Of a stretch of DNA of 64,000 bases, positions 1-64,000 are shown in pieces. Below the pieces are notes generated by a model. It searched no databases, was not told the DNA's origin, and was given only the letters and a program-made list of their open reading frames with translations. Position 1 is the first letter of the stretch; each line of letters starts with the position of its first letter. The DNA is taken from assembly GCF_022271435.1 (NCBI RefSeq), contig NZ_JAFIQY010000006.1:1-64000 (forward strand). Direction: 5' to 3'. Source of the stretch: Streptomyces monomycini (lineage in GTDB: Bacteria; Actinomycetota; Actinomycetes; Streptomycetales; Streptomycetaceae). The position numbers and the translations under genes are program-made.

Positions 1-836
1 TCCGCATCGCCGACGGCGAAGAACTCGGCTACGACGACCCGCCGGTACGCGGCCACTCCTTCGAATTCCGCATCAACGGCGAAGACCCCGGCCGCAACTT
101 CCTGCCCGCCCCCGGCACCGTCACCACGTTCGAGGCGCCGGCCGGTCCGGGCGTGCGGCTGGACGCCGGCGTGGAGTCCGGCTCGGTCATCGGCCCGGCC
201 TGGGACTCGCTGCTGGCCAAGCTGATCGTCACCGGCGCCACCCGCCAGCAGGCACTGCAGCGCGCCGCCCGCGCGCTGAACGAGTTCACCGTCGAGGGCA
301 TGGCCACCGCCCTCCCCTTCCACCGGACGGTCGTCACCGACCCGGCGTTCGCGCCCGAGCTGACCGGCTCGACCGAGCCCTTCCAGGTCCACACCCGCTG
401 GATCGAGACCGAGTTCGTCAACGAGATCAAGCCGTTCGCCGCACCCGGCACCGACGAGGCCGAGGCCGACACCCGCGAGACGGTCGTCGTCGAGGTCGGC
501 GGCAAGCGCCTGGAAGTCTCCCTGCCGTCCTCCCTGGGCATGCCGCTGGCCCGCGCCGCGGTCGCCGGCGGCGCCAAGCCCAAGCGCAAGGCCGCCAAGA
601 AATCCGGCTCCGCCGCCTCCGGCGACACCCTCGCCTCCCCCATGCAGGGCACCATCGTCAAGGTCGCCGTCGAAGAAGGCCAGCAGGTCGCCGAGGGAGA
701 CCTGGTCGTCGTCCTGGAAGCCATGAAGATGGAACAGCCCCTCACCGCTCACAAGGCCGGCACGATCGTGGGCCTGACCGCCGGAGTCGGCGCGTCCGTC
801 TCCGCCGGGTCCCCGATCTGCGACGTCAAGGAGTAG
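1..836 (+). CDS. acyl-CoA (acetyl/propionyl-CoA) carboxylase alpha subunit, 3' part
   Basis: The gene enters from the left; the frame starts at base 3. The visible 277 residues contain the end of a biotin carboxylase (FEFRINGED, then the C-terminal subdomain with [13 protein letters not shown]), a variable linker and a C-terminal biotinyl carrier domain ([18 protein letters not shown]...[12 protein letters not shown]). The biotin-accepting lysine is in EAMKM at bases 726-728. The family carboxylates biotin with ATP and bicarbonate and passes CO2 to a separate carboxyltransferase subunit, giving malonyl- or methylmalonyl-CoA in the cytosol. The linker ([19 protein letters not shown]) is Lys/Ala/Ser-rich, as is usual for a hinge. 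The hydrolase gene follows after 3 bases. Acetyl- versus propionyl-CoA specificity cannot be read from this part. Confidence 0.93.
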
Positions 837-839
837 ACC

Positions 840-1802
840 GTGACCGACCTCGCGTGCCCGCCGTCGGGCTTCCCTCCGTCCCCGCCCCTCGGCGTCCCCA
901 CCCCCGACGCCCCGCCCCTCGCCCCCGTACGCCAGGTCGTCGTGCAGGCCGACGGCGTCCGGCTCTCCGGACTGCACTGCGCGCCCCTCTCCGGCCCGCC
1001 CCGCGCCACGGTCGTGGCGCTGCACGGTGCCGGAATGCGCGCCGGATACTTCCATGGCCCCGCCCACCCCGGTCTCTCCCTGCTCACCCTGGGCGCCGCG
1101 CTCGGCTTCTCCGTCCTGGCGCTGGACCGCCCCGGCTACGGCCTGTCCGCCGCCGACTTCCCCGACGGGCTCCCCCTGCCCGAACAGTCCGCCGTCCTCC
1201 GCAGCGCACTCGACGCCATCCGCCACCGGTACGCGACCGGGGCCGGCATGTTCCTGCTGGCGCACTCCTTCGGCGGCAAACTGGCCCTCACCCACGCCGC
1301 GGAGCACCCCGCCGACGACCTCCTCGGCGTAGACATCTCAGGCTGCGGCCACCGCTACGCCCCCGGCGCCGAGCAGGCCCTCCGCTCCCGCGACGGGCGC
1401 GCGGCCTGGCAGTTCCACTGGGGCCCGCTCCGCCTGTACCCCGCCGGCACCCACACCACCAGCCGCGACCTGGTCACGCCGATGCCTTCGCGCGAGACGG
1501 CGGACGCCCTGAGCTGGCCCGAAGTCTTCCACCAACTCGCCCCGCGCATCCGCGTCCCGGTCCGCCTCACCTTCGCCGAACACGAACGTTGGTGGTGCCA
1601 TGATGACCGGGCGGTGGACGAGATACGCGGCGCACTGGCCGATGCACCCGCCCAGGTCGAGCGCCAGCCCGACGCCGGCCACAACCTCAGCCTCGGATGG
1701 GCCGCCCGCACGTACCACCTACGAGCCCTCGACGGCTTCGCCTCCCACCTGAAACAGCGCGCCCCGAGCGCCCCACAGCCCGTCCCCGTCCCGTACCCGT
1801 GA
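840..1802 (+). CDS. alpha/beta hydrolase
   Basis: A 320-aa cytosolic alpha/beta-fold hydrolase of unknown substrate. It begins with GTG three bases after the carboxylase stop. The oxyanion-hole region reads ALHGAGM, the nucleophile elbow is LLAHSFGGKLAL with Ser143, and the likely catalytic His281 is in PDAGHNLSLGW. No signal peptide or membrane segment is visible. It overlaps the phosphopantetheinyl transferase gene by four bases (GTGA), so the two are probably translationally coupled. The pairing suggests a thioesterase-like or carrier-protein-related role, but that is inference; a plain esterase or lipase-like enzyme is equally possible. Confidence 0.85.
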   Translation: MTDLACPPSGFPPSPPLGVPTPDAPPLAPVRQVVVQADGVRLSGLHCAPLSGPPRATVVALHGAGMRAGYFHGPAHPGLSLLTLGAALGFSVLALDRPGYGLSAADFPDGLPLPEQSAVLRSALDAIRHRYATGAGMFLLAHSFGGKLALTHAAEHPADDLLGVDISGCGHRYAPGAEQALRSRDGRAAWQFHWGPLRLYPAGTHTTSRDLVTPMPSRETADALSWPEVFHQLAPRIRVPVRLTFAEHERWWCHDDRAVDEIRGALADAPAQVERQPDAGHNLSLGWAARTYHLRALDGFASHLKQRAPSAPQPVPVPYP

Positions 1803-2578
1803 TCACCGCCCTCCTCCCTCCCACGGTCCGCGCAGCCGAAGTCCGCACCACCCCCGGCCCCAACTCCTCCCCCAGCCCCCCAGGCCCTACCCACGCTGCC
1901 AACCACCACGAAGACCCCAACACCACCCTGCACCCCGAGGAACGCGCGCACCTCCAGCACGCCGTCCCCAAACGCCGCCGACAGTTCGCCCTCACCCGGT
2001 CCTGCGCCCGCCGCGCCCTGCACGCACTCGGTGCCCCACCAGCACCGATACTCCCCGGTCCGCACGGAGCCCCCCAATGGCCCGTAGGCATCGTGGGCAG
2101 CATGACCCACCGCCAGGGCTACTGCGCCGCCGCCCTCGCGCGCGGCACCGACCTCCTGTCCCTGGGCATCGACGCAGAACCCAACGAGCCCCTCCCCCCA
2201 GCCGTCCTGAACACCTTCGCCCTGCCCGCGGAACGCGACAGCCTCCGCCCCTGTCCCCACCACTCCGGCGTGCACCACGACCGCCTCCTCTTCAGCGCGA
2301 AGGAGTCGGTCTACAAGGCATGGTTCCCCCTGACCCACCACCCACTACGCCCCCAACACCTCCAAATCCGCCTTCACTGCCCACCCGCGATGCCCACCTC
2401 GCCCACCGGCACCCCATCCCACACGGGCACCTTCCACGCCCGAATCCTCCCCGGCCCGGGCCCTGCCCCCAACTCCCCAGTGGCACCGCACTTTTTCACC
2501 GGGCGCTGGCTGGCGGATCAGTCCCTCATCCTCACCGCGGTCACCGTCCCGCACACCACGCCGTCGGCAGGGCAGTGA
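1799..2578 (+). CDS. 4'-phosphopantetheinyl transferase, Sfp/EntD type
   Basis: The 259-aa product would transfer 4'-phosphopantetheine from CoA to a conserved serine of acyl- or peptidyl-carrier proteins. Family motifs are present: GSMTHRQGYCAAAL in the first half, the Mg-binding SLGIDAEPNEPL (Asp125, Glu127) and the FSAKESVYKAW helix (Lys168, Glu169). This is the EntD-like single-chain layout, not the short AcpS form. The GTG start at 1799 overlaps the upstream stop as GTGA; an in-frame ATG at 1697 lies well inside the hydrolase gene and is less likely. The N-terminal 40 residues are Pro-rich and poorly conserved looking. No PKS or NRPS gene is in the window, so its carrier-protein client is unknown. 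Confidence 0.88.
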   Translation: MITALLPPTVRAAEVRTTPGPNSSPSPPGPTHAANHHEDPNTTLHPEERAHLQHAVPKRRRQFALTRSCARRALHALGAPPAPILPGPHGAPQWPVGIVGSMTHRQGYCAAALARGTDLLSLGIDAEPNEPLPPAVLNTFALPAERDSLRPCPHHSGVHHDRLLFSAKESVYKAWFPLTHHPLRPQHLQIRLHCPPAMPTSPTGTPSHTGTFHARILPGPGPAPNSPVAPHFFTGRWLADQSLILTAVTVPHTTPSAGQ

Positions 2579-2623
2579 CGGTATCTTCCAGCTCTTCACC
2601 GACGCGACGGGGCGGACCGCTTC

Positions 2624-3199
2624 ATGACACTCACCTTCACCCGCCGCCCCAGCCCCAAGAGCTATGAGCTGCGCCCCCAGGGCGCCGCGCCCGTCCACGT
2701 GCTCCGGGGCGTCCCCGACGGCTGCTCCGTGCCGGAAGGGTGCGAGCCGTGCTTCACGTTGGCCGCTGAGCCTGCCGGTGCCTCCCCGCTCGCCGTGGTC
2801 GTCCGTACGGGCGGCGGCTGCCTCGCCGTCCTCGGGGCGGACCTTCAGCTCCTGGCGGAGATCCGGCTGCCGCCCAAGAAGAAGTACTGGCGGCCCGCGC
2901 ACGAGATCCAGCTGCCCGACGGGACGGTGCTGCGTGGGCGCGAGGGGACGGTGCCGTCGCTGTTGGTGTGCCTGGTGCTGTTGCCGGTCTTCTTGTTGTA
3001 CCTGGTCGCCGTGTTCTGGTCCAACTCCGACATCGGCGCCACCGACCTTCAGCTCCGTACGGCCTGGAAGCGTCCCGGCAAGCCCTTCGGCCGGGCGGTG
3101 ATGACCGAGACGGCGCGTGGTCGCTTCCGGGTGCGGGGCGGGCGGCTGGATCGCCGGGTGGCGTATGCGCAGGCGGTGGCCTCGTACTGGGAGCGGTGA
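2624..3199 (+). CDS. hypothetical protein with one membrane segment
   Basis: A 191-aa protein I do not recognise. Residues about 1-105 form a soluble region (EYLRPQ-like start, then SPLAVVVRTGGGCLAVLGADLQLLAEIRLPPKKKYWRPAHEIQLPDG split over beta-like stretches). One hydrophobic helix follows (SLLVCLVLLPVFLLYLVAVFW, about residues 109-130). A basic C-terminal part (VMTETARGRFRVRGGRLDRRVAYAQAVASYWER) ends it. ATG at 2624 starts just after a GC-rich spacer. A UUCG-loop hairpin follows the stop and separates it from the convergent carboxypeptidase gene. Function unknown; membrane location is predicted only. Confidence 0.72.
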   Translation: MTLTFTRRPSPKSYELRPQGAAPVHVLRGVPDGCSVPEGCEPCFTLAAEPAGASPLAVVVRTGGGCLAVLGADLQLLAEIRLPPKKKYWRPAHEIQLPDGTVLRGREGTVPSLLVCLVLLPVFLLYLVAVFWSNSDIGATDLQLRTAWKRPGKPFGRAVMTETARGRFRVRGGRLDRRVAYAQAVASYWER

Positions 3200-3224
3200 A
3201 CCGGGCGGGCCCGGTTCGCGCGGA

Positions 3225-3252
3225 GGGCGCGGCCGCTTCGGCGGTCGCGCCC
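3225..3252. terminator. bidirectional hairpin terminator
   Basis: A 12-bp stem with one G-U pair (core GCGCGGCCGC / GCGGTCGCGC) closes on a TTCG tetraloop. It lies between the convergent genes ending at 3199 (+) and 3285 (-). A weaker 7-bp hairpin precedes it at 3200-3215. There is no T tract, which is normal for Streptomyces. Confidence 0.7.
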
Positions 3253-3284
3253 CGTCGTGTCCGTACCGGTGCCGGTGGAACGGA

Positions 3285-4292
3285 TCAGTCGCGCTGGGTG
3301 TTCGCCGGGAGGGCGCGCAGCTTCAGGGACTTCGCCTTGGTGGTGCCGAAGCCGTGGTCGAGCAGCTTGGCGGCGTCGGCGTAGCGGTCCTTGCTGTTGA
3401 GGACGGTGCCGTAGAGGGTCTTGTCGCCGCGGGTGGCGGCGAAGACCAGGCAGTCGCCGGCCGGGGTGGTGGTGCCGGTCTTGACGCCGGTCACGCCGTC
3501 GTACGAGCCGAGCAGCTGGTTGGTGTTGTTCCAGGTGTAGTAGCGGGTGCGGCCGTTGGCCGCGGGTGCCTCGCCCTTGTACTGCTTGGTCTTGACGACC
3601 GTGCGGAACGTGTCGTTCTGCATGGCGTGGCGGGCGAGCTTCACCAGCTCGTTGGGGGTGCTGGCGTCGGTGCCCGCGCCGTCGAAGGAGTCGAACGTGG
3701 TGTGGCTGAGGCCCAGTTCACCGGCCTTCCGGTTCATCTGGGCGATGAAGGACGCGGTGCGCTCGTCGTTGGTGCCGCCGGTGCCGAAGGTGTCGGCGAG
3801 GGCGTAGGCGGCGTCCGCGCCGGAGGGCAGCAGGGCGGCGTAGAGCAGCTGGCGGACGGTGAGCTTGTCACCGGTCTGGAGGTCCGCGGTGCTGGAGCCG
3901 TGCTGGGTGACGAAGTCCCGGTACTCCTGCTTGACGGGGACCCGCCGCTCCAGGTCGACGCCCTTGGTGTCGAGCACCACGGAGGCGGCCATGATCTTTG
4001 CCGTACTGGCAATGGGGCGGGCCGTGTCCGCCTCCTTGCCGAAGAGCGACCTGCCGGTGGCGCCGTCGACCAGGGCCGCGCCCTTCGCCGCGATGACGGG
4101 TGCGGTCTGGGCGGGCCGCGGGGTCTGCGGGGTCTGCCGGGTCTGGAAGGTGTGGGTGGAGGGTGCGTTCTGCGTGGGGGGCGTGGCCTGGGCGGCCTGC
4201 GCGGTCAGAGGGGAGAGAGCGAGCAGGGCGCCGCCTGCGACGGCTGCTACTCGCGAAGTCAGGACTCTTGCGGTCAAGTCGGAACGCTCCAT
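3285..4292 (-). CDS. serine-type D-alanyl-D-alanine carboxypeptidase (PBP, S11 family)
   Basis: The 335-aa exported enzyme would trim or cross-link the D-Ala-D-Ala end of peptidoglycan stems outside the membrane. An N-terminal signal-like segment (VLTSRVAAVAGGALLALSPLTAQAA) is followed by a Thr/Pro/Gln-rich stretch. The catalytic motifs are SxxK as S96-T-A-K99, a second motif SGA at S157-A159, and KTG at K271-G273. The usual second motif is SxN; Streptomyces K15-type enzymes have SGC, so Ala here is a variant. There is no obvious C-terminal amphipathic anchor. I chose ATG at 4292; a GTG lies immediately before it. It is divergent from the response-regulator gene. Confidence 0.9.
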   Translation of the reverse strand: MERSDLTARVLTSRVAAVAGGALLALSPLTAQAAQATPPTQNAPSTHTFQTRQTPQTPRPAQTAPVIAAKGAALVDGATGRSLFGKEADTARPIASTAKIMAASVVLDTKGVDLERRVPVKQEYRDFVTQHGSSTADLQTGDKLTVRQLLYAALLPSGADAAYALADTFGTGGTNDERTASFIAQMNRKAGELGLSHTTFDSFDGAGTDASTPNELVKLARHAMQNDTFRTVVKTKQYKGEAPAANGRTRYYTWNNTNQLLGSYDGVTGVKTGTTTPAGDCLVFAATRGDKTLYGTVLNSKDRYADAAKLLDHGFGTTKAKSLKLRALPANTQRD

Positions 4293-4613
4293 CACTGTCG
4301 TGCTTCTTGACGAACTGTGCTCCCGTGCGGGACGAGCCTGCAGAGGATGCCCTGTACATCAAACTGCACGGCGGGCGGTACGCGGTCGTCGGGCCCCGGC
4401 GCCGAGCCCCGCGCCGGGCAGGCGACTTGCGGAAGTACGACGGCGGTTTGCCGGATACCGACGGACTTCACCGGATTGCCCCTGCGGTGCCGGAGGCACC
4501 GGGTAAGGTCCCGAAAACGGAGGGGCGTCATCGAGGCGGCGCGGCGCAGGCGTCGTGAGGCGCTGTGTACGGGGGCGGCGCCCGGAAAGCGGCCGCCGCG
4601 GGGGGAGGCTCGG
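4293..4613. other. 321-bp divergent intergenic region with a short palindrome
   Basis: The space between the carboxypeptidase (-) and response-regulator (+) genes must hold both promoters. I see no convincing ORF. A palindrome CGGTGCC-GGA-GGCACCG at 4485-4501 has 7-bp perfect arms and could be an operator for the response-regulator gene. No clear -35/-10 pair was identified. Confidence 0.4.
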
Positions 4614-5315
4614 ATGCGCGTCGTCCTCGGGGAAGACCTGTTCCTCCTGAGGGAGGGCATGGAGCATCTGCTGACGGCGCACGGCTGTACGGTCGTCGCC
4701 TCCGTCGGCAGCGCGCCGGAGCTGCTGCGCGCGCTGCTCGACGAGCGGCCCGACGTGGCTGTCGTGGACGTACGGTTACCGCCGACCTTCTCCGACGAGG
4801 GCATCCAGGTCGCGCTGGAGGCCCGCCGCCGCGTCCCCGGCCTGCCGGTCCTGGTCCTGTCGCAGTACGTGGAGCAGCTGTACGCCCGCGAACTGCTCGC
4901 GGACGGCGCGGGCTCGGTCGGCTACCTGCTCAAGGAACGGGTGCTCGACAGCCGCCAGTTCATCGAGGCGGTGCGCCGCGTCGCGGACGGCGGTACGGCC
5001 ATGGACCCCGCGGTCGTCGAGCGGCTGCTGCACAACGGGTCGCGCCGCGAGCCCCTGGACCTCCTCACCCGCCGCGAGCTGGAGGTGCTGGGCCTGATGG
5101 CCGAGGGCAGGTCGAACGCGGCCGTCGCCGAGTCGCTGTTCGTCACGCACAAGGCGATCGACAAGCACATCAACAGCATCTTCACGAAGCTCCAGTTGCT
5201 GCCGTCCAAGGACGACAACCGCCGGGTGCAGGCGGTCCTCGCGTACCTGACCTATGTGCAGCACGACCCGGTCCGGCCGGGGGCGGCCACCGGCGCGGCC
5301 GTCGCGCGGAAGTAG
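4614..5315 (+). CDS. LuxR-family (NarL/FixJ) response regulator
   Basis: The 233-aa DNA-binding regulator starts at ATG 4614 (MRVVLGED), preceded by GGGGGGAGG. The receiver domain spans about residues 1-120, with acidic residues E7/D8, phospho-acceptor D52 in VVDVRL and the conserved Lys in GYLLKERV. The C-terminal LuxR helix-turn-helix is LTRRELEVLGLMAEGRSNAA through AIDKHINSIFTKLQL. The partner histidine kinase follows after 147 bases on the same strand. Codon 55 (4776-4778) is TTA, the rare Leu codon read by the bldA tRNA in Streptomyces, so translation may be developmentally limited. Targets are unknown. Confidence 0.92.
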   Translation: MRVVLGEDLFLLREGMEHLLTAHGCTVVASVGSAPELLRALLDERPDVAVVDVRLPPTFSDEGIQVALEARRRVPGLPVLVLSQYVEQLYARELLADGAGSVGYLLKERVLDSRQFIEAVRRVADGGTAMDPAVVERLLHNGSRREPLDLLTRRELEVLGLMAEGRSNAAVAESLFVTHKAIDKHINSIFTKLQLLPSKDDNRRVQAVLAYLTYVQHDPVRPGAATGAAVARK

Positions 5316-5462
5316 GGCTAGCACCACTGATTACCGGCGCCGCGCGCCGGACGATGGACGCGTATGCGAATCCGTATGCGTACGACACCGCGCAGGCACC
5401 GCACCGAGCGACCGCCCCCGGGCTCCGGCCCGGGCACGCGCACCGACACGGAGACGAGTGAG

Positions 5463-6773
5463 ATGGCCGAAGACCCAGGTCCGGGAAGCGACGTTCAGGG
5501 TGTGCGCCAGGGACGCGACTGGTTCACCGCCGGATGGTCGGCCATGGGGCGCGGCCTGAGCATGTTCTTCCTCGGTGTGCTCGCCGTCGTCCTCGCCTGG
5601 GTCGCCCTCGTCGGCATGTCCCTGGTGCTGGTCGGGTTCGGGCTGTTCCTCGTACCGGGTCTGGTCGCGGTCCTGCGCCGGGCCGCCGGCGCGCAGCGGC
5701 GCCTGACCGGGAAGACGGGGGTGCCGATCGCCGAGCCGTACCGGCCCGTGCCCCGCGCGGGGGGCGGCTGGAAGGGCGCCTGGCGTCGTTGCAAGGCGGT
5801 CTTCACCGACAGCGCCACCTGGCGCGATGTGCTGTGGGCGCAGTGCGCCGTCACCGTGACGGGCCTCCTCGCGATCGTCCCGTTCGCGATGCTCGCGCAC
5901 GGCCTGTTCGGGATGGCGCTGCCGTTCATCTGGGAGCCGGTGACCGGGTCCTGGGACGGCACCTGGTACCTGTTCGTGCCCGTACGCGGCCAGGAGTCCG
6001 CCTGGATCGCCGCCGGCCTCGGTCTGGCCGAGATCCCCGTCGGCCTGCTGATCGCCCCGTACGTGCTGCGCCTGCACGCCCGCATCACACGCTCCCTGCT
6101 GGCGCCCACCGCCAAGGCCGAGATGGGCTCGCGGGTGGCGCACCTGGCCCGTACCCGTACGGATGCCGTCGACTCGTCCGCGGCCGAGATCCGCCGTATC
6201 GAGCGCGACCTGCACGACGGGGCGCAGGCCCGGCTGCTGGCCATGGGCATGAAGCTGGGCGCCGCCGAATCGCTTCTGGACGAGAACCCCGAGGCCGTCC
6301 GTACGCTGCTGGCCGAGACCCGCGACGCCTCCATGCGCGCGCTGGAGGAACTGCGCGACCTCGTCCGCGGCATCCACCCGCCGGTGCTCGCCGACCGCGG
6401 CCTCGTGGACGCCGTCCGCTCGCTCGCCCTGGAGAGCCGTCTCCAGGTACAGGTGACCGCGAACCTCCCGTCCCGCCCGGAACCGGCCGTGGAGTCCGCT
6501 GCCTACTTCGCCGTCTGCGAGCTGCTCACCAACGCCACCAAGCACTCCGGTGCGCGCCGGGTGCTGGTCGACATCCAGTACCGCTCCGGCGCGCTGACCG
6601 TCAGCGTCACCGATGACGGCCACGGCGGCGCGGGCCTGGAGAACGGCAGCGGCCTCCAGGGCATCCAGCGGCGACTGGCCGCCTTCGACGGCACCCTGGG
6701 CATCAGCAGCCCGGCGGGCGGCCCGACGATCGTCAGCTTCCAGGTGCCCTGCGTGTTGACGGTGATGTCCTGA
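5463..6773 (+). CDS. sensor histidine kinase with putative sensor domain (HisKA_3)
   Basis: The 436-aa membrane kinase pairs with the upstream response regulator. The N-terminal half (about residues 20-190) has four hydrophobic segments in two pairs, the layout of the actinobacterial 'sensor' domain found ahead of HisKA_3 kinases. The dimerisation box is IRRIERDLHDGAQARLLAMG with phospho-acceptor His251. An HATPase domain follows, with N-box NATKHSGA and glycine box DDGHGGAGLENGSGLQGI. ATG at 5463 has GGAG nine bases upstream; a longer in-frame start at 5364 would add 33 Arg/Thr-rich residues. The signal is unknown. The downstream transporter gene could be a target, but no link is visible. 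Confidence 0.9.
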   Translation: MAEDPGPGSDVQGVRQGRDWFTAGWSAMGRGLSMFFLGVLAVVLAWVALVGMSLVLVGFGLFLVPGLVAVLRRAAGAQRRLTGKTGVPIAEPYRPVPRAGGGWKGAWRRCKAVFTDSATWRDVLWAQCAVTVTGLLAIVPFAMLAHGLFGMALPFIWEPVTGSWDGTWYLFVPVRGQESAWIAAGLGLAEIPVGLLIAPYVLRLHARITRSLLAPTAKAEMGSRVAHLARTRTDAVDSSAAEIRRIERDLHDGAQARLLAMGMKLGAAESLLDENPEAVRTLLAETRDASMRALEELRDLVRGIHPPVLADRGLVDAVRSLALESRLQVQVTANLPSRPEPAVESAAYFAVCELLTNATKHSGARRVLVDIQYRSGALTVSVTDDGHGGAGLENGSGLQGIQRRLAAFDGTLGISSPAGGPTIVSFQVPCVLTVMS

Positions 6774-6966
6774 GTCTGTGAGGGGACGGTCGACCACCAG
6801 CCCCCTGGGGGGCCGGGCGCCTGGGCAATGGCGCGTAAACCGGGCGTTCGGCGGGAAGTTGGGCATCATGAAGGGCCGTGGCGAGGCTTTTCAGCGGACG
6901 TTGGAATGTCCACCGCGGCAAAAACGTTCAGGGGGCATCCACTTGTCCCCACCGGAGGCCCCACCT

Positions 6967-9231
6967 ATGCCACAGACGACGGAACAGCGCACCGGGGAAC
7001 CGGCGCGCACCGCCGCGCCTTCCCTGCCCGACCCCACCGAAGCAGCCCTGGCAGCACCCGAAGGGGCCCGGCGGACCGGGAGCGGCGCCGTCGTCCCCGT
7101 CCTCGCCTTCGCCGGCATCGTCGTCGCCGTCATGCAGACGATGCTCGTACCGGTCATCAAGGACCTGCCGGCCCTCCTGGCCACCGCCCCGAGCAACGCC
7201 ACCTGGGTGATGACGGCGACGCTGCTCACCGGCGCCGTCGCCACCCCCATCATGGGCCGGCTCGGCGATCTGTACGGCAAGCGCCGGATGCTGCTGACGA
7301 GCCTGGCGTTCATGGTCCTCGGCTCGCTGATCTGCGGCTTCACGGTTGACATGACCACGATGCTGGTGGGCAGGGCGCTCCAGGGCTTCGCCATGGGCGC
7401 CATCCCGCTCGGCATCGGCATCATGCGCGACGAGTTGCCCCGTGAACGCCTCGCCTCGGCCATGGCGCTGATGAGCTCCTCCATCGGCGTCGGCGGCGGC
7501 CTCGCGCTGCCCGCCGCGTCCCTGGTCGCGCAGCAGGCCGACTGGCACGCGCTGTTCTTCGGCTCCGCGGGGCTGGGCGTGCTGGCCATACTGCTCAGCG
7601 TGGCCTTCGTCCCGGAGACCTCCGTACGGGCCACCGGCCGCTTCGACGTGCTCGGCGCCGTCGGACTGACCGGCGGCCTGGTCTGCCTTCTGCTGCCGAT
7701 CACCAAGGGCAGTGACTGGGGCTGGGGCTCGCCCACCACGCTCGGGCTGTTCGGCGGCGCGGTCGGCCTCCTGCTCCTGTGGGGCGTCTTCGAACTCCGG
7801 GTCTCCGCACCGCTGGTGGACCTGCGCACCACCGCCCGCCGCGAGGTCCTGCTCACCAACCTCACGTCCATCATGGTCGGCGTCGCCTTCTACGCGATCT
7901 CCCTCGTCCTGCCGCAGCTCCTCCAGCTCCCCGCGTCCACCGGGTACGGCCTGGGCCAGTCGATGGTGGTGGCGGGCCTGTGCGTGGCCCCGCTCGGCCT
8001 GACCATGATGCTCACCGCCCCGGTGTACGCGCGCATCTCCGCCCGGCGCGGGCCCAAAGCCACCCTCATGCTCGGCATGCTGATCATCGCCGTCGGGTAC
8101 GGCGCCGGTCTCGGCCTGATGAGCGCCGCCTGGCAGACCGTGATCATCTCGGTGATCGTGGGCGCGGGCATCGGCCTGGCGTACTCCTCACTGCCCGCCC
8201 TGATCGTCGGCGCCGTCGACCCGTCGGAGACCAGCGCCGCCAACGGCCTCAACACCCTGATGCGCTCCATCGGCACGTCCGTGTCGAGCGCCGTCATCGG
8301 CATGGTGCTGGCCCACATGTCCGCTCCGGCGGGGGCGGCCACGGTGCCGACCATGGCCGGGTTCCGCACCTCGTTCGCCATCGCCACCGGCGCGGTCGCC
8401 GTCGGACTCGTCCTGGCGGCGTTCCTCCCGTCCCAGCGCGCGACGTCCCGCCCGCAGCTGCTCGCGCGTGGCGGGGAGGAGAGCGGGGGGTTCGAGTTGG
8501 CCGCTCCGGGCGGCGGAGAAGGGAGCGTTCCGGGCGGCGGGGAAGGGAGCGTTCCGGACGGCGGGAAGGGGACCGCTCCGGGCGGCGGGAAGGCCGGCGT
8601 CCCGAACGGCGGGGAGGGGAGCGTTCCGGACGGCGGGCATCCGACAGGTCCCGCGGGCGCCACCACGCCCGCGTCGACCCTCGTCACCACACCCGGGACC
8701 GGCTCCCGCCGCGTCCACGGCACCCTGCTCGGCGGCACCGACGGCACCCCGCTCGACGGCGGCCGCGTCGTCCTCACCGACGCGCACGGCGCGGTCGTGG
8801 TCACCACGACGGCCGATGCGCAGGGCGGTTGGGAGCTGACCGGACTCACGCCCGGCGACTTCACCCTGGTACTGAGCGCCACGGGCCACCGCCCGCACGC
8901 GCGCTCCTTCTCGTCTCCCGGCACACCCGCACGGCAGGATGCCCGGCTCGTCCCGGCGACCGCGGTCCGCGGCACCGTACGGGACCCGCACGGACGTCCG
9001 CTGCCGGACGCCGCCGTCACTCTTCAGGATCTGGGCGGTACGTCCGCCCTCCACACCGTGACCGGTCCGGACGGCACCTTCGCCTTCACCGGTCTCGCTG
9101 GCGGCGCCTACACGCTGACGGCCGCCGGCTGTCCGCCGCACGCCGGCCGGGTCACGCTCGCCGCCGGTGACCGGGAACGCCGCCTCGACCTCGACCTCAC
9201 CCACGAAGCCGCCAAGAGGCCGCTTCCGTAA
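6967..9231 (+). CDS. MFS transporter (DHA2-like) fused to carboxypeptidase-regulatory-like domains
   Basis: This 754-aa protein has two parts. Residues about 35-500 form an MFS permease of the multidrug H+ antiporter type, with the cytoplasmic loop motif GRLGDLYGKRRM and about 14 hydrophobic helices. The tail is unusual: an eight-residue repeat linker (residues about 514-560), then two tandem beta-sandwich modules of the carboxypeptidase-regulatory/Cna-B type starting near residue 579 (VHGTLLGGTDGTPLDGGRVVLTD split as GTPLDGGRVVLTD) and 667 (VRGTVRDPHGRPLPDAAVTL). Such modules usually sit in secreted proteins, so the tail is probably a binding or stalk domain. ATG 6967 has GGAGG eight to ten bases upstream. 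The transported substrate is unknown. Confidence 0.88.
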   Translation: MPQTTEQRTGEPARTAAPSLPDPTEAALAAPEGARRTGSGAVVPVLAFAGIVVAVMQTMLVPVIKDLPALLATAPSNATWVMTATLLTGAVATPIMGRLGDLYGKRRMLLTSLAFMVLGSLICGFTVDMTTMLVGRALQGFAMGAIPLGIGIMRDELPRERLASAMALMSSSIGVGGGLALPAASLVAQQADWHALFFGSAGLGVLAILLSVAFVPETSVRATGRFDVLGAVGLTGGLVCLLLPITKGSDWGWGSPTTLGLFGGAVGLLLLWGVFELRVSAPLVDLRTTARREVLLTNLTSIMVGVAFYAISLVLPQLLQLPASTGYGLGQSMVVAGLCVAPLGLTMMLTAPVYARISARRGPKATLMLGMLIIAVGYGAGLGLMSAAWQTVIISVIVGAGIGLAYSSLPALIVGAVDPSETSAANGLNTLMRSIGTSVSSAVIGMVLAHMSAPAGAATVPTMAGFRTSFAIATGAVAVGLVLAAFLPSQRATSRPQLLARGGEESGGFELAAPGGGEGSVPGGGEGSVPDGGKGTAPGGGKAGVPNGGEGSVPDGGHPTGPAGATTPASTLVTTPGTGSRRVHGTLLGGTDGTPLDGGRVVLTDAHGAVVVTTTADAQGGWELTGLTPGDFTLVLSATGHRPHARSFSSPGTPARQDARLVPATAVRGTVRDPHGRPLPDAAVTLQDLGGTSALHTVTGPDGTFAFTGLAGGAYTLTAAGCPPHAGRVTLAAGDRERRLDLDLTHEAAKRPLP
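8506..8640 (+). repeat. 24-bp tandem repeat encoding the PGGGEGSV-type linker
   Basis: About five and a half imperfect copies of a 24-bp unit encode variants of the octapeptide PGGGEGSV (others PDGGKGTA, PGGGKAGV, PNGGEGSV). The repeat joins the last transmembrane helix of the MFS protein to its two beta-sandwich modules, so copy number sets linker length. Confidence 0.9.
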
Positions 9232-9310
9232 GCCGGTCGGGACCGGAGGAGCTGCTTCCGGTATCCGGTACGTCCGCCGTCATGTCACCTGCGCCGTACG
9301 GCCCAGGCGG

Positions 9311-9382
9311 CTCACGGGCTCACGGGCTCACGGGCTCACGGGCTCACGGGCTCACGGGCTCACGGGCTCACGGGCTCACGGG
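9311..9382. repeat. nine perfect tandem copies of CTCACGGG
   Basis: The 8-bp unit CTCACGGG is repeated nine times without error. It lies between the convergent MFS gene (ends 9231) and the DUF6344-like gene (ends 9492), outside any gene I accept. Being 8 bp long, it shifts frame each copy, which argues against a coding role. It looks like a variable-number simple repeat. Confidence 0.95.
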
Positions 9383-9412
9383 GAACGGTTCAGGCGCGCA
9401 CTTCGATGCGGT

Positions 9413-9456
9413 TCGGGCGCGTACTCGGTACGGATCGGGCGCGTACTCGGTACGGA
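9413..9456. repeat. 22-bp tandem duplication carrying a small hairpin
   Basis: Two identical 22-bp units abut one another (9413-9434 and 9435-9456). Each contains CGTAC-TCG-GTACG, a 5-bp perfect stem. A third hairpin of the same design, CGTAC-TCC-GTACG, follows at 9477-9489, just before the 3' end of the minus-strand gene at 9492. They may act together as transcription stops between the convergent genes. Confidence 0.8.
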
Positions 9457-9491
9457 TCCTCGGCACGCCCCGCGCACGTACTCCGTACGGC

Positions 9492-10064
9492 TCAGGCCGG
9501 GCAGAGGACGCGCTCGGGGCGCCGGGCGGCAGGCACCGCGCCACGGGGCGACGGCACCGCGGCGGCACGGGCCGGCGGGGCGCCCACAGGGACGGTGTAC
9601 GACGCGGAGTACGAGGCGGCGCGCGGAGCGTCGAAGGCGTCGGTCTGGACGCAGCGGGAGCTGGGTGCCGCGCCGTGCGCCTCGGCGCGGATGCGCTGCT
9701 TCATCGTCGGCGGCAGGGTCCGCCCGTACATCATCCGGGGCGCGGCGAACAGTGACGCGGCGCCCGCGTACCCGAAGTCGTGGCCGCTGTCCGGGCCTTC
9801 GGCAGCGCCCGTCGCCGGGTACGGCGCCGCGTGCGTCCTGCTGCCGGGCGGCGCGGTCGTCTCCCTCACCCCGGTCGCGCGCTCGGCCCCGGCGGCGGCG
9901 AGCGCGGCGGCCGTGCCGCGCGCCTCCCCCTCGGCGGGGGCGGGGATCGTGGCGAAGGCCACGGAGGAGGCCGCGGCGGGGGTGCGGAACCCCAGGGCGG
10001 CGAGGAACTTGACGATGACGACGAGGAAGGCGGTCCAGAGTTTCGTGACCTTGGTGGTGGCCAT
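9492..10064 (-). CDS. small protein with DUF6344-like N-terminus
   Basis: The 190-aa product starts at ATG 10064, with an AGAGGGA ribosome site six bases upstream. A longer in-frame start at 10154 adds only Arg/Pro-rich residues. The N-terminus MATTKVTKLWTAFLVVIVKF is a basic cap followed by one hydrophobic helix, then LAALGF. I associate this pattern with the Streptomyces DUF6344 family from memory. The rest is Ala/Pro/Arg-rich and low complexity. It could be a small membrane-anchored or exported protein. No enzymatic motif is visible. It is divergent from the alkaline phosphatase gene. Confidence 0.62.
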   Translation of the reverse strand: MATTKVTKLWTAFLVVIVKFLAALGFRTPAAASSVAFATIPAPAEGEARGTAAALAAAGAERATGVRETTAPPGSRTHAAPYPATGAAEGPDSGHDFGYAGAASLFAAPRMMYGRTLPPTMKQRIRAEAHGAAPSSRCVQTDAFDAPRAASYSASYTVPVGAPPARAAAVPSPRGAVPAARRPERVLCPA

Positions 10065-10444
10065 GATCCCTCTCTTCTCTGCTCGGTCCTGCGGTGGTTC
10101 CGGGCCGTCGGGGCGGCGCCGCGGTGAAGCGGTGGTGCGGCGCCGCCGGGACACTTGTCCCGATGACCGATTTGCGTACTTTCCTCATGATGTGTAGACG
10201 CCGCCGGAAGACGAGCACCGGCCACCGCGATTCGTCGTTCTTCGGATGAACACCACCCGGTCGGCCCACCCCGGCTCGCGCCGGCCGGTCGGCCCGTGCC
10301 CGCCGCACCTCGCGCCCCGCCCTTCGCGCGCCCTCCGTTGGGGTGGCGGCGGCCGGGACGCCGTGTGGTGGTCACCCCGCATTCACCGGAGGCTGGTGGG
10401 CTTCGCTGCGTCGGCATCCGGCCGGCGCACGAAGAGGAGTACTC
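10065..10444. other. 380-bp divergent intergenic region
   Basis: This stretch separates the minus-strand small-protein gene and the alkaline phosphatase gene. I found no credible ORF. It holds a candidate PHO box at 10370-10391 close to the phosphatase gene. The segment near 10160-10220 is less GC-rich than its surroundings and could contain promoters. Confidence 0.4.
10370..10391 (+). promoter_or_regulatory. candidate PhoP (PHO) box
   Basis: Two adjacent 11-bp units, GGTCACCCCGC and ATTCACCGGAG, repeat the TCACC core at the 11-bp spacing known for Streptomyces PHO boxes (consensus about G-G/T-TCAYYYRGG). It lies 54 bases before the alkaline phosphatase ATG. The match is partial, so this is a prediction. 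Confidence 0.45.
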
Positions 10445-11827
10445 ATGCGAAGACTGCGCCTGTCCCGCCGCAGCGTCATCACCGGTGCCGCCGTGGTGCT
10501 CGCCACCGCGGTGGCCGTACCCGCGGGAGCCGCCGCGTTCGGGGCCGAGGACCAGGCGGAGCGGGCGGTCAGGGGCGGAGCGGCGAAGAACGTCATCCTG
10601 CTGATCGGCGACGGGATGGGCGACAGCGAGATCACCCTGGCCCGGGACTACACCGTGGGCGCCGCCGGGCGGCTGAACATGGACAAGTTCCCGATGACCG
10701 GCACCTACACGACGTACGCCGTGGACAAGCGGAAGAAGCCGGACTACGTGACGGACTCCGCGGCCAGCGGCAGCGGCTGGGCCACCGGCCACAAGACGGT
10801 CAACGGCCGGATCTCCAAGACGCCGGACACCGACAAGGCGCTGCCGACGATCCTGGAGCTGGCGCAGCGGAACGGTTACGCCACCGGCTCCGTCACCACC
10901 GCCGAGCTGACCGACGCCACCCCGGCCGTGCTCGCCTCGCACGCCACCGACCGCAGCTGCCAGGGCCCGGCCGACATGGCCAAGTGCCCCACCGACAAGA
11001 TCAGCAAGGGCGGCCCCGGCTCGATCGCCGAGCAGAGCGTCAACCACAAGGTGGACGTACTCCTCGGCGGCGGCAAGCAGCGCTTCGACCAGAAGATCAC
11101 CGAAGGCCCGTACAAGGGTCTGACGGTGGCCGAGCAGGCCCGCAAGCTGGGCTACCAGGTCGTCACCGACCGCGACGCGCTCAAGCGGGTACGGAGTGTC
11201 GCGCACGGCAAGCCGGTGCTCGGCCTCTTCGCGCCGGGCAACGTGCCCGTGGAGTGGACCGGCGAGCCCGCCGCCGTCGGCGGCACCGACCCGCAGCGGT
11301 GCACCACCGGCAACCCGCAGCGGCCCCAGGGCACGCCCGCCCTGGACCAGCAGGCGGCCAAGGCCATCCAGCTGCTGGAGAAGAAGCAGAAGGCGCAGCG
11401 CGGCCACGGCCGGGACAAGGGCTTCTTCCTCCAGGTCGAGGGTGCCTCGATCGACAAGCAGGACCACGCGGCCGACCCCTGCGGGCAGATCGGTGAGACC
11501 GCGGCGTTCGACCGCGCGGTGAAGGTGGCCCGGGACTACGCCGCCAAGCACCCCGACACGCTCGTGGTCACCACCGCCGACCACGGCCACTCCAGCCAGA
11601 TCGTGCCGCTGGACGCCAATCCGCCCGGCCTCTCCTCGACGCTCGTCACCGACGAGGGCGGCAAGCTGAAGGTCAACTACTCGACGAACACGCCGGGCAA
11701 GTCGCAGGAGCACACCGGGGTGCAGGTCCGGATCGCCGCGCAGGGCCCGCAGGCGTACCGCGTGCTCGGCGTCACCGACCAGACGCAGCTGTTCAGCACC
11801 ATCCGCACCGCGCTGCGGCTGCGCTGA
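10445..11827 (+). CDS. phoA: alkaline phosphatase, PhoA type, exported
   Basis: The 460-aa secreted metallo-phosphomonoesterase would release phosphate from organic esters outside the cell. The N-terminus has an Arg-rich export signal (LSRRSVITGAAVVLATAVAV) that looks Tat-like. Motifs match the E. coli PhoA superfamily: metal site GDGMGDSE near residue 52, catalytic serine S105 in TDSAASGSGWATG, QDHAADPCGQIGET, and the metal histidines in TTADHGHSSQI and QEHTGVQV. ATG 10445 has GAAGAGGAG seven bases upstream. A strong hairpin follows the stop. A candidate PHO box upstream fits phosphate-starvation control. Confidence 0.93.
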   Translation: MRRLRLSRRSVITGAAVVLATAVAVPAGAAAFGAEDQAERAVRGGAAKNVILLIGDGMGDSEITLARDYTVGAAGRLNMDKFPMTGTYTTYAVDKRKKPDYVTDSAASGSGWATGHKTVNGRISKTPDTDKALPTILELAQRNGYATGSVTTAELTDATPAVLASHATDRSCQGPADMAKCPTDKISKGGPGSIAEQSVNHKVDVLLGGGKQRFDQKITEGPYKGLTVAEQARKLGYQVVTDRDALKRVRSVAHGKPVLGLFAPGNVPVEWTGEPAAVGGTDPQRCTTGNPQRPQGTPALDQQAAKAIQLLEKKQKAQRGHGRDKGFFLQVEGASIDKQDHAADPCGQIGETAAFDRAVKVARDYAAKHPDTLVVTTADHGHSSQIVPLDANPPGLSSTLVTDEGGKLKVNYSTNTPGKSQEHTGVQVRIAAQGPQAYRVLGVTDQTQLFSTIRTALRLR

Positions 11828-11846
11828 CGGGGGAACGGGGGGCTGT

Positions 11847-11876
11847 GGAGGGCCGGGGCCGACGCCCCGGCCCTCC
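11847..11876 (+). terminator. hairpin terminator after the alkaline phosphatase gene
   Basis: Thirteen perfect base pairs, GGAGGGCCGGGGC / GCCCCGGCCCTCC, close on a CGAC loop 20 bases after the phosphatase stop. It separates that gene from the terB operator region. Confidence 0.85.
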
Positions 11877-11924
11877 GCACGTTCAGGGCCGTACCGCTTT
11901 GCACCCCCGCACTGGCATGCCGGA

Positions 11925-11942
11925 ATCTACAAGGCTGTAGAT
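11925..11942. promoter_or_regulatory. BlaI-type operator upstream of terB
   Basis: The palindrome ATCTACA-AGGC-TGTAGAT has perfect 7-bp arms around a 4-bp spacer, 66 bases before the terB ATG. It shares TCTACA-N4-TGTAGA with sites at 13212 and 15698. The TACA/TGTA core is that of BlaI/MecI operators, and a BlaI-type gene lies 1.4 kb away. Binding is inferred. Confidence 0.75.
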
Positions 11943-12008
11943 TTTACTTGCGCATGACTCGACCGGCAGCGATGCGCGGCACCACGCGGGAACGACAAGG
12001 AGATCCAC

Positions 12009-12464
12009 ATGGCTCTGTGGGACCGGATCAAGGATTCCGCCCAGACGATGCAGACCCAGCTCGTCGCGAAGAAGAACGAACTGAAGAGCGGCGCCTTCCG
12101 GGACGCGAGCATGGCGATGTGCGCGCTCGTCGCCGCCGCCGACGGGCACGTCGACCCCTCCGAGCGGCAGCGGGTGGCCCAGCTCATCGCCACCAACGAG
12201 GTGCTGCAGAACTTCGACGCCGAGGACCTGCGCCGGCGCTTCGACGCCTACCTGGACAAGCTGACCGCCGACTTCGACTTCGGCAAGGTCGGCCTCATGC
12301 AGGAGATCGGCAAGGTGAAGAAGAAGCCGGTCGAGGCGCGCGCCGTCATCCAGATCGGCATCGTCATCGGCGGCGCCGACGGCGACTTCGACAAGACCGA
12401 GCAGGCCGTCGTGCGCGAGGTCTGCTACGCGCTGGACATTCCGCCGGCCGAGTTCGACCTCTGA
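12009..12464 (+). CDS. TerB-family tellurite-resistance/stress protein
   Basis: The 151-aa cytosolic protein is nearly all helical and carries the TerB-type paired acidic motifs, ADGHVDPSERQRVAQLI and GADGDFDKTEQAVV. TerB proteins are linked to Ter stress systems and may bind metal and the membrane; the biochemical role is unsettled. ATG 12009 follows AAGGAG at a normal distance. The gene stands alone between a BlaI-type operator and a large terminator. It is convergent with the terD gene. The shared operator suggests it is induced together with terD. Confidence 0.9.
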   Translation: MALWDRIKDSAQTMQTQLVAKKNELKSGAFRDASMAMCALVAAADGHVDPSERQRVAQLIATNEVLQNFDAEDLRRRFDAYLDKLTADFDFGKVGLMQEIGKVKKKPVEARAVIQIGIVIGGADGDFDKTEQAVVREVCYALDIPPAEFDL

Positions 12465-12514
12465 CCGGAGCGCGCCACTCGGGCGCGTCACAGGGCGCGC
12501 CGCACGAACGCGCC

Positions 12515-12562
12515 GTACGGCGGCGGGCCCGCGGCACACATGCCGCGGGCCCGCCGTCGTAC
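12515..12562. terminator. bidirectional 22-bp hairpin terminator between terB and terD
   Basis: A 22-bp stem with a single G-U pair surrounds a CACA loop (core CGGCGGGCCCGCGGCA and its complement). It sits between the convergent terB (ends 12464) and terD (ends 12583) genes and should stop both transcripts. Confidence 0.9.
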
Positions 12563-12582
12563 CGCTCGCCTCCGGACGCGGG

Positions 12583-13158
12583 TCAGACGTTGACGCCGAA
12601 GTCCGCCGCGATGCCGGCCAGGCCGGACGCGTAGCCCTGGCCGACCGCGCGGAACTTCCACTCCGTGCCGTGCCGGTACAGCTCGCCGAAGACCATGGCG
12701 GTCTCGGTGGAGGCGTCCTCGGTCAGGTCGTAGCGGGCCAGCTCGTTGCCGTCGGCCTGGTTGACGACGCGGATGAACGCGTTGCGGACCTGGCCGAAGC
12801 TCTGGCCGCGGCTCTGCGCGTCGTGGATGGACACCGGGAAGACGATCTTGGAGACCTCGGCGGGCACGCCCGCCAGGTTCACGTTGACCGACTCGTCGTC
12901 GCCCTCGCCCTCACCGGTGAGGTTGTCGCCGGTGTGCTGCACCGAGCCGTCCGGGCTGGTGAGGTTGTTGTAGAAGACGAAGTGCCGGTCCGAGACGACC
13001 TTGCCCGACTCGTTGCACAGCAGGGCGCTCGCGTCCAGGTCGTAGTCGGCGCCGGTGGTCGTACGGACGTCCCAGCCGAGGCCCACCGTCACGGCGGTCA
13101 GACCGGGCGCCTCCTTCGACAGCGAGACGTTGCCGCCCTTGGCCAGCGAGACTCCCAT
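12583..13158 (-). CDS. TerD-family calcium-binding stress protein
   Basis: The 191-aa cytosolic protein starts [20 protein letters not shown], the standard TerD N-terminus, at ATG 13158 with GGGAGGA upstream. The beta-sandwich fold motifs YDLDASALL and the Ca-binding loop [18 protein letters not shown] are present, as is the C-terminal [21 protein letters not shown]. TerD proteins bind calcium and act in tellurite and general stress responses; in Streptomyces they also affect development. It is divergent from the BlaI gene. A palindromic operator lies 53 bases upstream of its start. The protein is full length. Confidence 0.95.
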
Positions 13159-13211
13159 GGATGTTCCTCCCGGGTCGGGATGCGGCCCGCCGTGTGCGGC
13201 GGGCCACAAAA

Positions 13212-13227
13212 TCTACAGTGCTGTAGA
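13212..13227. promoter_or_regulatory. BlaI-type operator between terD and the BlaI gene
   Basis: TCTACAG-TG-CTGTAGA is a perfect palindrome (TCTACA-N4-TGTAGA form). It lies 53 bases before the terD start on one side and 104 bases before the preferred BlaI start on the other. Position between the divergent genes fits autoregulation plus control of terD. Confidence 0.78.
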
Positions 13228-13331
13228 AGATGACGAACGAGGAGCGGGACGCGTTCCCGGACCGCTCAGTAGGATGCGGCGACGCCCCCGCCGCGCGGGG
13301 CGTGCGGCACGAACGGAAGAAGGCGACGGCG

Positions 13332-13898
13332 ATGAACGGGGACCCCTTCGACGGCCGTACGGGCAGGTTCGGCGGCCATACGGGCGGGCCCGGCAGCCGT
13401 ACAGACGGACCGGACGGCCATCCGGGCGCACCCGGCGACCATCCCGGCGGATTCGACAGCCACCCGGGCGGCCGCGACCGTGCGCGCCGCCGGGGCCAGG
13501 GCGAGCTGGAGGCCCAGGTGCTCGCCGCGCTGCACCAGGCGCCCGGCCCGGCCACCGCCGCCTGGGTGCAGGACCACCTCGGTGACGACCTCGCGTACAC
13601 GACGGTGATGACGATCCTGTCCCGCCTGCACGCCAAGAAGGCCGTCACCCGCGAACGCGTCGGCCGCTCCTACGTGTGGACCCCGGCCGCCGACGAGGCC
13701 GGGCTCGCCGCGCTGCGGATGCGCCGCGTCCTGGACAGCGAGTCCGACCGGGACGCCGTCCTGGCCAGCTTCGTCTCGGCGCTCTCCGCCCAGGACGAAC
13801 AGCTGCTGCGCACCCTGCTGGAGCGCGCCACCGGCGAAGACCCCGGCCACCCCACCGGTCCCGGCCCCGGTACGGGCCGCCCCCCGCACGGAGACTGA
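13332..13898 (+). CDS. BlaI/MecI/CopY-family transcriptional repressor
   Basis: The 188-aa repressor has a typical penicillinase-repressor core at about residues 58-165: QGELEAQVLAALHQAPGPAT, a winged helix with YTTVMTILSRLHAKKAVTRERVGRSYVWTP (split AYTTVMTILSRLHAKK / GRSYVWTP), and helical dimerisation residues including DAVLASFVSAL. In the family, a membrane metalloprotease inactivates it and derepresses target genes. Before the core lies an odd Gly/His/Pro-rich repeat (about residues 5-50) absent from ordinary 120-130-aa BlaI proteins. I chose ATG 13332 because GAAGAAGG precedes it; ATG 13230 directly abuts the operator and has no ribosome site. It is seven bases from the M56 gene. Confidence 0.88.
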   Translation: MNGDPFDGRTGRFGGHTGGPGSRTDGPDGHPGAPGDHPGGFDSHPGGRDRARRRGQGELEAQVLAALHQAPGPATAAWVQDHLGDDLAYTTVMTILSRLHAKKAVTRERVGRSYVWTPAADEAGLAALRMRRVLDSESDRDAVLASFVSALSAQDEQLLRTLLERATGEDPGHPTGPGPGTGRPPHGD

Positions 13899-13905
13899 CT
13901 GACCC

Positions 13906-14871
13906 ATGGGCGTGTTCGTCTTCCTCCCGCTCGTCCTGCCGCTGACCGCGCTGCCGATCGCCCGCCTCGCCGGCCAGCATCTGCACCCGCGCAGCACCAC
14001 CCGCCTGCTGACCGCCCTGTCCGTCGTCCTCGGTGTGTGCAGCACGCTGTGCCTGGGGCTGCTGATGGTGGTGGGCACCGCCCAGCTCCCCGGCAACCCG
14101 CTGCCCGACGGCTGGTCCGACCCGGAGGTGCGCGCGGCGGTGCCGTTCGCCGAGGTGGCCGGGGCGGCGGCGATCGCCGCGCTCGCCGCCGTCCTGACGG
14201 CCGGTGGCGCCGAGCTGCGCCGCCACTACCGCGTCCGCTCCCGTACGCACCGCGCGCTGGACGGCCTGCCGCCCGCCACGGAACTGGCGGTGCTGCCCGA
14301 CGACTCCCCGTACGCCTACGCCGTACCCGGACTGCCCGCCCGCCCCGGCAGGCCCGCACGGCCGGGCCGGATCGCGGTCTCCCGCGGCATGCTGCGCAGC
14401 CTGGACAGTGACGAGCGCCGCGCGCTGCTCGCCCACGAGCGCGCCCACCTGACGGAGCGCCACCACCGCTTCCAGCTCGCCGTACGGCTGGCGGGCTGCG
14501 CGAACCCGCTGCTGCGGCCGCTGCGTACGGCGGTCGCCTTCAGCGCCGAGCGCTGGGCCGACGAGGAGGCGGCGCGGACCGTCGGCGACCGGCGGCTGAC
14601 CGCGCGGGCCGTCGGCAAGGCCGCCCTCGTCTCCCGGCCCACTCCCGGGCCCGTACTGGCGGGTTTCGCCACCCCGGAGCCGGGTCCCGTCCCGCGCCGG
14701 GTGGCGGCACTCCTGGGCCCCGTACCCCCGGCCCGGAGCTGGCCGCCGGCCCTCACTCCGGCCGGCCTGGCCGCCCTGATCGCCGCCGCGGGCACCGCCG
14801 CTTCGGCACTCTCCGCACTGAACGCGGCGGTGGCCCTCTTCCTCGTTCTCAAGGCCGCCACACCGCTCTGA
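13906..14871 (+). CDS. M56-family membrane metallopeptidase (BlaR1/MecR1-like)
   Basis: The 321-aa integral membrane zinc peptidase has N-terminal hydrophobic helices (VFVFLPLVLPLTALPIA, ALSVVLGVCSTLCLGLLMVV, ALAAVLTAGG). The cytosolic protease domain carries HERAH (H177-E178-x-x-H181) followed by the downstream helix with AERWADEEAAR, which supplies the third metal ligand. A final hydrophobic helix lies near residues 285-318. It has no C-terminal penicillin-binding domain, so it is a short M56 rather than full BlaR1. ATG 13906 is seven bases after the BlaI stop, so the two form an operon. The protease is expected to act on that repressor. Confidence 0.9.
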   Translation: MGVFVFLPLVLPLTALPIARLAGQHLHPRSTTRLLTALSVVLGVCSTLCLGLLMVVGTAQLPGNPLPDGWSDPEVRAAVPFAEVAGAAAIAALAAVLTAGGAELRRHYRVRSRTHRALDGLPPATELAVLPDDSPYAYAVPGLPARPGRPARPGRIAVSRGMLRSLDSDERRALLAHERAHLTERHHRFQLAVRLAGCANPLLRPLRTAVAFSAERWADEEAARTVGDRRLTARAVGKAALVSRPTPGPVLAGFATPEPGPVPRRVAALLGPVPPARSWPPALTPAGLAALIAAAGTAASALSALNAAVALFLVLKAATPL

Positions 14872-14938
14872 ACAGGGGCGCGGCAATACGTCGGGGCGCG
14901 CCCGGACGTGGCGACCGGTCGCTCCGTACGATGCGGCG

Positions 14939-15658
14939 ATGACGAGCGTGAAGGAAGACAGCACCGCCGCCGGCCGGATCGGGGGCCCTGCGGCCCCCAA
15001 GGTGTCCGCCCTCGGCCGCGTCATCGCGGCAGCCGTCCCGATCCTCGTGATGCCGGGGGTGGTGGCCTGCGGCACCACGGCGACGGCTCCCGCGAAGCCC
15101 GTCGAGGCGGCCCCCGAGAATGCGTTCCCCGAGGCAGCCCCCGAGGAGGTGGCCGAACAGGTCGTCAGCGCGTCCGAGAACGCCTACCGGGCCCTGGGGC
15201 TGCAGCGCACCATACCGAGGAGCGAACACTCCCGTCCGCCCGGTGCACGCACGGTGAACACACTTTACTCCGGCCCCTGCTACCGGCCCGGCGAGGGCAG
15301 CCTCCACGACCGGCCCGTGGGCGGGGCCTACCAGATCAGCCACATCTGGGCGCTGGACCGGGTGCCGTCGAGTACGGTCCGGCCCGCGTTGGACCGGCTG
15401 CGGGACCATCTGAAGAGCACCGGCTGGCGCATCACGTCGTACGCGAAGCCCTACGACGACACTTGGGAGATGAACGCGGTGCGTGATGACGCCGCCTCGG
15501 CCGGGGGTGCCCGACACCACCACGTCTTCTGGTACGGCGACCGTCAGCGCCTGGAGGGCGAGACGTCCTCTTCGTGCACACACGCCCCTTTGTGGAAGGA
15601 AAGTGACGGCCAGCCGGGCGAGCATCTGACCGCACCGACCACCTTCCCCCGAGCCTGA
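14939..15658 (+). CDS. putative secreted lipoprotein, unknown function
   Basis: The 239-aa product has an N-terminal hydrophobic export segment (VIAAAVPILVMPGVVAC) ending in a plausible lipobox cysteine, VVAC. An Ala/Glu/Pro-rich spacer follows. The C-terminal part has two cysteine-bearing patches (SGPCYRPGEG and SSSCTHAPLW) that could form a disulfide. A middle section resembles small-molecule or peptide-binding lipoproteins only in general composition. The ATG at 14939 gives an 18-residue polar lead before the hydrophobic helix; a later start is possible. It lies between the M56 gene and the third BlaI-type operator, 67 bases after the M56 stop. Function unknown. Confidence 0.7.
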   Translation: MTSVKEDSTAAGRIGGPAAPKVSALGRVIAAAVPILVMPGVVACGTTATAPAKPVEAAPENAFPEAAPEEVAEQVVSASENAYRALGLQRTIPRSEHSRPPGARTVNTLYSGPCYRPGEGSLHDRPVGGAYQISHIWALDRVPSSTVRPALDRLRDHLKSTGWRITSYAKPYDDTWEMNAVRDDAASAGGARHHHVFWYGDRQRLEGETSSSCTHAPLWKESDGQPGEHLTAPTTFPRA

Positions 15659-15697
15659 CCCACCCCACCCTCTGTGACCTGCCCCACACCCGCTCGC

Positions 15698-15727
15698 TTC
15701 TACAGCCCTGTAGAACTGGGCTGTAGA
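15698..15727. promoter_or_regulatory. BlaI-type operator plus half site upstream of the 84-aa/LCP genes
   Basis: TTCTACAG-CC-CTGTAGAA (15698-15715) has perfect 8-bp arms and is the strongest of the three sites. A second half site, CTGTAGA, follows at 15721-15727. The palindrome ends 53 bases before the ATG at 15769, the same distance as at terD. Confidence 0.78.
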
Positions 15728-15768
15728 GTGCGCCGAAACGTGCGCAACGGACGTGGCCGGAGGGGGAG

Positions 15769-16023
15769 ATGACGACGAGGTCCGGGCCCCCGCCGGGAGG
15801 CGGCCCTCCTCCGGAGGCGGAGGTGCACTGGGTCTACCAGCCGGTGGAGCTGCAACACCCCGACGGCGGATGGGAATTGGGCCGCATCACCGCCTGGTGG
15901 CGGGACGGGGCAGGCGAACTGTGGTGCAGGTTGCGTACGATGCGCGGCAGCGGCGGCAGTTGCCCGCAGTGGTTTCCGTACGACCCCGACCGGATTCTCG
16001 TTCTGCCGAGCGCGGGCATCTGA
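15769..16023 (+). CDS. 84-aa protein of unknown function
   Basis: ATG 15769 has a strong GGAGGGGGAG ribosome site. The small soluble protein has a Pro/Gly-rich start, then a compact tryptophan-rich core (VHWVYQPVELQHPDGGWELG, AWWRDGAGELWCRLRTM, CPQWFPYDPDRILVLP) that could be one small beta domain. There is no signal peptide or membrane segment. It directly follows the BlaI-type operator and precedes the LCP gene by 22 bases, so the pair is probably co-transcribed. I do not recognise the family. Confidence 0.75.
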   Translation: MTTRSGPPPGGGPPPEAEVHWVYQPVELQHPDGGWELGRITAWWRDGAGELWCRLRTMRGSGGSCPQWFPYDPDRILVLPSAGI

Positions 16024-16045
16024 CGCACCAGAAGGACCATAGAGC

Positions 16046-17596
16046 GTGCAAGACAGGCACCGGCCCCGGCGGGGCGCACCCTCCGGCCAGACCGGAACTT
16101 CCGTCACCTCCGGCCCCGCGGGCCGGAGCGGCCCCCCGGGCCGCAGCGGCTCCGCGAGCCGCACCGGCCCCGCCGGGGGCTCCCGCCGCGCTGGCCGCGC
16201 AGGCTCCGGCGGCTCCCGCCGTGCCGCCGGATCCGGCCGCGGGCGCAAGCCGGGCAAGGCCCGGATGACCCGGCGCGGGCGCATCCTCGCCTGGACCGGC
16301 GGCATCATCGGCATCCTGCTGCTGATCACGGCCGGGGTCGGCGGCTGGGTCTACTTCAAGCTGGACGGCAACATCCACGGCGCGGACGTCGGCAGCCGGC
16401 TCGGCGGCGACCGCCCCGCCAACCTCAGCCCCGGGTCCAAGAACATCCTCGTCGTCGGGTCGGACAGCCGTGCGGGCGCCAACGCCAAGTACGGCAAGAA
16501 CCTGGACACGATGCAGTCGGACACCCTGATGGTGCTGCACATCGCCGCCAACCGCGAGTGGGCCACCGCCGTCTCCTTCCCGCGGGACTCCTGGGTGTCC
16601 ATCCCGTCCTGCGACAGCGGCAACGGCCGGAAGTCCAAGCCCCACCACTTCAAGATCAACGAAGCGTTCACCATCGGCGGCGAGGGCGGTGACGTCGCCA
16701 GCGCGGCGGCCTGCACGATCAAGACCGTCGAGAAGAACACCGGGCTGCGCATCGACCACTTCGTCTCGGTCGACTTCCAGGGCTTCAAGGGCATGGTCAA
16801 TGCCCTGGGGGGCATAGAGGTCTGCCCGAAGACCGCGATCCACGACAAGAAGGCCCACCTGGACATGGAGGCGGGCTGCCAGAACGTCCAGGACGAGAAG
16901 GCGCTCGGCTACGTCCGTACCCGCTACAGCGTCGGCGACGGCTCCGACCTGGGCCGCATCGGCCGCCAGCAGGAGTTCATGAAGGCGCTCGGCGAGAAGG
17001 CGCAGTCCAAGCTGACCAGCCCCGGCGCGCTGTACGACTTCCTCGACTCGGCCACCAAGTCCATCACGACGGACAACGACCTGGCGGGCGTCAAGCCGCT
17101 GTCCGAGCTGGCCTCCACGGTCAAGGACGTGCCCAGCAACCGGCTCACCTTCCTGACCGTGCCGAACTACCCGCGCGAGGCGGACGTGCCCACCGACAAG
17201 GCGAACGTCGTGTGGCAGTACCCGCAGGCCGGCGGTCTCTTCAGCGACCTGGCGCACGACAAGGAGATCGACAAGGACAAGCTGGCCGCCGAGGGCAAGA
17301 AGCTCGTCACGGCGCGCTCGGTGAAGGTACGGGTCCTCAACGGCACGGGGAGGACCGGTTACGCGGCCGAGGTGGCGGCGGACCTGCGCAAGATGGGCTT
17401 CACGGTCGTCTCCACCGACAACGCGCCCGCCGGCAGCGAGACGGCCATCACCTACCCCGCGGCGCTGGACGCGCAGGCCAAGGTGCTCTCCGCCCGGCTC
17501 GCGGGTGCCAAGACGGAGAAGTCGGCGGACGCGACGGCCGCCGGTCCCGGCGTGGTGACGCTGACGGTCGGCGACGGGTTCAGTACGACGGGCTGA
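16046..17596 (+). CDS. LytR-CpsA-Psr (LCP) family cell-wall ligase with LytR_C domain
   Basis: The 516-aa membrane-anchored enzyme would attach undecaprenyl-linked glycopolymers to peptidoglycan on the outer face. Residues 1-75 are a basic Gly/Arg/Ser-rich cytosolic tail, followed by one transmembrane helix (ILAWTGGIIGILLLITAGVG). The LCP domain has VVGSDSRAG, DTLMVLHI, the SFPRDSWVSIP signature and FQGFKGMVNALGGIEVC. A C-terminal LytR_C domain (VKVRVLNGTGRTGYAAEVA, FTVVSTDNA) lies near residues 425-500. GTG 16046 has AGAAGGA upstream. A 24-bp terminator follows. Its operon sits behind a BlaI-type operator. Confidence 0.93.
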   Translation: MQDRHRPRRGAPSGQTGTSVTSGPAGRSGPPGRSGSASRTGPAGGSRRAGRAGSGGSRRAAGSGRGRKPGKARMTRRGRILAWTGGIIGILLLITAGVGGWVYFKLDGNIHGADVGSRLGGDRPANLSPGSKNILVVGSDSRAGANAKYGKNLDTMQSDTLMVLHIAANREWATAVSFPRDSWVSIPSCDSGNGRKSKPHHFKINEAFTIGGEGGDVASAAACTIKTVEKNTGLRIDHFVSVDFQGFKGMVNALGGIEVCPKTAIHDKKAHLDMEAGCQNVQDEKALGYVRTRYSVGDGSDLGRIGRQQEFMKALGEKAQSKLTSPGALYDFLDSATKSITTDNDLAGVKPLSELASTVKDVPSNRLTFLTVPNYPREADVPTDKANVVWQYPQAGGLFSDLAHDKEIDKDKLAAEGKKLVTARSVKVRVLNGTGRTGYAAEVAADLRKMGFTVVSTDNAPAGSETAITYPAALDAQAKVLSARLAGAKTEKSADATAAGPGVVTLTVGDGFSTTG

Positions 17597-17644
17597 CCCC
17601 CTCCCGCGACGTACGCACCGTCGTCGTACGGCACCGTCGCGCAG

Positions 17645-17696
17645 ACGCCGGAGCGCCGGACAGGCTGAGTGGTCAGCCTGTCCGGCGCTCCGGCGT
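17645..17696. terminator. 24-bp perfect hairpin, bidirectional terminator
   Basis: Twenty-four perfect base pairs close on a GTGG loop between the LCP gene (+, ends 17596) and cobN (-, ends 17718). The left arm begins ACGCCGGAGCGCC. Confidence 0.95.
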
Positions 17697-17717
17697 ATGT
17701 CTGCGCCTAAGCGCCCG

Positions 17718-20700
17718 TCAGCTCTTCTCCTCCAGGTCGCCCTCGGTCTCCAGGAACGCCTCCCGGAGCGCCGTCAGCGTCTCCTTGTCCGGCTCGGCCC
17801 ACATGCCGCGCGACTCCGCCTCCAGAAGGCGTTCCGCGATGCCGTGCAGGGCCCAGGGGTTGGCCTCCTGGAGGAACGCGCGGTTCTCCGGGTCCAGGAC
17901 GTACGTCTGGGCGAGCTTGTCGTACATCCAGTCGGCGACGACGCCGGTCGTGGCGTCATATCCGAACAGGTAGTCGACGGTCGCGGCGAGTTCGAAGGCG
18001 CCCTTGTAGCCGTGGCGGCGCATCGCCTCGATCCAGCGCGGGTTGACCACGCGGGCACGGAAGACCCGGGAGGTCTCCTCGACCAGCGTGCGGGTGCGCA
18101 CCGTTTCCGGGCGCGTCGAGTCGCCGATGTACGCCTCGGGCGCGGTGCCCTTGAGCGCGCGCACGGTCGCGACCATGCCGCCGTGGTACTGGAAGTAGTC
18201 GTCCGAGTCGGCGATGTCGTGCTCTCGGGTGTCGGTGTTCTTCGCCGCCACCGCGATCCGCTTGTACGCGGTCTCCATCTCCTCGCGCGCGGGGCAGCCC
18301 TCCAGGCCGCGCCCGTAGGCGTATCCGCCCCACACCGTGTAGACCTCGGCGAGGTCGGCGTCGGTGCGCCAGTCGCGGGAGTCGATGAGCTGGAGCAGGC
18401 CCGCGCCGTACGTGCCAGGGCGGGAGCCGAAGATGCGGGTGGTGGCGCGGCGCTCGTCGCCGTGCGCGGCCAGGTCGGCCTGGGCGTGCGCGCGCACGTA
18501 GTTGACGTCTGCGGGCTCGTCCAAGGACGCGGCGAGCCGTACGGCGTCGTCCAGCAGGCCGATGACGTGCGGGAACGCGTCACGGAAGAAGCCGGAGATC
18601 CGCAGCGTCACATCAACGCGCGGGCGCCCCAGTTCGTCGGCGGGAATCGGCTCCAGGCCGGTCACCCGGCGCGAGGCGTCGTCCCACACGGGCCGGATGC
18701 CGAGCAGGGCGAGCGCTTCGGCCACGTCGTCGCCGGAGGTGCGCATCGCGCTCGTACCCCACAGGGACAGACCCACCGAGGTCGGCCAGTCGCCGTGGTC
18801 GGTGCGGTAGCGCTCCAGGAGGCTGTCGGCGAGCGCCTGGCCGGTCTCCCAGGCCAGCTTGCTGGGAACGGCCTTGGGGTCGACCGAGTAGAAGTTACGG
18901 CCGGTCGGCAGGACGTTGACCAGGCCGCGCAGCGGCGATCCGGACGGGCCCGCCGGGACGAAGCCGCCGGCCAGCGCGTGCACCGCGTGGTCGATCTCGT
19001 CGGTGGTGGCGGCCAGGCGCGGCACGACCTCGCGGGCGGCGAAGGCGAGGATCGCCGCCACCGGCTCGCGCTGGTCGTCCGGCAGCTCGGCGGTGACCCG
19101 CTCGACGGCCGCCAGGTCCCAGTCCGCGTCGTCCATGGCCTGCACCAGGCCGCGGGCCTGCTCCTCGACCGCGTCGGCGGTCGTGCGGGTCGCGGCCGAC
19201 TCGTCCAGGCCCAGCGCCTCGCGCAGGCCCGGCAGCGAGGACGTGCCGCCCCAGATCTGGCGGGCGCGCAGGATGGCGAGTACGAGGTTGACGCGCGCCT
19301 CACCGGCGGGCGCGCCGCCGAGGACGTGCAGTCCGTCGCGGATCTGCGCGTCCTTGACCTCGCACAGCCAGCCGTCGACGTGCAGCAGGAAGTCGTCGAA
19401 GCCCTCGTCGTCCGGGCGCTCCTCCAGGCCGAGGTCGTGGTGGAGCTTGGCGGCCTGGATCAGCGTCCAGATCTGGGCGCGGATGGCGGGCAGCTTGGCC
19501 GGGTCCATGGCGGAGATCGCCGCGTACTCGTCCAGCAGCTGCTCCAGGCGCGCGATGTCGCCGTACGACTCGGCACGGGCCATCGGCGGCACCAGGTGGT
19601 CGACCAGCGTGGCGTGCACCCGGCGCTTGGCCTGGGTGCCCTCGCCCGGGTCGTTGACCAGGAACGGGTAGATCAGCGGCAGGTCGCCGAGGGCCGCGTC
19701 CGGGCCGCAGGCGGCGGACAGGCCGGCGTTCTTGCCGGGCAGCCACTCCAGGTTGCCGTGCTTGCCCAGGTGGACCATGGCGTCGGCGCCGAAGCCGCCG
19801 TCCTCCTGGGAGGCGGCGATCCAGCGGTAGGCGGCCAGGTAGTGGTGCGACGGCGGCAGATCGGGGTCGTGGTAGATCGCGATCGGGTTCTCGCCGAAAC
19901 CGCGCGGCGGCTGGATGAGGATGAGCAGGTTGCCGCGGCGCAGGGCCGCCAGCACGATGTCGCCGTCCGGGTTCTTGCTTCGGTCCACGAACATCTCGCC
20001 GGGCGGCGGGCCCCAGTGCTCCTCGACCTGCTCGCGCAGTTCCTTCGGCAGCGTGCCGTACCAGCGCTTGTAGTCGGCGGCCGGGATACGGACGGGGTTA
20101 CGGGCCAGCTGCTCCTCGGTCAGCCACTCCTGGTCGTGGCCGCCCGCCTCGATCAGCGCGTAGATCAGCTCGTCGCCGACGCCGGACTCCAGGCCGGGCA
20201 CGGGCTCGTCCCCGTAGTCGTAGCCCTCCTTTTGGAGGCGGCGCAGCAGCGCCACCGCACTGGCCGGGGTGTCCAGACCGACCGCGTTGCCGATGCGGGA
20301 GTGCTTGGTCGGGTACGCGGACAGCACCAGCGCCAGGCGCTTGTCGGCGGGCGCGATGTGGCGCAGCCGGGCGTGGCGTACGGCGATGCCGGCGACCCGG
20401 GCGGCGCGCTCGGGGTCGGCGACGTACACCGGCAGGCCGTCCTCGTCGGTCTCCTTGAAGGAGAACGGGACGGTGATCAGCCGGCCGTCGAACTCGGGCA
20501 CCGCGATCTGGCTGGCCGCGTCCAGCGGCGACAGGCCCTCGTCGTTCTCCTCCCAGGCGCTGCGCGGCCCGGTCAGGCACAGGGCCTGGAGGATCGGCAC
20601 GTCCAGCGCGGCCAGCGCGCCCGCGTCCCAGGACTCGTCGTCGCCGCCGGCCGACGCCTCGGCGGGCTTGGTGCCGCCCGCCGCCAGCACGGTCGTCACG

Positions 20701-21389
20701 ATGGCGTCGGCGGCCCGCAGCTCCTCGATCAGCTCCGGCTCGGGTGCCCGCAGCGAGGCGACGAACAGCGGCAGCGGGCGGCCGCCGGCCTCCTCGATCC
20801 GCTCGCACAGCGACTCTATGAAGCCGGTGTTGCCGCTCATGTGGTGGGCGCGGTAGTAGAGCACGGCGACCAGCGGGCCGGTCGCGGCGCCCGTGTCGTC
20901 CGTACGGGCCACGACCTCCGCGCCCGTACGCGCCTCGGCCGCCAGGTGCTTCGAGCGCTCCAGGTGGCCCCAGGAGGGCGCGGCGGCCGGCGGCTCGAAG
21001 CCGTGGCCGGTCAGCAGCACGGTGTCGGACAGGAAGCGGGCGAGCTGCTCCAGGTTGGCGGGGCCGCCGTGCGCCAGGTAGGCGTGCGCCTCGGCCGCGA
21101 TGCCGATGGGGACGGTGGACGCCTCCATGAGCTGCGCGTCCGGCGCCTGTTCACCGGTGAGCACCACGACGGGCCGGGGCTGGCCGGCGGCGAGGAGCTG
21201 GTCCAGGCCCTCCTGCCAGGCGCGCAGGCCGCCGAGGAGACGGACGACGACCAGGTCGGCGCCGTCCAGGAGGGCGGGCAGCTCGGCGAGGTCGAGACGG
21301 GCGGGGTTGGCGAGCCGGTACGGCACGGGACCGGCGGCCGCGCGGGCGCTCAGCAGGTCGGTGTCGGACGTCGACAGCAGCAGGATCAT
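17718..21389 (-). CDS. cobN: cobaltochelatase subunit CobN
   Basis: The 1223-aa protein is the large H2-chelatase subunit of the aerobic cobalamin pathway. It inserts Co2+ into hydrogenobyrinic acid a,c-diamide using ATP, together with CobS/CobT or ChlI/ChlD-like partners not seen here. It starts MILLLSTSDTDLLSARAAAG at ATG 21389, the usual CobN beginning, with GAGGAAGG upstream. Family stretches include YYRAHHMSGNTGFIESL, LVLSAYPTKHSRIGNAVGLD, MVHLGKHGNLEWLPGKNAGL, VGLSLWGTSAMRTSGDD and VWGGYAYGRGLEG. Length is normal. An adenosylcobalamin riboswitch occupies the leader. A start upstream of the riboswitch is excluded by that element. Confidence 0.95.
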   Translation of the reverse strand: MILLLSTSDTDLLSARAAAGPVPYRLANPARLDLAELPALLDGADLVVVRLLGGLRAWQEGLDQLLAAGQPRPVVVLTGEQAPDAQLMEASTVPIGIAAEAHAYLAHGGPANLEQLARFLSDTVLLTGHGFEPPAAAPSWGHLERSKHLAAEARTGAEVVARTDDTGAATGPLVAVLYYRAHHMSGNTGFIESLCERIEEAGGRPLPLFVASLRAPEPELIEELRAADAIVTTVLAAGGTKPAEASAGGDDESWDAGALAALDVPILQALCLTGPRSAWEENDEGLSPLDAASQIAVPEFDGRLITVPFSFKETDEDGLPVYVADPERAARVAGIAVRHARLRHIAPADKRLALVLSAYPTKHSRIGNAVGLDTPASAVALLRRLQKEGYDYGDEPVPGLESGVGDELIYALIEAGGHDQEWLTEEQLARNPVRIPAADYKRWYGTLPKELREQVEEHWGPPPGEMFVDRSKNPDGDIVLAALRRGNLLILIQPPRGFGENPIAIYHDPDLPPSHHYLAAYRWIAASQEDGGFGADAMVHLGKHGNLEWLPGKNAGLSAACGPDAALGDLPLIYPFLVNDPGEGTQAKRRVHATLVDHLVPPMARAESYGDIARLEQLLDEYAAISAMDPAKLPAIRAQIWTLIQAAKLHHDLGLEERPDDEGFDDFLLHVDGWLCEVKDAQIRDGLHVLGGAPAGEARVNLVLAILRARQIWGGTSSLPGLREALGLDESAATRTTADAVEEQARGLVQAMDDADWDLAAVERVTAELPDDQREPVAAILAFAAREVVPRLAATTDEIDHAVHALAGGFVPAGPSGSPLRGLVNVLPTGRNFYSVDPKAVPSKLAWETGQALADSLLERYRTDHGDWPTSVGLSLWGTSAMRTSGDDVAEALALLGIRPVWDDASRRVTGLEPIPADELGRPRVDVTLRISGFFRDAFPHVIGLLDDAVRLAASLDEPADVNYVRAHAQADLAAHGDERRATTRIFGSRPGTYGAGLLQLIDSRDWRTDADLAEVYTVWGGYAYGRGLEGCPAREEMETAYKRIAVAAKNTDTREHDIADSDDYFQYHGGMVATVRALKGTAPEAYIGDSTRPETVRTRTLVEETSRVFRARVVNPRWIEAMRRHGYKGAFELAATVDYLFGYDATTGVVADWMYDKLAQTYVLDPENRAFLQEANPWALHGIAERLLEAESRGMWAEPDKETLTALREAFLETEGDLEEKS

Positions 21390-21429
21390 GGCGGCGTCTG
21401 GCCTTCCTCGGGGTCCGCGCCCCGGGCGG

Positions 21430-21568
21430 TTCACGGACGGCGGGAGTTCCTGGCTCGCCCGGCGGTGGCCGGGCTCACAGTGGCGGGACCGCGCCGGGTT
21501 TCCACCGGGCTTCCTCCCTTGGCGCCGTCGCTGGCGTCCGGTGGGCCAGCTGACCCACCGACCTGCAT
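21430..21568 (-). promoter_or_regulatory. adenosylcobalamin riboswitch in the cobN leader
   Basis: Reading the minus strand 5' to 3', conserved B12-element blocks occur in order: AAGGGAGGAAGCCCGGTGG (ending near 21502), then CGCGGTCCCGCCACTGTGA (to 21474), then the B12-box-like GAGCCAGGAACTCCCGCC (21456-21439). The gap from the last block to the cobN ATG is about 50 bases, long enough for a ribosome-site sequestering arm. The ends given are approximate. High adenosylcobalamin should switch cobN off. Confidence 0.88.
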
Positions 21569-21621
21569 AGTAGAGGCTGCGATCGAACGGCGGGCGGCAG
21601 ACCGTACAGAGCATCGTCGGT

Positions 21622-23145
21622 ATGCTCGCCGCCATGCCGCCCACCCCCGCGATACCCCCGCACCGGGACGAATCCCTCGTACGGGACAGTGGTGCTGCCT
21701 GCGCACCGGACCGTGGAGACGCCGGACAGGCCGACGGGGACGCCGTGCGGGGCCGGGAGGACGCCCGCGTACGCGACCGTGCGGCCGCCCGCGTGCGAGA
21801 CGCGCAGACCGGCGCGGACACCCTCGTTCGGGACCGCGGAGACGCCTGCCCCGGCGCGCTGCGGCTGCACTCCGCCGCCGACGGCTCGCTGGCCCGACTC
21901 CGCCTCCCCGCCGGTCTCCTGACCGCACCTCAGGCACGCGCCCTCGCCGACGCCGCGGACCGCCTCGGCGACGGCCACCTCTCCCTCACCTCCCGCGGCA
22001 ACGCGGAGCTGCGCGGCCTGGGCGACGGCTGCGCCGCACCGCTCGCCGACCTGCTGCGCGCCGCCGGTCTCCTCCCCTCCGACCAGCACGAACGCGTCCG
22101 CAACATCGTCGCCTCCCCGCTCGCGGGCCTGGACGGGCAGGGCGCCGACGGCGGTGCCCCCGTCCAGGAGTGGGCCCGTGAGCTGGACCGCCTGCTGTGC
22201 GCGAGCGACACGGCCCCCGCTCTCTCCGGCCGCTTCCTCTTCGCACTGGACGACGGCCGCGGCGACGTGGCCGCGCTCGGCGGCGATGTGACGTTGGTCG
22301 CAGAACCCGGCGGCACGGCGCTGCTGCGCGTCGGCGACGACTCCGAGGCCCTGCGCCTCCCCGGCAGCGAGGCCCCCCGCGCTGCCCGCACCGCCGCAGA
22401 AGCGTTCCTCTCGGTCGCCCACGAGGCCGGCCACGGCTCCTGGCGCGTCCGGGAACTCCCGCCAGGACACGACGCCGCCGCCGTACGCGCCCTCCTCCGC
22501 ACCCGCCTCCCGCAGCCGTACGAGACGACCGCGGCCCCCGCGCCCACCGCGCCCCGCCCGCCCCGTCCCAGCACCCTCACCACCCCCGACGGCACCCACG
22601 CCGCCCTCTCCCTCCTCGCCCCCCTCGGCCGCCTCACCACCGCCCAGCTGCGACGGCTGGCCGACGTGGCGGCCCAGGACGGCCACGGCGAACTCCGTAT
22701 GACACCCTGGCGCGGCGTGGTCCTGCCCGGCCTCCCCCCCGAGGCGGCCGGCCCCCGGCTGCGCGAACTGGCCACGGCCGGCCTGGTCACCGACCCGGCC
22801 TCCCCCTGGTACGGGCTCGGCGCCTGCACCGGCCTCCCCGGCTGCGCCAAGTCCCTGTCCGACGTACGGGCGGACGCCGTGACCGGCCTCCGTATGGACG
22901 GCACCGGCGGCCCGCACCAGGCCGCCACCGGGCTCCTCCCCGTCCACTGGTCGGGCTGCGCCCGCCGCTGCGGCCACCCGCACGGCGCGTGGGTCGATGT
23001 CGTCGCCACCGGCGACGCCTACGAGGTGTCCGTACGGGGCACCCGGCACGCGGCGCCCGCCACGGCCACCGTCCCCCTGACCGAACCCGGCCGCCTCGCC
23101 GACGCCGTCGCGTCGGCCCGCGCGGCCGGCCGCACCACGCCATGA
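21622..23145 (+). CDS. cobG: precorrin-3B synthase CobG
   Basis: The 507-aa iron-sulfur monooxygenase converts precorrin-3A to precorrin-3B using O2, a marker of the aerobic pathway. It has two nitrite/sulfite-reductase ferredoxin-like halves (LRLPAGLLTAPQARALAD and HLSLTSRGNAELRGL). The 4Fe-4S cysteines are C402 and C408 in CTGLPGC and C446 and C450 in CARRC, the standard C-x5-C...C-x3-C spacing. The first 75 residues are a repetitive Arg/Asp/Ala stretch (RDRAAARVRDA) not needed for the fold. ATG 21622 or 21634 could start it. It is divergent from cobN; its promoter must lie in or next to the riboswitch DNA. Confidence 0.9.
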   Translation: MLAAMPPTPAIPPHRDESLVRDSGAACAPDRGDAGQADGDAVRGREDARVRDRAAARVRDAQTGADTLVRDRGDACPGALRLHSAADGSLARLRLPAGLLTAPQARALADAADRLGDGHLSLTSRGNAELRGLGDGCAAPLADLLRAAGLLPSDQHERVRNIVASPLAGLDGQGADGGAPVQEWARELDRLLCASDTAPALSGRFLFALDDGRGDVAALGGDVTLVAEPGGTALLRVGDDSEALRLPGSEAPRAARTAAEAFLSVAHEAGHGSWRVRELPPGHDAAAVRALLRTRLPQPYETTAAPAPTAPRPPRPSTLTTPDGTHAALSLLAPLGRLTTAQLRRLADVAAQDGHGELRMTPWRGVVLPGLPPEAAGPRLRELATAGLVTDPASPWYGLGACTGLPGCAKSLSDVRADAVTGLRMDGTGGPHQAATGLLPVHWSGCARRCGHPHGAWVDVVATGDAYEVSVRGTRHAAPATATVPLTEPGRLADAVASARAAGRTTP

Positions 23146-23200
23146 CGGCCACCCGCACACCTGACATGACCGATGACATGACCGAGGGCAACGAAACACA

Positions 23201-23833
23201 GTGAGCGAGTTCGACTACGAGAAGGACGGCGCGGAGATCTACCGCCAGTCCTTCGCCACCATCCGCGCCGAGGCGGACCTCGCGGACCTGCCCGACGACG
23301 TCAGCCGGGTCGCCGTCCGCATGATCCACGCCTGCGGCATGACCGACCTCGTACGCGACCTGGCGTACTCCCCGAAGGTCGTCGCCAGTGCGAGCGAGGC
23401 GCTGCGGGACGGCGCCCCCATCCTCTGCGACGCCAACATGGTCGCCAGCGGCGTCACCCGCAAGCGGCTGCCCGCGGACAACGAGGTGCTCTGCACCCTC
23501 GCCGACCCGTCCGTACCGGACCTGGCCAAGCGGATGGGCACCACCCGCAGCGCCGCCGCCCTCGAACTGTGGCGCGACCGCCTGGACGGCGCGGTGGTCG
23601 CCGTCGGCAACGCCCCCACCGCCCTCTTCCGCCTCCTGGAGATGATCGAGGAGGGCGCGCCCCGCCCGGCCGCCGTCATCGGCATCCCGGTCGGCTTCAT
23701 CGGCGCGGCCGAGTCCAAGGACGCGCTGGCCCAGCACCCCGCGGGCCTGGAACACCTGGTGGTACGCGGCCGGCGCGGCGGCAGCGCCATGGCCGCGGCA
23801 GCGATCAACGCGATAGCGAGCGTGGAAGAGTGA
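23201..23833 (+). CDS. cobH: precorrin-8X methylmutase CobH
   Basis: The 210-aa enzyme shifts a methyl group from C11 to C12 of precorrin-8X, giving hydrogenobyrinic acid. The catalytic His43 is in RMIHACGM, and the family signatures [28 protein letters not shown] and [14 protein letters not shown] are intact. It starts with GTG 23201. Its stop overlaps the cobIJ start (GTGA), so the two are coupled. It lies 55 bases after cobG in the same direction. Confidence 0.96.
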
Positions 23834-25371
23834 CCGAGCAGCACACCGCAGGCCGCCAGGCCGAGCAGTCCTCCGCCCCCGCCCCGGGCCGCCTGTACGG
23901 GGTCGGCCTCGGCCCCGGCGACCCGTCCCTCATGACGCTGCGCGCCGTCGAGGTCATCTCGTCCGCCGACGTGATCGCGTACCACAGCGCCCGGCACGGC
24001 CGCTCGATCGCCCGCTCCATCGCCGAACGCCACATCCGCCCGGACCACCACGAAGAACCCCTGGTCTACCCGATCACCACGGAGTCCACGGACCACCCCG
24101 ACGGCTACCGAGGCGCCCTCAACGACTTCTACACCGAAGCCGCCGCCCGCCTCGCCGCGCACCTCGACGCGGGCCGCACGGTCGCCGTACTCGCCGAGGG
24201 CGACCCCCTCTTCTACGGCTCGTACCAGCACATGCACCAGCGCCTGGCCGACCGCTACGAGACCGAGGTCATCCCCGGCGTCACCTCCGTCAGCGCCGCC
24301 GCAGCCCGCCTCGGCAAACCTCTCTGCGAAGCGGACGAAGTCCTCACCATCCTCCCCGGCACCCTGCCCACCGAGGAACTGACCGCCCGCCTCGCCGCCA
24401 CCGACGCCGCCGTCGTCATGAAGCTCGGCCGCACCTTCCCCTCCGTGCACCAGGCCCTGACCGACTCCGGCCGCCTCCCGGAGGCCGACTACGTCGAACG
24501 CGCCACGATGCCCGGCGAACGCACGGCGCCCCTCGCGGAGGTGGACCCGTCCACCGTCCCCTACTTCTCCGTCGCCGTCGTCCCCAGCCGCATCGCCACC
24601 CCTCCCCCGGCCCCCGCCACCGGCTCGGTCGTGGTCGTCGGCACCGGCCCGGCAGGCCCGTTGTGGCTCACACCGGAGTCCCGCGGCGCGCTCGCCTCCG
24701 CCACCGACCTCGTCGGCTACACCACCTACCTGGACCGCGTCCCCGTACGCCCCGGCCAGGAGCGCCACGCCTCCGACAACAAGGTCGAGTCCGAACGCGC
24801 CGAACTCGCCCTGGACCTGGCCCGCCGCGGCCGCCGGGTCGCGGTCGTCTCCGGCGGCGACCCCGGCATCTTCGCGATGGCCACGGCCGTCCTCGAAGTA
24901 GCCGCCCAGGAGCCCTACCGCTCCCTCCCCGTACGCGTCCTCCCCGGCGTCACCGCCGCCAACGCGGCCGCCGCCCGCGCCGGCGCCCCCCTCGGCCACG
25001 ACTACGCGGTCATCTCCCTCTCCGACCGCCTCAAGCCCTGGGAAGTCATCGCCGACCGCCTCCACGCGGCCGCCTCCGCGGACCTGGCGATGGCCCTCTA
25101 CAACCCCGGCTCCCGCACCCGCACCTGGCAGGTCGCCAAGGCCCGCGAACTCCTCCTGGAACACCGCGCCCCCGACACCCCGGTGGTCATGGCCCGCGAC
25201 GTCGGCGGCCCGACGGAGTCCGTACGCGTCGTCCCCTTGGCCGACCTGGCCCCCGAGGAGGTCGACATGCGCACGATCCTCCTGATCGGCTCGTCGCAGA
25301 CGGAGTCGGTACGGCGCGGGGAGGGCGACCGGGAGACGGTGTGGACGCCGCGGCGGTACCCGGAGAAGTAA
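23830..25371 (+). CDS. cobIJ: fused precorrin-2 C20- / precorrin-3B C17-methyltransferase CobIJ
   Basis: The 513-aa bifunctional enzyme carries two SAM-dependent tetrapyrrole methylases. Residues about 18-245 are the CobI half ([53 protein letters not shown]), methylating C20 of precorrin-2. Residues about 255-500 are the CobJ half ([53 protein letters not shown]), which methylates C17 with ring contraction. Fused CobIJ is common in actinobacteria. GTG 23830 overlaps the cobH stop. A hairpin follows the gene, so cobG-cobH-cobIJ is a closed transcription unit. Confidence 0.95.
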
Positions 25372-25381
25372 GAGCCCGCGC

Positions 25382-25418
25382 GACGGGCGGGCCCGGCTTG
25401 CACCCCGGGCCGCCCGTC
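25382..25418 (+). terminator. hairpin terminator after cobIJ
   Basis: GACGGGCGGGCCCGG pairs with CCGGGCCGCCCGTC with a single bulged base, around an 8-base loop, ten bases after the cobIJ stop. Confidence 0.7.
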
Positions 25419-25577
25419 CCCTGGTCGGCCCTCCGGTCGAGAACCCGCCACATGATCCCCACCCGACAGGCGAATCCAGCCACCACCGGGCCGTGCCGCC
25501 CCTGATCACCTAACGTCGGCGCGGTCCGCCAACCCGGCGGACCGCTCAACGGGGCACACAAACGGGGACAGCACCAC

Positions 25578-26081
25578 ATGACCGGCACATCCAGAAGCAA
25601 GCGCAGCAACCACCCACACTTACGCACCGCCGTCGCCACCGCCACGGCACTCCTGCTGGCAGCCTCAGCCACCGGCTGCGCCACCAAGGACGAACCCTGC
25701 GGCCCGGCCTCCTCGTCGCGCTACCGCGCTACGGACCTTCACGGCACCTGGACTTCCCTGAAGGGCCATCTCAAGCTCAGCGACCTCGGCGGCAAACTGG
25801 GCCAGACCTTCAACTCCCAGGGCTGGCCGAAGAACACCACCCTCGACCAGACCGTCAACGACGCGCCCCTCGAAGGCGGCCTCTTCGGCAAGGGCACCTG
25901 GTCCCTCTCCACCGACCACACCGCCCTCACCCTCACCTTCGACCGCCTGGACGCCGAACTGGAACGCACCACCATCCACACCCTGCGGATCGGCGAGGAG
26001 AAGAGCCAACCGGTCCTCTACACGCGGGTCGGCGACCCGGAGGAGTGCCATGTGTTCATGCTGACGCGGCAGGGGGAGTGA
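25578..26081 (+). CDS. putative lipoprotein, unknown function
   Basis: A 167-aa exported protein. The N-terminus has a basic start, then ATALLLAASATGCATKDEPC, with a lipobox ASATGC giving an anchored cysteine near residue 35. The mature part starts DEPCGPASSSRYRATDLHGTW and looks like a small lipocalin-like or beta-barrel domain (LHGTWTS, WSLSTDHTALTLTFDRLDA split across strands), with a late cysteine in DPEECHVFML that may pair with the early one. The gene has its own spacer of 200 bases after the cobIJ terminator. Function unknown. Confidence 0.75.
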   Translation: MTGTSRSKRSNHPHLRTAVATATALLLAASATGCATKDEPCGPASSSRYRATDLHGTWTSLKGHLKLSDLGGKLGQTFNSQGWPKNTTLDQTVNDAPLEGGLFGKGTWSLSTDHTALTLTFDRLDAELERTTIHTLRIGEEKSQPVLYTRVGDPEECHVFMLTRQGE

Positions 26082-26203
26082 GCCGGGAGCGGCGGCCGGT
26101 GGCGGGAGGCCCCGCCCGTGCTGCGACGAGGGCACCTGCCGGGCGCGCGCAACCGCTCCCCCGCCTGATCGGGTGCACGCCAGCCGGTTCGCCCGGGGCT
26201 GAG

Positions 26204-26416
26204 TCAAGAGCGGTAGCCGCGCACTTTCAGCTCACCTATGAAGGAAACCCACGCATGGTGGGTGAATATCAGCGTTGGGCCGTCTGCGTCCTTGCTGTCG
26301 CGTACGCGCAGCGAACCGGTGACCGCGTCGGCTACCTCGACACAGTTGCCGTCGCCGCCGTTGCTGTGGCTGCTCTTCCGCCACTCCCCGACCGCCGGGC
26401 CGATTCCTGCGCTCAT
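26204..26416 (-). CDS. DUF397 domain protein
   Basis: The 70-aa protein is a complete DUF397 domain: WRKSSHSNGGDGNCVEVAD, VRDSKDADGPTLIF and HHAWVSFIGELK. In Streptomyces such proteins are coupled to XRE regulators and modulate them, as in WhiJ/BldB-type pairs. Its ATG overlaps the stop of the XRE gene by ATGA, so it is translated with it. Confidence 0.94.
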   Translation of the reverse strand: MSAGIGPAVGEWRKSSHSNGGDGNCVEVADAVTGSLRVRDSKDADGPTLIFTHHAWVSFIGELKVRGYRS

Positions 26417-27234
26417 GCCGTGTCGCCCTCCATCAACTGCTTGATATACGCGACCGAGTCACATGGCGACAGCGCCAGGTCCCACAACTGCTCGTAAGAC
26501 AGGCGGTACTGGGACACCTCCGCCACGTCCTCGATCAGTTCCCCCGACTTGTTGCCTTCATGGTAGGCAACAGCACTTCCGTCCGCCATCCACAAGAGAG
26601 ACAGCGAGCCACCGAGCAGATCGTGCACTCCCGCACTGAGCGGAAGTACCTGCAAGACGATGTTCGGCATGCCAGCGGATGCCACAAGGTGCGCGAGTTG
26701 GGCTCGCCAGGCCGCCGCGTCCTTCAACGGTCGCATGAGGACCGATTCATCGATGATCACCCGGATGCGGGGAGGCGTCGCTCGGCACAGCAGCTCCTGC
26801 CTACCGATGCGGGCCGCGACCGCTTCCTCCAAGTCCTCGTCGCTGAGAGGCGTCGGCGCCGATGAGAGCACTGCCTTGGCGTAATCCTCGGTCTGCAACA
26901 AGCCTGGCAGAACCATCATGTACTTGTGCATGACAGTGGCCCTCGCCTCGTACCACATGAACGACTTGTAGCGGTCTTTGAAGGCGTCCTGACGTGCCAG
27001 CCTCCACAGCCCAACAAGCAATTTTCCCGTTCCGTAGACCCGGTCCAGCGCCTCCATGACTTCCCGCCGTGACAGACGCTCGCCGTTTTCGAGGCGGTTC
27101 AAGTACGTACGGTCGTACCTCGTCTCCTCAGCCAGCTGAGCCAGCGACATCCCGGAGGCGTCCCGCAAACGGCTCAACTCACGCGCGAGCACTTCACGCG
27201 CCGACTCCTCCGCTCCCGCACCCTCCGTAGCCAT
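26413..27234 (-). CDS. XRE-family regulator with DUF5753 (WhiJ-like)
   Basis: The 273-aa protein has an N-terminal helix-turn-helix (GMSLAQLAEETRYDRTYLNR, LENGERLSRREVMEALD) at about residues 30-75. The C-terminal DUF5753 domain follows (WYEARATVMHKYMMVLPGLL, QTEDYAKAVLSS, YEQLWDLALSP). The set XRE-DUF5753 plus DUF397 is one of many paralogous regulator pairs in Streptomyces linked to development. The start at ATG 27234 faces a divergent small-protein gene. Targets are unknown; codon use is less GC-biased than in the cob genes. Confidence 0.92.
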   Translation of the reverse strand: MATEGAGAEESAREVLARELSRLRDASGMSLAQLAEETRYDRTYLNRLENGERLSRREVMEALDRVYGTGKLLVGLWRLARQDAFKDRYKSFMWYEARATVMHKYMMVLPGLLQTEDYAKAVLSSAPTPLSDEDLEEAVAARIGRQELLCRATPPRIRVIIDESVLMRPLKDAAAWRAQLAHLVASAGMPNIVLQVLPLSAGVHDLLGGSLSLLWMADGSAVAYHEGNKSGELIEDVAEVSQYRLSYEQLWDLALSPCDSVAYIKQLMEGDTA

Positions 27235-27361
27235 ATGGCCTCCTCTGTTGCCCCTTGAGGGGTGACAACAGCGTCCCCCTGCCTGCGAGTTGTTCGGAGG
27301 GTAACCATGGATGAACGCAAGGTGCTTGCGAAAACCACCGACCGCTCAAAGGCAGATACAC

Positions 27362-27589
27362 ATGACCACGAACACGCACACCCGAACCACGAACACGATC
27401 AAAATCGCCGAGGAAGCGCGCGACGAACTCCGTACCGCCCTCACCGCAGTCGGCATCAAACTGCCCACCCTGAGCCTGGACGCCGTCTCCGTCACCGGCG
27501 ACATCGCCCGCCCGCTCGTCACCCTCGGCCGCTGCACACCCGAGGTGGCCCGCCGCCTCGCCGCCGTACTCCGGACGTGCTCCACGTGA
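27362..27589 (+). CDS. small alpha-helical protein, paralogue of the one at 34792
   Basis: The 75-aa protein contains AEEARDELRTALTAVGIKLP, then RPLVTLGRCTPEVARRLAAV. These motifs recur in the product at 34792. I know this family only as small Streptomyces proteins next to XRE/DUF397 pairs; no function is assigned. ATG 27362 is preceded by AAAGGCAG. A short coupled ORF overlaps its stop. Confidence 0.72.
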   Translation: MTTNTHTRTTNTIKIAEEARDELRTALTAVGIKLPTLSLDAVSVTGDIARPLVTLGRCTPEVARRLAAVLRTCST

Positions 27590-27708
27590 CCGACGTACAG
27601 CCCGCGCCCCCGAAGCCGCCCCCACCCCCGGACGACACCGTCCGCCACCAGGCTCTGACGGCGCGCGTCAGGGAGGCCAACCGGTGGAGCGAGTCCTGGC
27701 CCCGGTGA
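27586..27708 (+). CDS. 40-aa ORF coupled to the preceding small gene
   Basis: GTG at 27586 overlaps the preceding stop as GTGA. The product is 40 residues, Pro-rich at first (PPKPPPPPDD) and then helical (VRHQALTARVREANRWSESW). The overlap and the sensible amphipathic end favour a real gene; the short length means chance is not excluded. Confidence 0.45.
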   Translation: MTDVQPAPPKPPPPPDDTVRHQALTARVREANRWSESWPR

Positions 27709-27802
27709 GACGGCACGTGCCCTGACACGTCGCCAGCAGGGTCGGGAGGTTCGACAGACGGGCAGCACCCCGGCGAGGCCTTGACGCTCACCACCCCGGC
27801 GG

Positions 27803-27832
27803 ATAGCGTTCCGATTCGGATCGGAACGCTAT
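27803..27832. promoter_or_regulatory. 30-bp perfect palindrome, likely TetR operator
   Basis: Arms ATAGCGTTCCGAT and ATCGGAACGCTAT are exact complements around TCGG. The site ends 23 bases before the oxidoreductase start, where a repressor would block transcription. A TetR gene follows the oxidoreductase, so it is the likely ligand. Confidence 0.85.
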
Positions 27833-27855
27833 TCGCCTCCATGAGGGAGCCGCAA

Positions 27856-28800
27856 GTGAAAGCCGTAGTCGCCATGTCATCCGGAGACACCACCGTGACC
27901 GACACACCGGACCCGTCCCCCACCCCCACCCAGGTGCTCATCGACGTCGAAGCCGCAGGCGTCGGGTATGTGGACGTCATGACGCTGCGGGGCGAGTACC
28001 CGGCGTTTCCCGGTGCGGGGGCGGTGCCCGGGATGGAGGTCGTCGGGCGGGTGACGGCGGTCGGGGCGGAGGTGTCCGAAGGGCTGGTGGGGCAGCAGGT
28101 TCTGGCGTTGCTGACGGGGTTCGGCGGGTTTGCCGAGCGGGTCGTGGCCGAGGCCGAAATGGTCCTCACGAGCCCGCCCGGGGCCGGTGCGGACGATGTG
28201 GTCGCGCTGGGTGTCAACGCCCTGGTCGCCGAGCTGGCGCTCCAGCGGGTGGGGGCCGCTGCCGGGGAGCGGGTGCTCGTCCGTGGTGCCGGTGGCGGGA
28301 TCGGGGTGCTCGCCACACAGATCGCGCGTGCCCGGGGAGCCGAGGTCACCGTCGTCACCTCGTCCGCGGCACGCGGCGAGCGCCTGCGGGGCCTGGGCGC
28401 CGCGCACGTCGTCGACCGGAACCGGTCCGGCGTTCCCGATGCGGGCTTCGATGTCGTGGTGGACACGGTCGCCGGCCCGGATCTGGGGCAGCATCTCGCA
28501 CTCCTGCGGCCGAACGGGCGTTACGTCCTCTGTGGCGCCGCCGGTGGCTTCCCCTCGGTGGAGTCCTTCGCGCCGCTGCTGCGGGACTTCCACAAGTCGC
28601 TGTCGCTGCACGCGTTCAGCCTCAATTCGGTGGCCCCGGAGGAGCTTCGAGGCTCTTGGAAGAGGGTGGTGGCGCTTCTGGACGAGGGGCGGCTGTCAGC
28701 CGTGGTGGATCATGTTTTCCCGCTCGCCGAGGCCGCCGCCGCACTGCGGCGGGTGGCGGATGGAAAGGCGTTCGGCAAGGTCGTCCTGCGTCCCCGGTAG
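27856..28800 (+). CDS. zinc-independent quinone oxidoreductase / NADPH reductase (MDR family)
   Basis: The 314-aa enzyme begins VKAVVAMSSGD at GTG 27856, with GAGGGAG six bases before. It has an N-terminal GroES-like domain (DVEAAGVGYVDVMTLRGEYP, PGMEVVGRV) and a Rossmann domain with the NADPH-binding AGGGIGVLATQIARARGAEV. No structural or catalytic zinc cysteines are visible, so it belongs with NADPH:quinone oxidoreductases. The C-terminus (GRLSAVVDHVFPLAEAAAAL) is typical. It is probably repressed through the upstream palindrome by the neighbouring TetR protein. The substrate is unknown. Confidence 0.9.
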   Translation: MKAVVAMSSGDTTVTDTPDPSPTPTQVLIDVEAAGVGYVDVMTLRGEYPAFPGAGAVPGMEVVGRVTAVGAEVSEGLVGQQVLALLTGFGGFAERVVAEAEMVLTSPPGAGADDVVALGVNALVAELALQRVGAAAGERVLVRGAGGGIGVLATQIARARGAEVTVVTSSAARGERLRGLGAAHVVDRNRSGVPDAGFDVVVDTVAGPDLGQHLALLRPNGRYVLCGAAGGFPSVESFAPLLRDFHKSLSLHAFSLNSVAPEELRGSWKRVVALLDEGRLSAVVDHVFPLAEAAAALRRVADGKAFGKVVLRPR

Positions 28801-28845
28801 GGTTGCCGGTCGACAGGATGGGCGTGCGGTTCCCGGGAGAGTTCG

Positions 28846-29484
28846 ATGGCGCGCAGGCGGGATGAGCGGATCGACCGCGCCGTACTGGCCGCGACGGCCG
28901 AACTCGTACGGGAAGTCGGCTATCCGGGCCTGACGATGGAAGCCATCGCGCAGCGGGCGGGGACCACCAAACCCGCCATCCGCCGACGCTGGGCGAGCCA
29001 GAAGCACCTGGTCGTGGAGGCCATGGCGGAGGACCGGATCGGGGTCGTGGAGATCGACACCGGATGCACCCACTGCGATCTCGTCGGGCATCTCGAAGCG
29101 CTCCGGGGCGCGATGGACGACCCGGCCTTCGGCCATGTGCTTCCGGGGCTGGTGGCCGATCTCGCGGACGATCCGGAGCTGCGGGAACGCTTCCTCACCG
29201 AGTTCTGGGCACCTCGCCGCGAAGCGTGCGTGGCGTCCCTGCGCAGGGGGCAGGCGCGCGGTGACCTCCGGCCCGGCCTCGACGTCGATCTCGTACTGGA
29301 CCTGTTCGCCGCCCCCGTCGTGTTCCGGTCGCTCTTCGGCCATTCCGGGCTCGGGCCGGAGTTCCCGGAGGACGTGGTGGGTGCCCTGCTCTCCGGCGTA
29401 GGGACCGGGACAGGTGGGGGACGCGACTGCGGGCAGCGCCGCGCGCTAGGCAGTCACAGCGCCGCCAGCCAGGCGACCGCCTGA
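28846..29484 (+). CDS. TetR/AcrR-family transcriptional regulator
   Basis: The 212-aa protein has an N-terminal helix-turn-helix (LTMEAIAQRAGTTKPAIRRR, WASQKHLVVEAM) at about residues 25-60 and a helical ligand domain ending LDLFAAPVVFRSLFGHSG. ATG 28846 has GGGAGAG upstream. It lies 45 bases after the oxidoreductase on the same strand, so they form an operon controlled at the 27803 palindrome. Its last 31 bases overlap the end of the convergent cobK gene. Confidence 0.92.
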   Translation: MARRRDERIDRAVLAATAELVREVGYPGLTMEAIAQRAGTTKPAIRRRWASQKHLVVEAMAEDRIGVVEIDTGCTHCDLVGHLEALRGAMDDPAFGHVLPGLVADLADDPELRERFLTEFWAPRREACVASLRRGQARGDLRPGLDVDLVLDLFAAPVVFRSLFGHSGLGPEFPEDVVGALLSGVGTGTGGGRDCGQRRALGSHSAASQATA

Positions 29485-30221
29485 TCCGGGGTCTCGGCCA
29501 CCGGCACACCGACCGGGACGCCCGGCCTCTGCACGACCACCACCGGCACCCCCGCCTCCCGCGCCGCCGTCAGCTTCGGGGCGGTGGCCGTCGCGCCGCT
29601 GTCCTTCGTCACCAGGACGTCGACGCGGTGGTCACGGAGGAGGGTGCGTTCGCCTTCGAGGGTGAAGGGGCCGCGGTCGAGGACGGTCTGCATGTGGGGT
29701 GGGTACGGGGGCTCGGGGGCGTCCACGGAGCGGACGAGGAACCAGAGGCCGGTGAGGTGGGCGAAGGTGGCGAGGCCCATGCGGCCGGTGGTGAGGAAGA
29801 CGCGCTGGCCGAGGGCGGGAAGGGTGGCGGCGGCCTCTTCGAGGGAGGCGACCGGGTGCCAGTCGTCACCCGGGCCGGGGACCCAGCCGGGCCTGCGGAG
29901 GGCGAGCAGGGGAACATGGGCCGTGGCGGCCGCCTGCGCCGCGTTGAAACTGATCGTGCCGGCGAAGGGATGGGTGGCGTCGATGAGCGCGTCCACCGCG
30001 TGCTCGCGCAGCCAGTGTGCGAGGCCGTCCGGGCCTCCGAATCCGCCGATGCGGACCTCTCCGGCGGGAAGCCGGGGGGCGGCCACCCGGCCTGCCAGGG
30101 ATGTCGTCACGCGCCAGTCGGGCCGACGGTCCGCCAGGCCGGCGGCCAGCCGGCGGGCCTCGGTCGTGCCGCCGAGGATCAGGACGTGCGGGACGCGTAC
30201 GGCTCCGGCGGGGGCGCTCAT
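29454..30221 (-). CDS. cobK: precorrin-6A reductase CobK
   Basis: The 255-aa NADPH-dependent enzyme reduces precorrin-6A to precorrin-6B. Family motifs are clear: HVLILGGTTEARRLAAGLAD, DALIDATHPFAGTISFNAA, LTTGRMGLATF and VTKDSGATATAPKLTAAREA. It starts at ATG 30221. The cbiD start lies 17 bases away on the other strand, which leaves no room for two ordinary promoters. Its 3' end overlaps the TetR gene by 31 bases. Confidence 0.95.
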   Translation of the reverse strand: MSAPAGAVRVPHVLILGGTTEARRLAAGLADRRPDWRVTTSLAGRVAAPRLPAGEVRIGGFGGPDGLAHWLREHAVDALIDATHPFAGTISFNAAQAAATAHVPLLALRRPGWVPGPGDDWHPVASLEEAAATLPALGQRVFLTTGRMGLATFAHLTGLWFLVRSVDAPEPPYPPHMQTVLDRGPFTLEGERTLLRDHRVDVLVTKDSGATATAPKLTAAREAGVPVVVVQRPGVPVGVPVAETPDQAVAWLAAL

Positions 30222-30238
30222 GGCGGGTGGTCTTCTCC

Positions 30239-31501
30239 ATGGGTGAGGCAGGTACGGACACGAACGGTACGGGAGGCGGGCGTACGGGCGGGAGCACGGC
30301 CGGCACAGACTCCCCCACCGGCGGGCGTACGGGCGGGAGTACGCCCGGGACCGGTACCGGCACAGGCGCCGCCACCGGCGGCCGTACGGCGCAGCTCGCG
30401 CACACCGGGCTGCGGCACGGCTGGACCACCGGGGCCTGCGCGACCGCGGCGACGACCGCCGCGTACACGGCGCTGCTGACCGGCGATTTTCCGGACCCGG
30501 TGACGATCACCCTGCCGAAGGGGCAGACGCCCGCGTTCGCGCTGGCCGCCGAGGAGATGCCCGAGGACCGCGCCACGGCCATGGCAGCCGTCGTCAAGGA
30601 CGCGGGGGACGATCCCGACGTCACGCACGGTGCGCTGATCCGGGCCACCGTGCGCCGGCTTCCGGCGGGAAGCGGTGTGGTGTTCAAGGCCGGGCCGGGG
30701 GTGGGTACGGTCACGCGCCCCGGGCTGCCGCTCGATGTCGGCGAGCCGGCGGTCAACCCCGTGCCCCGGCAGATGATGCGGGAGCACGTCGCGGAGGTCG
30801 CGCGGCGGTACGGGGGCAGTGGGGACGTCGAGGTCGAGCTGTCGGTCGATCACGGTGAGGAGATCGCGCGGAGTACGTGGAATCCGCGGCTGGGGATTCT
30901 GGGCGGACTGTCGATCCTGGGGACGACCGGGATCGTGGTGCCGTACTCGTGCTCGGCGTGGATCGACTCGATCCGGCGAGGTGTGGATGTGGCGCGTGCG
31001 GCGGGGCGTACGCATGTGGCCGGGTGCACCGGCTCCACCTCGGAGAAGGTCGTCGTCGCGGAACACGGCCTCCCCGAGGACGCGCTGCTGGACATGGGCG
31101 ACTTCGCGGGCGCGGTGCTGAAGTACGTACGGCGGCATCCCGTGCCCAGGCTGACCGTTTGCGGCGGGTTCGCGAAGCTGTCGAAGCTGGCGGCGGGGCA
31201 CTTGGACCTGCACTCGGCGCGTTCGCAGGTGGACAAGGGGTTTCTCGCCGAGCTGGCGCGGCAGGGCGGTGCGGACGCGGAGCTGGCGGGCGAGGTCGCC
31301 GTGGCCAATACGGGGCTGGCCGCGCTCCAGTTGTGCGCGGCGCGTGGTGTACCGCTCGGTGACCTGGTCGCCAGGACGGCCCGCGACGAGGCGCTGGCCG
31401 TCCTGCGGGGCGCGCCGGTCGCGGTGGACGTGATCTGCATCGACCGGGCGGGGAATGTGGTGGGGCGGGTCGAACCCCGGGGGCCGCGGGAAGAGGGGTG
31501 A
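30239..31501 (+). CDS. cbiD: cobalt-precorrin-5B (C1)-methyltransferase CbiD
   Basis: The 420-aa SAM-dependent enzyme methylates C1 of the corrin ring during deacylation. Core motifs: LRHGWTTGACATAATTAAYT, VVKDAGDDPDVTHGALI, AVNPVPRQMM, LGGLSILGTTGIVVPYSCSA and CGGFAKLSKLAAGHLDLHSA. CbiD belongs to the anaerobic route, while CobG and CobN here are aerobic. The N-terminal 45 residues are a Gly/Thr repeat (a 20-bp direct repeat at 30275-30294 and 30320-30339). The true start may be later than ATG 30239. Confidence 0.93.
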   Translation: MGEAGTDTNGTGGGRTGGSTAGTDSPTGGRTGGSTPGTGTGTGAATGGRTAQLAHTGLRHGWTTGACATAATTAAYTALLTGDFPDPVTITLPKGQTPAFALAAEEMPEDRATAMAAVVKDAGDDPDVTHGALIRATVRRLPAGSGVVFKAGPGVGTVTRPGLPLDVGEPAVNPVPRQMMREHVAEVARRYGGSGDVEVELSVDHGEEIARSTWNPRLGILGGLSILGTTGIVVPYSCSAWIDSIRRGVDVARAAGRTHVAGCTGSTSEKVVVAEHGLPEDALLDMGDFAGAVLKYVRRHPVPRLTVCGGFAKLSKLAAGHLDLHSARSQVDKGFLAELARQGGADAELAGEVAVANTGLAALQLCAARGVPLGDLVARTARDEALAVLRGAPVAVDVICIDRAGNVVGRVEPRGPREEG

Positions 31502-31502
31502 C

Positions 31503-31522
31503 AGGGGCGGCCGTGCGCCCCT
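31503..31522. terminator. short hairpin between convergent cbiD and isochorismatase genes
   Basis: AGGGGCG pairs with CGCCCCT around a GCCGTG loop right after the cbiD stop. The stem is only 7 bp, so it is a modest terminator candidate. Confidence 0.45.
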
Positions 31523-31537
31523 GAGTGACGCGTTCCG

Positions 31538-32194
31538 TCAGGTGGCGGCCGGCCCCGGCGGCGCCTGGAACGGTACGTCCTTCGCGTACGCGACGATCTC
31601 GACCTCGTCGCCGAGGGCCCACTCCGCGACGCGCGAGGCCATCGCCGCCGGGACGCCCTCCGTCTCACCCGGCGCGGGCGGTACGTCGTACGTGCCGTGC
31701 GCGTCGTGCGGCAGGACGACGCGGTACTCGCGCTCCAGGGCGGTACGCGCAGTCCCCAGTACGCACATCTCGGACATCACGCCGCAGACGGCGAGGGACC
31801 GTACCCCGGTCTCGGTGAGCAGCTCGCCCAGCGGGGTTTCATGGAAGCCGTCGTCCAGTGTCTTGCGGATCACGACCTCGCGCGGGCCGGGCGTGACGGG
31901 CAGGTGCAGCTCCCAGCCCTGGGTGCCCGGCTCGTCGGACATGCCGGGCGCGCCGTCGTTCTGGAGGTGGACGATCAGCGCGCCGGCCGCCCGCGCCCGG
32001 TCGACCAGGTCCTCGGTGCGCTCCTGGACGGCCGCCGCGTGCGGTGCCGCGCCCTCGCCCGCGAAGAAGGCCGACTGGACGTCGACGACGATCAGGGCTT
32101 CGACGGGCTCGGGCGGGGACTTGGCGGGCTCGGGCGGGTTGTTCACGGGTCCGGGCGGGGTCTTCGCGGGCTCGGGCTGCGGATTCGCGTTCAT
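31538..32194 (-). CDS. isochorismatase-family cysteine hydrolase
   Basis: The 218-aa enzyme has the family triad: Asp in LIVVDVQSAFF, Lys in VIRKTLDDGF and Cys in VCGVMSEMCVLGTA. Relatives hydrolyse isochorismate, nicotinamide or other amides; the substrate here is unknown. A Pro/Glu-rich N-terminal tail of about 28 residues (NPPEPAKSPPEPVE) precedes the domain. It lies 40 bases downstream of cobM on the same strand and could be read with the cobL-cobM transcript, though no cobalamin role is known. Confidence 0.88.
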   Translation of the reverse strand: MNANPQPEPAKTPPGPVNNPPEPAKSPPEPVEALIVVDVQSAFFAGEGAAPHAAAVQERTEDLVDRARAAGALIVHLQNDGAPGMSDEPGTQGWELHLPVTPGPREVVIRKTLDDGFHETPLGELLTETGVRSLAVCGVMSEMCVLGTARTALEREYRVVLPHDAHGTYDVPPAPGETEGVPAAMASRVAEWALGDEVEIVAYAKDVPFQAPPGPAAT

Positions 32195-32234
32195 CCTGCC
32201 GATGCTGCTGGGGCCGCCGTACCCGATCAACCGG

Positions 32235-33020
32235 TTATCCGTTTTCCGCGTCCCGGAGTTGGCCGGATTCCGCCGCACATCCCCGCTCCCTCTCCGTCGA
32301 GTACAGGTGGCTGTCGCGGAACTGCGAGGCGCCCAGCGTGCGGCCGACCATGATGACCGCCGTACGGACCACACCCGCCGCCTTCACCTGGTCCGCGATG
32401 TCGGCGAGGGTGCCGCGCAGCACCAGTTCGTCGGGGCGGGAGGCCATCGCGACGACCGCGGCGGGGCAGTCGGCGCCGTAGTGCGGCAGGAGTTCGCCGA
32501 CGACCCGGTCCACGTAACGGGCCGCGAGGTGCAGGACCAGGAGGGCACCGCTGCGGCCCAGGGTGGCCAGGTCCTCGCCCTCGGGCATGGGGGTGGCCTG
32601 CTGGGCGACGCGGGTGAGGATGACGGTCTGGCCGACGGTGGGGACGGTCAGTTCGCGCTTGAGGGCGGCCGCCGCGGCGGCGAACGCCGGGACGCCGGGG
32701 ACGACCTCGTACGGCACGCCCGCCGCGTCCAGGCGGCGCATCTGCTCGGCCACGGCGCTGAAGACGGACGGGTCGCCGGAGTGCAGCCGGGCGACGTCCT
32801 GGCCGGCCTCGTGGGCGCGGACCAGTTCGGCGGTGATCTGGTCGAGGTCCAGGTTCGCGGTGTCGACCAGGCGGGCGCCGGGCGGGCATTCGTCCAGCAG
32901 TTCGCGCGGCACCAGGCTGCCCGCGTACAGGCAGACCTCGCAGCGGGCCAGGGTGCGGGCGCCGCGCAGCGTGATCAGGTCGGCCGCGCCCGGTCCGGCG
33001 CCGATGAAGTGGACGGTCAC
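32235..33020 (-). CDS. cobM: precorrin-4 C11-methyltransferase CobM
   Basis: The 261-aa SAM-dependent enzyme methylates C11 of precorrin-4. It has the tetrapyrrole methylase layout: VHFIGAGPGAADLITLRGAR, VARLHSGDPSVFSAVAEQMR, VVPGVPAFAAAAAALKRELT and VGRTLGASQFRDSHLYS. The GTG start overlaps the cobL stop (GTGA), so the two are coupled. Confidence 0.95.
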   Translation of the reverse strand: MTVHFIGAGPGAADLITLRGARTLARCEVCLYAGSLVPRELLDECPPGARLVDTANLDLDQITAELVRAHEAGQDVARLHSGDPSVFSAVAEQMRRLDAAGVPYEVVPGVPAFAAAAAALKRELTVPTVGQTVILTRVAQQATPMPEGEDLATLGRSGALLVLHLAARYVDRVVGELLPHYGADCPAAVVAMASRPDELVLRGTLADIADQVKAAGVVRTAVIMVGRTLGASQFRDSHLYSTERERGCAAESGQLRDAENG

Positions 33021-34498
33021 TGTGCGTCTCCTGGGACGAAGGGGGCAGTGGTTACGGAGGGGTTGGCAGGGTCGGCAGAGGCGTCAGGGGTGGGAGGTTC
33101 GGGGGCCGCGGGCTTCGTCACCGACCACTGGGTGACCGGCATCGCCTGCCGCCAGCCGGTGAATCCGCCCACCGGTACGGCGTGCGCGACCGCGAGCCGT
33201 ACGAGGTCGCCGCCGTGCCGCCGGTACCAGTCGGCGAGCAGCGCCTCGGACTCCAGCGTGACGGTGTTGGCGACCAGCCGGCCGCCCGGCGGCAGCGCCG
33301 CCCAGCACGCCTCCAGGAGGCCGGGCGCGGTCAGGCCGCCGCCGATGAACACGGCGTGCGGGGCCGGGAGTCCGGCGAGCGCTTCGGGCGCGGGGCCGGT
33401 GACCACGCGCAGCGCCGGTACGCCGAGCGCGTCCGCGTTACGGGTGATGCGTCCGGCCCGTACGGCGTCCCGCTCGACGGCCACGGCACGGCAGGTGCGG
33501 TGCGTACGCATCCACTCGATGCCGATGGAGCCGGAGCCGCCGCCGATGTCCCACAGGAGTTCGCCGGGGGCAGGGGCGAGTGCGGCGAGGGTGACGGCGC
33601 GTACGTGGCGCTTGGTCAGCTGGCCGTCGTGCTCGTACGCGTCGTCCGGCAGGCCTGGGGCGGCGGAGAGCCGGAGGGCTTCCGGGGCGCGGGCGCAGTC
33701 CAGGGCGATGACGTTGAGCGGGTCGATCGCGGGGAGGGGGCCGGTGCCGCCGGTTGTCGGCACGGGCGGCCAGTCCGCGGCCGTGCCCTCGGCCTGCCGT
33801 TCGCGCGGGCCGCCGAGCTGTTGCAGTACGCGCATCCGGGTCGGCCCGAAGCCGCGCTCCCGCAGCAGCCCGGCGACCTGCGCGGGAGTCTCGGCGCCCG
33901 CGGAGAGGACGAGCAGCCTGCGGCCGTCGTGCAGGGCGGCCGCCAGGCCCGCGAGGGGGCGGCCGACGAGGGTCACGACCTCGGTGTCCTCGACGGGCCA
34001 GCCGAGCCGGGCGCACGCGTACGCGACGGAAGACGGGTGCGGCAGCACGTGCGGTGGCGCGGCGCCCGCCTCGGCGAGCGCCTCGGTGAGCGTCCGCCCG
34101 ATGCCGTAGAACATCGGGTCGCCGCTGGCCAGGACGCACACCTCGCGTCCGGCGTACGCGGCGAGCAGCCCCGGTACGGCGGGCCGCAGCGGCGACGGCC
34201 ACGGAACCCGCTCGCCCGCGCACTCCGCGGGCAACAGGTCGAGCTGCCGTACGCCCCCGACGAGCGCCCCCGCGCCCCGCAGCACCTCTTGTGAGGCGGC
34301 CGGCAGCCCGTCCCAGCCGTCCGCGCCGATCCCGACGACGGTGACTCGTGCGGGGCCGGGGTCGGAGCCGGAGCCGGGGCCAGGGTCGGAGCCGGAGCCG
34401 GAGCCGGAGCCGGGACCGGGGACGCGCGGTGCGGGGGCCGCGGGCGGCGGCTCGGGGGCACCCGGCGCGGGCGCTGCGGGCGGCGGGGCGGGGCTCAC
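33017..34498 (-). CDS. cobL: precorrin-6Y C5,15-methyltransferase (decarboxylating) CobL (CbiET fusion)
   Basis: The 493-aa enzyme methylates C5 and C15 of precorrin-6B and removes the acetate carboxyl at C12. The N-terminal CbiE half begins VTVVGIGADGWDGLPAAS near residue 50. The C-terminal CbiT half has the SAM-binding loop LLWDIGGGSGSIGIEWMRTH. The first 48 residues are a Pro/Gly/Ser repeat from GGAGCC-type DNA (34360-34422). The GTG start at 34498 is the only in-frame option I see before the fold. It leads the cobL-cobM unit. Confidence 0.94.
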   Translation of the reverse strand: MSPAPPPAAPAPGAPEPPPAAPAPRVPGPGSGSGSGSDPGPGSGSDPGPARVTVVGIGADGWDGLPAASQEVLRGAGALVGGVRQLDLLPAECAGERVPWPSPLRPAVPGLLAAYAGREVCVLASGDPMFYGIGRTLTEALAEAGAAPPHVLPHPSSVAYACARLGWPVEDTEVVTLVGRPLAGLAAALHDGRRLLVLSAGAETPAQVAGLLRERGFGPTRMRVLQQLGGPRERQAEGTAADWPPVPTTGGTGPLPAIDPLNVIALDCARAPEALRLSAAPGLPDDAYEHDGQLTKRHVRAVTLAALAPAPGELLWDIGGGSGSIGIEWMRTHRTCRAVAVERDAVRAGRITRNADALGVPALRVVTGPAPEALAGLPAPHAVFIGGGLTAPGLLEACWAALPPGGRLVANTVTLESEALLADWYRRHGGDLVRLAVAHAVPVGGFTGWRQAMPVTQWSVTKPAAPEPPTPDASADPANPSVTTAPFVPGDAQ

Positions 34499-34791
34499 TG
34501 CCGGTTACCTCATGGCTTCGGGTCGGCCGCCGTACGGGCGGCACGACGGGGTCCGGTGGACGCGGAAAGTCAACCGGGAGCAGACCACCCGGTCGGTGCG
34601 TTTCCAGAGTAAGAGGCGGTGCGCAGGGCCCTCACCGGCGGGCTACGGGCGCCGGTGCGCGCGGTGCCCGCAGAACCGCCGCCGAATTCGTTTCACGGGC
34701 GCATAATTGGCTACTCCTAGTAGTCGTGGATTCACCGAGCGATGTTGTTCGGTGCGGCACGCACCGGGCATCGAGGGAAGGCGCTGCGATC

Positions 34792-35028
34792 ATGGACACA
34801 GTGGAACGCGCGACGACAGCGGGCGAGAAGATCACGGACGCGGAGGCGGCGCGGGACGAACTCCAGGCCGCGCTGGCCGGAGTGGGCATCACCCTGCCGT
34901 CGCTGGGCCTGGACGGCCCGTCACTGGCGGCCGACGCACCACGGCCGCTGGTGGAACTGGGCCGCTGCGCGCCCGACGTGGCCCGGCGGCTGGCGGCCGC
35001 GCTGCGGTGCACGGGCCGGGAGCGGTGA
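34792..35028 (+). CDS. small alpha-helical protein, paralogue of the one at 27362
   Basis: The 78-aa protein has AEAARDELQAALAGVGITLP and RPLVELGRCAPDVARRLAAA, closely matching the product at 27362. ATG 34792 is preceded by GGGAAGG. The 293-base upstream region contains CTACT-CCT-AGTAG at 34711-34723, a possible operator. There is no XRE/DUF397 neighbour here; a GT-B-like gene follows 545 bases downstream. Function unknown. Confidence 0.7.
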   Translation: MDTVERATTAGEKITDAEAARDELQAALAGVGITLPSLGLDGPSLAADAPRPLVELGRCAPDVARRLAAALRCTGRER

Positions 35029-35573
35029 GGCTCGGCGGTCGGCGGTCGGTGCACGGCCCGGAGAAGGCGGGTTCGACGAGCTGCGGCCCCCGCGCCCGTA
35101 GTACTCGCTGAAGCCGATCCGGAATCGGTGCGCATCCGGCTCGAACCGACCGCGCACGACCCGAGGACCTGGCTGGGGCGGAGCCCGCCCATCCGCACCG
35201 CGGCGGCGTGCCACCGACGCGTGGGCCACGCCGACGGCGGATGACTGCGCCCCGCCCTCCTCAGCACGACAGGGCCCGCGGCAGGCCTCCTGGCAGACCT
35301 CTCGACGGGCCCCTCGACGCGGCGTGCGAGCCCTGCGCACAGTGGTGCAGGTGTGGCGACGCCTCCGCGCGGACATGAAGGAGTACACACCTGCCGCGGC
35401 ACCCCACCCGCCCCGCGCACACCACGCACGGACCCGACACCTCCGCCGGCCACCGGGGCAAGGTTTTCGCAAGGGCCGGTCAAGGCTTTCGTCCCACCCC
35501 GTGGGCATCCCCTCCCCAACCGGCCGCCGTGTCCGGTCCGGAACACGCCGGCTTGATCCGACAGGGGGATGTC
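35029..35573. other. 545-bp region without a credible gene
   Basis: The stretch lies between the small helical gene and the GT-B-like gene. Possible frames give only Arg/Pro-rich low-complexity products. Nothing recognisable was found; the last bases carry the ribosome site AGGGGG for the next gene. Confidence 0.5.
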
Positions 35574-36824
35574 ATGGGGGCATTGAGCGCTTTCGACAAG
35601 AATTCACCACACCAGTTACGCGAGTGGCTGACCCTCACCGGCCGCAAACGCGTCCTCGTCGTCGCCCACACGGTGACGTACGTCAAACGCCTCCAGGAAG
35701 TGTTCTCGCTCCTGGAGTCCGACCTCCGCGTCCAGGTCCTGTTCACGGCCCCTCCGCACCCGTTCGGCGACGGGGTGGCCGCGTTCCTCCACCGGCTCGG
35801 CAGCGCGGTACTGCCCTGGGAGAAGGCGGCCCGGCTCGAATACGACCTCGCGCTCGCCGCGGGGCCGCGCGGGCTGGGAGAGATCAGCGCGCCGCTGATC
35901 ACGCTGCCGCACGGGGCCAACTACCTCAAGCGCATCATCGAAGGCACGGACGCCCGCGTCGCCGGCCTCGGGCGCCCGGACATCGTTCCGGACGGCCGGT
36001 GCCTGCCCGCCGCCGTCGTCCTGCCCCACCGGGACGACCTGCACGGCCTGGCGCAGTCGTGTCCGGAAGCCCTGCCCGTGGCGTCCGTGGTCGGGGACCC
36101 GGTGCACGACCGCATCGTGGCCAGCCTGCCCCGCCGTCCCGCCTACCGGCGCGCGCTCGGGCTGCGCAAGGGACAGAAACTCGTCGCCGTGGTGTCCACC
36201 TGGGGTGCGCTGTCGTCCTTCGGGGCGATCGAAGCGCTGCTCCCGCGCCTCATCAACGAGTTGTCGGGCAAGAACCGGCGGGTGGCGCTGCTGATCCATC
36301 CCAACGTCTGGTCGGGGCACGGCGCCTGGCAGGTACGGGCCTGGCTGGCGCAGTGCCGGCGGCACGGCATCGCCGTCGTACCGCCCGAGGCGGACTGGCG
36401 GTCCGTACTGGTGGCGGCGGACTGGATCATCGGGGACCACGGGTCGGTGACGCTCTACGGGACGCTGACCCGCGCCCCGATCCTGCTCGCCTCGTCGCCG
36501 GAAGGGGAGATCAACCCCGTGTCGCCCGCCGCCACCCTGGCGCGGACCGCTCCGGCCCTGTCGCCGGGCCATTCGCTCCCCAGCCAGCTGGCGTACGCCG
36601 CTGCCGAGTACGCGGAGCACCAGGGCGAGGAGTACGCGGCCATCGCGTCCCGGATCACCTCGGAGCCGGGGCGGTTCACCAGAAACATGCGGCGGCTGAT
36701 GTACCGGGTCCTGGGGCTGGGGCAGCCCGCACACCCGGCCGTCACGCGTGAGCTGCCGCTGCCGCCGCGGCTGGACTCCTGGTGCGCCCCGGACAGCGGT
36801 ACCGGTAGGGAGGCGACAGCATGA
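35574..36824 (+). CDS. GT-B-like protein related to CDP-glycerol glycerophosphotransferases
   Basis: The 416-aa soluble protein has no signal peptide. The N-terminal half has VLVVAHTVTYVKRLQEVFSL, a Rossmann-like beginning. The C-terminal half has GDPVHDRIVASLP, VVSTWGALSSFG, ALLIHPNVWSGHGAWQVRAW and a nucleotide-sugar-site-like WIIGDHGSVTLYGT. This resembles the CDP-glycerol glycerophosphotransferase/GT-B fold, and I recall similar uncharacterised Streptomyces proteins. ATG 35574 has AGGGGG upstream. It overlaps the next gene by ATGA, so both are made together. The substrate is unknown. Confidence 0.65.
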   Translation: MGALSAFDKNSPHQLREWLTLTGRKRVLVVAHTVTYVKRLQEVFSLLESDLRVQVLFTAPPHPFGDGVAAFLHRLGSAVLPWEKAARLEYDLALAAGPRGLGEISAPLITLPHGANYLKRIIEGTDARVAGLGRPDIVPDGRCLPAAVVLPHRDDLHGLAQSCPEALPVASVVGDPVHDRIVASLPRRPAYRRALGLRKGQKLVAVVSTWGALSSFGAIEALLPRLINELSGKNRRVALLIHPNVWSGHGAWQVRAWLAQCRRHGIAVVPPEADWRSVLVAADWIIGDHGSVTLYGTLTRAPILLASSPEGEINPVSPAATLARTAPALSPGHSLPSQLAYAAAEYAEHQGEEYAAIASRITSEPGRFTRNMRRLMYRVLGLGQPAHPAVTRELPLPPRLDSWCAPDSGTGREATA

Positions 36825-37423
36825 CCGGCATGTGGGGTACGACCGACACCGAGCCGGCCACCGGTACCACCGCCCCGCCTCCCTCCCGCCACCACTGGCA
36901 CCGTTCGGTACAGGTGCTGTCCGGGCCGCCGCCCGCCGCCCCCCTCCGTACGGGGCCCGTCGCGGTACCCGGCATCACCGTCGCCACGTCCACCGGCGTA
37001 CGCACCGTGCTCGTCCACGCCGGGCAGCCGCCCGGACCGGCCGCGCGCCAGGCGCTCCTCGGCACCGACGACCACTTCGCCGTCGACGCCGACACCTGCG
37101 CCGAAGAGTGCTGGCTCGGTTGTGCGGACGTCCTGGTCCACAGCCGTCCACGGCAGCGGCGTGGGGCGTGGCGCCGGCTCGATCGCGTACTGGGACACCA
37201 TGTCGGCTGTCGGCTCGCGGCCGTGCCCCTTCCGGACGGCACCTGCGCCGTGGCGTACCGCGACGGCGCCGGAGGCTTGCGGCGCCTCGCCGTCGAGGGG
37301 ACCGGGACGGGGACGGCAGGGCCGGAGAGATGGGCGCAGGCCGCGTCGTGCCTGCACGGCCTGCTCACTGCGGGGCACACCCTGGACGGGCTGCGTGCCG
37401 TCAGCTTTCTGACGGGCCCGTAG
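36821..37423 (+). CDS. unknown protein coupled to the GT-B-like gene
   Basis: A 200-aa soluble protein that I do not recognise. ATG 36821 overlaps the previous stop by ATGA. It has a central stretch DDHFAVDADTCAEECWLGCADVL, split here as DDHFAVDADTCAEECW and GCADVLVH, with three closely spaced cysteines. A helical end includes CLHGLLTAGHTLDGLRAVSF. The cysteines could bind metal. The pairing with the GT-B-like protein suggests a shared pathway or a complex. Its last 23 bases overlap the convergent STAND ATPase gene. Confidence 0.68.
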   Translation: MTGMWGTTDTEPATGTTAPPPSRHHWHRSVQVLSGPPPAAPLRTGPVAVPGITVATSTGVRTVLVHAGQPPGPAARQALLGTDDHFAVDADTCAEECWLGCADVLVHSRPRQRRGAWRRLDRVLGHHVGCRLAAVPLPDGTCAVAYRDGAGGLRRLAVEGTGTGTAGPERWAQAASCLHGLLTAGHTLDGLRAVSFLTGP

Positions 37424-39602
37424 GGCGCTCCTCCCGGGGGCCTGCTGAATCCACCGGCCTGCTCGCACCACCCAGGCCGGCCAGCAGGTCCCCTACCCGC
37501 TGGGCGTTCGAAGGGCTCTGCGACGCGTACAGCCTCCTGGCGTGCTCCCAGTGCTCCCGGGCCGCGTCCGGAAGGGAGTGCTCGCGCGCGCACGCTCCCA
37601 GCATTTCCGAGACGCGCGCCTGCCAGTGGGTGGACCCGGCGGACTCGAAGAATCGCAAGGCCTGGCCGAGGCGTTCCACCGCCGTGTCGTACGCGTCTCG
37701 CAGCGCACTCACGCGCCCGGAGAAGGCGAGCGCCCGCGCGGCGTCGTACGGATCGTTCAGCGCGACCAGCGCTTCGTGGGCCCGCGCGAAGAGTTCCGCC
37801 GCCCGCTCGGCCGAGCCGCCTGCGCCACCGGGACGTTCGCTCTCCGCCTCCTCCAGTGCCATTTCGCCCACTATGATCCGCGCCAGCGCCACTCCGCGCT
37901 CGTAACCCGCCGTCTCCCAGGCCGAGATGGCCCGGCGGAGGTGGACCTCCGCCTCCGGGAAGCGCCCCGCCTCCCGGTGCGCGGCGCCGATACCGAGCAG
38001 CGCCTGCCCCTCGTCACGGGTGTCCCCGGCCTCGCGGGCGGCCCGCAGCGACTGCGTGAACCAGTCGATGGCGTCCTCGGTGCGCCCGGCCGCGTTGAGC
38101 CCTATGGCACCGGAATTCAGCATCTGGCGTTCCGCCCTGCGGTCCCCGGTCCGGTGCGCCGCCCGGCGGCCGATGGTGTGAGCCTCGATCCAGAGGTCGT
38201 AGTGGCGCAGCCGGTGGAACAAGGGCCATAACGCGTCCACGAGTTGCCAGGCCAGCTCGTCCCAGCGTTTCTCGTCAGCGGTGCGCACGGTCGCCATCAG
38301 GTCCGCGCGGCGGGTCTCCAGCCAGGCGAGTGCGCCGCTCCCGTCCGCGAAGGGGCAGGGAAGGTCCGGTTCGTAGACGTACGTACGGCCGAGGGTGAAC
38401 TGTATGGGGGAGAGCAGCGCCTGCGCTGCTGACGCGGTGTGCAGATGCCAGTCGGCCACGCGCCGGGACGTTTCTTCCCGGGCCGTCGGACTTTCTTCCG
38501 CCCGGCCGCGCTCCTCGGCGTGCAGCCGGACCAGATCGTGGAAGCGGTAGGCGTCCGGGCCCGTGTCCTCCACCAGGTTGGCCTCGACCAGCACGTCCAG
38601 CAGCCGCTCCGCCTCCCCCAGGGGCACGCCGAGGGCCACCGCCGCCAGCCGCGAGTCCAGTTCCCTGGCCGGCAGCAGTGCGAGGCACCGGTACAGCCGG
38701 GCCGCCTCGGGCGCCAGTACCGCGTACGACTCGTCGAGCGCCGCATACACCGACAACTCCCCCTCCACGGCCAGCGCCGCCAGCCGTCCTCGGTCCTGCT
38801 CCAACGCTTCCACCATGGTGCGCACCGGCTGCCGGGGGCGGGACGCGAGCCGGGCGGACGCCAAGCACACCGCCAAGGGCAGACCGGCGCACAGGGTCAC
38901 GACCTGGCGCACCGCGCTGTCCTCGCGCTCCACGCGCTCGGCCCCTATGCCACGGGAGAGAATCTCGACGGCCGCGTGCTGCTCCAGCAGGCCCAGCTCG
39001 TGGTACAGCGCTCCGTCGGCGCGCAGCCCGGTCAGGCGGTATCTGCTGGTCACCACGACCAGGCCGGGCCGGCCGCCGGGCAGCAGGGACCGGGCCTGGG
39101 CCGCGGACAGGACGTTGTCGAGCATGATCGACAGGTGCAGGCCGTCGGTGACCGAGCGCCACAGCGCGGCTCTCTCGTCCAGGGCGTGCGGCACCTGCAC
39201 GACGCCCAGAGCGCGCAGGAACTGGCTCATGACGTCGCCCGGGGCGGCCGGCCCGTCCTCCGCGTGTCCGCGGAGATCGGCGTACAACTGGCCGTCGGGG
39301 AATCTCTCGGCCATCCCGCGCAGCCATCGGGACACCAGGGCCGTCTTGCCTATTCCGGGGGGCCCGCTGACGACGATCAACGGAGTGGACAGCTCGGGAA
39401 ATCGCGCGTGCAGCGCCGCCAGTGCCGACAGATCATTTTCCCGGTCGGTGAAAAGCGGTGTGACGGAGAGCAGTTGCCGTGGAACGGGAAGCCGCGCGGC
39501 GGGGTCCGCGTGCACGTGTATGCCGCCGCTGACATCCCCCGCCTGGATACTCGTCCCGTGAATCCTGGCCGAACCGCCAATGGCGTTCACATCCCGGCGC
39601 AT
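37401..39602 (-). CDS. NB-ARC (STAND) ATPase with TPR repeats
   Basis: The 733-aa protein lacks a DNA-binding domain. The N-terminus ARIHGTSIQAGDVSGGIHVH is a short Gly-rich motif I recall in front of many actinobacterial STAND proteins. The NB-ARC ATPase has Walker A GPPGIGKT (residues 80-87), Walker B-like LHLSIMLDNV, and ARC motifs VVTSRYRL and LCAGLPLAV. TPR-like helices follow from about residue 450 (MLNSGAIGLNAAGRTEDAID, EGQALLGIGAAHREAGRFPE). Codon 458 (bases 38229-38231) is TTA. It is divergent from the SARP-type gene and probably acts in the same signalling unit. Confidence 0.88.
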   Translation of the reverse strand: MRRDVNAIGGSARIHGTSIQAGDVSGGIHVHADPAARLPVPRQLLSVTPLFTDRENDLSALAALHARFPELSTPLIVVSGPPGIGKTALVSRWLRGMAERFPDGQLYADLRGHAEDGPAAPGDVMSQFLRALGVVQVPHALDERAALWRSVTDGLHLSIMLDNVLSAAQARSLLPGGRPGLVVVTSRYRLTGLRADGALYHELGLLEQHAAVEILSRGIGAERVEREDSAVRQVVTLCAGLPLAVCLASARLASRPRQPVRTMVEALEQDRGRLAALAVEGELSVYAALDESYAVLAPEAARLYRCLALLPARELDSRLAAVALGVPLGEAERLLDVLVEANLVEDTGPDAYRFHDLVRLHAEERGRAEESPTAREETSRRVADWHLHTASAAQALLSPIQFTLGRTYVYEPDLPCPFADGSGALAWLETRRADLMATVRTADEKRWDELAWQLVDALWPLFHRLRHYDLWIEAHTIGRRAAHRTGDRRAERQMLNSGAIGLNAAGRTEDAIDWFTQSLRAAREAGDTRDEGQALLGIGAAHREAGRFPEAEVHLRRAISAWETAGYERGVALARIIVGEMALEEAESERPGGAGGSAERAAELFARAHEALVALNDPYDAARALAFSGRVSALRDAYDTAVERLGQALRFFESAGSTHWQARVSEMLGACAREHSLPDAAREHWEHARRLYASQSPSNAQRVGDLLAGLGGASRPVDSAGPREERPTGPSES

Positions 39603-39807
39603 CCCCCACCCCCGTCCGGTACGTCAGCGATCACTTCAGCTCTACCCATGGAAGGACGGCGGAAGTCCTCCGCAAGGGCGGCGGATGCCGCGAAGTCCGG
39701 CAAAGGACCCGAACCGGCCACCGCCCGTCCGGTGCCTACTGGCCACTTCAACCATTGAGTGCCATGCTCACCGAACCGGTATGGGGCGCCGATGACGGGA
39801 GGCGCTG

Positions 39808-42800
39808 ATGGAGATTTTCATCCTCGGCCCCATTTGCCTCGGATCGGCCACGCACCGGGTCGGTCTCGGCTCCGACAAAGAGCGTGGTGTTCTCGCGTCG
39901 CTGGCCTTGTCCGCGGGCCGGCCCGTCGCTCTGGACGCCTTGATCGACCGTCTTTGGGACGGCACACCGCCGGGCAAAGCCCGCGAGTCTGTTCACACGT
40001 ATGTGTCACGCATTCGCAAATCCATACGCGTGGCCGCCGCCGTGTCCGGCGGGACCGAATCCGCTGCGATCAAGCATCATGCGCACACATATACCCTCGA
40101 AATTCTGCCCGAACGCATTGACTGGCACCGTTTTCAGGATCTCGTCTCCCGAGCCAGGCGCCTGTCGGACGACGGATGCGGCGGGGAGGCGGTCGCACTG
40201 CTCCACCAGGCGGACGATCTGTGGCGCGGTGATCCCCTCGCCGGGCTGCCGGGGTCGTGGGCCGAGCGGATGCGGACGAGCCTGACCGAACAGCGCCTCA
40301 GCGCGACCACCTCGCGTATCGCCATGCAGTTGCGCCTGGGGCGCTTCAGCGAGGTGATCGGCGTTCTCTCCTCCCTGGCCGGTCAGTTCCCCGACGACGA
40401 GACCCTTCTCGGCTATCACATGCTGGCTTGTTACGGCTGTGGACGGCACGCGGACGCCTTACGGATCTACCAGGAGGCCCGCCGGAAACTCCGGGCGGAA
40501 CTGGGCTGCGACCCGAGCGAAGAACTCGCCCGCATCCATCAGAGAATCCTGCGGCGCGTCCCGGCCCGTGAGGTCCTTTTTGACGGCCCGCCACATGCCC
40601 CTGACACTTTCCGCACCGCGTACGCCCCGCGCAACCTGCCGCGTCAGGCCGCTCTTGTCGGCCGCCGGACGGAAATGCGGCGGTTCCACGCCGTCATCGC
40701 CGCCGCGAGCCGGACGGAGGGAGACGGTTACGCCTCCATCGTGGCCCTGGAAGCGATTTCCGGTATGGCGGGCGTGGGAAAGACAGCCCTGGCCGTGAAC
40801 GCCGCCAGTGCACTGGGCCGGCATTTCCCCGACGGGCAGCTCTACATCGACCTGCGCACCCATGCCCGCGTCCAGGAACCGATGAGCGCCTCCATCGCCC
40901 TGGCAACCCTGCTCCGCCTCTTGGGAGTTCCCGCGTCCTGTATTCCTTCCGCGCTCGAAGAACGCACGGATCTGTGGCGGACTCTGCTCTCGCACAAACG
41001 AGCCGTCATCATTCTCGACGACGCCGCGGACACCGACCAGGTGCGCCCGCTTCTTCCCGGCCTGTCGCCCTCGCTCATCATCATCACCAGCCGCCGCCAT
41101 TTGGCAGGATTACCCGGTGCCCACTCTCTCGCCCTCGACGTGCTCCCCCCGCAGGATGCCATAGCCCTCTTCCGTGCGTTCTCCGGTCAGGAACGCACCC
41201 AGGACACCACCGGCTTGTCCCGGATTGTGAGCCTTTGCGGACATCTGCCGCTCGCCATCGAGATCGCCGCCAACCGGTTCAACGCCCGCCCGTCCTGGTC
41301 CCTGGCCGATCTCCGCGAACGACTCACCCGGGGCCCCGGCCGGCTCACGGAGCTGTACGACGGATATTCGGAGGTGGCCCGCGCCTTCGAGATGTCCTAC
41401 CTGACGCTGACTCCCGCTCAGCAGTCCGCGTTCCGCCGCCTCGCCCTCCATCTCGGCGCCGAGTTCGGCCCGCACGCCGCATCCGCTCTGATGGGCCTGC
41501 CCCAGCAGCAAACGGAACGGCTCCTCGAAAGCCTGCTGTACTGCCATTTACTCCAGGAACCCCGCCCCGACCGGTACCGGTTCCACGACCTGCTCGGAGA
41601 GTACGCACGGGCCCTGGCGCATTCCGAGGACGACGAGGAAACCCGCGACCAGGCCGTGCGGCGCCTGACCGACTATTACTTGTCCGCCAGCGAGACCGCT
41701 GACGCCCTCGTCTATCCGCAACGGCCCCGGGTGACCCGTCAGCGCGCCGACGGCACCACCGGCACCGTCGGCAGCCGTCTGGCCTGGCGCGACGCCGAGG
41801 CGGCAAAGGAATGGCTGACCACGGAACGCTCCAACCTCCTCACCGTGGAGCGCCATGCGCGCACCCACGGCGTTCCCCGCCAGGCCGCGCTGCTCAGCCA
41901 CGCGCTGGCGGGGTTCCTGGACGCCGAATGCCACTGGGTGGACACCGACCGGATGCAGCGGCACGCCGTCGATCACTGGAAACAGGCAGGTGACCAGCGC
42001 GCACTCTGTCTGGCCCTGCTCGACCTGAGCGCCACCCGCACGAACACCGGCCACTACCCCGAGGCCATGGCGGCCGCCCGCCACGCACTCGAACTGGCAC
42101 GCATCACGCATGCCCCGGACGCGGAAGCCGACGCACTGCGAAAGCTGGGAATTCTGCACTGGAATCACGGCCGCAATCACGAGGCACTCGCCGCGCACCG
42201 GGAAGCCATCGCCGTACATGTCCGCTCGGGCAATACCTGGAGCCAGGCCCGCTGCGAGAACAACTACGCCATTTCCCTGTTGCACCTGGGCGAGCCCCGG
42301 GAAGCGCTGGAGTATTTCACCCGGGCGATCGACACGTTCCAGCAGGCCGGTGACCGCCGGAATTCCGCCAAGTGCATCAACAACCTCGGGGATCTGCACC
42401 TGCAAGTGGGGAATGTGGAGCTGGCACGCCAGACGTACGAAACCTCCCTCGCTCTCACCATGGACGTCGGAAGCCTCTCCGACGTGGCGACGGTGCAGGC
42501 CAATCTCGCCGGACTGCTCTCCACCTCGGCCGACCGGCACGACGTCGCTTCTGGCATGGACATGTTTAGAGAGTGCCTGTTCACCTTCCGGCGGCTCGGC
42601 GACCGTAAGAACGAGGGAAACGCACTGATCGGTCTGGGTACGGCCCACTTCGGCCTCGGACAGTTCACCGAGGCGGCCATCCACCACCAGCAGGCCCTGA
42701 ACCTCGCCCGGAGCATCGGCGCCGCCCAGGAAGAGGCACGCGCACTGCGGTGCCTGGGAAGCGCGGAGGCGGCACTCGGCAGCCTCGCCGCCGCGGCGGA

Positions 42801-43017
42801 GAATCTTCGCGCGGCGATTTCGCTCGCCCGCCGGATTCACTTCCCGGAGGAAGCGGCGCGGGCGACGGATGTGCTGGCCGAGGTACGGCTCCGAGAAGGC
42901 AGCCGTGACGCCGCCCAGACGCTGTGGCGACAGGCGTTCGAATTATTTAGTGGCCTGGACAAGGCGGAGGCTTCGCGGGTGGCCCGGCGTCTGGGACAAA
43001 ACACGTCGAATAATTGA
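39808..43017 (+). CDS. AfsR-like SARP regulator (BTAD-NB-ARC-TPR)
   Basis: The 1069-aa regulator has an OmpR-like winged helix (residues about 1-95, with DALIDRLWDGTPPGKARESV) and a BTAD domain (about 105-250, GRHADALRIYQEARRKLRAE). An NB-ARC ATPase follows (Walker A GMAGVGKT, residues 319-326; ITSRRHLAGLPG; LCGHLPLAIEIA), then TPR repeats from about 690 (YPEAMAAARHALELARITHA, LGEPREALEYFTRAID). AfsR/SARP proteins activate antibiotic or developmental genes. Codons 218, 581 and 1046 (40459, 41548, 42943) are TTA, so expression should depend on bldA tRNA. A short peptide gene follows in the same direction. Confidence 0.93.
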   Translation: MEIFILGPICLGSATHRVGLGSDKERGVLASLALSAGRPVALDALIDRLWDGTPPGKARESVHTYVSRIRKSIRVAAAVSGGTESAAIKHHAHTYTLEILPERIDWHRFQDLVSRARRLSDDGCGGEAVALLHQADDLWRGDPLAGLPGSWAERMRTSLTEQRLSATTSRIAMQLRLGRFSEVIGVLSSLAGQFPDDETLLGYHMLACYGCGRHADALRIYQEARRKLRAELGCDPSEELARIHQRILRRVPAREVLFDGPPHAPDTFRTAYAPRNLPRQAALVGRRTEMRRFHAVIAAASRTEGDGYASIVALEAISGMAGVGKTALAVNAASALGRHFPDGQLYIDLRTHARVQEPMSASIALATLLRLLGVPASCIPSALEERTDLWRTLLSHKRAVIILDDAADTDQVRPLLPGLSPSLIIITSRRHLAGLPGAHSLALDVLPPQDAIALFRAFSGQERTQDTTGLSRIVSLCGHLPLAIEIAANRFNARPSWSLADLRERLTRGPGRLTELYDGYSEVARAFEMSYLTLTPAQQSAFRRLALHLGAEFGPHAASALMGLPQQQTERLLESLLYCHLLQEPRPDRYRFHDLLGEYARALAHSEDDEETRDQAVRRLTDYYLSASETADALVYPQRPRVTRQRADGTTGTVGSRLAWRDAEAAKEWLTTERSNLLTVERHARTHGVPRQAALLSHALAGFLDAECHWVDTDRMQRHAVDHWKQAGDQRALCLALLDLSATRTNTGHYPEAMAAARHALELARITHAPDAEADALRKLGILHWNHGRNHEALAAHREAIAVHVRSGNTWSQARCENNYAISLLHLGEPREALEYFTRAIDTFQQAGDRRNSAKCINNLGDLHLQVGNVELARQTYETSLALTMDVGSLSDVATVQANLAGLLSTSADRHDVASGMDMFRECLFTFRRLGDRKNEGNALIGLGTAHFGLGQFTEAAIHHQQALNLARSIGAAQEEARALRCLGSAEAALGSLAAAAENLRAAISLARRIHFPEEAARATDVLAEVRLREGSRDAAQTLWRQAFELFSGLDKAEASRVARRLGQNTSNN

Positions 43018-43138
43018 CAGTTTCGTCAGTTACGGCGGTCTCGCTGGACTGTTGCAGAGACAGGCATTGTCACTCAAGCGCGAACGTGATCCAATCTGCG
43101 CTCAGATTGATCCAACTCTCTGCATGAGGACCTTCCAG

Positions 43139-43324
43139 GTGACACGATCCGCAGTGCGGCGCGTTCTCTCCATGGCGTTAGCCGGAGCCGCCGCCATCCT
43201 GGCGCTGACCGCAGCGACCACCTCGCCCGCAGCAACGGGAGAGCATCAAGCCGCCCACAGCATGGTGTCCGCCACCGCGACACCCACCATGCGCGCGATG
43301 GCGAGGATATGCATACCGACGTAG
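43139..43324 (+). CDS. 61-aa secreted peptide precursor
   Basis: GTG 43139 has GAGGA eight bases upstream; an ATG at 43124 would add five residues. A basic start (TRSAVRRVLS) leads into a hydrophobic core (MALAGAAAILALTAA) and a likely cleavage site around TTSPAATG. That leaves a mature peptide of about 30 residues ending MRAMARICIPT with a single cysteine. Codon 14 (43178-43180) is TTA. It lies 121 bases after the AfsR-like gene and is closed by a 16-bp terminator, so it may be on the same transcript. It could be a pheromone sensed by a TPR protein; that is inference. Confidence 0.6.
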   Translation: MTRSAVRRVLSMALAGAAAILALTAATTSPAATGEHQAAHSMVSATATPTMRAMARICIPT

Positions 43325-43349
43325 ACGCTCGCGTCCGTCGTCAGTCGCT

Positions 43350-43386
43350 CCGAGGGGCCGTCGCAAGACCTGCGACGGCCCCTCGG
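43350..43386 (+). terminator. 16-bp perfect hairpin terminator
   Basis: CCGAGGGGCCGTCGCA pairs exactly with TGCGACGGCCCCTCGG around AGACC, 25 bases after the peptide stop. It closes the AfsR-like/peptide unit. Confidence 0.93.
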
Positions 43387-43537
43387 CCGTTCCCACCCCC
43401 CACCTCCCTGACCTGCGCCGATGCGCCATCCGACGGTAATGACAACGGTCACCGGTGCAGCCTTTGGATCTAGCGCGGAAGTGCGGTTTGCTTCCTTGCG
43501 CACGTCCTGTTGGACGCCCCAGGGAGGAGCGCGCCCC

Positions 43538-44566
43538 ATGACCGAGCACGCCCACAGCCACCACCACGACCACAGCCACGGGCATTCGCACTCGCACACC
43601 CTCTCGCCCGACGCCGACCGCCGCTGGCTGCGGGCCGCGCTGGTGCTGATCACCGCGTTCATGGCCGTGGAGGTGGTGATCGGTTTCCTGGCCGGCTCCC
43701 TGGCGCTGATCTCCGACGCGGCCCACATGCTCACCGACGCCGCCTCGATCGTGCTCGCCCTGGTCGCGATGCGGCTGGCCGCGCGGCCCGCGCGCGGTGG
43801 CTACACGTACGGACTCAAGCGGGCCGAGATCCTGTCCGCGCAGGCCAACGGCATCACCCTGCTCGTACTGTCCCTCTGGCTCGGGTACGAGGCGATCACC
43901 CGCCTGGTGTCACCGCCCGAAGTGACCGGCGGCCTGGTCCTGGTCACCGCGCTGGCCGGGGTCGTCGTCAACATCGCGGCCGCCTGGTGCATCTCCCGGG
44001 CCAACCGCAGCAGCCTGAACGTCGAGGGCGCCTACCAGCACATCCTCACCGACCTGTTCGGCTTCATCGCCACCGCCGTCGCCGGTGCGGTCGTCCTGAC
44101 CACCGGCTTCGCACGCGCCGACGCCATCGCCTCGCTGGTCGTCGTCGTCCTGATGCTGCGGGCCGGCACCGGACTGGTCCGCGAGTCCGGGCGGATCTTC
44201 ATGGAGGCCGCGCCGAGCGGTGTGGACCCGGACGCGCTGGGGGACCGCCTCGTCGAGGTGGACCAGGTCGTGGAGGTCCACGACCTGCACATCTGGGAGA
44301 TCACGTCCGGGGAACCGGCCCTGTCCGCGCACATCCTGGTCGCGCCCGGCGGTGACTGCCACGCCGTACGGCGGTGCCTGCACGAGCTGCTGAGCCTGAA
44401 GTACGGCATCACCCACGCCACCCTCCAGGTCGACCACGTGGACGAGCTGCCCCGGTCCGGCGAGGTGCTGCACATAGCGGCGGGGCCGGACGACGCGGCG
44501 CTCGTGCCCCCGCACTGCGAGGGCACGCACGGGCCGGTGCACCGGCCGGGTCCGCACGACCACTGA
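43538..44566 (+). CDS. cation diffusion facilitator (zinc efflux) transporter
   Basis: The 342-aa inner-membrane antiporter would export Zn2+ (or Co2+/Cd2+). It has a His-rich N-terminus (HAHSHHHDHSHGHSHSH), six transmembrane helices and the metal-site motifs HMLTD in helix 2 and HILTD in helix 5. A C-terminal cytosolic domain contains VVEVHDLHIWEITSG. The C-terminus is again His-rich (HCEGTHGPVHRPGPHDH). ATG 43538 has AGGGAGGAG upstream. A longer in-frame start at 43421 is less likely. No metal-responsive operator was identified. Confidence 0.94.
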   Translation: MTEHAHSHHHDHSHGHSHSHTLSPDADRRWLRAALVLITAFMAVEVVIGFLAGSLALISDAAHMLTDAASIVLALVAMRLAARPARGGYTYGLKRAEILSAQANGITLLVLSLWLGYEAITRLVSPPEVTGGLVLVTALAGVVVNIAAAWCISRANRSSLNVEGAYQHILTDLFGFIATAVAGAVVLTTGFARADAIASLVVVVLMLRAGTGLVRESGRIFMEAAPSGVDPDALGDRLVEVDQVVEVHDLHIWEITSGEPALSAHILVAPGGDCHAVRRCLHELLSLKYGITHATLQVDHVDELPRSGEVLHIAAGPDDAALVPPHCEGTHGPVHRPGPHDH

Positions 44567-44633
44567 GGCGAGACCGTCAGGCAGTGCTGGTCACCCAGGG
44601 GTACCGGCCGTCAGAAGGCGACGGCCGTCAGAA

Positions 44634-45575
44634 TCAGAAGGTGATGACCGTCTTGCCCTGCGTGTGCCCCGCACGGCTGGTCTCCAGCGCCTCCGGGGCC
44701 TCCCCCAGCGTGATCTCGTTGCCGAAGATCACGGTCAGCCGCCCCGCGTCGAGCTGCCCGGCGAGGATCTCCAGCAGCTGCGGCGACGGCCGGTTCTGGA
44801 AGTTGAAACCGCGCAGGTTGTGGTCGGTCAGCACGTCCGCGTCGGCGGACCCGACGGTGGAGACGGCCGTACCGCCGTCCCGTACGGTCCGGGTCATCTC
44901 GCCGAACGCGGCCGGGTCGCTGACCAGGTCGAGCAGTACGTCCACACCGTCCGGGTGGGCGGCCAGCACCTGGTCGGCCACCGGGCCCAGCGTGTGGTCC
45001 ACCGTCTCGGCGGCGCCCAGGGTGGTCATCAGGTCCTCCGTACCCGGCCGCGCGGTGACGATCACCTCGGCGCCCCGGCCGGCCGCGAGCTGGGTGGCGA
45101 AGGTGCCGACGCCGCCGGTCCCGCCGACGATCAGGACCCGCTTGCCCTCGCTGACCCGGGTCTCCTCCACCAGGTTGTAGGCCGACGTCCCGGCCGTGGG
45201 GACGGCCGCCGAGTTCGCGTACGTGACGGTGCGGGCCGCGCCGGCCAGCGCCTTCTCCTCGGCCGCCGCGAACTCGCCGTACGAGCCGCTGCCCCGCGCC
45301 GGCCGCTGGAACTGGCCGAACACCGAGTCGCCCACCGTGAAGCGGCGCACGCCGGTGCCCACGGCGACCACCTCGCCCGCGCCGTCCGACCCCAGGACGA
45401 GCGGGAAGGTGTGCGGTGTCGCGTCCTTGAGGAGGCCGTCGGCGATCTTCCAGTCGAGGGGGTTGACCCCGGCGGCGGACATCCGCACCAGGACCTCGCC
45501 CGGTCCGGGATCGGGCTCCGAGAGTTCCATGAGCTGGGGCTGTTCGCCGAATGCGGTGACTGCTACGGCCTTCAT
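44634..45575 (-). CDS. NADP-dependent MDR oxidoreductase
   Basis: The 313-aa soluble enzyme starts MKAVAVTAFGEQPQLMELSE at ATG 45575. The GroES-like half has VRMSAAGVNPLDWKIADGLL and FPLVLGSDGAGEVV. The NADPH site is VGGTGGVGTFATQLAAGRGA. It has no zinc cysteines, so it groups with quinone/enal reductases. It is divergent from the LigD polymerase gene and convergent with the CDF transporter. It resembles the enzyme at 27856 in fold but not closely. The substrate is unknown. Confidence 0.9.
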   Translation of the reverse strand: MKAVAVTAFGEQPQLMELSEPDPGPGEVLVRMSAAGVNPLDWKIADGLLKDATPHTFPLVLGSDGAGEVVAVGTGVRRFTVGDSVFGQFQRPARGSGSYGEFAAAEEKALAGAARTVTYANSAAVPTAGTSAYNLVEETRVSEGKRVLIVGGTGGVGTFATQLAAGRGAEVIVTARPGTEDLMTTLGAAETVDHTLGPVADQVLAAHPDGVDVLLDLVSDPAAFGEMTRTVRDGGTAVSTVGSADADVLTDHNLRGFNFQNRPSPQLLEILAGQLDAGRLTVIFGNEITLGEAPEALETSRAGHTQGKTVITF

Positions 45576-45856
45576 CGTCGCGTTCCCTTCCGCCCGAACG
45601 ATCCTCGATCCACCCTCCCGACCGGTGGCAGGGCAAGGGCCGCCGTCAACATGGCGCCCGTCGCGGCCCGCCTTCGGGTGAAACGACGCCAGGTGACGAC
45701 AGCCCACAGGATCGTAAGCACGCGAACCGGGCGTATCCGGCAGGACGAGGGGCGGTGCCCCGGAAGCAACTCGTACGGCCCCCCGCCGAACCGGTGCCGC
45801 CCGCCCCGCGGCGCGCCGCGTTTGCCCCGCGCCCCGGCCGGTTACCCGTCCTCGGT

Positions 45857-46789
45857 ATGAGCGGCAGCAGCGGCACGGACGACGCACACACCATCAAGGC
45901 GGGACGGCGCACGATCAAGGTCAGCCGGCCCGGCAAGGTGCTCTTCCCGGACGACGGGCTCACCAAGGCCGACCTGGCCGACCACTACAAGGCGGTCGCC
46001 CGGCGCGCGGTGCCGCAGCTGCGCGACCGGCCGCTGATGATGGAGCGGCACCCCGACGGCATCGGCGGCAAGCCCCTGATGCAGAAGAACGCCCCCGATC
46101 ACTTCCCCGACTGGGTACGGCGTTCCGAGCAGTCCAAGGAGGGCGGCACCGTCACCCACGTCGTGTGCGACGACCCGGCGACCCTCGTCTACCTCGCGGA
46201 CCAGGCCACCGTCACCGTCCACCGCTGGCTCTCCCGCGAGCACCGCCCCGACCACCCGGACCTGCTCATCTTCGATCTCGACCCGTCGGAGGGCGCGGAC
46301 TTCGAGGACGTACGGTGGGCCGCCCACCGGGTCTGCGAACTGTGGGACGCGCTGAAACTGCCCGCCCGCCTGATGACCACCGGCTCGCGCGGCCTGCACG
46401 TCATCGCGCCGCTGGACGGCAACTCCGCCTTCGACGCGGTACGCGACTTCGCGCACCTGGCCGCCGAACGGCTCGCCCGGCAGCACCCGGACCGCCTCAC
46501 CACCGAGCAGCGCAAGGCCGACCGCAAGGGCCGGATCTATCTGGACGTGCAGCGCAACGCGTACGCGCAGACCGCGGTCGCGCCCTATTCCGTACGGGCG
46601 AAGCTGGGCGCGCCGGTGGCCACCCCGATCTCCCGCGAGGAGCTGGACGACCCCGGGCTGACGGCGCAGCGGTGGACGGTCGCCACCCTCCCCGAGCGTC
46701 TCGCCGAGGACGACCCGTGGTCCGGGCTGTCCTGGCGCGGCCGGTCGGTCCGGGCGGCGTGGGAGCGGCTGGAGGCGTTGGAGGAGTAG
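45857..46789 (+). CDS. stand-alone LigD-type polymerase (primase) domain
   Basis: The 310-aa protein is a complete LigD polymerase domain of the archaeo-eukaryotic primase fold, used in bacterial end joining to fill gaps with ribo- or deoxynucleotides. Motifs: TIKVSRPGKVLFPDDGLTKA, LMMERHPDGI, catalytic D140 and D142 in FDLDPSE, and TTGSRGLHVIAPLDG with the catalytic His. Ligase and phosphoesterase domains are absent, and no Ku gene is nearby. Starts at ATG 45857. Confidence 0.93.
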   Translation: MSGSSGTDDAHTIKAGRRTIKVSRPGKVLFPDDGLTKADLADHYKAVARRAVPQLRDRPLMMERHPDGIGGKPLMQKNAPDHFPDWVRRSEQSKEGGTVTHVVCDDPATLVYLADQATVTVHRWLSREHRPDHPDLLIFDLDPSEGADFEDVRWAAHRVCELWDALKLPARLMTTGSRGLHVIAPLDGNSAFDAVRDFAHLAAERLARQHPDRLTTEQRKADRKGRIYLDVQRNAYAQTAVAPYSVRAKLGAPVATPISREELDDPGLTAQRWTVATLPERLAEDDPWSGLSWRGRSVRAAWERLEALEE

Positions 46790-46933
46790 GCAGGAGTAGG
46801 GAGGAGTAGGGCGGGGGCACTCGCCCTGCCACGGCGGCGCCTGCTTGGGCGGCGGGCGCGCCGGTACGCGTACGGTCCCGCCCGTTTGCCCGCATAAGGC
46901 GACCGGCCCCGGGCCGCGGGCTTCAATGGACCA

Positions 46934-48091
46934 ATGATCCGGTTCGAGTCCGTCACCAAGCGCTACCCGGACGGCACCACCGCCGTGGACGACCTGTCCT
47001 TCGAGGTCGCCGAGGGCGAGCTGGTGACGCTGGTCGGGCCGTCCGGGTGCGGCAAGACCACGACGATGAAGATGGTCAACCGGCTCATCGACCCGACCGG
47101 CGGCCGCATCCTCGTCGAGGGCGAGGACATCGCGACGGCCGACCCCGTACGCCTGCGCCGCCGCATCGGCTACGTCATCCAGCAGACCGGCCTCTTCCCG
47201 CACCGCACCGTCCTGGACAACACGGCCACCGTGCCGCACCTCCTCGGCTGGGCGCGCAAGAAGTCCCGCGCCCGCGCCGCCGAACTCCTGGGCCTGGTGG
47301 GCCTGGACCCCGGCCTCCACGGGCCGCGCTACCCGGACCAGCTCTCCGGCGGCGAGCGGCAGCGCGTCGGCGTGGCGCGCGCGCTGGCCGCGGACCCGCC
47401 CGTCCTGCTGATGGACGAGCCGTTCGGCGCGGTCGACCCGGTCGTCCGCGACCGGCTCCAGCAGGAGTTCCTGCGGCTCCAGGCGTCCCTGCACAAGACG
47501 GTGCTGCTGGTCACGCACGACATCGAGGAGGCCATCCGGCTGGGCGACCGGATCGCGGTCTACGGGCAGGGCCGGATCGAGCAGTACGACACTCCGGCGA
47601 GCGTGCTGGGCGCGCCGGCCTCCCCGTACGTCGCCGAGTTCGTCGGCAGCGACCGGGCCCTGAAGCAGCTCGCGGTCACCGGCATCACCCCCGGCGACCT
47701 GGAGCACCCGCCGTTCGCCCGGCTCGGCGAACCGGCCGGCCGGGCGGCGGAGCGGCTGCGCGCGGAGGGCGCGCGCTGGGCCGTGGTCCTGGACGAGGAG
47801 GGCGGGCTGCACGGGTGGGTGGGGACGGAGGAGATGTCCGAAGCGCGGGGAAACGTTTCGGCGCACGCACGCCGGATGGAGGCGTGGGTCCCGGTGAGCG
47901 GCTCCCTCAAGGACGCCTTCAGCGAGATGCTCAAGTACGACGCGGGCTGGACCGCCGTCGTGGACGGCACCCGCTTCCTGGGCGTCCTGACCCCGGCCCG
48001 GCTGCACGAGGCGCTGCGGCGCACGATCGGGTCCGACGAGCAGGGGGTGCCGCGGGAGGAGGCGGAGGTGGACTCGGTGCCCACGGAATGA
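46934..48091 (+). CDS. ABC transporter ATP-binding protein, osmoprotectant type (OpuCA-like)
   Basis: The 385-aa ATPase would power uptake of glycine betaine, choline or carnitine. It has Walker A GPSGCGKTT (Lys41), Q-loop GYVIQQTGLFPH, signature LSGGERQRVGVAR and Walker B VLLMDEPFGAVD. The C-terminus has a CBS-like part (YDAGWTAVVDGTRFLGVLTP), which in the family senses ionic strength. Its permease and binding-protein genes are on the opposite strand, ending tail to tail 36 bases away. Specificity is inferred from the family. Confidence 0.92.
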   Translation: MIRFESVTKRYPDGTTAVDDLSFEVAEGELVTLVGPSGCGKTTTMKMVNRLIDPTGGRILVEGEDIATADPVRLRRRIGYVIQQTGLFPHRTVLDNTATVPHLLGWARKKSRARAAELLGLVGLDPGLHGPRYPDQLSGGERQRVGVARALAADPPVLLMDEPFGAVDPVVRDRLQQEFLRLQASLHKTVLLVTHDIEEAIRLGDRIAVYGQGRIEQYDTPASVLGAPASPYVAEFVGSDRALKQLAVTGITPGDLEHPPFARLGEPAGRAAERLRAEGARWAVVLDEEGGLHGWVGTEEMSEARGNVSAHARRMEAWVPVSGSLKDAFSEMLKYDAGWTAVVDGTRFLGVLTPARLHEALRRTIGSDEQGVPREEAEVDSVPTE

Positions 48092-48127
48092 GGAGACGGG
48101 CCGGCCCAGAGCTCCGTACCCCCGGAA

Positions 48128-49120
48128 CTACAGCAGCCCCTTCTTCCGCAGGTAGTCCCGCGCCACGTCCTCCGGGAGCCGCCGCCAGCTGTCCACCCGC
48201 TGGTTGAGTTCGCCCAGGTCCTCCGTCGTCAGTACGGAGTTGAGCTTGCCGAGGGCCGCGGCGACCCGCTCGCTGCCCGCGCGGGCCCGGTTGACCACCG
48301 GAACGAGGTAGTCCGCGTTCTGGAGCTTCTTGTCGTCCTCCAGGAAGACCAGCCCGAACTGCTCGATCGTCGCGTCCGTGCTGGTCGTCAGCACCATCTG
48401 GTCCTGCCCGTTCTGCACGGCCTGTTTGGCGGGCGTGGTGCCCACCCCCTTCGGGTCGACGGCCGTGATGTCGATCCCGTACGTACGCTTCAGGCCGGGC
48501 GCGCAGAACGGCCGCTGCACGCACTCGTCGCCCGCCGCCAGCCGTACCGGCAGCTTGGCGCGCCCCAGGTCGCTGAGGGTCTTCAGGCGGTGCTGCTTCG
48601 CGTACGAGGCGGTGACGGCGAACGCGTTCTGGTCGACGGCCCGGCCCGGCGGCAGCACGGTCAGGCCCCGGGGCGTGGCCAGCTCGCGCAGTGCCTTCAT
48701 CGTCGTGCCGAGGTCCGGCGAGGCGACCGGGTCGGCGTCGGCGCCCTTGGTCTTGGCGTTCAGCCAGTCGGCGAAGGTCGCCGCGTACTCGGGTACGACG
48801 TCGATCTGGCCGCTCTCCAGGGACGGCTCGTACAGCTCCCGGTTGCCGACGGTGAGGATGTCGGTCGCGTACCCGGCCTTGTCGAGCAGCACCGCGTACA
48901 TCCGGGCCAGCAGCTCGCTCTCGGTGAAGCCGGCCGAGCCGATCGAAAGGCGGCGGCTGTCGCCGGGCGCGGCGGTGACCTGCCCGCGGTTCTCCAGGGA
49001 GGGGCCGGTGGCGCAGCCGGGGAGCGCCGCCGCCATCAGCGCCACGGTGACGGCGAATCGGCGGGCTCTTTCGCGCGTACGGAACCGTCCGGTCGCCGTG
49101 TCTCCTCGGGGCCCGCTCAC
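48128..49120 (-). CDS. osmoprotectant ABC transporter substrate-binding lipoprotein
   Basis: The 330-aa protein has an export signal with lipobox (VALMAAALPGCATG) and an OpuAC-type binding fold: IGSAGFTESELLARMYAVLL, LYEPSLESGQIDVVPEYAAT, DQMVLTTSTDATIEQFGLVF and LTTEDLGELNQRVD. It would present quaternary amines to the permeases. GTG 49120 overlaps the permease stop (GTGA); the ATG at 49141 lies inside that gene. It is last in a three-gene minus-strand operon. Confidence 0.92.
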   Translation of the reverse strand: MSGPRGDTATGRFRTRERARRFAVTVALMAAALPGCATGPSLENRGQVTAAPGDSRRLSIGSAGFTESELLARMYAVLLDKAGYATDILTVGNRELYEPSLESGQIDVVPEYAATFADWLNAKTKGADADPVASPDLGTTMKALRELATPRGLTVLPPGRAVDQNAFAVTASYAKQHRLKTLSDLGRAKLPVRLAAGDECVQRPFCAPGLKRTYGIDITAVDPKGVGTTPAKQAVQNGQDQMVLTTSTDATIEQFGLVFLEDDKKLQNADYLVPVVNRARAGSERVAAALGKLNSVLTTEDLGELNQRVDSWRRLPEDVARDYLRKKGLL

Positions 49121-49791
49121 CGCGTCCGCCCCCGCGCCCACCCCGGCCCCAGCCGCTGCACCACCTCGAACAGCACCTCCATCAGCAGCGCGAACACCGC
49201 CACGATCACCGCCCCCGCGACCACCTGCGGCGTACTCGCCAGGTTGAACCCCGCGGTGATGATCCGCCCGAGCCCGCCCCCGCCGACCAGCGCGGCCAGC
49301 GTCGCCGTGGCGACCAGCTGCACCGCCGCGATCCGCACCCCGGTCAGCATCAGCGGCAGCGCCAGCGGCACCTCCACCCGCCGCACCAGCTGCCCGCCGG
49401 ACATCCCCATCCCGCGCGCCGCCTCCACCACGTCCCGGTCCACCTCCCGCATCCCGACGTAGGCGTTGGTCAGCAGCGGCGGCAGCGCGAACAGCACCAG
49501 CGCGATGAACGTCGGCCAGTCCCCGTGCCGGCCGAGCGGGGTCAGCAGGAGCAGCACCAGCACGGCGAAGGTGGGCACGGCGCGCCCGACGTTGGCGAGG
49601 TTGACGGCCAGCGCGCCGCCGCGGCCGAGGTGTCCGAGGGTGACGGCGACGGGCAGCGCGATCAGGCAGGCGGCGATCAGGCAGCCGACCGTCAGCAGCA
49701 GGTGTTCCGTGAGGCGGTGCCAGATCCCGTTCTCACCGGCCCAGTTGGTGCCCGTACCGAGCCAGGTCCAGACGTCTCCGAGCGTCTTCAT
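49117..49791 (-). CDS. osmoprotectant ABC transporter permease 1
   Basis: The 224-aa integral membrane protein has the OpuCB/D fold, with about six helices (LLLTVGCLIAACLIALPVAV, VGRAVPTFAVLVLLLL, LVLFALPPLLTNAYVG). The EAA loop is VVEAARGMGMSGGQLVRRVE. Its start overlaps the preceding permease stop (ATGA), and its own stop overlaps the binding-protein start. The translational coupling points to a complex of the two permeases. Confidence 0.93.
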   Translation of the reverse strand: MKTLGDVWTWLGTGTNWAGENGIWHRLTEHLLLTVGCLIAACLIALPVAVTLGHLGRGGALAVNLANVGRAVPTFAVLVLLLLTPLGRHGDWPTFIALVLFALPPLLTNAYVGMREVDRDVVEAARGMGMSGGQLVRRVEVPLALPLMLTGVRIAAVQLVATATLAALVGGGGLGRIITAGFNLASTPQVVAGAVIVAVFALLMEVLFEVVQRLGPGWARGRTR

Positions 49792-50459
49792 GCGCGTCGC
49801 CACGGCGTCAGCAGCCGTTCCAGGCCGAGCAGCAGCAGATCGAAGGCGACGGCGATGACGACACACAGCACGGACGCCGTCAGCACCTGCGCCTTGAAGA
49901 ACGAGTTCATCCCGGCGTAGATCAGGTTTCCCAGCCCGCCGTGGCCGACGATCGCACCGATCGTCGTCAGCGCGACGGCGGAGACGGCCGCGATGCGCAG
50001 CCCGGCCATCGCGGCGGGCACCGCCAGCGGCAGTTCGACGGCCAGCAGCTGCCGCAGCGGCCCGTACCCCATGCCGCGGGCCGCCTCCTTCGCCTCCTCC
50101 GGTACGCCGGCCAGGCCCGCCAGGATGTTCCGTACGAGCAGGGTCAGGGAGTACAGCGCCAGGCCCACGACGACCAAGGTGGACGACAGCCCGTACAGCG
50201 GCAGCAGCAGCGAGAACATCGCCAGCGACGGAATCGTGTAGAGCACGGTGGTGACGCCCAGCACCGGCCCCGCCGTCCAGCGCCACCGGCTCGCGATCAG
50301 CGCCAGCGGCAGCGCGACCACCAGGCCGAGCAGCACGGAGACCACGGTCAGGTGCAGGTGCTGGAGCGTGGCGTCGAGGAGGATGTGGCGGCGGGTGGCG
50401 AGGTAATCGCCGCAGATCCAGTCGTTGCGGGCCAGGCAGTCGTCCGGAGGGGCGGTCAC
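49788..50459 (-). CDS. osmoprotectant ABC transporter permease 2
   Basis: The 223-aa permease is first in the operon. It starts with GTG 50459 (MTAPPDDCLARNDWICGDYL). Hydrophobic helices include LTVVSVLLGLVVALPLALIA and VLYTIPSLAMFSLLLPLYGL. The EAA loop is EEAKEAARGMGYGPLRQLLA. The N-terminal cysteines are periplasmic-facing or cytosolic by prediction only. It pairs with the permease it overlaps. Confidence 0.92.
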   Translation of the reverse strand: MTAPPDDCLARNDWICGDYLATRRHILLDATLQHLHLTVVSVLLGLVVALPLALIASRWRWTAGPVLGVTTVLYTIPSLAMFSLLLPLYGLSSTLVVVGLALYSLTLLVRNILAGLAGVPEEAKEAARGMGYGPLRQLLAVELPLAVPAAMAGLRIAAVSAVALTTIGAIVGHGGLGNLIYAGMNSFFKAQVLTASVLCVVIAVAFDLLLLGLERLLTPWRRA

Positions 50460-50537
50460 GACAGCAGTCCACCGCGCCGCGGGGCGGGTGTCCTGCCGGG
50501 CGGGCCGGACGGGTGAGGGCCGGTACCGGTGCTTCCC

Positions 50538-51821
<1,284 letters not shown>

Positions 51822-52388
51822 GCGCCCACATCTCCCGTCACCCGTACGAGGGTTGTCCGGTCCTCCGGACCGCCGCCAGGGTCAACGGACGTCCGGTCGA
51901 TGGGTCACTACACGGGCCACGCCCACCACGGGCCCGCCGCCTCCGCCGCCCCGCTCCGACGCGCCCGCCCCTCCCGCCACACCCCCGCTTGACGTGCGCA
52001 GACGCATACGCCACCCGTCTCGCACGCCGTCTCTCCGCAACCTCCACCCCTCCCTCACCACCCCGCACCGCACAAACATCCGCCTCGTCGGCCGTCACAC
52101 CTCCTCCCTGCCGCTCGCCCCCTCTCCGTCACTCCCGCCCCTTCGCACATCCGCCCACCGCACATACGCTCTCCACACACACGCCCCACCCGCACACCCC
52201 CCACCACCACTCGCACCCCTACACCACCCCGCTACACAAAACACCCAAACGGGGCGTGCCGCGAGACGCGCGGGCTCCCACGATGGGACCGGCCCAGGCG
52301 GCTACCCTTACGTGTCCGGCCTGGTCAGGGACATGTCCGCGCTTCTCGGACATTCGCCGCACCCCACACACGCTAGAGAGGTTCGCCG
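51822..52388. other. 567-bp divergent intergenic region, strongly C/A-rich on the + strand
   Basis: The space between the esterase (-) and vWA (+) genes has no convincing ORF. From about 51930 to 52250 the + strand is very rich in C and A with little G, an asymmetry unlike any other stretch here. I saw no clear operator or hairpin. It must contain both promoters. Confidence 0.45.
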
Positions 52389-53780
52389 ATGGGCATTCGG
52401 AGTCTGCTGCGCAACGCTTTCGGTCGCTCCAAGGCGGCCCGCGAGGAATCGAACACCGCGGCGAGCGGCACCGGGGCGCCGGAAGCGGCGACGATCCCGG
52501 AGGCCCGCGAAGAGGCCACCCCGGAACCCGCCACACCCCGCGACCCCGCCGTCCCCACCGCCCGTACGGCCCCCGCCGACCCCCCGGCCGCCTCCCTCCC
52601 GGCCCAGGCCACCCGCCCCGACACCACACCCTCGGCCGAGGACTCGGCCACCGACCTCGTCTCCCAGGCCTTCGACGCGCCGAAGCCGACGCGGGAGGCG
52701 GAGCCGACGACGGCGGTCACGGAAGCGGCTGCGGAAGCCGAGGCGAAGCGCGAGAGCGACGCGAAGCCCGAGAGCGACGCGAAGCCCGAGAGCGACGCGA
52801 AGCCCGAAGGCGAGGCGCCCGAGGCGAAGCCGGAGCCGGTGGTCGAGGCGAAGCCGGAGGCCGTGGTCGAGCCGAAACCGGAAGCCGTGGTCGAAGCGAA
52901 GCCGGTGCCCGCGGCCGACGCGAAGCCCGAACCCGAGGTGACGACCGAGGCCCAGCCCAAGCCCCGGCCCGAGCCCGAGGCCGAGGCCGAACCCGAGCCC
53001 GTAACCGACACGACGCAGGTGGCCGACCCGGAACCCGTGACCGGGACCGACCCCGCCCCCGCCCCCGCCTCCCTCACCAAGGTAGAAGCCCAGGCTCCCG
53101 CCCTCGTCAGCCTCTACAAGGCCGCCCGGGTCTCCCTGGAGAAGCAGGGGCTGGCCACCCAGCGCGCCGCGGTCTACCTCGTTCTCGACCGCTCGGGATC
53201 GATGCGCAACTACTACAAGGACGGCACGGTCCAGCACCTGGCCGAGCAGGCCCTCGGCCTGTCCGCCAACCTCGACGACGACGGCACCGTACCGGTGGTC
53301 TTCTTCTCCACCGACGTCGACGGGACCGCCGACCTCGACCTGGCCAACTACTCCGGCCGCATCGAGGAGTTGCACGCGGGCCTCGGCCACATGGGCCGTA
53401 CGAACTACCACTGGGCGATCAACGCCGTGATCGAGCACTACGAGAAGTCCGGCGCCACCGATCCCGCCTTCGTCATCTTCCAGACGGACGGCGCCCCCAC
53501 GTCCAAGCCGGCCGCCGAGAAGGCGCTCTGCGAGGCCGCGAAGCTGCCCATCTTCTGGCAGTTCGTCGGCTTCGGCGACCCGGACGCCAAGGGCTTCGAC
53601 TTCCTCCGCAAGCTGGACGACCTGGCCGTACCGGAGAAGCGCGTGGTCGACAACGCGGGCTTCTTCCACGCCGGCCGCGACCCGCGCGCCCTCGCCGACG
53701 CCGACCTCTACCAGCAGCTCATGGTCGAGTTCCCCGCCTGGCTCCAGGAAGCCCGCACCGCCGGCATCCTCCCCGCCTGA
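52389..53780 (+). CDS. vWA-domain protein with repetitive acidic linker (TerF/TerY-like)
   Basis: The 463-aa cytosolic protein has a short basic N-terminus (MGIRSLLRNAFGRSKAAREE) and a long Ala/Pro/Glu/Lys linker (about residues 20-225). A C-terminal von Willebrand A domain follows with the metal-site DRSGSM (D267, S269, S271) and later FQTDGAP. The end WQFVGFGDPDAKGFDFLRKL and VVDNAGFFHAG matches vWA proteins of tellurite-resistance (Ter) systems. ATG 52389 has AGAGAGG upstream. The linker has a perfect 18-bp repeat in three copies at 52751-52804. A terminator follows. Confidence 0.9.
   Translation: MGIRSLLRNAFGRSKAAREESNTAASGTGAPEAATIPEAREEATPEPATPRDPAVPTARTAPADPPAASLPAQATRPDTTPSAEDSATDLVSQAFDAPKPTREAEPTTAVTEAAAEAEAKRESDAKPESDAKPESDAKPEGEAPEAKPEPVVEAKPEAVVEPKPEAVVEAKPVPAADAKPEPEVTTEAQPKPRPEPEAEAEPEPVTDTTQVADPEPVTGTDPAPAPASLTKVEAQAPALVSLYKAARVSLEKQGLATQRAAVYLVLDRSGSMRNYYKDGTVQHLAEQALGLSANLDDDGTVPVVFFSTDVDGTADLDLANYSGRIEELHAGLGHMGRTNYHWAINAVIEHYEKSGATDPAFVIFQTDGAPTSKPAAEKALCEAAKLPIFWQFVGFGDPDAKGFDFLRKLDDLAVPEKRVVDNAGFFHAGRDPRALADADLYQQLMVEFPAWLQEARTAGILPA
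52751..52804 (+). repeat. three perfect 18-bp repeats in the vWA linker
   Basis: The unit, read as SDAKPE in the protein, occurs three times in tandem without error. It extends an acidic linker before the vWA domain. Confidence 0.92.
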
Positions 53781-53807
53781 CGCTTCACCCCCACCACCCC
53801 CACCCCC

Positions 53808-53848
53808 CACCGGTCGCGGCCGGGCCGGACGGCCCGCCGCGACCGGTG
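53808..53848 (+). terminator. extended hairpin terminator after the vWA gene
   Basis: A 13-bp outer stem (CACCGGTCGCGGC / GCCGCGACCGGTG) and a 5-bp inner stem, separated by one bulged C, follow the vWA stop by 27 bases. Confidence 0.88.
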
Positions 53849-53989
53849 CCTTTCCTGACCCGTCCCGGCACTGGTTGAATTCTTCACGACACCATCGGTC
53901 CGGCTCGTTCCCACCGACCTCAGCTCCCCTGTCAGTGCCATGTGTAAGAGTGTTACCGCTTGGACCACACGGGGGTGGGGGGAACCGCT

Positions 53990-54469
53990 ATGCCATTGAC
54001 CGAAGAGATCGCCGGTATGTACGCCTACGAGGGTGACCCGACGGCACTGGTCGGCGAATTCCGCCGCACCAGCGTCTTGGTGCCCGTATCCGACGACGGG
54101 CTCATGTCCGCCGAATGGGGCGGAATACGCTGGCTCTACGCGTTCACGGACGAAGAAGCGCTCAGCCGTTTCGCCCTCGCCAGGGGAAGTAGCCCGGACA
54201 CTCGTTGGCAGTATGTGTCCGCACTCGGCGCCCGCCTGCTCGACGTCGTCATTCCCGCCGTGAAAGGGCCGGCCGGTGTAGCTCTGGACGCCGGTAGCGA
54301 ACAGGGGATGCTGTTCCCGCCCGCGCCCGGAATCGTGCCGGACTCCGTCGCCGTCCGCACCGATGCCGACGCTGTCAACGCTCCCGACGCCCCCGCCACT
54401 GCCGACACAGCCGAAGAACAAGCGTCGCCGCCCGGCACCACGCCCGGCCAGGACGGTGCGCGAATATGA
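53990..54469 (+). CDS. SseB-like domain protein
   Basis: The 159-aa cytosolic protein has an SseB-type N-terminal domain: TALVGEFRRTSVLVPVSDDG, GGIRWLYAFTDEEALSRFAL and LLDVVIPAVKGPAGVALDAG, ending in MLFPPAP. In Streptomyces, SseB-like genes often accompany WXG100/T7SS-type toxin clusters. ATG 53990 has GGGGGGAA upstream. It overlaps the following WXG-like gene by ATGA. The C-terminal 30 residues are an Ala/Asp-rich tail. A chaperone-like role is inferred. Confidence 0.8.
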   Translation: MPLTEEIAGMYAYEGDPTALVGEFRRTSVLVPVSDDGLMSAEWGGIRWLYAFTDEEALSRFALARGSSPDTRWQYVSALGARLLDVVIPAVKGPAGVALDAGSEQGMLFPPAPGIVPDSVAVRTDADAVNAPDAPATADTAEEQASPPGTTPGQDGARI

Positions 54470-55083
54470 CCGCAGGGGGCGGTTACAAGCTCGACCAGCA
54501 GGCCCTTCAGCAGGTCAGCAAAGGCATCAACGACACCATCTCGGAACTCAAAGAGCTGGGATTCGACAGCCAGGCACAACTCGGCCACGGCTTCGAGAAG
54601 CTCCAATTGACCGGTATGGAAGCCGGACATGCGGAACTGGCCTCGACTTTCGAGACGTTCTGCGAACGCTGGACCTGGGGAGTGCGCGCCCTGGTGCACG
54701 AAGCCAATTCCTTCGCCCGCCGCCTCGACCTGTCGGCCGGTCTTTACCACGAGCAGGAACAGTACGTTTCCGACCAGCTGAAGATCACGACGAATGCGGC
54801 GATCGGCGACCCGTCACTGTCCTCGGAAGAGATCAAGAAGAAGTCCTGGGAGCAGATCCGCGACGACAACCCGATCACTCAGATCAGGGACGCCGACTAC
54901 GACATCAACTCGGCCGCCACAAGAGAGTCGTTCGAGCGGGTCAACTCGTCGTGGGAGCAGACGAAGCAGGACTGGTCCACGTCCAAGTGGGCGGGCGACG
55001 CCGACCACAACCTGGCCCTCAAGGCCATGGGGACCGGCCGGGACCGGCCCGGGAACACGCACGACGACGGGGACGAGAGCTGA
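54466..55083 (+). CDS. WXG100-like/T7SS accessory helical protein
   Basis: The 205-aa helical protein has the layout of an ESX-type partner: LDQQALQQVSKGINDTISEL, CERWTWGVRALVHEANSFAR and QEQYVSDQLKITTNAA. No signal peptide is present. A C-terminal part carries WEQIRDDNPITQ and WEQTKQDWSTSKW. Its start overlaps the SseB-like gene and its stop overlaps the toxin start (TGATG), so all three are coupled. It probably helps secrete the toxin by a type VII-like route; this is inferred from position. Confidence 0.75.
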   Translation: MTAGGGYKLDQQALQQVSKGINDTISELKELGFDSQAQLGHGFEKLQLTGMEAGHAELASTFETFCERWTWGVRALVHEANSFARRLDLSAGLYHEQEQYVSDQLKITTNAAIGDPSLSSEEIKKKSWEQIRDDNPITQIRDADYDINSAATRESFERVNSSWEQTKQDWSTSKWAGDADHNLALKAMGTGRDRPGNTHDDGDES

Positions 55084-58000
55084 TGGGCATCCTCGACGGC
55101 CTGGGCCATGTCGTCGACACGGTGGCCGACAAGGCCGGTGATGTCGTTGACGGAACCAAGGAGAAGCTGGGCGAGGGGGTCGAGTTCGTCGCCGACAAGA
55201 CCGCCGACGCCCTGGACTCGGTCGGCGCGGAAGGAGTGGCCGACAAGGTCCGCTCCGCGGGCGAGGACGTCGCCGACAACCTCGGCGCCCACGTCGAGGA
55301 ACGGAACCTGGGCGAGACCGACGACCCCAAGGCCCTGGTCCACGGCGACGCCTCCGCGATCAACGAGTCCGCCGCGCACCTGAAGGACTTCTACGCCGCC
55401 TTCGAACGGGTCGGCCAGGGCCTGCGCAAGCTGGACTCCGGCGGCTGGGAGGGCAAGGCGGCGGACAGCTTCCACGAGGAGTTCGACGCCCACCCGAAGC
55501 AGTGGATGCAGGCGGCGGACGCCTGCGAAGCCGCGGGCAAGGCACTCCACGCGTACGGGGAGACGGTCTCCTGGGCCCAGAGCAAGGCCGAGACGGCCAT
55601 CCACAAGTACAAGGCCGCGCAGGACGCCACCAAGAAGGCCATGGATGCCCACCAAACCCAGGTCGACTCGTACAACGCCAAGGCGGACGCGTACAACGCC
55701 GCCTTGGCGAAGAACACCGACCCGGGCCAGAAGCCCCAGCAGCCGGGCGCCTTCTCCGACCCCGGTGCGGAAGGGCGCAAGGCCGCCCAGGAACTGCTCA
55801 AGAACGCCCGTCACCAGCGGGACGAAGCCGCCGAGCGCGCCCAGCACGCCATCAGCCAGGCGCTGGCCCACGCGCCGCGGGAGCCCAAGTTCACCCAGCA
55901 GTTCGTCTCCGACGTGGCGGACGGAGCGGTGTCCGGCGGGATCCAGCTGATGCACGTGGCAGGCGGTGTGCTCCGGACCGGGGCCGAGACGGTGAAGCTG
56001 GTCCGTACGGTCAATCCGCTGGACGTCTACAACATCACCCACCCCTTCCAGTTCATGTCCAACGTCTCCACCACCCTCATGGGACTCACCACCACGGTGG
56101 CCCATCCCGAGCGGCTGCCCAAGGCCCTGCTGGGTACGGGCTGGGGGAGTGACCCTGGGGACGCGACAGGGGCCCTGATCGGCAACCTCTTCGGCGGCAA
56201 GGGGGCCGGCGGCCTGGTCAAGGGCGCCGCGAAAGCCGGTGCGAAGGGGGTCGCCAAGGACTCTGCGCGCGCCGCGGTCAAGGACGGCGGCAAGACCGCC
56301 CTTCGCGACCGCGCCCGCCGCGCCTGGTGCAAGACATTCGGCAGCGACCCGATCGACATGGCCACCGGCCGCATGATCCTGCCGCAGACGGACATCACCC
56401 TGCCCGGCAGCCTCCCGCTCGCCTTCACCCGGACCTTCGAGTCGTCCTACCGGACCGGCCGCTGGTTCGGCCCCACCTGGATGAGCACCGTCGACCAGCG
56501 CCTGGAGATCGACGCCGAAGGGGTCGTCCTGATCGGCGAGGAAGGCAACCTGCTCGCCTATCCCCATCCGGCCGTCGGCGTCCCCACCCTGCCCGTCGAG
56601 GGTGAGGGCCACCCGCTGGAGCGCACCCCGGACGGCGACTACGTCGTCACCGACCCGGTCGGCGGCACCCGCTGGTACTTCACCACGTACACCGACGACA
56701 CCGCAGTCCTCGACGAGATCTCCGACCGCCACGGCAACCGTCACACCTTCGACTACGACGAGACCGGTACACCGACCGTCATCACCCACAGCGCCGGTTA
56801 CCGCCTGCTGTTCACGACCGAGGCGGGCCGCATCACCGCCCTGCACCTGGCAGGAGCGGCCTCCGGAGGCGGTGACCAACTCCTCCGCCGCTACGGCTAC
56901 GACGAATCCGGCAACCTCACCACCGTCACCGACTCCTCCGCCCGGCCCCTGCACTTCACCTACGACACCGACGACCGCATCACCTCGTGGACGGACACCA
57001 ACAACAGCTCGTACAGCTACGCGTACGACGACCAGCACCGCTGCATCTGGCAGAGCGGCACCGAAGGGCACCTGCGCGCGCACTTCGACTGGGGCGCCCC
57101 CGATCCCGACACCGGGCTGCGGAGCAACCTCCACCACAACTCCCACGGCCAGGTGACCCGCCACCTGGTCAACGACCGCCATCAGATCGTCGCCACCACC
57201 GACCCCACCGGCGCCACGACCCGTACGGTCCGCGACGCCCGGCACCGCGTGCTGTCCGTGACCGACCCGCTCGGACGCACGACCCGTTTCACGTACGACG
57301 ACGCAGGCCGCCCCACGGAGACCACCCTTCCCGACGGCAGCCGCACCACGTCCACGTACAACGACCTCGGCCTGCCGCTGACCACCACGGGACCGGACGG
57401 CACCACCTGGTCCCACACCTACGACCTCGGCGGCAACCGCACCTCCTCCACGGACCCCGCAGGCGCGACCACGCACTACGCCTACGACTCCCGGGGCCAC
57501 CTCTCCTCCGTCACCGACGCACTCGGCAACACCATCCGCCTCTACTGCGACGAGGCAGGGCTGCCGCTCTCCACCACCGACCCGCGCGGCGCCCGCACCC
57601 ACTACCGCCGCGACGCCTTCGGCCGCATCACCTCCGTCACGGACCCGCTCGGCGAGACCACCCACCTCGTATGGACCGTCGAAGGACAGCTCGCCACCCG
57701 CATCGACCCCACCGGCGCCGCCGAACACTGGACGTACGACGGCGAGGGCAACCGCACCTCCCACACCGACGCCATCGGTCAGGTCACCCGCTTCGCCTAC
57801 ACCCACTTCGACCTGCTCGCCGCCCGCACCGACCCGGACGGCACCCGCCACACCTTCACCCACGACACCGAGCTACGCCTGACCCAGGTCACCAACCCCC
57901 AGGGGCTGACCTGGAACTACGCCTACGACAGCGCCGGCCGCCTGTCCTGCGAGACCGACTTCGACGACCGGGTCCTCACCTACACCCACGACGCGGCGGG

Positions 58001-59831
58001 CCAACTGGCCACCCGCACGGACGCCCTGTCCCAGACCACCACCTACACCTACACCCGCCTCGGCCACCTCGCCGAGAAGGACGCCGCGGGCCGCATCACC
58101 ACCTACGCGTACGACGCGGCCGGCCGCCTCCTCCGCACCGGCAACCCCGACGCGTCGATCACCTGCACCCGAGACGCCCTCGGCCGCGTCACCTCCGAAA
58201 CCGTCGACGACCGCACGCTCTCCTTTACCTACGACGCCCTCGGCCGCCGCACCTCCCGTACGACACCCACCGGTGCCACCACCACCTACACCTACGACGC
58301 CGCCGGCAACCGCACCCACATGTCGGCCTCCGGCCACCCGATCGCCTTCGACCACGACCCTGCCGGCCGCGAAACCGCCCGCCACCTCTCCGACGCCCTC
58401 ACCCTCACCCAGTCCTGGGACCCCACGGGCCGCCTCACCTCCCAGACCCTCGGCGCCACGACCACCAGCACGACACCCCAGCCCTCGGCATCTCTCCTCT
58501 CCCGCACCTACACCTACCGCCCCGACGGCAGCCTCACCGGCATCCACGACTCCGCCCGCGGCCACCGCACCTTCGACCTCGACCGCGCGGGCCGCGTCAC
58601 GGCGGTCAACGCCGCGAACTGGTCGGAGACCTACGCCTACGACGAGTCCGGCAATCAGACCCACGCCACCTGGCCCACCGACCACCCCGGCGCCGCCGCA
58701 CAGGGGTCCCGCTCCTACACCGGCACCCGCATCAACCAGGCCGGCTCCATCCGCTACGAACACGACGCCCTCGGCCGCGTAACCCTCCGCCAGAAAACCC
58801 GCCTCTCCCGCAAGCCGGACACCTGGCACTACACCTGGAACGCGGAAGACCGCCTCACCACCGTCACCACCCCCGACGGCACCCCCTGGCGCTACACCTA
58901 CGACCCCCTGGGCCGCCGCACCGCCAAACACCGCCTGTCCCCCGACGGCACCGCACTCCTCGAATCCACCCACTTCACCTGGGACGGCCCCACCCTCACC
59001 GAACAATCCACCACCACCCCGGCCTCCCCCCAGTCCGTCACCCTCACCTGGGACCACCAGGGCCTGACCCCCCTGACCCAAACCGAACGAAAGCTTTCTA
59101 CGTCCGGACTGTCCTCCGCGCCACAGCAGGTAATCGACGAGCGCTTCTTCAGCATCGTCACGGATCTGGTGGGCACTCCTACGGAGCTGGTTTCCGAGAC
59201 GGGCGAAGTGGCTTGGCAGTCGCGCCCCACCCTCTGGGGCACCACCACCTGGAACGCGGGCGCCACGGCGTACACACCGCTGCGGTTTCCGGGGCAGTAC
59301 TTCGACCCGGAGACTCAGCTTCACTTCAATTTTCACCGCTACTACGATCCAAGCTCATCCCGCTACCTCTCCACAGACCCCCTCGGCTTGTCCCCAGGGC
59401 CGAATCCCCGAACTTACGTATACAATCCCCACACTTCGTTCGACCCATTCGGCCTCTCCCCCTGCCCCAACAACGTCGCCTTGGGCCTCCGTAAACACGG
59501 ACTGAGAGAGTTCGCCGACAACAACAACTTCACCCATTACCTGGATGATTGGCAAACTTGGGAAGCCGAGGTCCGAGCGGCAGCCCATAATCCTGACGTA
59601 CACCTGCACATACCACTTGACGGCTTTTCCGGAGCCACCCCGTTCGATAAATTCATGAAGGCGTACGAGAGCGGAATGGGGAACGACTGGTATGCAACAG
59701 AAAGAGAGATGTACCACGTCGGAAAGTCGGTACGACTGGAAGACAGACCTTGGGACAGTATAACGTTCTACAAGGACGGAAAAAAGATCACTGTGGCCAA
59801 ACCAGAATCATGGCCAATGCCCGGGAGGTAA
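55083..59831 (+). CDS. Rhs/YD-repeat polymorphic toxin with T7SS-type N-terminus
   Basis: The 1582-aa protein starts with a helical secretion domain (residues 1-250) that carries the WxG-like GGWEGK (W122). A DUF6531-like start of the Rhs shell follows near residue 422 (DPIDMATGRMILPQTDITLP). About 800 residues of YD repeats come next (YDAAGRL, YDALGRR). The shell closes at YYDPSSSRYLSTDPLGL and DPFGLSPC (near 1420-1459). The last 123 residues are a variable toxin tip with GLREFADNNNFTHYL, DVHLHIPLDGF and WDSITFYKDGK. I recall this pattern from type 27 polymorphic toxins. The tip is followed five bases later by the immunity gene. Confidence 0.9.
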   Translation: MGILDGLGHVVDTVADKAGDVVDGTKEKLGEGVEFVADKTADALDSVGAEGVADKVRSAGEDVADNLGAHVEERNLGETDDPKALVHGDASAINESAAHLKDFYAAFERVGQGLRKLDSGGWEGKAADSFHEEFDAHPKQWMQAADACEAAGKALHAYGETVSWAQSKAETAIHKYKAAQDATKKAMDAHQTQVDSYNAKADAYNAALAKNTDPGQKPQQPGAFSDPGAEGRKAAQELLKNARHQRDEAAERAQHAISQALAHAPREPKFTQQFVSDVADGAVSGGIQLMHVAGGVLRTGAETVKLVRTVNPLDVYNITHPFQFMSNVSTTLMGLTTTVAHPERLPKALLGTGWGSDPGDATGALIGNLFGGKGAGGLVKGAAKAGAKGVAKDSARAAVKDGGKTALRDRARRAWCKTFGSDPIDMATGRMILPQTDITLPGSLPLAFTRTFESSYRTGRWFGPTWMSTVDQRLEIDAEGVVLIGEEGNLLAYPHPAVGVPTLPVEGEGHPLERTPDGDYVVTDPVGGTRWYFTTYTDDTAVLDEISDRHGNRHTFDYDETGTPTVITHSAGYRLLFTTEAGRITALHLAGAASGGGDQLLRRYGYDESGNLTTVTDSSARPLHFTYDTDDRITSWTDTNNSSYSYAYDDQHRCIWQSGTEGHLRAHFDWGAPDPDTGLRSNLHHNSHGQVTRHLVNDRHQIVATTDPTGATTRTVRDARHRVLSVTDPLGRTTRFTYDDAGRPTETTLPDGSRTTSTYNDLGLPLTTTGPDGTTWSHTYDLGGNRTSSTDPAGATTHYAYDSRGHLSSVTDALGNTIRLYCDEAGLPLSTTDPRGARTHYRRDAFGRITSVTDPLGETTHLVWTVEGQLATRIDPTGAAEHWTYDGEGNRTSHTDAIGQVTRFAYTHFDLLAARTDPDGTRHTFTHDTELRLTQVTNPQGLTWNYAYDSAGRLSCETDFDDRVLTYTHDAAGQLATRTDALSQTTTYTYTRLGHLAEKDAAGRITTYAYDAAGRLLRTGNPDASITCTRDALGRVTSETVDDRTLSFTYDALGRRTSRTTPTGATTTYTYDAAGNRTHMSASGHPIAFDHDPAGRETARHLSDALTLTQSWDPTGRLTSQTLGATTTSTTPQPSASLLSRTYTYRPDGSLTGIHDSARGHRTFDLDRAGRVTAVNAANWSETYAYDESGNQTHATWPTDHPGAAAQGSRSYTGTRINQAGSIRYEHDALGRVTLRQKTRLSRKPDTWHYTWNAEDRLTTVTTPDGTPWRYTYDPLGRRTAKHRLSPDGTALLESTHFTWDGPTLTEQSTTTPASPQSVTLTWDHQGLTPLTQTERKLSTSGLSSAPQQVIDERFFSIVTDLVGTPTELVSETGEVAWQSRPTLWGTTTWNAGATAYTPLRFPGQYFDPETQLHFNFHRYYDPSSSRYLSTDPLGLSPGPNPRTYVYNPHTSFDPFGLSPCPNNVALGLRKHGLREFADNNNFTHYLDDWQTWEAEVRAAAHNPDVHLHIPLDGFSGATPFDKFMKAYESGMGNDWYATEREMYHVGKSVRLEDRPWDSITFYKDGKKITVAKPESWPMPGR

Positions 59832-59836
59832 CGGAA

Positions 59837-60196
59837 ATGAAAATTATTCATTCATGGGATCGACAGTTTCAAGTATGGCAGTATTCAGTCAGCCACTCGA
59901 CTCTGTTGCTCAGGAGCGTGAACCCTGACGAATACCCGACAAGGATCGACATCGCCTTCTCAGCCGTATCCATGATGCACTTGCTGCCGGATTACGAGAC
60001 ATTGGAGATCCACGAAGCAGACTCAGACGAGTGGCACCGGCACACTCGTCCTGATTTTTCGCTCCACCAAAGTAGCCGCTTGTTCCTCCTGAATGGAGGC
60101 GAAGGGTGCGTTTGGGCTTCCGATTGCGCATGGCACGAAGACGATGGCGACCACCGCTCCCCTTCGCACTTCGGCCCCCTTCGAGGCACTAATTAG
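59837..60196 (+). CDS. putative immunity protein to the Rhs toxin
   Basis: The 119-aa protein starts MKIIHSWDRQFQVWQYSVSH at ATG 59837, with GGGAGGT upstream and five bases after the toxin stop. It is small, cytosolic and aromatic/acidic rich (DYETLEIHEADSDEWHRHTR), as immunity proteins usually are. Its base composition is lower in GC than the flanking genes, matching the toxin tip, which suggests they were acquired together. I do not recognise the immunity family. Confidence 0.7.
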   Translation: MKIIHSWDRQFQVWQYSVSHSTLLLRSVNPDEYPTRIDIAFSAVSMMHLLPDYETLEIHEADSDEWHRHTRPDFSLHQSSRLFLLNGGEGCVWASDCAWHEDDGDHRSPSHFGPLRGTN

Positions 60197-60991
60197 GAAG
60201 TCCACGAAGGCCCGCGCCTCGACTTAGACTTATCGACAAAACCTTCCCCTTGCGGAACAGCTTAAAAGCGCCAGCAGGGCGAAAGATACGCAAGACGGAG
60301 GCTGGTGGCTCGCAGTCAATCCGGGAATACCCTGCGAGGGCTTCTTCCCACCGAACCTTCCTGTCTGGCGTACGCACAAGAAACGCGTACCTGCCCCGGA
60401 AAATCAAAGCGACTCCGGGCCGACGTAGCGGCCCGGGTCGGGGAGCCTTGGCTCATGGTCTGTCCTGTGGGCACAACTGGCCGTTAACACCGGATTTCCG
60501 TGAAACATGGTCGGCTGGCACGGCACCGGGTACGAGGGAAGCCGTCAGCCCCGCAAGACGTTGTGGGGGATCAAAAGTGTCGATGACTGGCTGAGTCAGC
60601 AGTCCGCTTGCTCGTCGCGGACGTTCGGAAGACGTACGGGGAGTTCGTCCTGGAGATTCGCCGCGAGGTCACCCGGAGGGCGGGTCACCCGCCAGAGGCG
60701 TCCAGATGGCGACCGGGCGCCGCGGCCGTGCTGCGGCAGGGTGGCGCGCCGCCTCGGTCACACCGCTTACACCTCCTGGGCGGATTTCGGCCTGGGGTTC
60801 GTCCTCGGGTGCTGCCTGCATTTCGACGAGGGGCGCTTTGGCAAGTAGTTCACCGAGACGGTGTACGTCTACCGCACCCTCATGACGAGTCCGGCGAACC
60901 CATGGGTCAGCATTCCCCGGCAGGAGCCAATCGGGAAACCAACCGACACTTTCACCGCAAAAGTGAGTGGAGAGACAATGGAGAGAAAGCC
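60197..60991. pseudogene. degenerate stretch with broken coding remnants
   Basis: This 795-bp region lies downstream of the immunity gene. Its first 200 bases are low in GC for this genome. From about 60500 short open pieces with stops between them read as coding-like fragments, including TSWADFGLGFVLGCCLHFDE ending at 60848, then after a stop the same frame continues FTETVYVYRTLMTSPANPW and ends GETMERKP at 60995. That last stretch overlaps the next gene's start. I read it as the decayed end of a gene, possibly related to the toxin cassette. The parent family is not recognised. Confidence 0.45.
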
Positions 60992-61813
60992 ATGAGCATG
61001 CCGCCCCAGCCGCCACCACCCGGGAACGGGTACGGAAGTGCGCCCCAGGGCCCCTACGGTCAGGCGCAGCCCCCGTACGGCATACCCCCCGCGCCTCCCG
61101 TCAGCGGCCCCTACGGGCAGCAGCCGCCCCCGCCCGGCCAGCAGCCGCCCCCGCCCGGATACAGCGGAGGCTGGAACGGCATGCCGCCGATGGCGCAGCC
61201 CCCGCGCAAGAGCAACACCGGGAAAGTGCTGGGCATCGTCGGGGGTGCGGTCGCGCTCGTGGTGGTGGGCGGGATCGTGGCGGTGGTGGCGCTGAGCGGT
61301 GCCGGTGGTCCGAAGTACAAGACGGTGGTGCCGAAGACCCTTGTCGACGGGAAGTACACCCTCGCGAAGGATCTGAGTGACACGGTGAGCCCCCAGGTTC
61401 CGCGCGACGGCTCGTACGCTCACAACATGACCACGGTGGGCGGGCAGTACCAGTCCGGTGCCAAATCGCTGGTGCTGCTGTCGATGTACGGCTCCGTGAG
61501 CGATCCGCTGCGAGCCGTCGAGCAGACGATTCACGGTATGGAGAGCAGCGGCGGGGAAATGGTCGTACCGAAGCAGGAAGAACGGCCGCACGGCACCAAG
61601 GAACCGGTGTACTGCGGTGTCTTCGTGAAGCGGCAGATGGGCCAGAAATTCACCGCGCCGTTCTGCACCTGGGCGGATTCGAGTACGACCGGGAATGTGA
61701 TGGAGACGGACGCGGAGCGGATCGACGCCGACCCCTTCTCGGTGGATCTGGAGGCGCTCGCGGAGAAGACGGACAGGATACGCAGCGAGATCAAGGTGCC
61801 GATCGGGCAGTAA
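60992..61813 (+). CDS. Pro-rich membrane-anchored protein, unknown function
   Basis: The 273-aa protein has a Pro/Gly/Gln/Tyr-rich cytosolic tail (residues 1-70, QPPPPGQQPPPPGYSGG). One transmembrane helix follows (VLGIVGGAVALVVVGGIVAV). The external domain of about 170 residues has two cysteines (VYCGVFVKRQ and APFCTWAD) that could form a disulfide. This layout is common among Streptomyces secreted-domain proteins of unknown role. Start ATG 60992 or 60998. Confidence 0.8.
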   Translation: MSMPPQPPPPGNGYGSAPQGPYGQAQPPYGIPPAPPVSGPYGQQPPPPGQQPPPPGYSGGWNGMPPMAQPPRKSNTGKVLGIVGGAVALVVVGGIVAVVALSGAGGPKYKTVVPKTLVDGKYTLAKDLSDTVSPQVPRDGSYAHNMTTVGGQYQSGAKSLVLLSMYGSVSDPLRAVEQTIHGMESSGGEMVVPKQEERPHGTKEPVYCGVFVKRQMGQKFTAPFCTWADSSTTGNVMETDAERIDADPFSVDLEALAEKTDRIRSEIKVPIGQ

Positions 61814-61931
61814 CCGGAGCCGGTCCGGCCGACAGGCGAGGGGCCACGGCAGCGCCTACGCTGGTTCCGGGCTGCGGTGCTCGCCCGGCGGGTGACCGCT
61901 GTCCGTTGTCCAACGGCGGAGGCGGATGTCC

Positions 61932-63482
61932 ATGAGCCAGGGCCAGAGTCGGACGCGGGAACGGACGGATTCGGCGGGGGAGTCCGATCCGCGGCGATGG
62001 TGGGGGCTCGTCGTCATCGCCGTGGCCCAGTTGATGGTGGTGCTGGACGCGACGATCGTGAATATCGCGTTGCCGTCCGCGCAGCGGGAGCTGCACATGT
62101 CGGACGCCAACCGGCAGTGGGTCATCACGGCGTACACCCTCGCCTTTGGCGGATTGTTGCTGCTGGGCGGGCGGATCGCCGACCTGGTGGGACGGAAGCG
62201 GGCGTTCATCATCGGGCTGGTGGGGTTCGCGATCGCTTCCGCGCTGGGCGGGGCGGCGTCCGGGCAGGGATTGCTGTTCGGGGCCCGGGCATTGCAGGGC
62301 GCGTTCGCTGCCGTGCTGGCACCGTCCGCATTGTCGTTGCTGACGACGACTTTCACGGACGGGAAAGAGCGGAGCAAGGCGTTCGGAATTTACGGCGCCA
62401 TCGCGGGCGGCGGCTCCGCCATCGGGCTGATGGCCGGCGGATTGCTGACGGAGTACCTGGACTGGCGTTGGTGTCTTTACGTGAATGTGCCGATCGCGAT
62501 GGTGGCCATCGCGGGAGCCTGGGTCTTTCTGCACGACCGGCGGGGGCACGGCGGGGCTCGGCTGGATGTCCCCGGTGTGGTGCTGGGGTGCGGTGGGCTG
62601 GTCGCCATCGTCTACGGGTGCAGTGAGGCGCAGCCGCGGGGATGGAGCGATGGTCTGGTCATCGGGTTGTTGGCCGGCGGAGCCCTCATGCTGGTGGTTT
62701 TCGCGTGGTGGCAGGGGCGGGCGCGCCATCCGTTGCTGCCGTTGCACATCGTGCGGGACCGGAATCGCGCGGGCGCGTTTCTGACCATGGCGTTGGCGGT
62801 CATCGCCATGTTCGGGATGTTCCTTTTCATGACGTACTACTTGCAGGTGGTGCTGGGATATTCGCCGGTGAAGACGGGACTGGCGTTCCTGCCGCTGACG
62901 GCGGCGATCATCGTGGGGTCGACGCAGATATCGGCCCGGCTGCTGCACCACCTGCCGCCCCGCGTGCTGATGGTGCCGGGCGCGGTGTCCGCGGCGGCGG
63001 GGCTGGCCTGGCTGACGACGCTGACCGCCGAGCCCGCGTACGTCTCGCACGTACTGCCGTCCGAGCTGCTGGTCGGCCTCGGGATGGGCCTGATCTTCAT
63101 GCCGGTGATGTCCACGGCCACGGCGGGCGTCGCGCCGCAGGACTCCGGGGTGACGTCCGCGACCGTCAACACGGCGCAGCAGGTGGGCGGTTCGATCGGT
63201 ACGGCGCTGTTGAACACCATCGCCACGTCGACGAGTGCGACGTACATCGGGAGTCACCTGGCCACGGCGGCGAAGGAGGCGGGAGGACACCTGACCCCCG
63301 CGGTGCGGGACGGGGTCGTGAAGGACGGGGTCGTGCACGGGTTCACGGTGGCCATCGGTTGGGGTGCGGGAATCATGCTGCTGGCGGGGGTGGTCGCGGG
63401 CGTGCTGGTGAACGGGAAGGCGCCCCGGCAGAAATCTCCGGCCGCCGATGTCGAGAACTCCCGATCGGCTCCGTCCCCGTAG
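61932..63482 (+). CDS. MFS transporter, DHA2 (14-helix) drug exporter family
   Basis: The 516-aa inner-membrane antiporter has the family motifs VVLDATIVNIALPSAQREL in helix 1, GGRIADLVGRKRAFIIGLVG between helices 2 and 3, and GGGSAIGLMAGGLLTEYLDW (motif C). ATG 61932 has GGAGG nine bases before it; ATG 61926 is too close to the site. Some codon-use features (TTG for Leu) differ from the cob genes. It is followed after 45 bases by a YCII gene in the same direction. The substrate is unknown. Confidence 0.92.
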   Translation: MSQGQSRTRERTDSAGESDPRRWWGLVVIAVAQLMVVLDATIVNIALPSAQRELHMSDANRQWVITAYTLAFGGLLLLGGRIADLVGRKRAFIIGLVGFAIASALGGAASGQGLLFGARALQGAFAAVLAPSALSLLTTTFTDGKERSKAFGIYGAIAGGGSAIGLMAGGLLTEYLDWRWCLYVNVPIAMVAIAGAWVFLHDRRGHGGARLDVPGVVLGCGGLVAIVYGCSEAQPRGWSDGLVIGLLAGGALMLVVFAWWQGRARHPLLPLHIVRDRNRAGAFLTMALAVIAMFGMFLFMTYYLQVVLGYSPVKTGLAFLPLTAAIIVGSTQISARLLHHLPPRVLMVPGAVSAAAGLAWLTTLTAEPAYVSHVLPSELLVGLGMGLIFMPVMSTATAGVAPQDSGVTSATVNTAQQVGGSIGTALLNTIATSTSATYIGSHLATAAKEAGGHLTPAVRDGVVKDGVVHGFTVAIGWGAGIMLLAGVVAGVLVNGKAPRQKSPAADVENSRSAPSP

Positions 63483-63527
63483 TGCACGCGGCCACAATGG
63501 GCCGCACCCGTACGGAGGAGACCCACG

Positions 63528-63935
63528 ATGGCCAAGTACCTGCTGCTGAAGCACTACCGCGGCGCGCCGGCCCCGGTGAACGACGTGCCCATGGACCGGT
63601 GGACGCCGGAGGAGATCTCCGCCCACATGCGGTACATGCAGGATTTCGCGGACCGGCTGGAGAAGACCGGCGAGTTCGTGGACGGTCAGGCGCTCGCCGC
63701 CGAGGGGGCGTGGGTCCGGTACGACGGTGAGGGGCGCCCGCCGGTAACCGACGGGCCGTTCGCGGAGACCAAGGACCTGATCGCCGGATGGATGGTGATC
63801 GACGTCGACGGTTACGCGCGCGCCGTCGAGCTGGCCGGGGAGCTGTCGGCCGCTCCCGGGGCGGGCGGGAAGCCGATCCACGAGTGGCTGGAGGTGCGCC
63901 CGTTCCTGGCCGCGCCGCCCACCGTCACGGAGTGA
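63528..63935 (+). CDS. YCII/DGPF-domain protein
   Basis: The 135-aa cytosolic protein has the family's VTDGPFAETKDLIAGWMVID. Such proteins are usually encoded beside ECF sigma factors of the SigJ/ECF-like type, as here. Its stop overlaps the sigma start (GTGA). Starts at ATG 63528 with GGAGGAGA upstream. Function unknown, but a link to the sigma factor is supported by the coupling. Confidence 0.92.
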   Translation: MAKYLLLKHYRGAPAPVNDVPMDRWTPEEISAHMRYMQDFADRLEKTGEFVDGQALAAEGAWVRYDGEGRPPVTDGPFAETKDLIAGWMVIDVDGYARAVELAGELSAAPGAGGKPIHEWLEVRPFLAAPPTVTE

Positions 63936-64000
63936 CCTCCCCGGTGACGCGGCTGGACGAGGCGCTGCTGCGGAGCCTCACGCCGGGCGTGATCGGGGTC
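63932..64000 (+). CDS. ECF RNA polymerase sigma factor, 5' part
   Basis: GTG 63932 opens a frame that runs off the window (23 codons visible): TSPVTRLDEALLRSLTPGVI. This matches the N-terminal helix of ECF sigma factors that pair with YCII proteins. The remainder is outside the window, so domains cannot be checked. Confidence 0.7.
   Translation, partial: MTSPVTRLDEALLRSLTPGVIGV

Follow-up and report, generated by a model that had tools for sequence, protein, structure and literature searches.

In Streptomyces monomycini, a BlaI-family repressor and a BlaR1-type protease that lacks a sensor domain probably control a set of Ter and LCP genes through one shared operator, the palindrome TCTACA-N4-TGTAGA; the binding, repression, proteolysis and signal that this control would involve are steps that we infer from sequence. 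The switch appears to be related to the one that governs penicillin resistance, with the penicillin sensor missing.

The window—the whole 64,000-nt stretch of DNA under analysis—contains exactly three exact copies of the palindrome by pattern search, and they lie where the first-pass annotation had placed them: before terB, between terD and blaI, and before the genes encoding an 84-aa protein and an LCP transferase (Table 1). The position it gave for the second copy (13212) was right, while those for the first and third (11925 and 15698) were each off by one, the actual starts being 11926 and 15699. Its statement that this form occurs nowhere else in the window also held, with no further match found at up to two mismatches; shuffled windows gave a mean of 0.15 matches at that tolerance, and none of 100 shuffles reached three. 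The bare core, TACA-N4-TGTA, is found in the window at the same three places only.

Table 1. Features of the ter–blaI–LCP locus (window coordinates; distances run from the end of the site to the start codon, as counted on the sequence)
Feature	Coordinates	Strand	Remarks
operator 1, TCTACAAGGCTGTAGA	11926..11941	.	exact match; 67 nt before terB (ATG 12009)
terB (151 aa)	12009..12464	+	PF05099, E 1.4e-29
terD (191 aa)	12583..13158	-	PF02342, E 2e-87; start taken at 13158
operator 2, TCTACAGTGCTGTAGA	13212..13227	.	exact match; divergent terD/blaI interval; 53 nt before terD (start 13158, minus strand)
blaI, BlaI/MecI-type winged-helix repressor (188 aa)	13332..13898	+	PF03965, E 1.4e-24
M56-like membrane metalloprotease (321 aa)	13906..14871	+	BlaR1-like predicted fold; no sensor domain
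ORF239, lipoprotein-like	14939..15658	+	VVACG near N-terminus (our reading); poorly conserved
operator 3, TCTACAGCCCTGTAGA	15699..15714	.	exact match; 54 nt before ORF84 (ATG 15769)
possible -10, TAGAGT	15724-15729		after operator 3, before ORF84
ORF84, small protein (84 aa)	15769..16023	+	predicted all-beta; 14 orthologues in named loci
LCP glycopolymer transferase (516 aa)	16046..17596	+	PF03816, E 2.3e-45; PF13399 (LytR_C) present

The first-pass annotation had proposed a genome-wide search for the palindrome and a comparison with related Streptomyces. The former returned four exact sites in the S. monomycini genome (9,268,133 bases, 96 contigs) and none for the reversed-pattern control; the extra copy, at C45:311237, stands 74 bases before another TerD gene. 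Core sequences (TACA-N4-TGTA) number eight genome-wide, as do those of the control, and the outer TC..GA extension is carried by exactly four of the eight, namely the four exact sites. It is thus the full palindrome, rather than the core, that rises above chance, and the remaining four cores are taken as chance occurrences. Judged by exact sites, the S. monomycini regulon would consist of terB, terD, the other terD and ORF84-LCP, and possibly the divergent blaI-M56 pair.

Pfam bears out the TerB, TerD, BlaI and LCP identities of the first-pass annotation. The terD start was chosen to fit the conserved MGVSLAKG, with a GGAGG shortly before it; the blaI frame is open from 13230, and we read ATG 13332 as its likely start. 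BlaI matches PF03965 over nearly the full length of the family (residues 57-164 against profile positions 2-114 of 115; 87.1 bits, cut-off 22.6), and the TACA/TGTA palindrome by which BlaI/MecI repressors are recognised is present at its own or target promoters, in full form at N4 only. A CopY/TcrY identity is not supported: the open frame has no CXC metal-binding motif, cysteine is absent altogether from the 188-residue protein read from the likely start, and the score against the equivalog TIGR02698 is 23.7 bits (cut-off 121.95; E 4.4e-05). The genome was found to hold two BlaI-family genes, the second of which (C9:112231) has no such palindrome upstream. ORF239 matched no Pfam or NCBIfam family and was detected in one of 80 named BlaI loci. 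The ORF84 model has five strands (mean pLDDT 80.6), and no clear counterpart emerged when it was searched against known structures (best E 0.15). The LCP protein scores 154.9 bits against the LytR_cpsA_psr domain (cut-off 24.6).

In the comparison with related Streptomyces, 64 of 101 genomes carried exact sites, 177 in total, and the control had three matches. Presence of the site follows that of a close BlaI, "close" being defined by a cut-off that was placed in a score gap between E 1.5e-39 and 7.8e-34 after the scores had been seen: an exact site occurs in 57 of the 67 genomes with a close BlaI and in 7 of the 34 without (Fisher p 2.6e-10, a value that overstates independence, the genomes being related and their relatedness uncorrected). 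Ten close-BlaI genomes have no exact site; in four of these, a site with one mismatch stands at the terB or terD next to blaI, and the other six have no site near blaI. Since no site lies in the 300 bases upstream of 40 of the 123 close blaI genes, and 13 of the 80 named loci lack any site in the stretch examined, autoregulation is not universal.

All 11 exact sites in the seven genomes that lack a close BlaI were inspected, and none stands at terB or terD. Four have a more distant BlaI next to them (G018, G038, G051 and G080), one of these four sites being shared with a DedA gene; four precede DedA, PAP2 or UppP genes, two precede DUF347 genes, and one has no assigned target. At 30 terD loci, drawn from the many TerD genes of 27 genomes with neither a close BlaI nor an exact site, no match within one mismatch was found (best two mismatches, once); these genomes having been picked for lacking an exact site, only the one-mismatch part of this control is informative, and the inspection of the 11 sites is the same test in unselected form. 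Beyond the genus, a class sample gave a match in 17 of 148 genomes (8 of 11 Streptomyces, 9 of 137 others) and in 3 of 148 for the control. Five of the nine non-Streptomyces genomes belong to a single family (f18), so that some of the sites may be real; one of the nine, L199, has a far BlaI adjoining an exact site.

Three observations extend past the first-pass annotation: the fourth site at another terD, a wider regulon across the genus, and BlaI paralogues that share the operator beside DedA, PAP2 and UppP genes. The wider regulon was surveyed on 160 distinct exact sites among the matches listed, 151 of them in 57 Streptomyces genomes. Targets were named by filtering on codon composition and requiring an ORF to start no more than 260 bases away, a procedure that left 16 of the 160 sites without an assigned gene and missed some true targets, the ORF84 site of the window included; families were assigned from one representative each. 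Among these matches, 75 sites precede a ter gene and 40 a blaI gene. Further recurrent targets, counted in genomes among the same matches, are genes for TatA-like (12), Spo0M (10), acyltransferase (9), small unknown (8), DedA (5), CNNM (4), LCP (4), UppP (3) and PAP2 (3 and 2) proteins. The site is also carried by eight of nine BlaI genes of middle similarity, two of which (L036 and L118) are truncated or disrupted genes of the close type with ter neighbours; six of the nine have both DedA and an M56-like gene nearby, and often PAP2 or UppP as well. G038 and G064 supply further BlaIs with a PAP2 neighbour.

These distributions bear on whether the palindrome is BlaI's operator at all. It could instead be the operator of another, ter-dedicated regulator, with blaI-M56 simply adjacent or one of its targets; among the matches listed, about half of the sites in Streptomyces do lie at ter genes (75/151), and the siteless 40 of 123 close blaI genes would be in keeping with such a regulator. 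Yet TerD is present in all 27 of the genomes without a close BlaI that were searched, while the 11 exact sites in genomes of this kind are at no ter gene; BlaI paralogues with no ter neighbour carry the same site beside DedA, PAP2 or UppP; the far BlaI of L199, outside the genus, has an exact site; and TACA/TGTA arms are reported for BlaI, MecI and CopY in the available text of PMC7253601. A separate ter regulator is, on this evidence, quite improbable. The sequences argue rather that the operator belongs to one subgroup of BlaIs, divided into two or more branches among whose genes envelope functions are frequent, because middle and paralogous BlaIs carry the same site beside DedA, PAP2 and UppP.

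Positions of the site within BlaI loci point to the same repressor. The named loci are the best 80 of at least 546 confirmed BlaI loci, and the per-gene counts leave out truncated or low-scoring gene pieces. With up to one mismatch allowed, the site lies upstream of terD in 37/37 cases, terB in 37/41, ORF84 in 14/14, the second terD type in 3/8, and blaI or its divergent neighbour in 48/80; for the M56-like gene, used as a control, the figure is 0/66. The arrangement of the window recurs in S. rimosus (L067). The 1.46 Mb of these loci contain 106 exact N4 sites, no reversed pattern, and no full form at any other half-site spacing from 0 to 10. The bare TACA/TGTA core is likewise concentrated at N4 (118, against 1 at N3, 7 at N5, 2 at N6 and 3 at N9), and six other palindromes gave no exact copy and 0–2 copies with one mismatch. 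As far as sequence tests reach, then, co-occurrence with BlaI orthologues and site position in the named loci support the earlier proposal of one operator common to terB, terD and ORF84-LCP.

In each of the 14 ORF84 promoters, a TANNNT hexamer starts 10 bases past the operator, a fixed spacing at which the bound repressor would cover the -35 region. For terB and terD, the right arm of the operator was considered as part of a -10 element (TAGATT); this is not claimed, the arrangement not being constant between clades.

Inclusion of the LCP gene in the regulon could be a local accident, the gene merely happening to sit near the ter/blaI cluster: ORF84 is beside blaI in 14 of the best 80 named loci, and these are the loci nearest to the BlaI of the window. 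An unselected sample of genomes speaks against this. Orthologues of the window's LCP (E below 1e-150) occur in 10 of the 51 genomes sampled, and nine of these 10 carry the site when one mismatch is allowed (the count leaves out C805, a further LCP match in G028), while no site lies within 900 bases at any of 20 paralogous LCP loci. The sole exception, G013, has no close BlaI, and its best match, with three mismatches, lies about where the others carry the site; in G032, the LCP site is present (one mismatch) and a close BlaI was not found. In G021, the LCP gene and the close blaI are on different contigs, the former more than 10 kb from the end of its own. An accident is therefore very improbable; the contrast of nine in 10 orthologues with none in 20 paralogues, together with the separate contig of G021, argues that the LCP link is no accident of neighbourhood.

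The protease encoded next to blaI had been called an M56 protein in the first-pass annotation. By Pfam it falls in M48 instead (47.4 bits, E 2.6e-12), with its M56 score below cut-off (15.5 bits against 31, E 0.01); its predicted fold is nonetheless nearest to that of BlaR1. The model, built from 40 orthologues (mean pLDDT 80), has Staphylococcus aureus BlaR1 as its top Foldseek match (E 0.053, probability 1.00). VIA-align places BlaR1 chains in the four top rows, the best being 8ext_A (rmsd 3.8 over 210 aligned residues) at Z 11.3, which is less than the approximately 13 advised by the aligner for helical models, a value below which a match may reflect arrangement only; other metalloproteases follow at Z 7.1–8.2. 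With that caution, the protein is predicted to have the fold of a BlaR1-type membrane metalloprotease with an HEXXH...E motif, and H177, E178, H181 and E215 are invariant among the 40 orthologues. The earlier observation that it lacks a penicillin-binding domain was confirmed: no penicillin-binding family was matched, the chain ends at residue 321 with no C-terminal sensor domain, and the best BlaR1 match stops at residue 291 of 8ext_A. The protein is not a BlaR1 receptor by membership, since it has neither the sensor domain nor a sufficient Pfam M56 score.

This protein might not be the antagonist of a BlaI that nevertheless binds the site, BlaI being freed by a ligand or by another protease. 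Its antagonist role involves a proteolysis that we infer, and it belongs to Pfam family M48 rather than M56, both of which leave room for such a route. The route is unlikely all the same: the M56-like gene lies within 3.5 kb of 115 of the 123 close BlaIs, the catalytic residues do not vary among the 40 orthologues, the predicted model resembles BlaR1 more than any other known structure, and no second match to this protein was found in the S. monomycini genome (E up to 0.01).

Repression by BlaI at the palindrome, relieved by the membrane protease, is the best-supported account. In this mechanism, (i) the BlaI-family repressor would bind TCTACA-N4-TGTAGA as a dimer, (ii) bound BlaI would repress terB, terD, the distant second terD and ORF84-LCP, and from the terD/blaI interval might also set blaI-M56 expression, (iii) the BlaR1-type protease, without an extracellular sensor domain, would be switched on when the membrane or the cell-wall lipid cycle changes, and (iv) the activated protease would inactivate BlaI, turning the gene set on. 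As to the inducing signal, gene content makes the membrane or the lipid II cycle a likelier source than beta-lactams: the sensor domain is absent, and the wider gene set includes lipid-carrier and cell-wall genes.

A broader reading is that Streptomyces has a two-branch envelope-stress system, in which sensorless BlaR1-type proteases and BlaI repressors share one operator. The first branch would comprise Ter, LCP, TatA-like, Spo0M and acyltransferase genes and the second lipid-carrier recycling (DedA, PAP2, UppP), with the protease reading the state of the membrane or lipid carrier directly. We hold this tentatively, as a possibility somewhat short of probable; it is raised by the sites in genomes without a first-branch BlaI, which stand at second-branch genes and at no ter gene.

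Compared with the staphylococcal BlaI-BlaR1 and MecI-MecR1 systems, the Streptomyces locus has the same pairing of a PF03965 repressor with a protease structurally nearest to BlaR1, and a TACA/TGTA palindrome. It differs in three respects: the protease has no penicillin-binding sensor domain, the targets are ter and LCP genes (genus-wide also TatA-like, Spo0M and acyltransferase genes), and the half-sites are 4 apart rather than 2 as in TACANNTGTA, the older operator that many such repressors are said to bind (PMC7253601, in the text available). The copper repressors CopY/CopR are related and share the TACA/TGTA arms (TIGR02698 at E 4.4e-05, far below cut-off), whereas the Streptomyces BlaI has no CXC metal motif and its spacing is N4, not N2. 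Another BlaI, Rv1846c, is reportedly the subject of a study by Sala in 2009. Its structure, 2G9W, from Mycobacterium tuberculosis (PMC9045315), is the only solved relative of the S. monomycini BlaI within E 0.001 (E 7.2e-11), and both are BlaIs with a multi-gene regulon, a predicted one in S. monomycini; the likeness was judged on sequence and regulon, and the Rv1846c regulon, as given in the available part of that source, comprises drug transport, detoxification, ATP synthesis, blaI and blaC rather than ter or LCP. The TerB and TerD proteins are of the same families as the known Ter stress proteins; no placement of these under a BlaI/M56 pair, and no BlaI/M56-controlled ter or LCP regulon, was found in the titles and abstract openings of the open-licence papers searched.

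The proposed regulon offers a direct experimental route to two standing questions: what role Ter proteins play in Gram-positive bacteria, and to what sensorless BlaR1-type proteases respond. It is compact, its operator is defined, the genome holds one candidate protease, and the targets include a cell-wall enzyme; the operator can also serve as a criterion by which to recognise the regulon elsewhere in Streptomyces. If the two-branch reading is true, Ter proteins would form one part of the defence of the envelope, and cross-talk between the branches would be possible through their common operator.

The putative BlaI-family operator, TCTACA-N4-TGTAGA, adjoins envelope genes at several loci: a DedA, PAP2 or UppP gene lies beside the same site in seven loci cut from the compared genomes (L205, L217, L222, L234, L294, L295 and L328). 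Most of these seven loci also carry an adjoining BlaI paralogue, and an M56-like gene is present at three of them (L205, L222 and L234). Paired sites and a further copy in the S. monomycini genome are listed in the table.

Candidate operators and neighbouring features (G, genome; L, locus; C, contig)
Feature	Genome	Position	Strand	Context
Fourth exact operator	G000 (S. monomycini)	C45:311237 (= L001 1501-1516)		outside the window; upstream of one of two convergent TerD genes
Double operator	G069	L219 4615 and 4631		two abutting sites before terB
Double operator	G028	L164 1501 and 1580		two sites near LCP
TGTGA-N6-CCACA element	G000	window 15673-15688		directly upstream of the ORF84 operator
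CobN-type chelatase gene (PF02514)	G000	window 17718-21821	minus	adjoins the LCP gene
Repressor N-terminal segment	G000	window 13332-13480		first ~50 residues of BlaI

The TGTGA-N6-CCACA element at ORF84, the small-protein gene upstream of the LCP gene, resembles a CRP site. A similar TGTGA..CACA run is found in 12 of the 14 ORF84 promoters compared, at a varying distance. Opposite the chelatase gene, a plus-strand frame of 1494 aa crosses the same region; it had no match in Pfam and probably does not represent a real gene.

Gly, His and Asp are abundant in the N-terminal segment of the repressor, which shows poor conservation across 16 orthologues. Outside Streptomyces, an exact copy of the candidate operator lies upstream of a far BlaI relative (L199, from genome G112).
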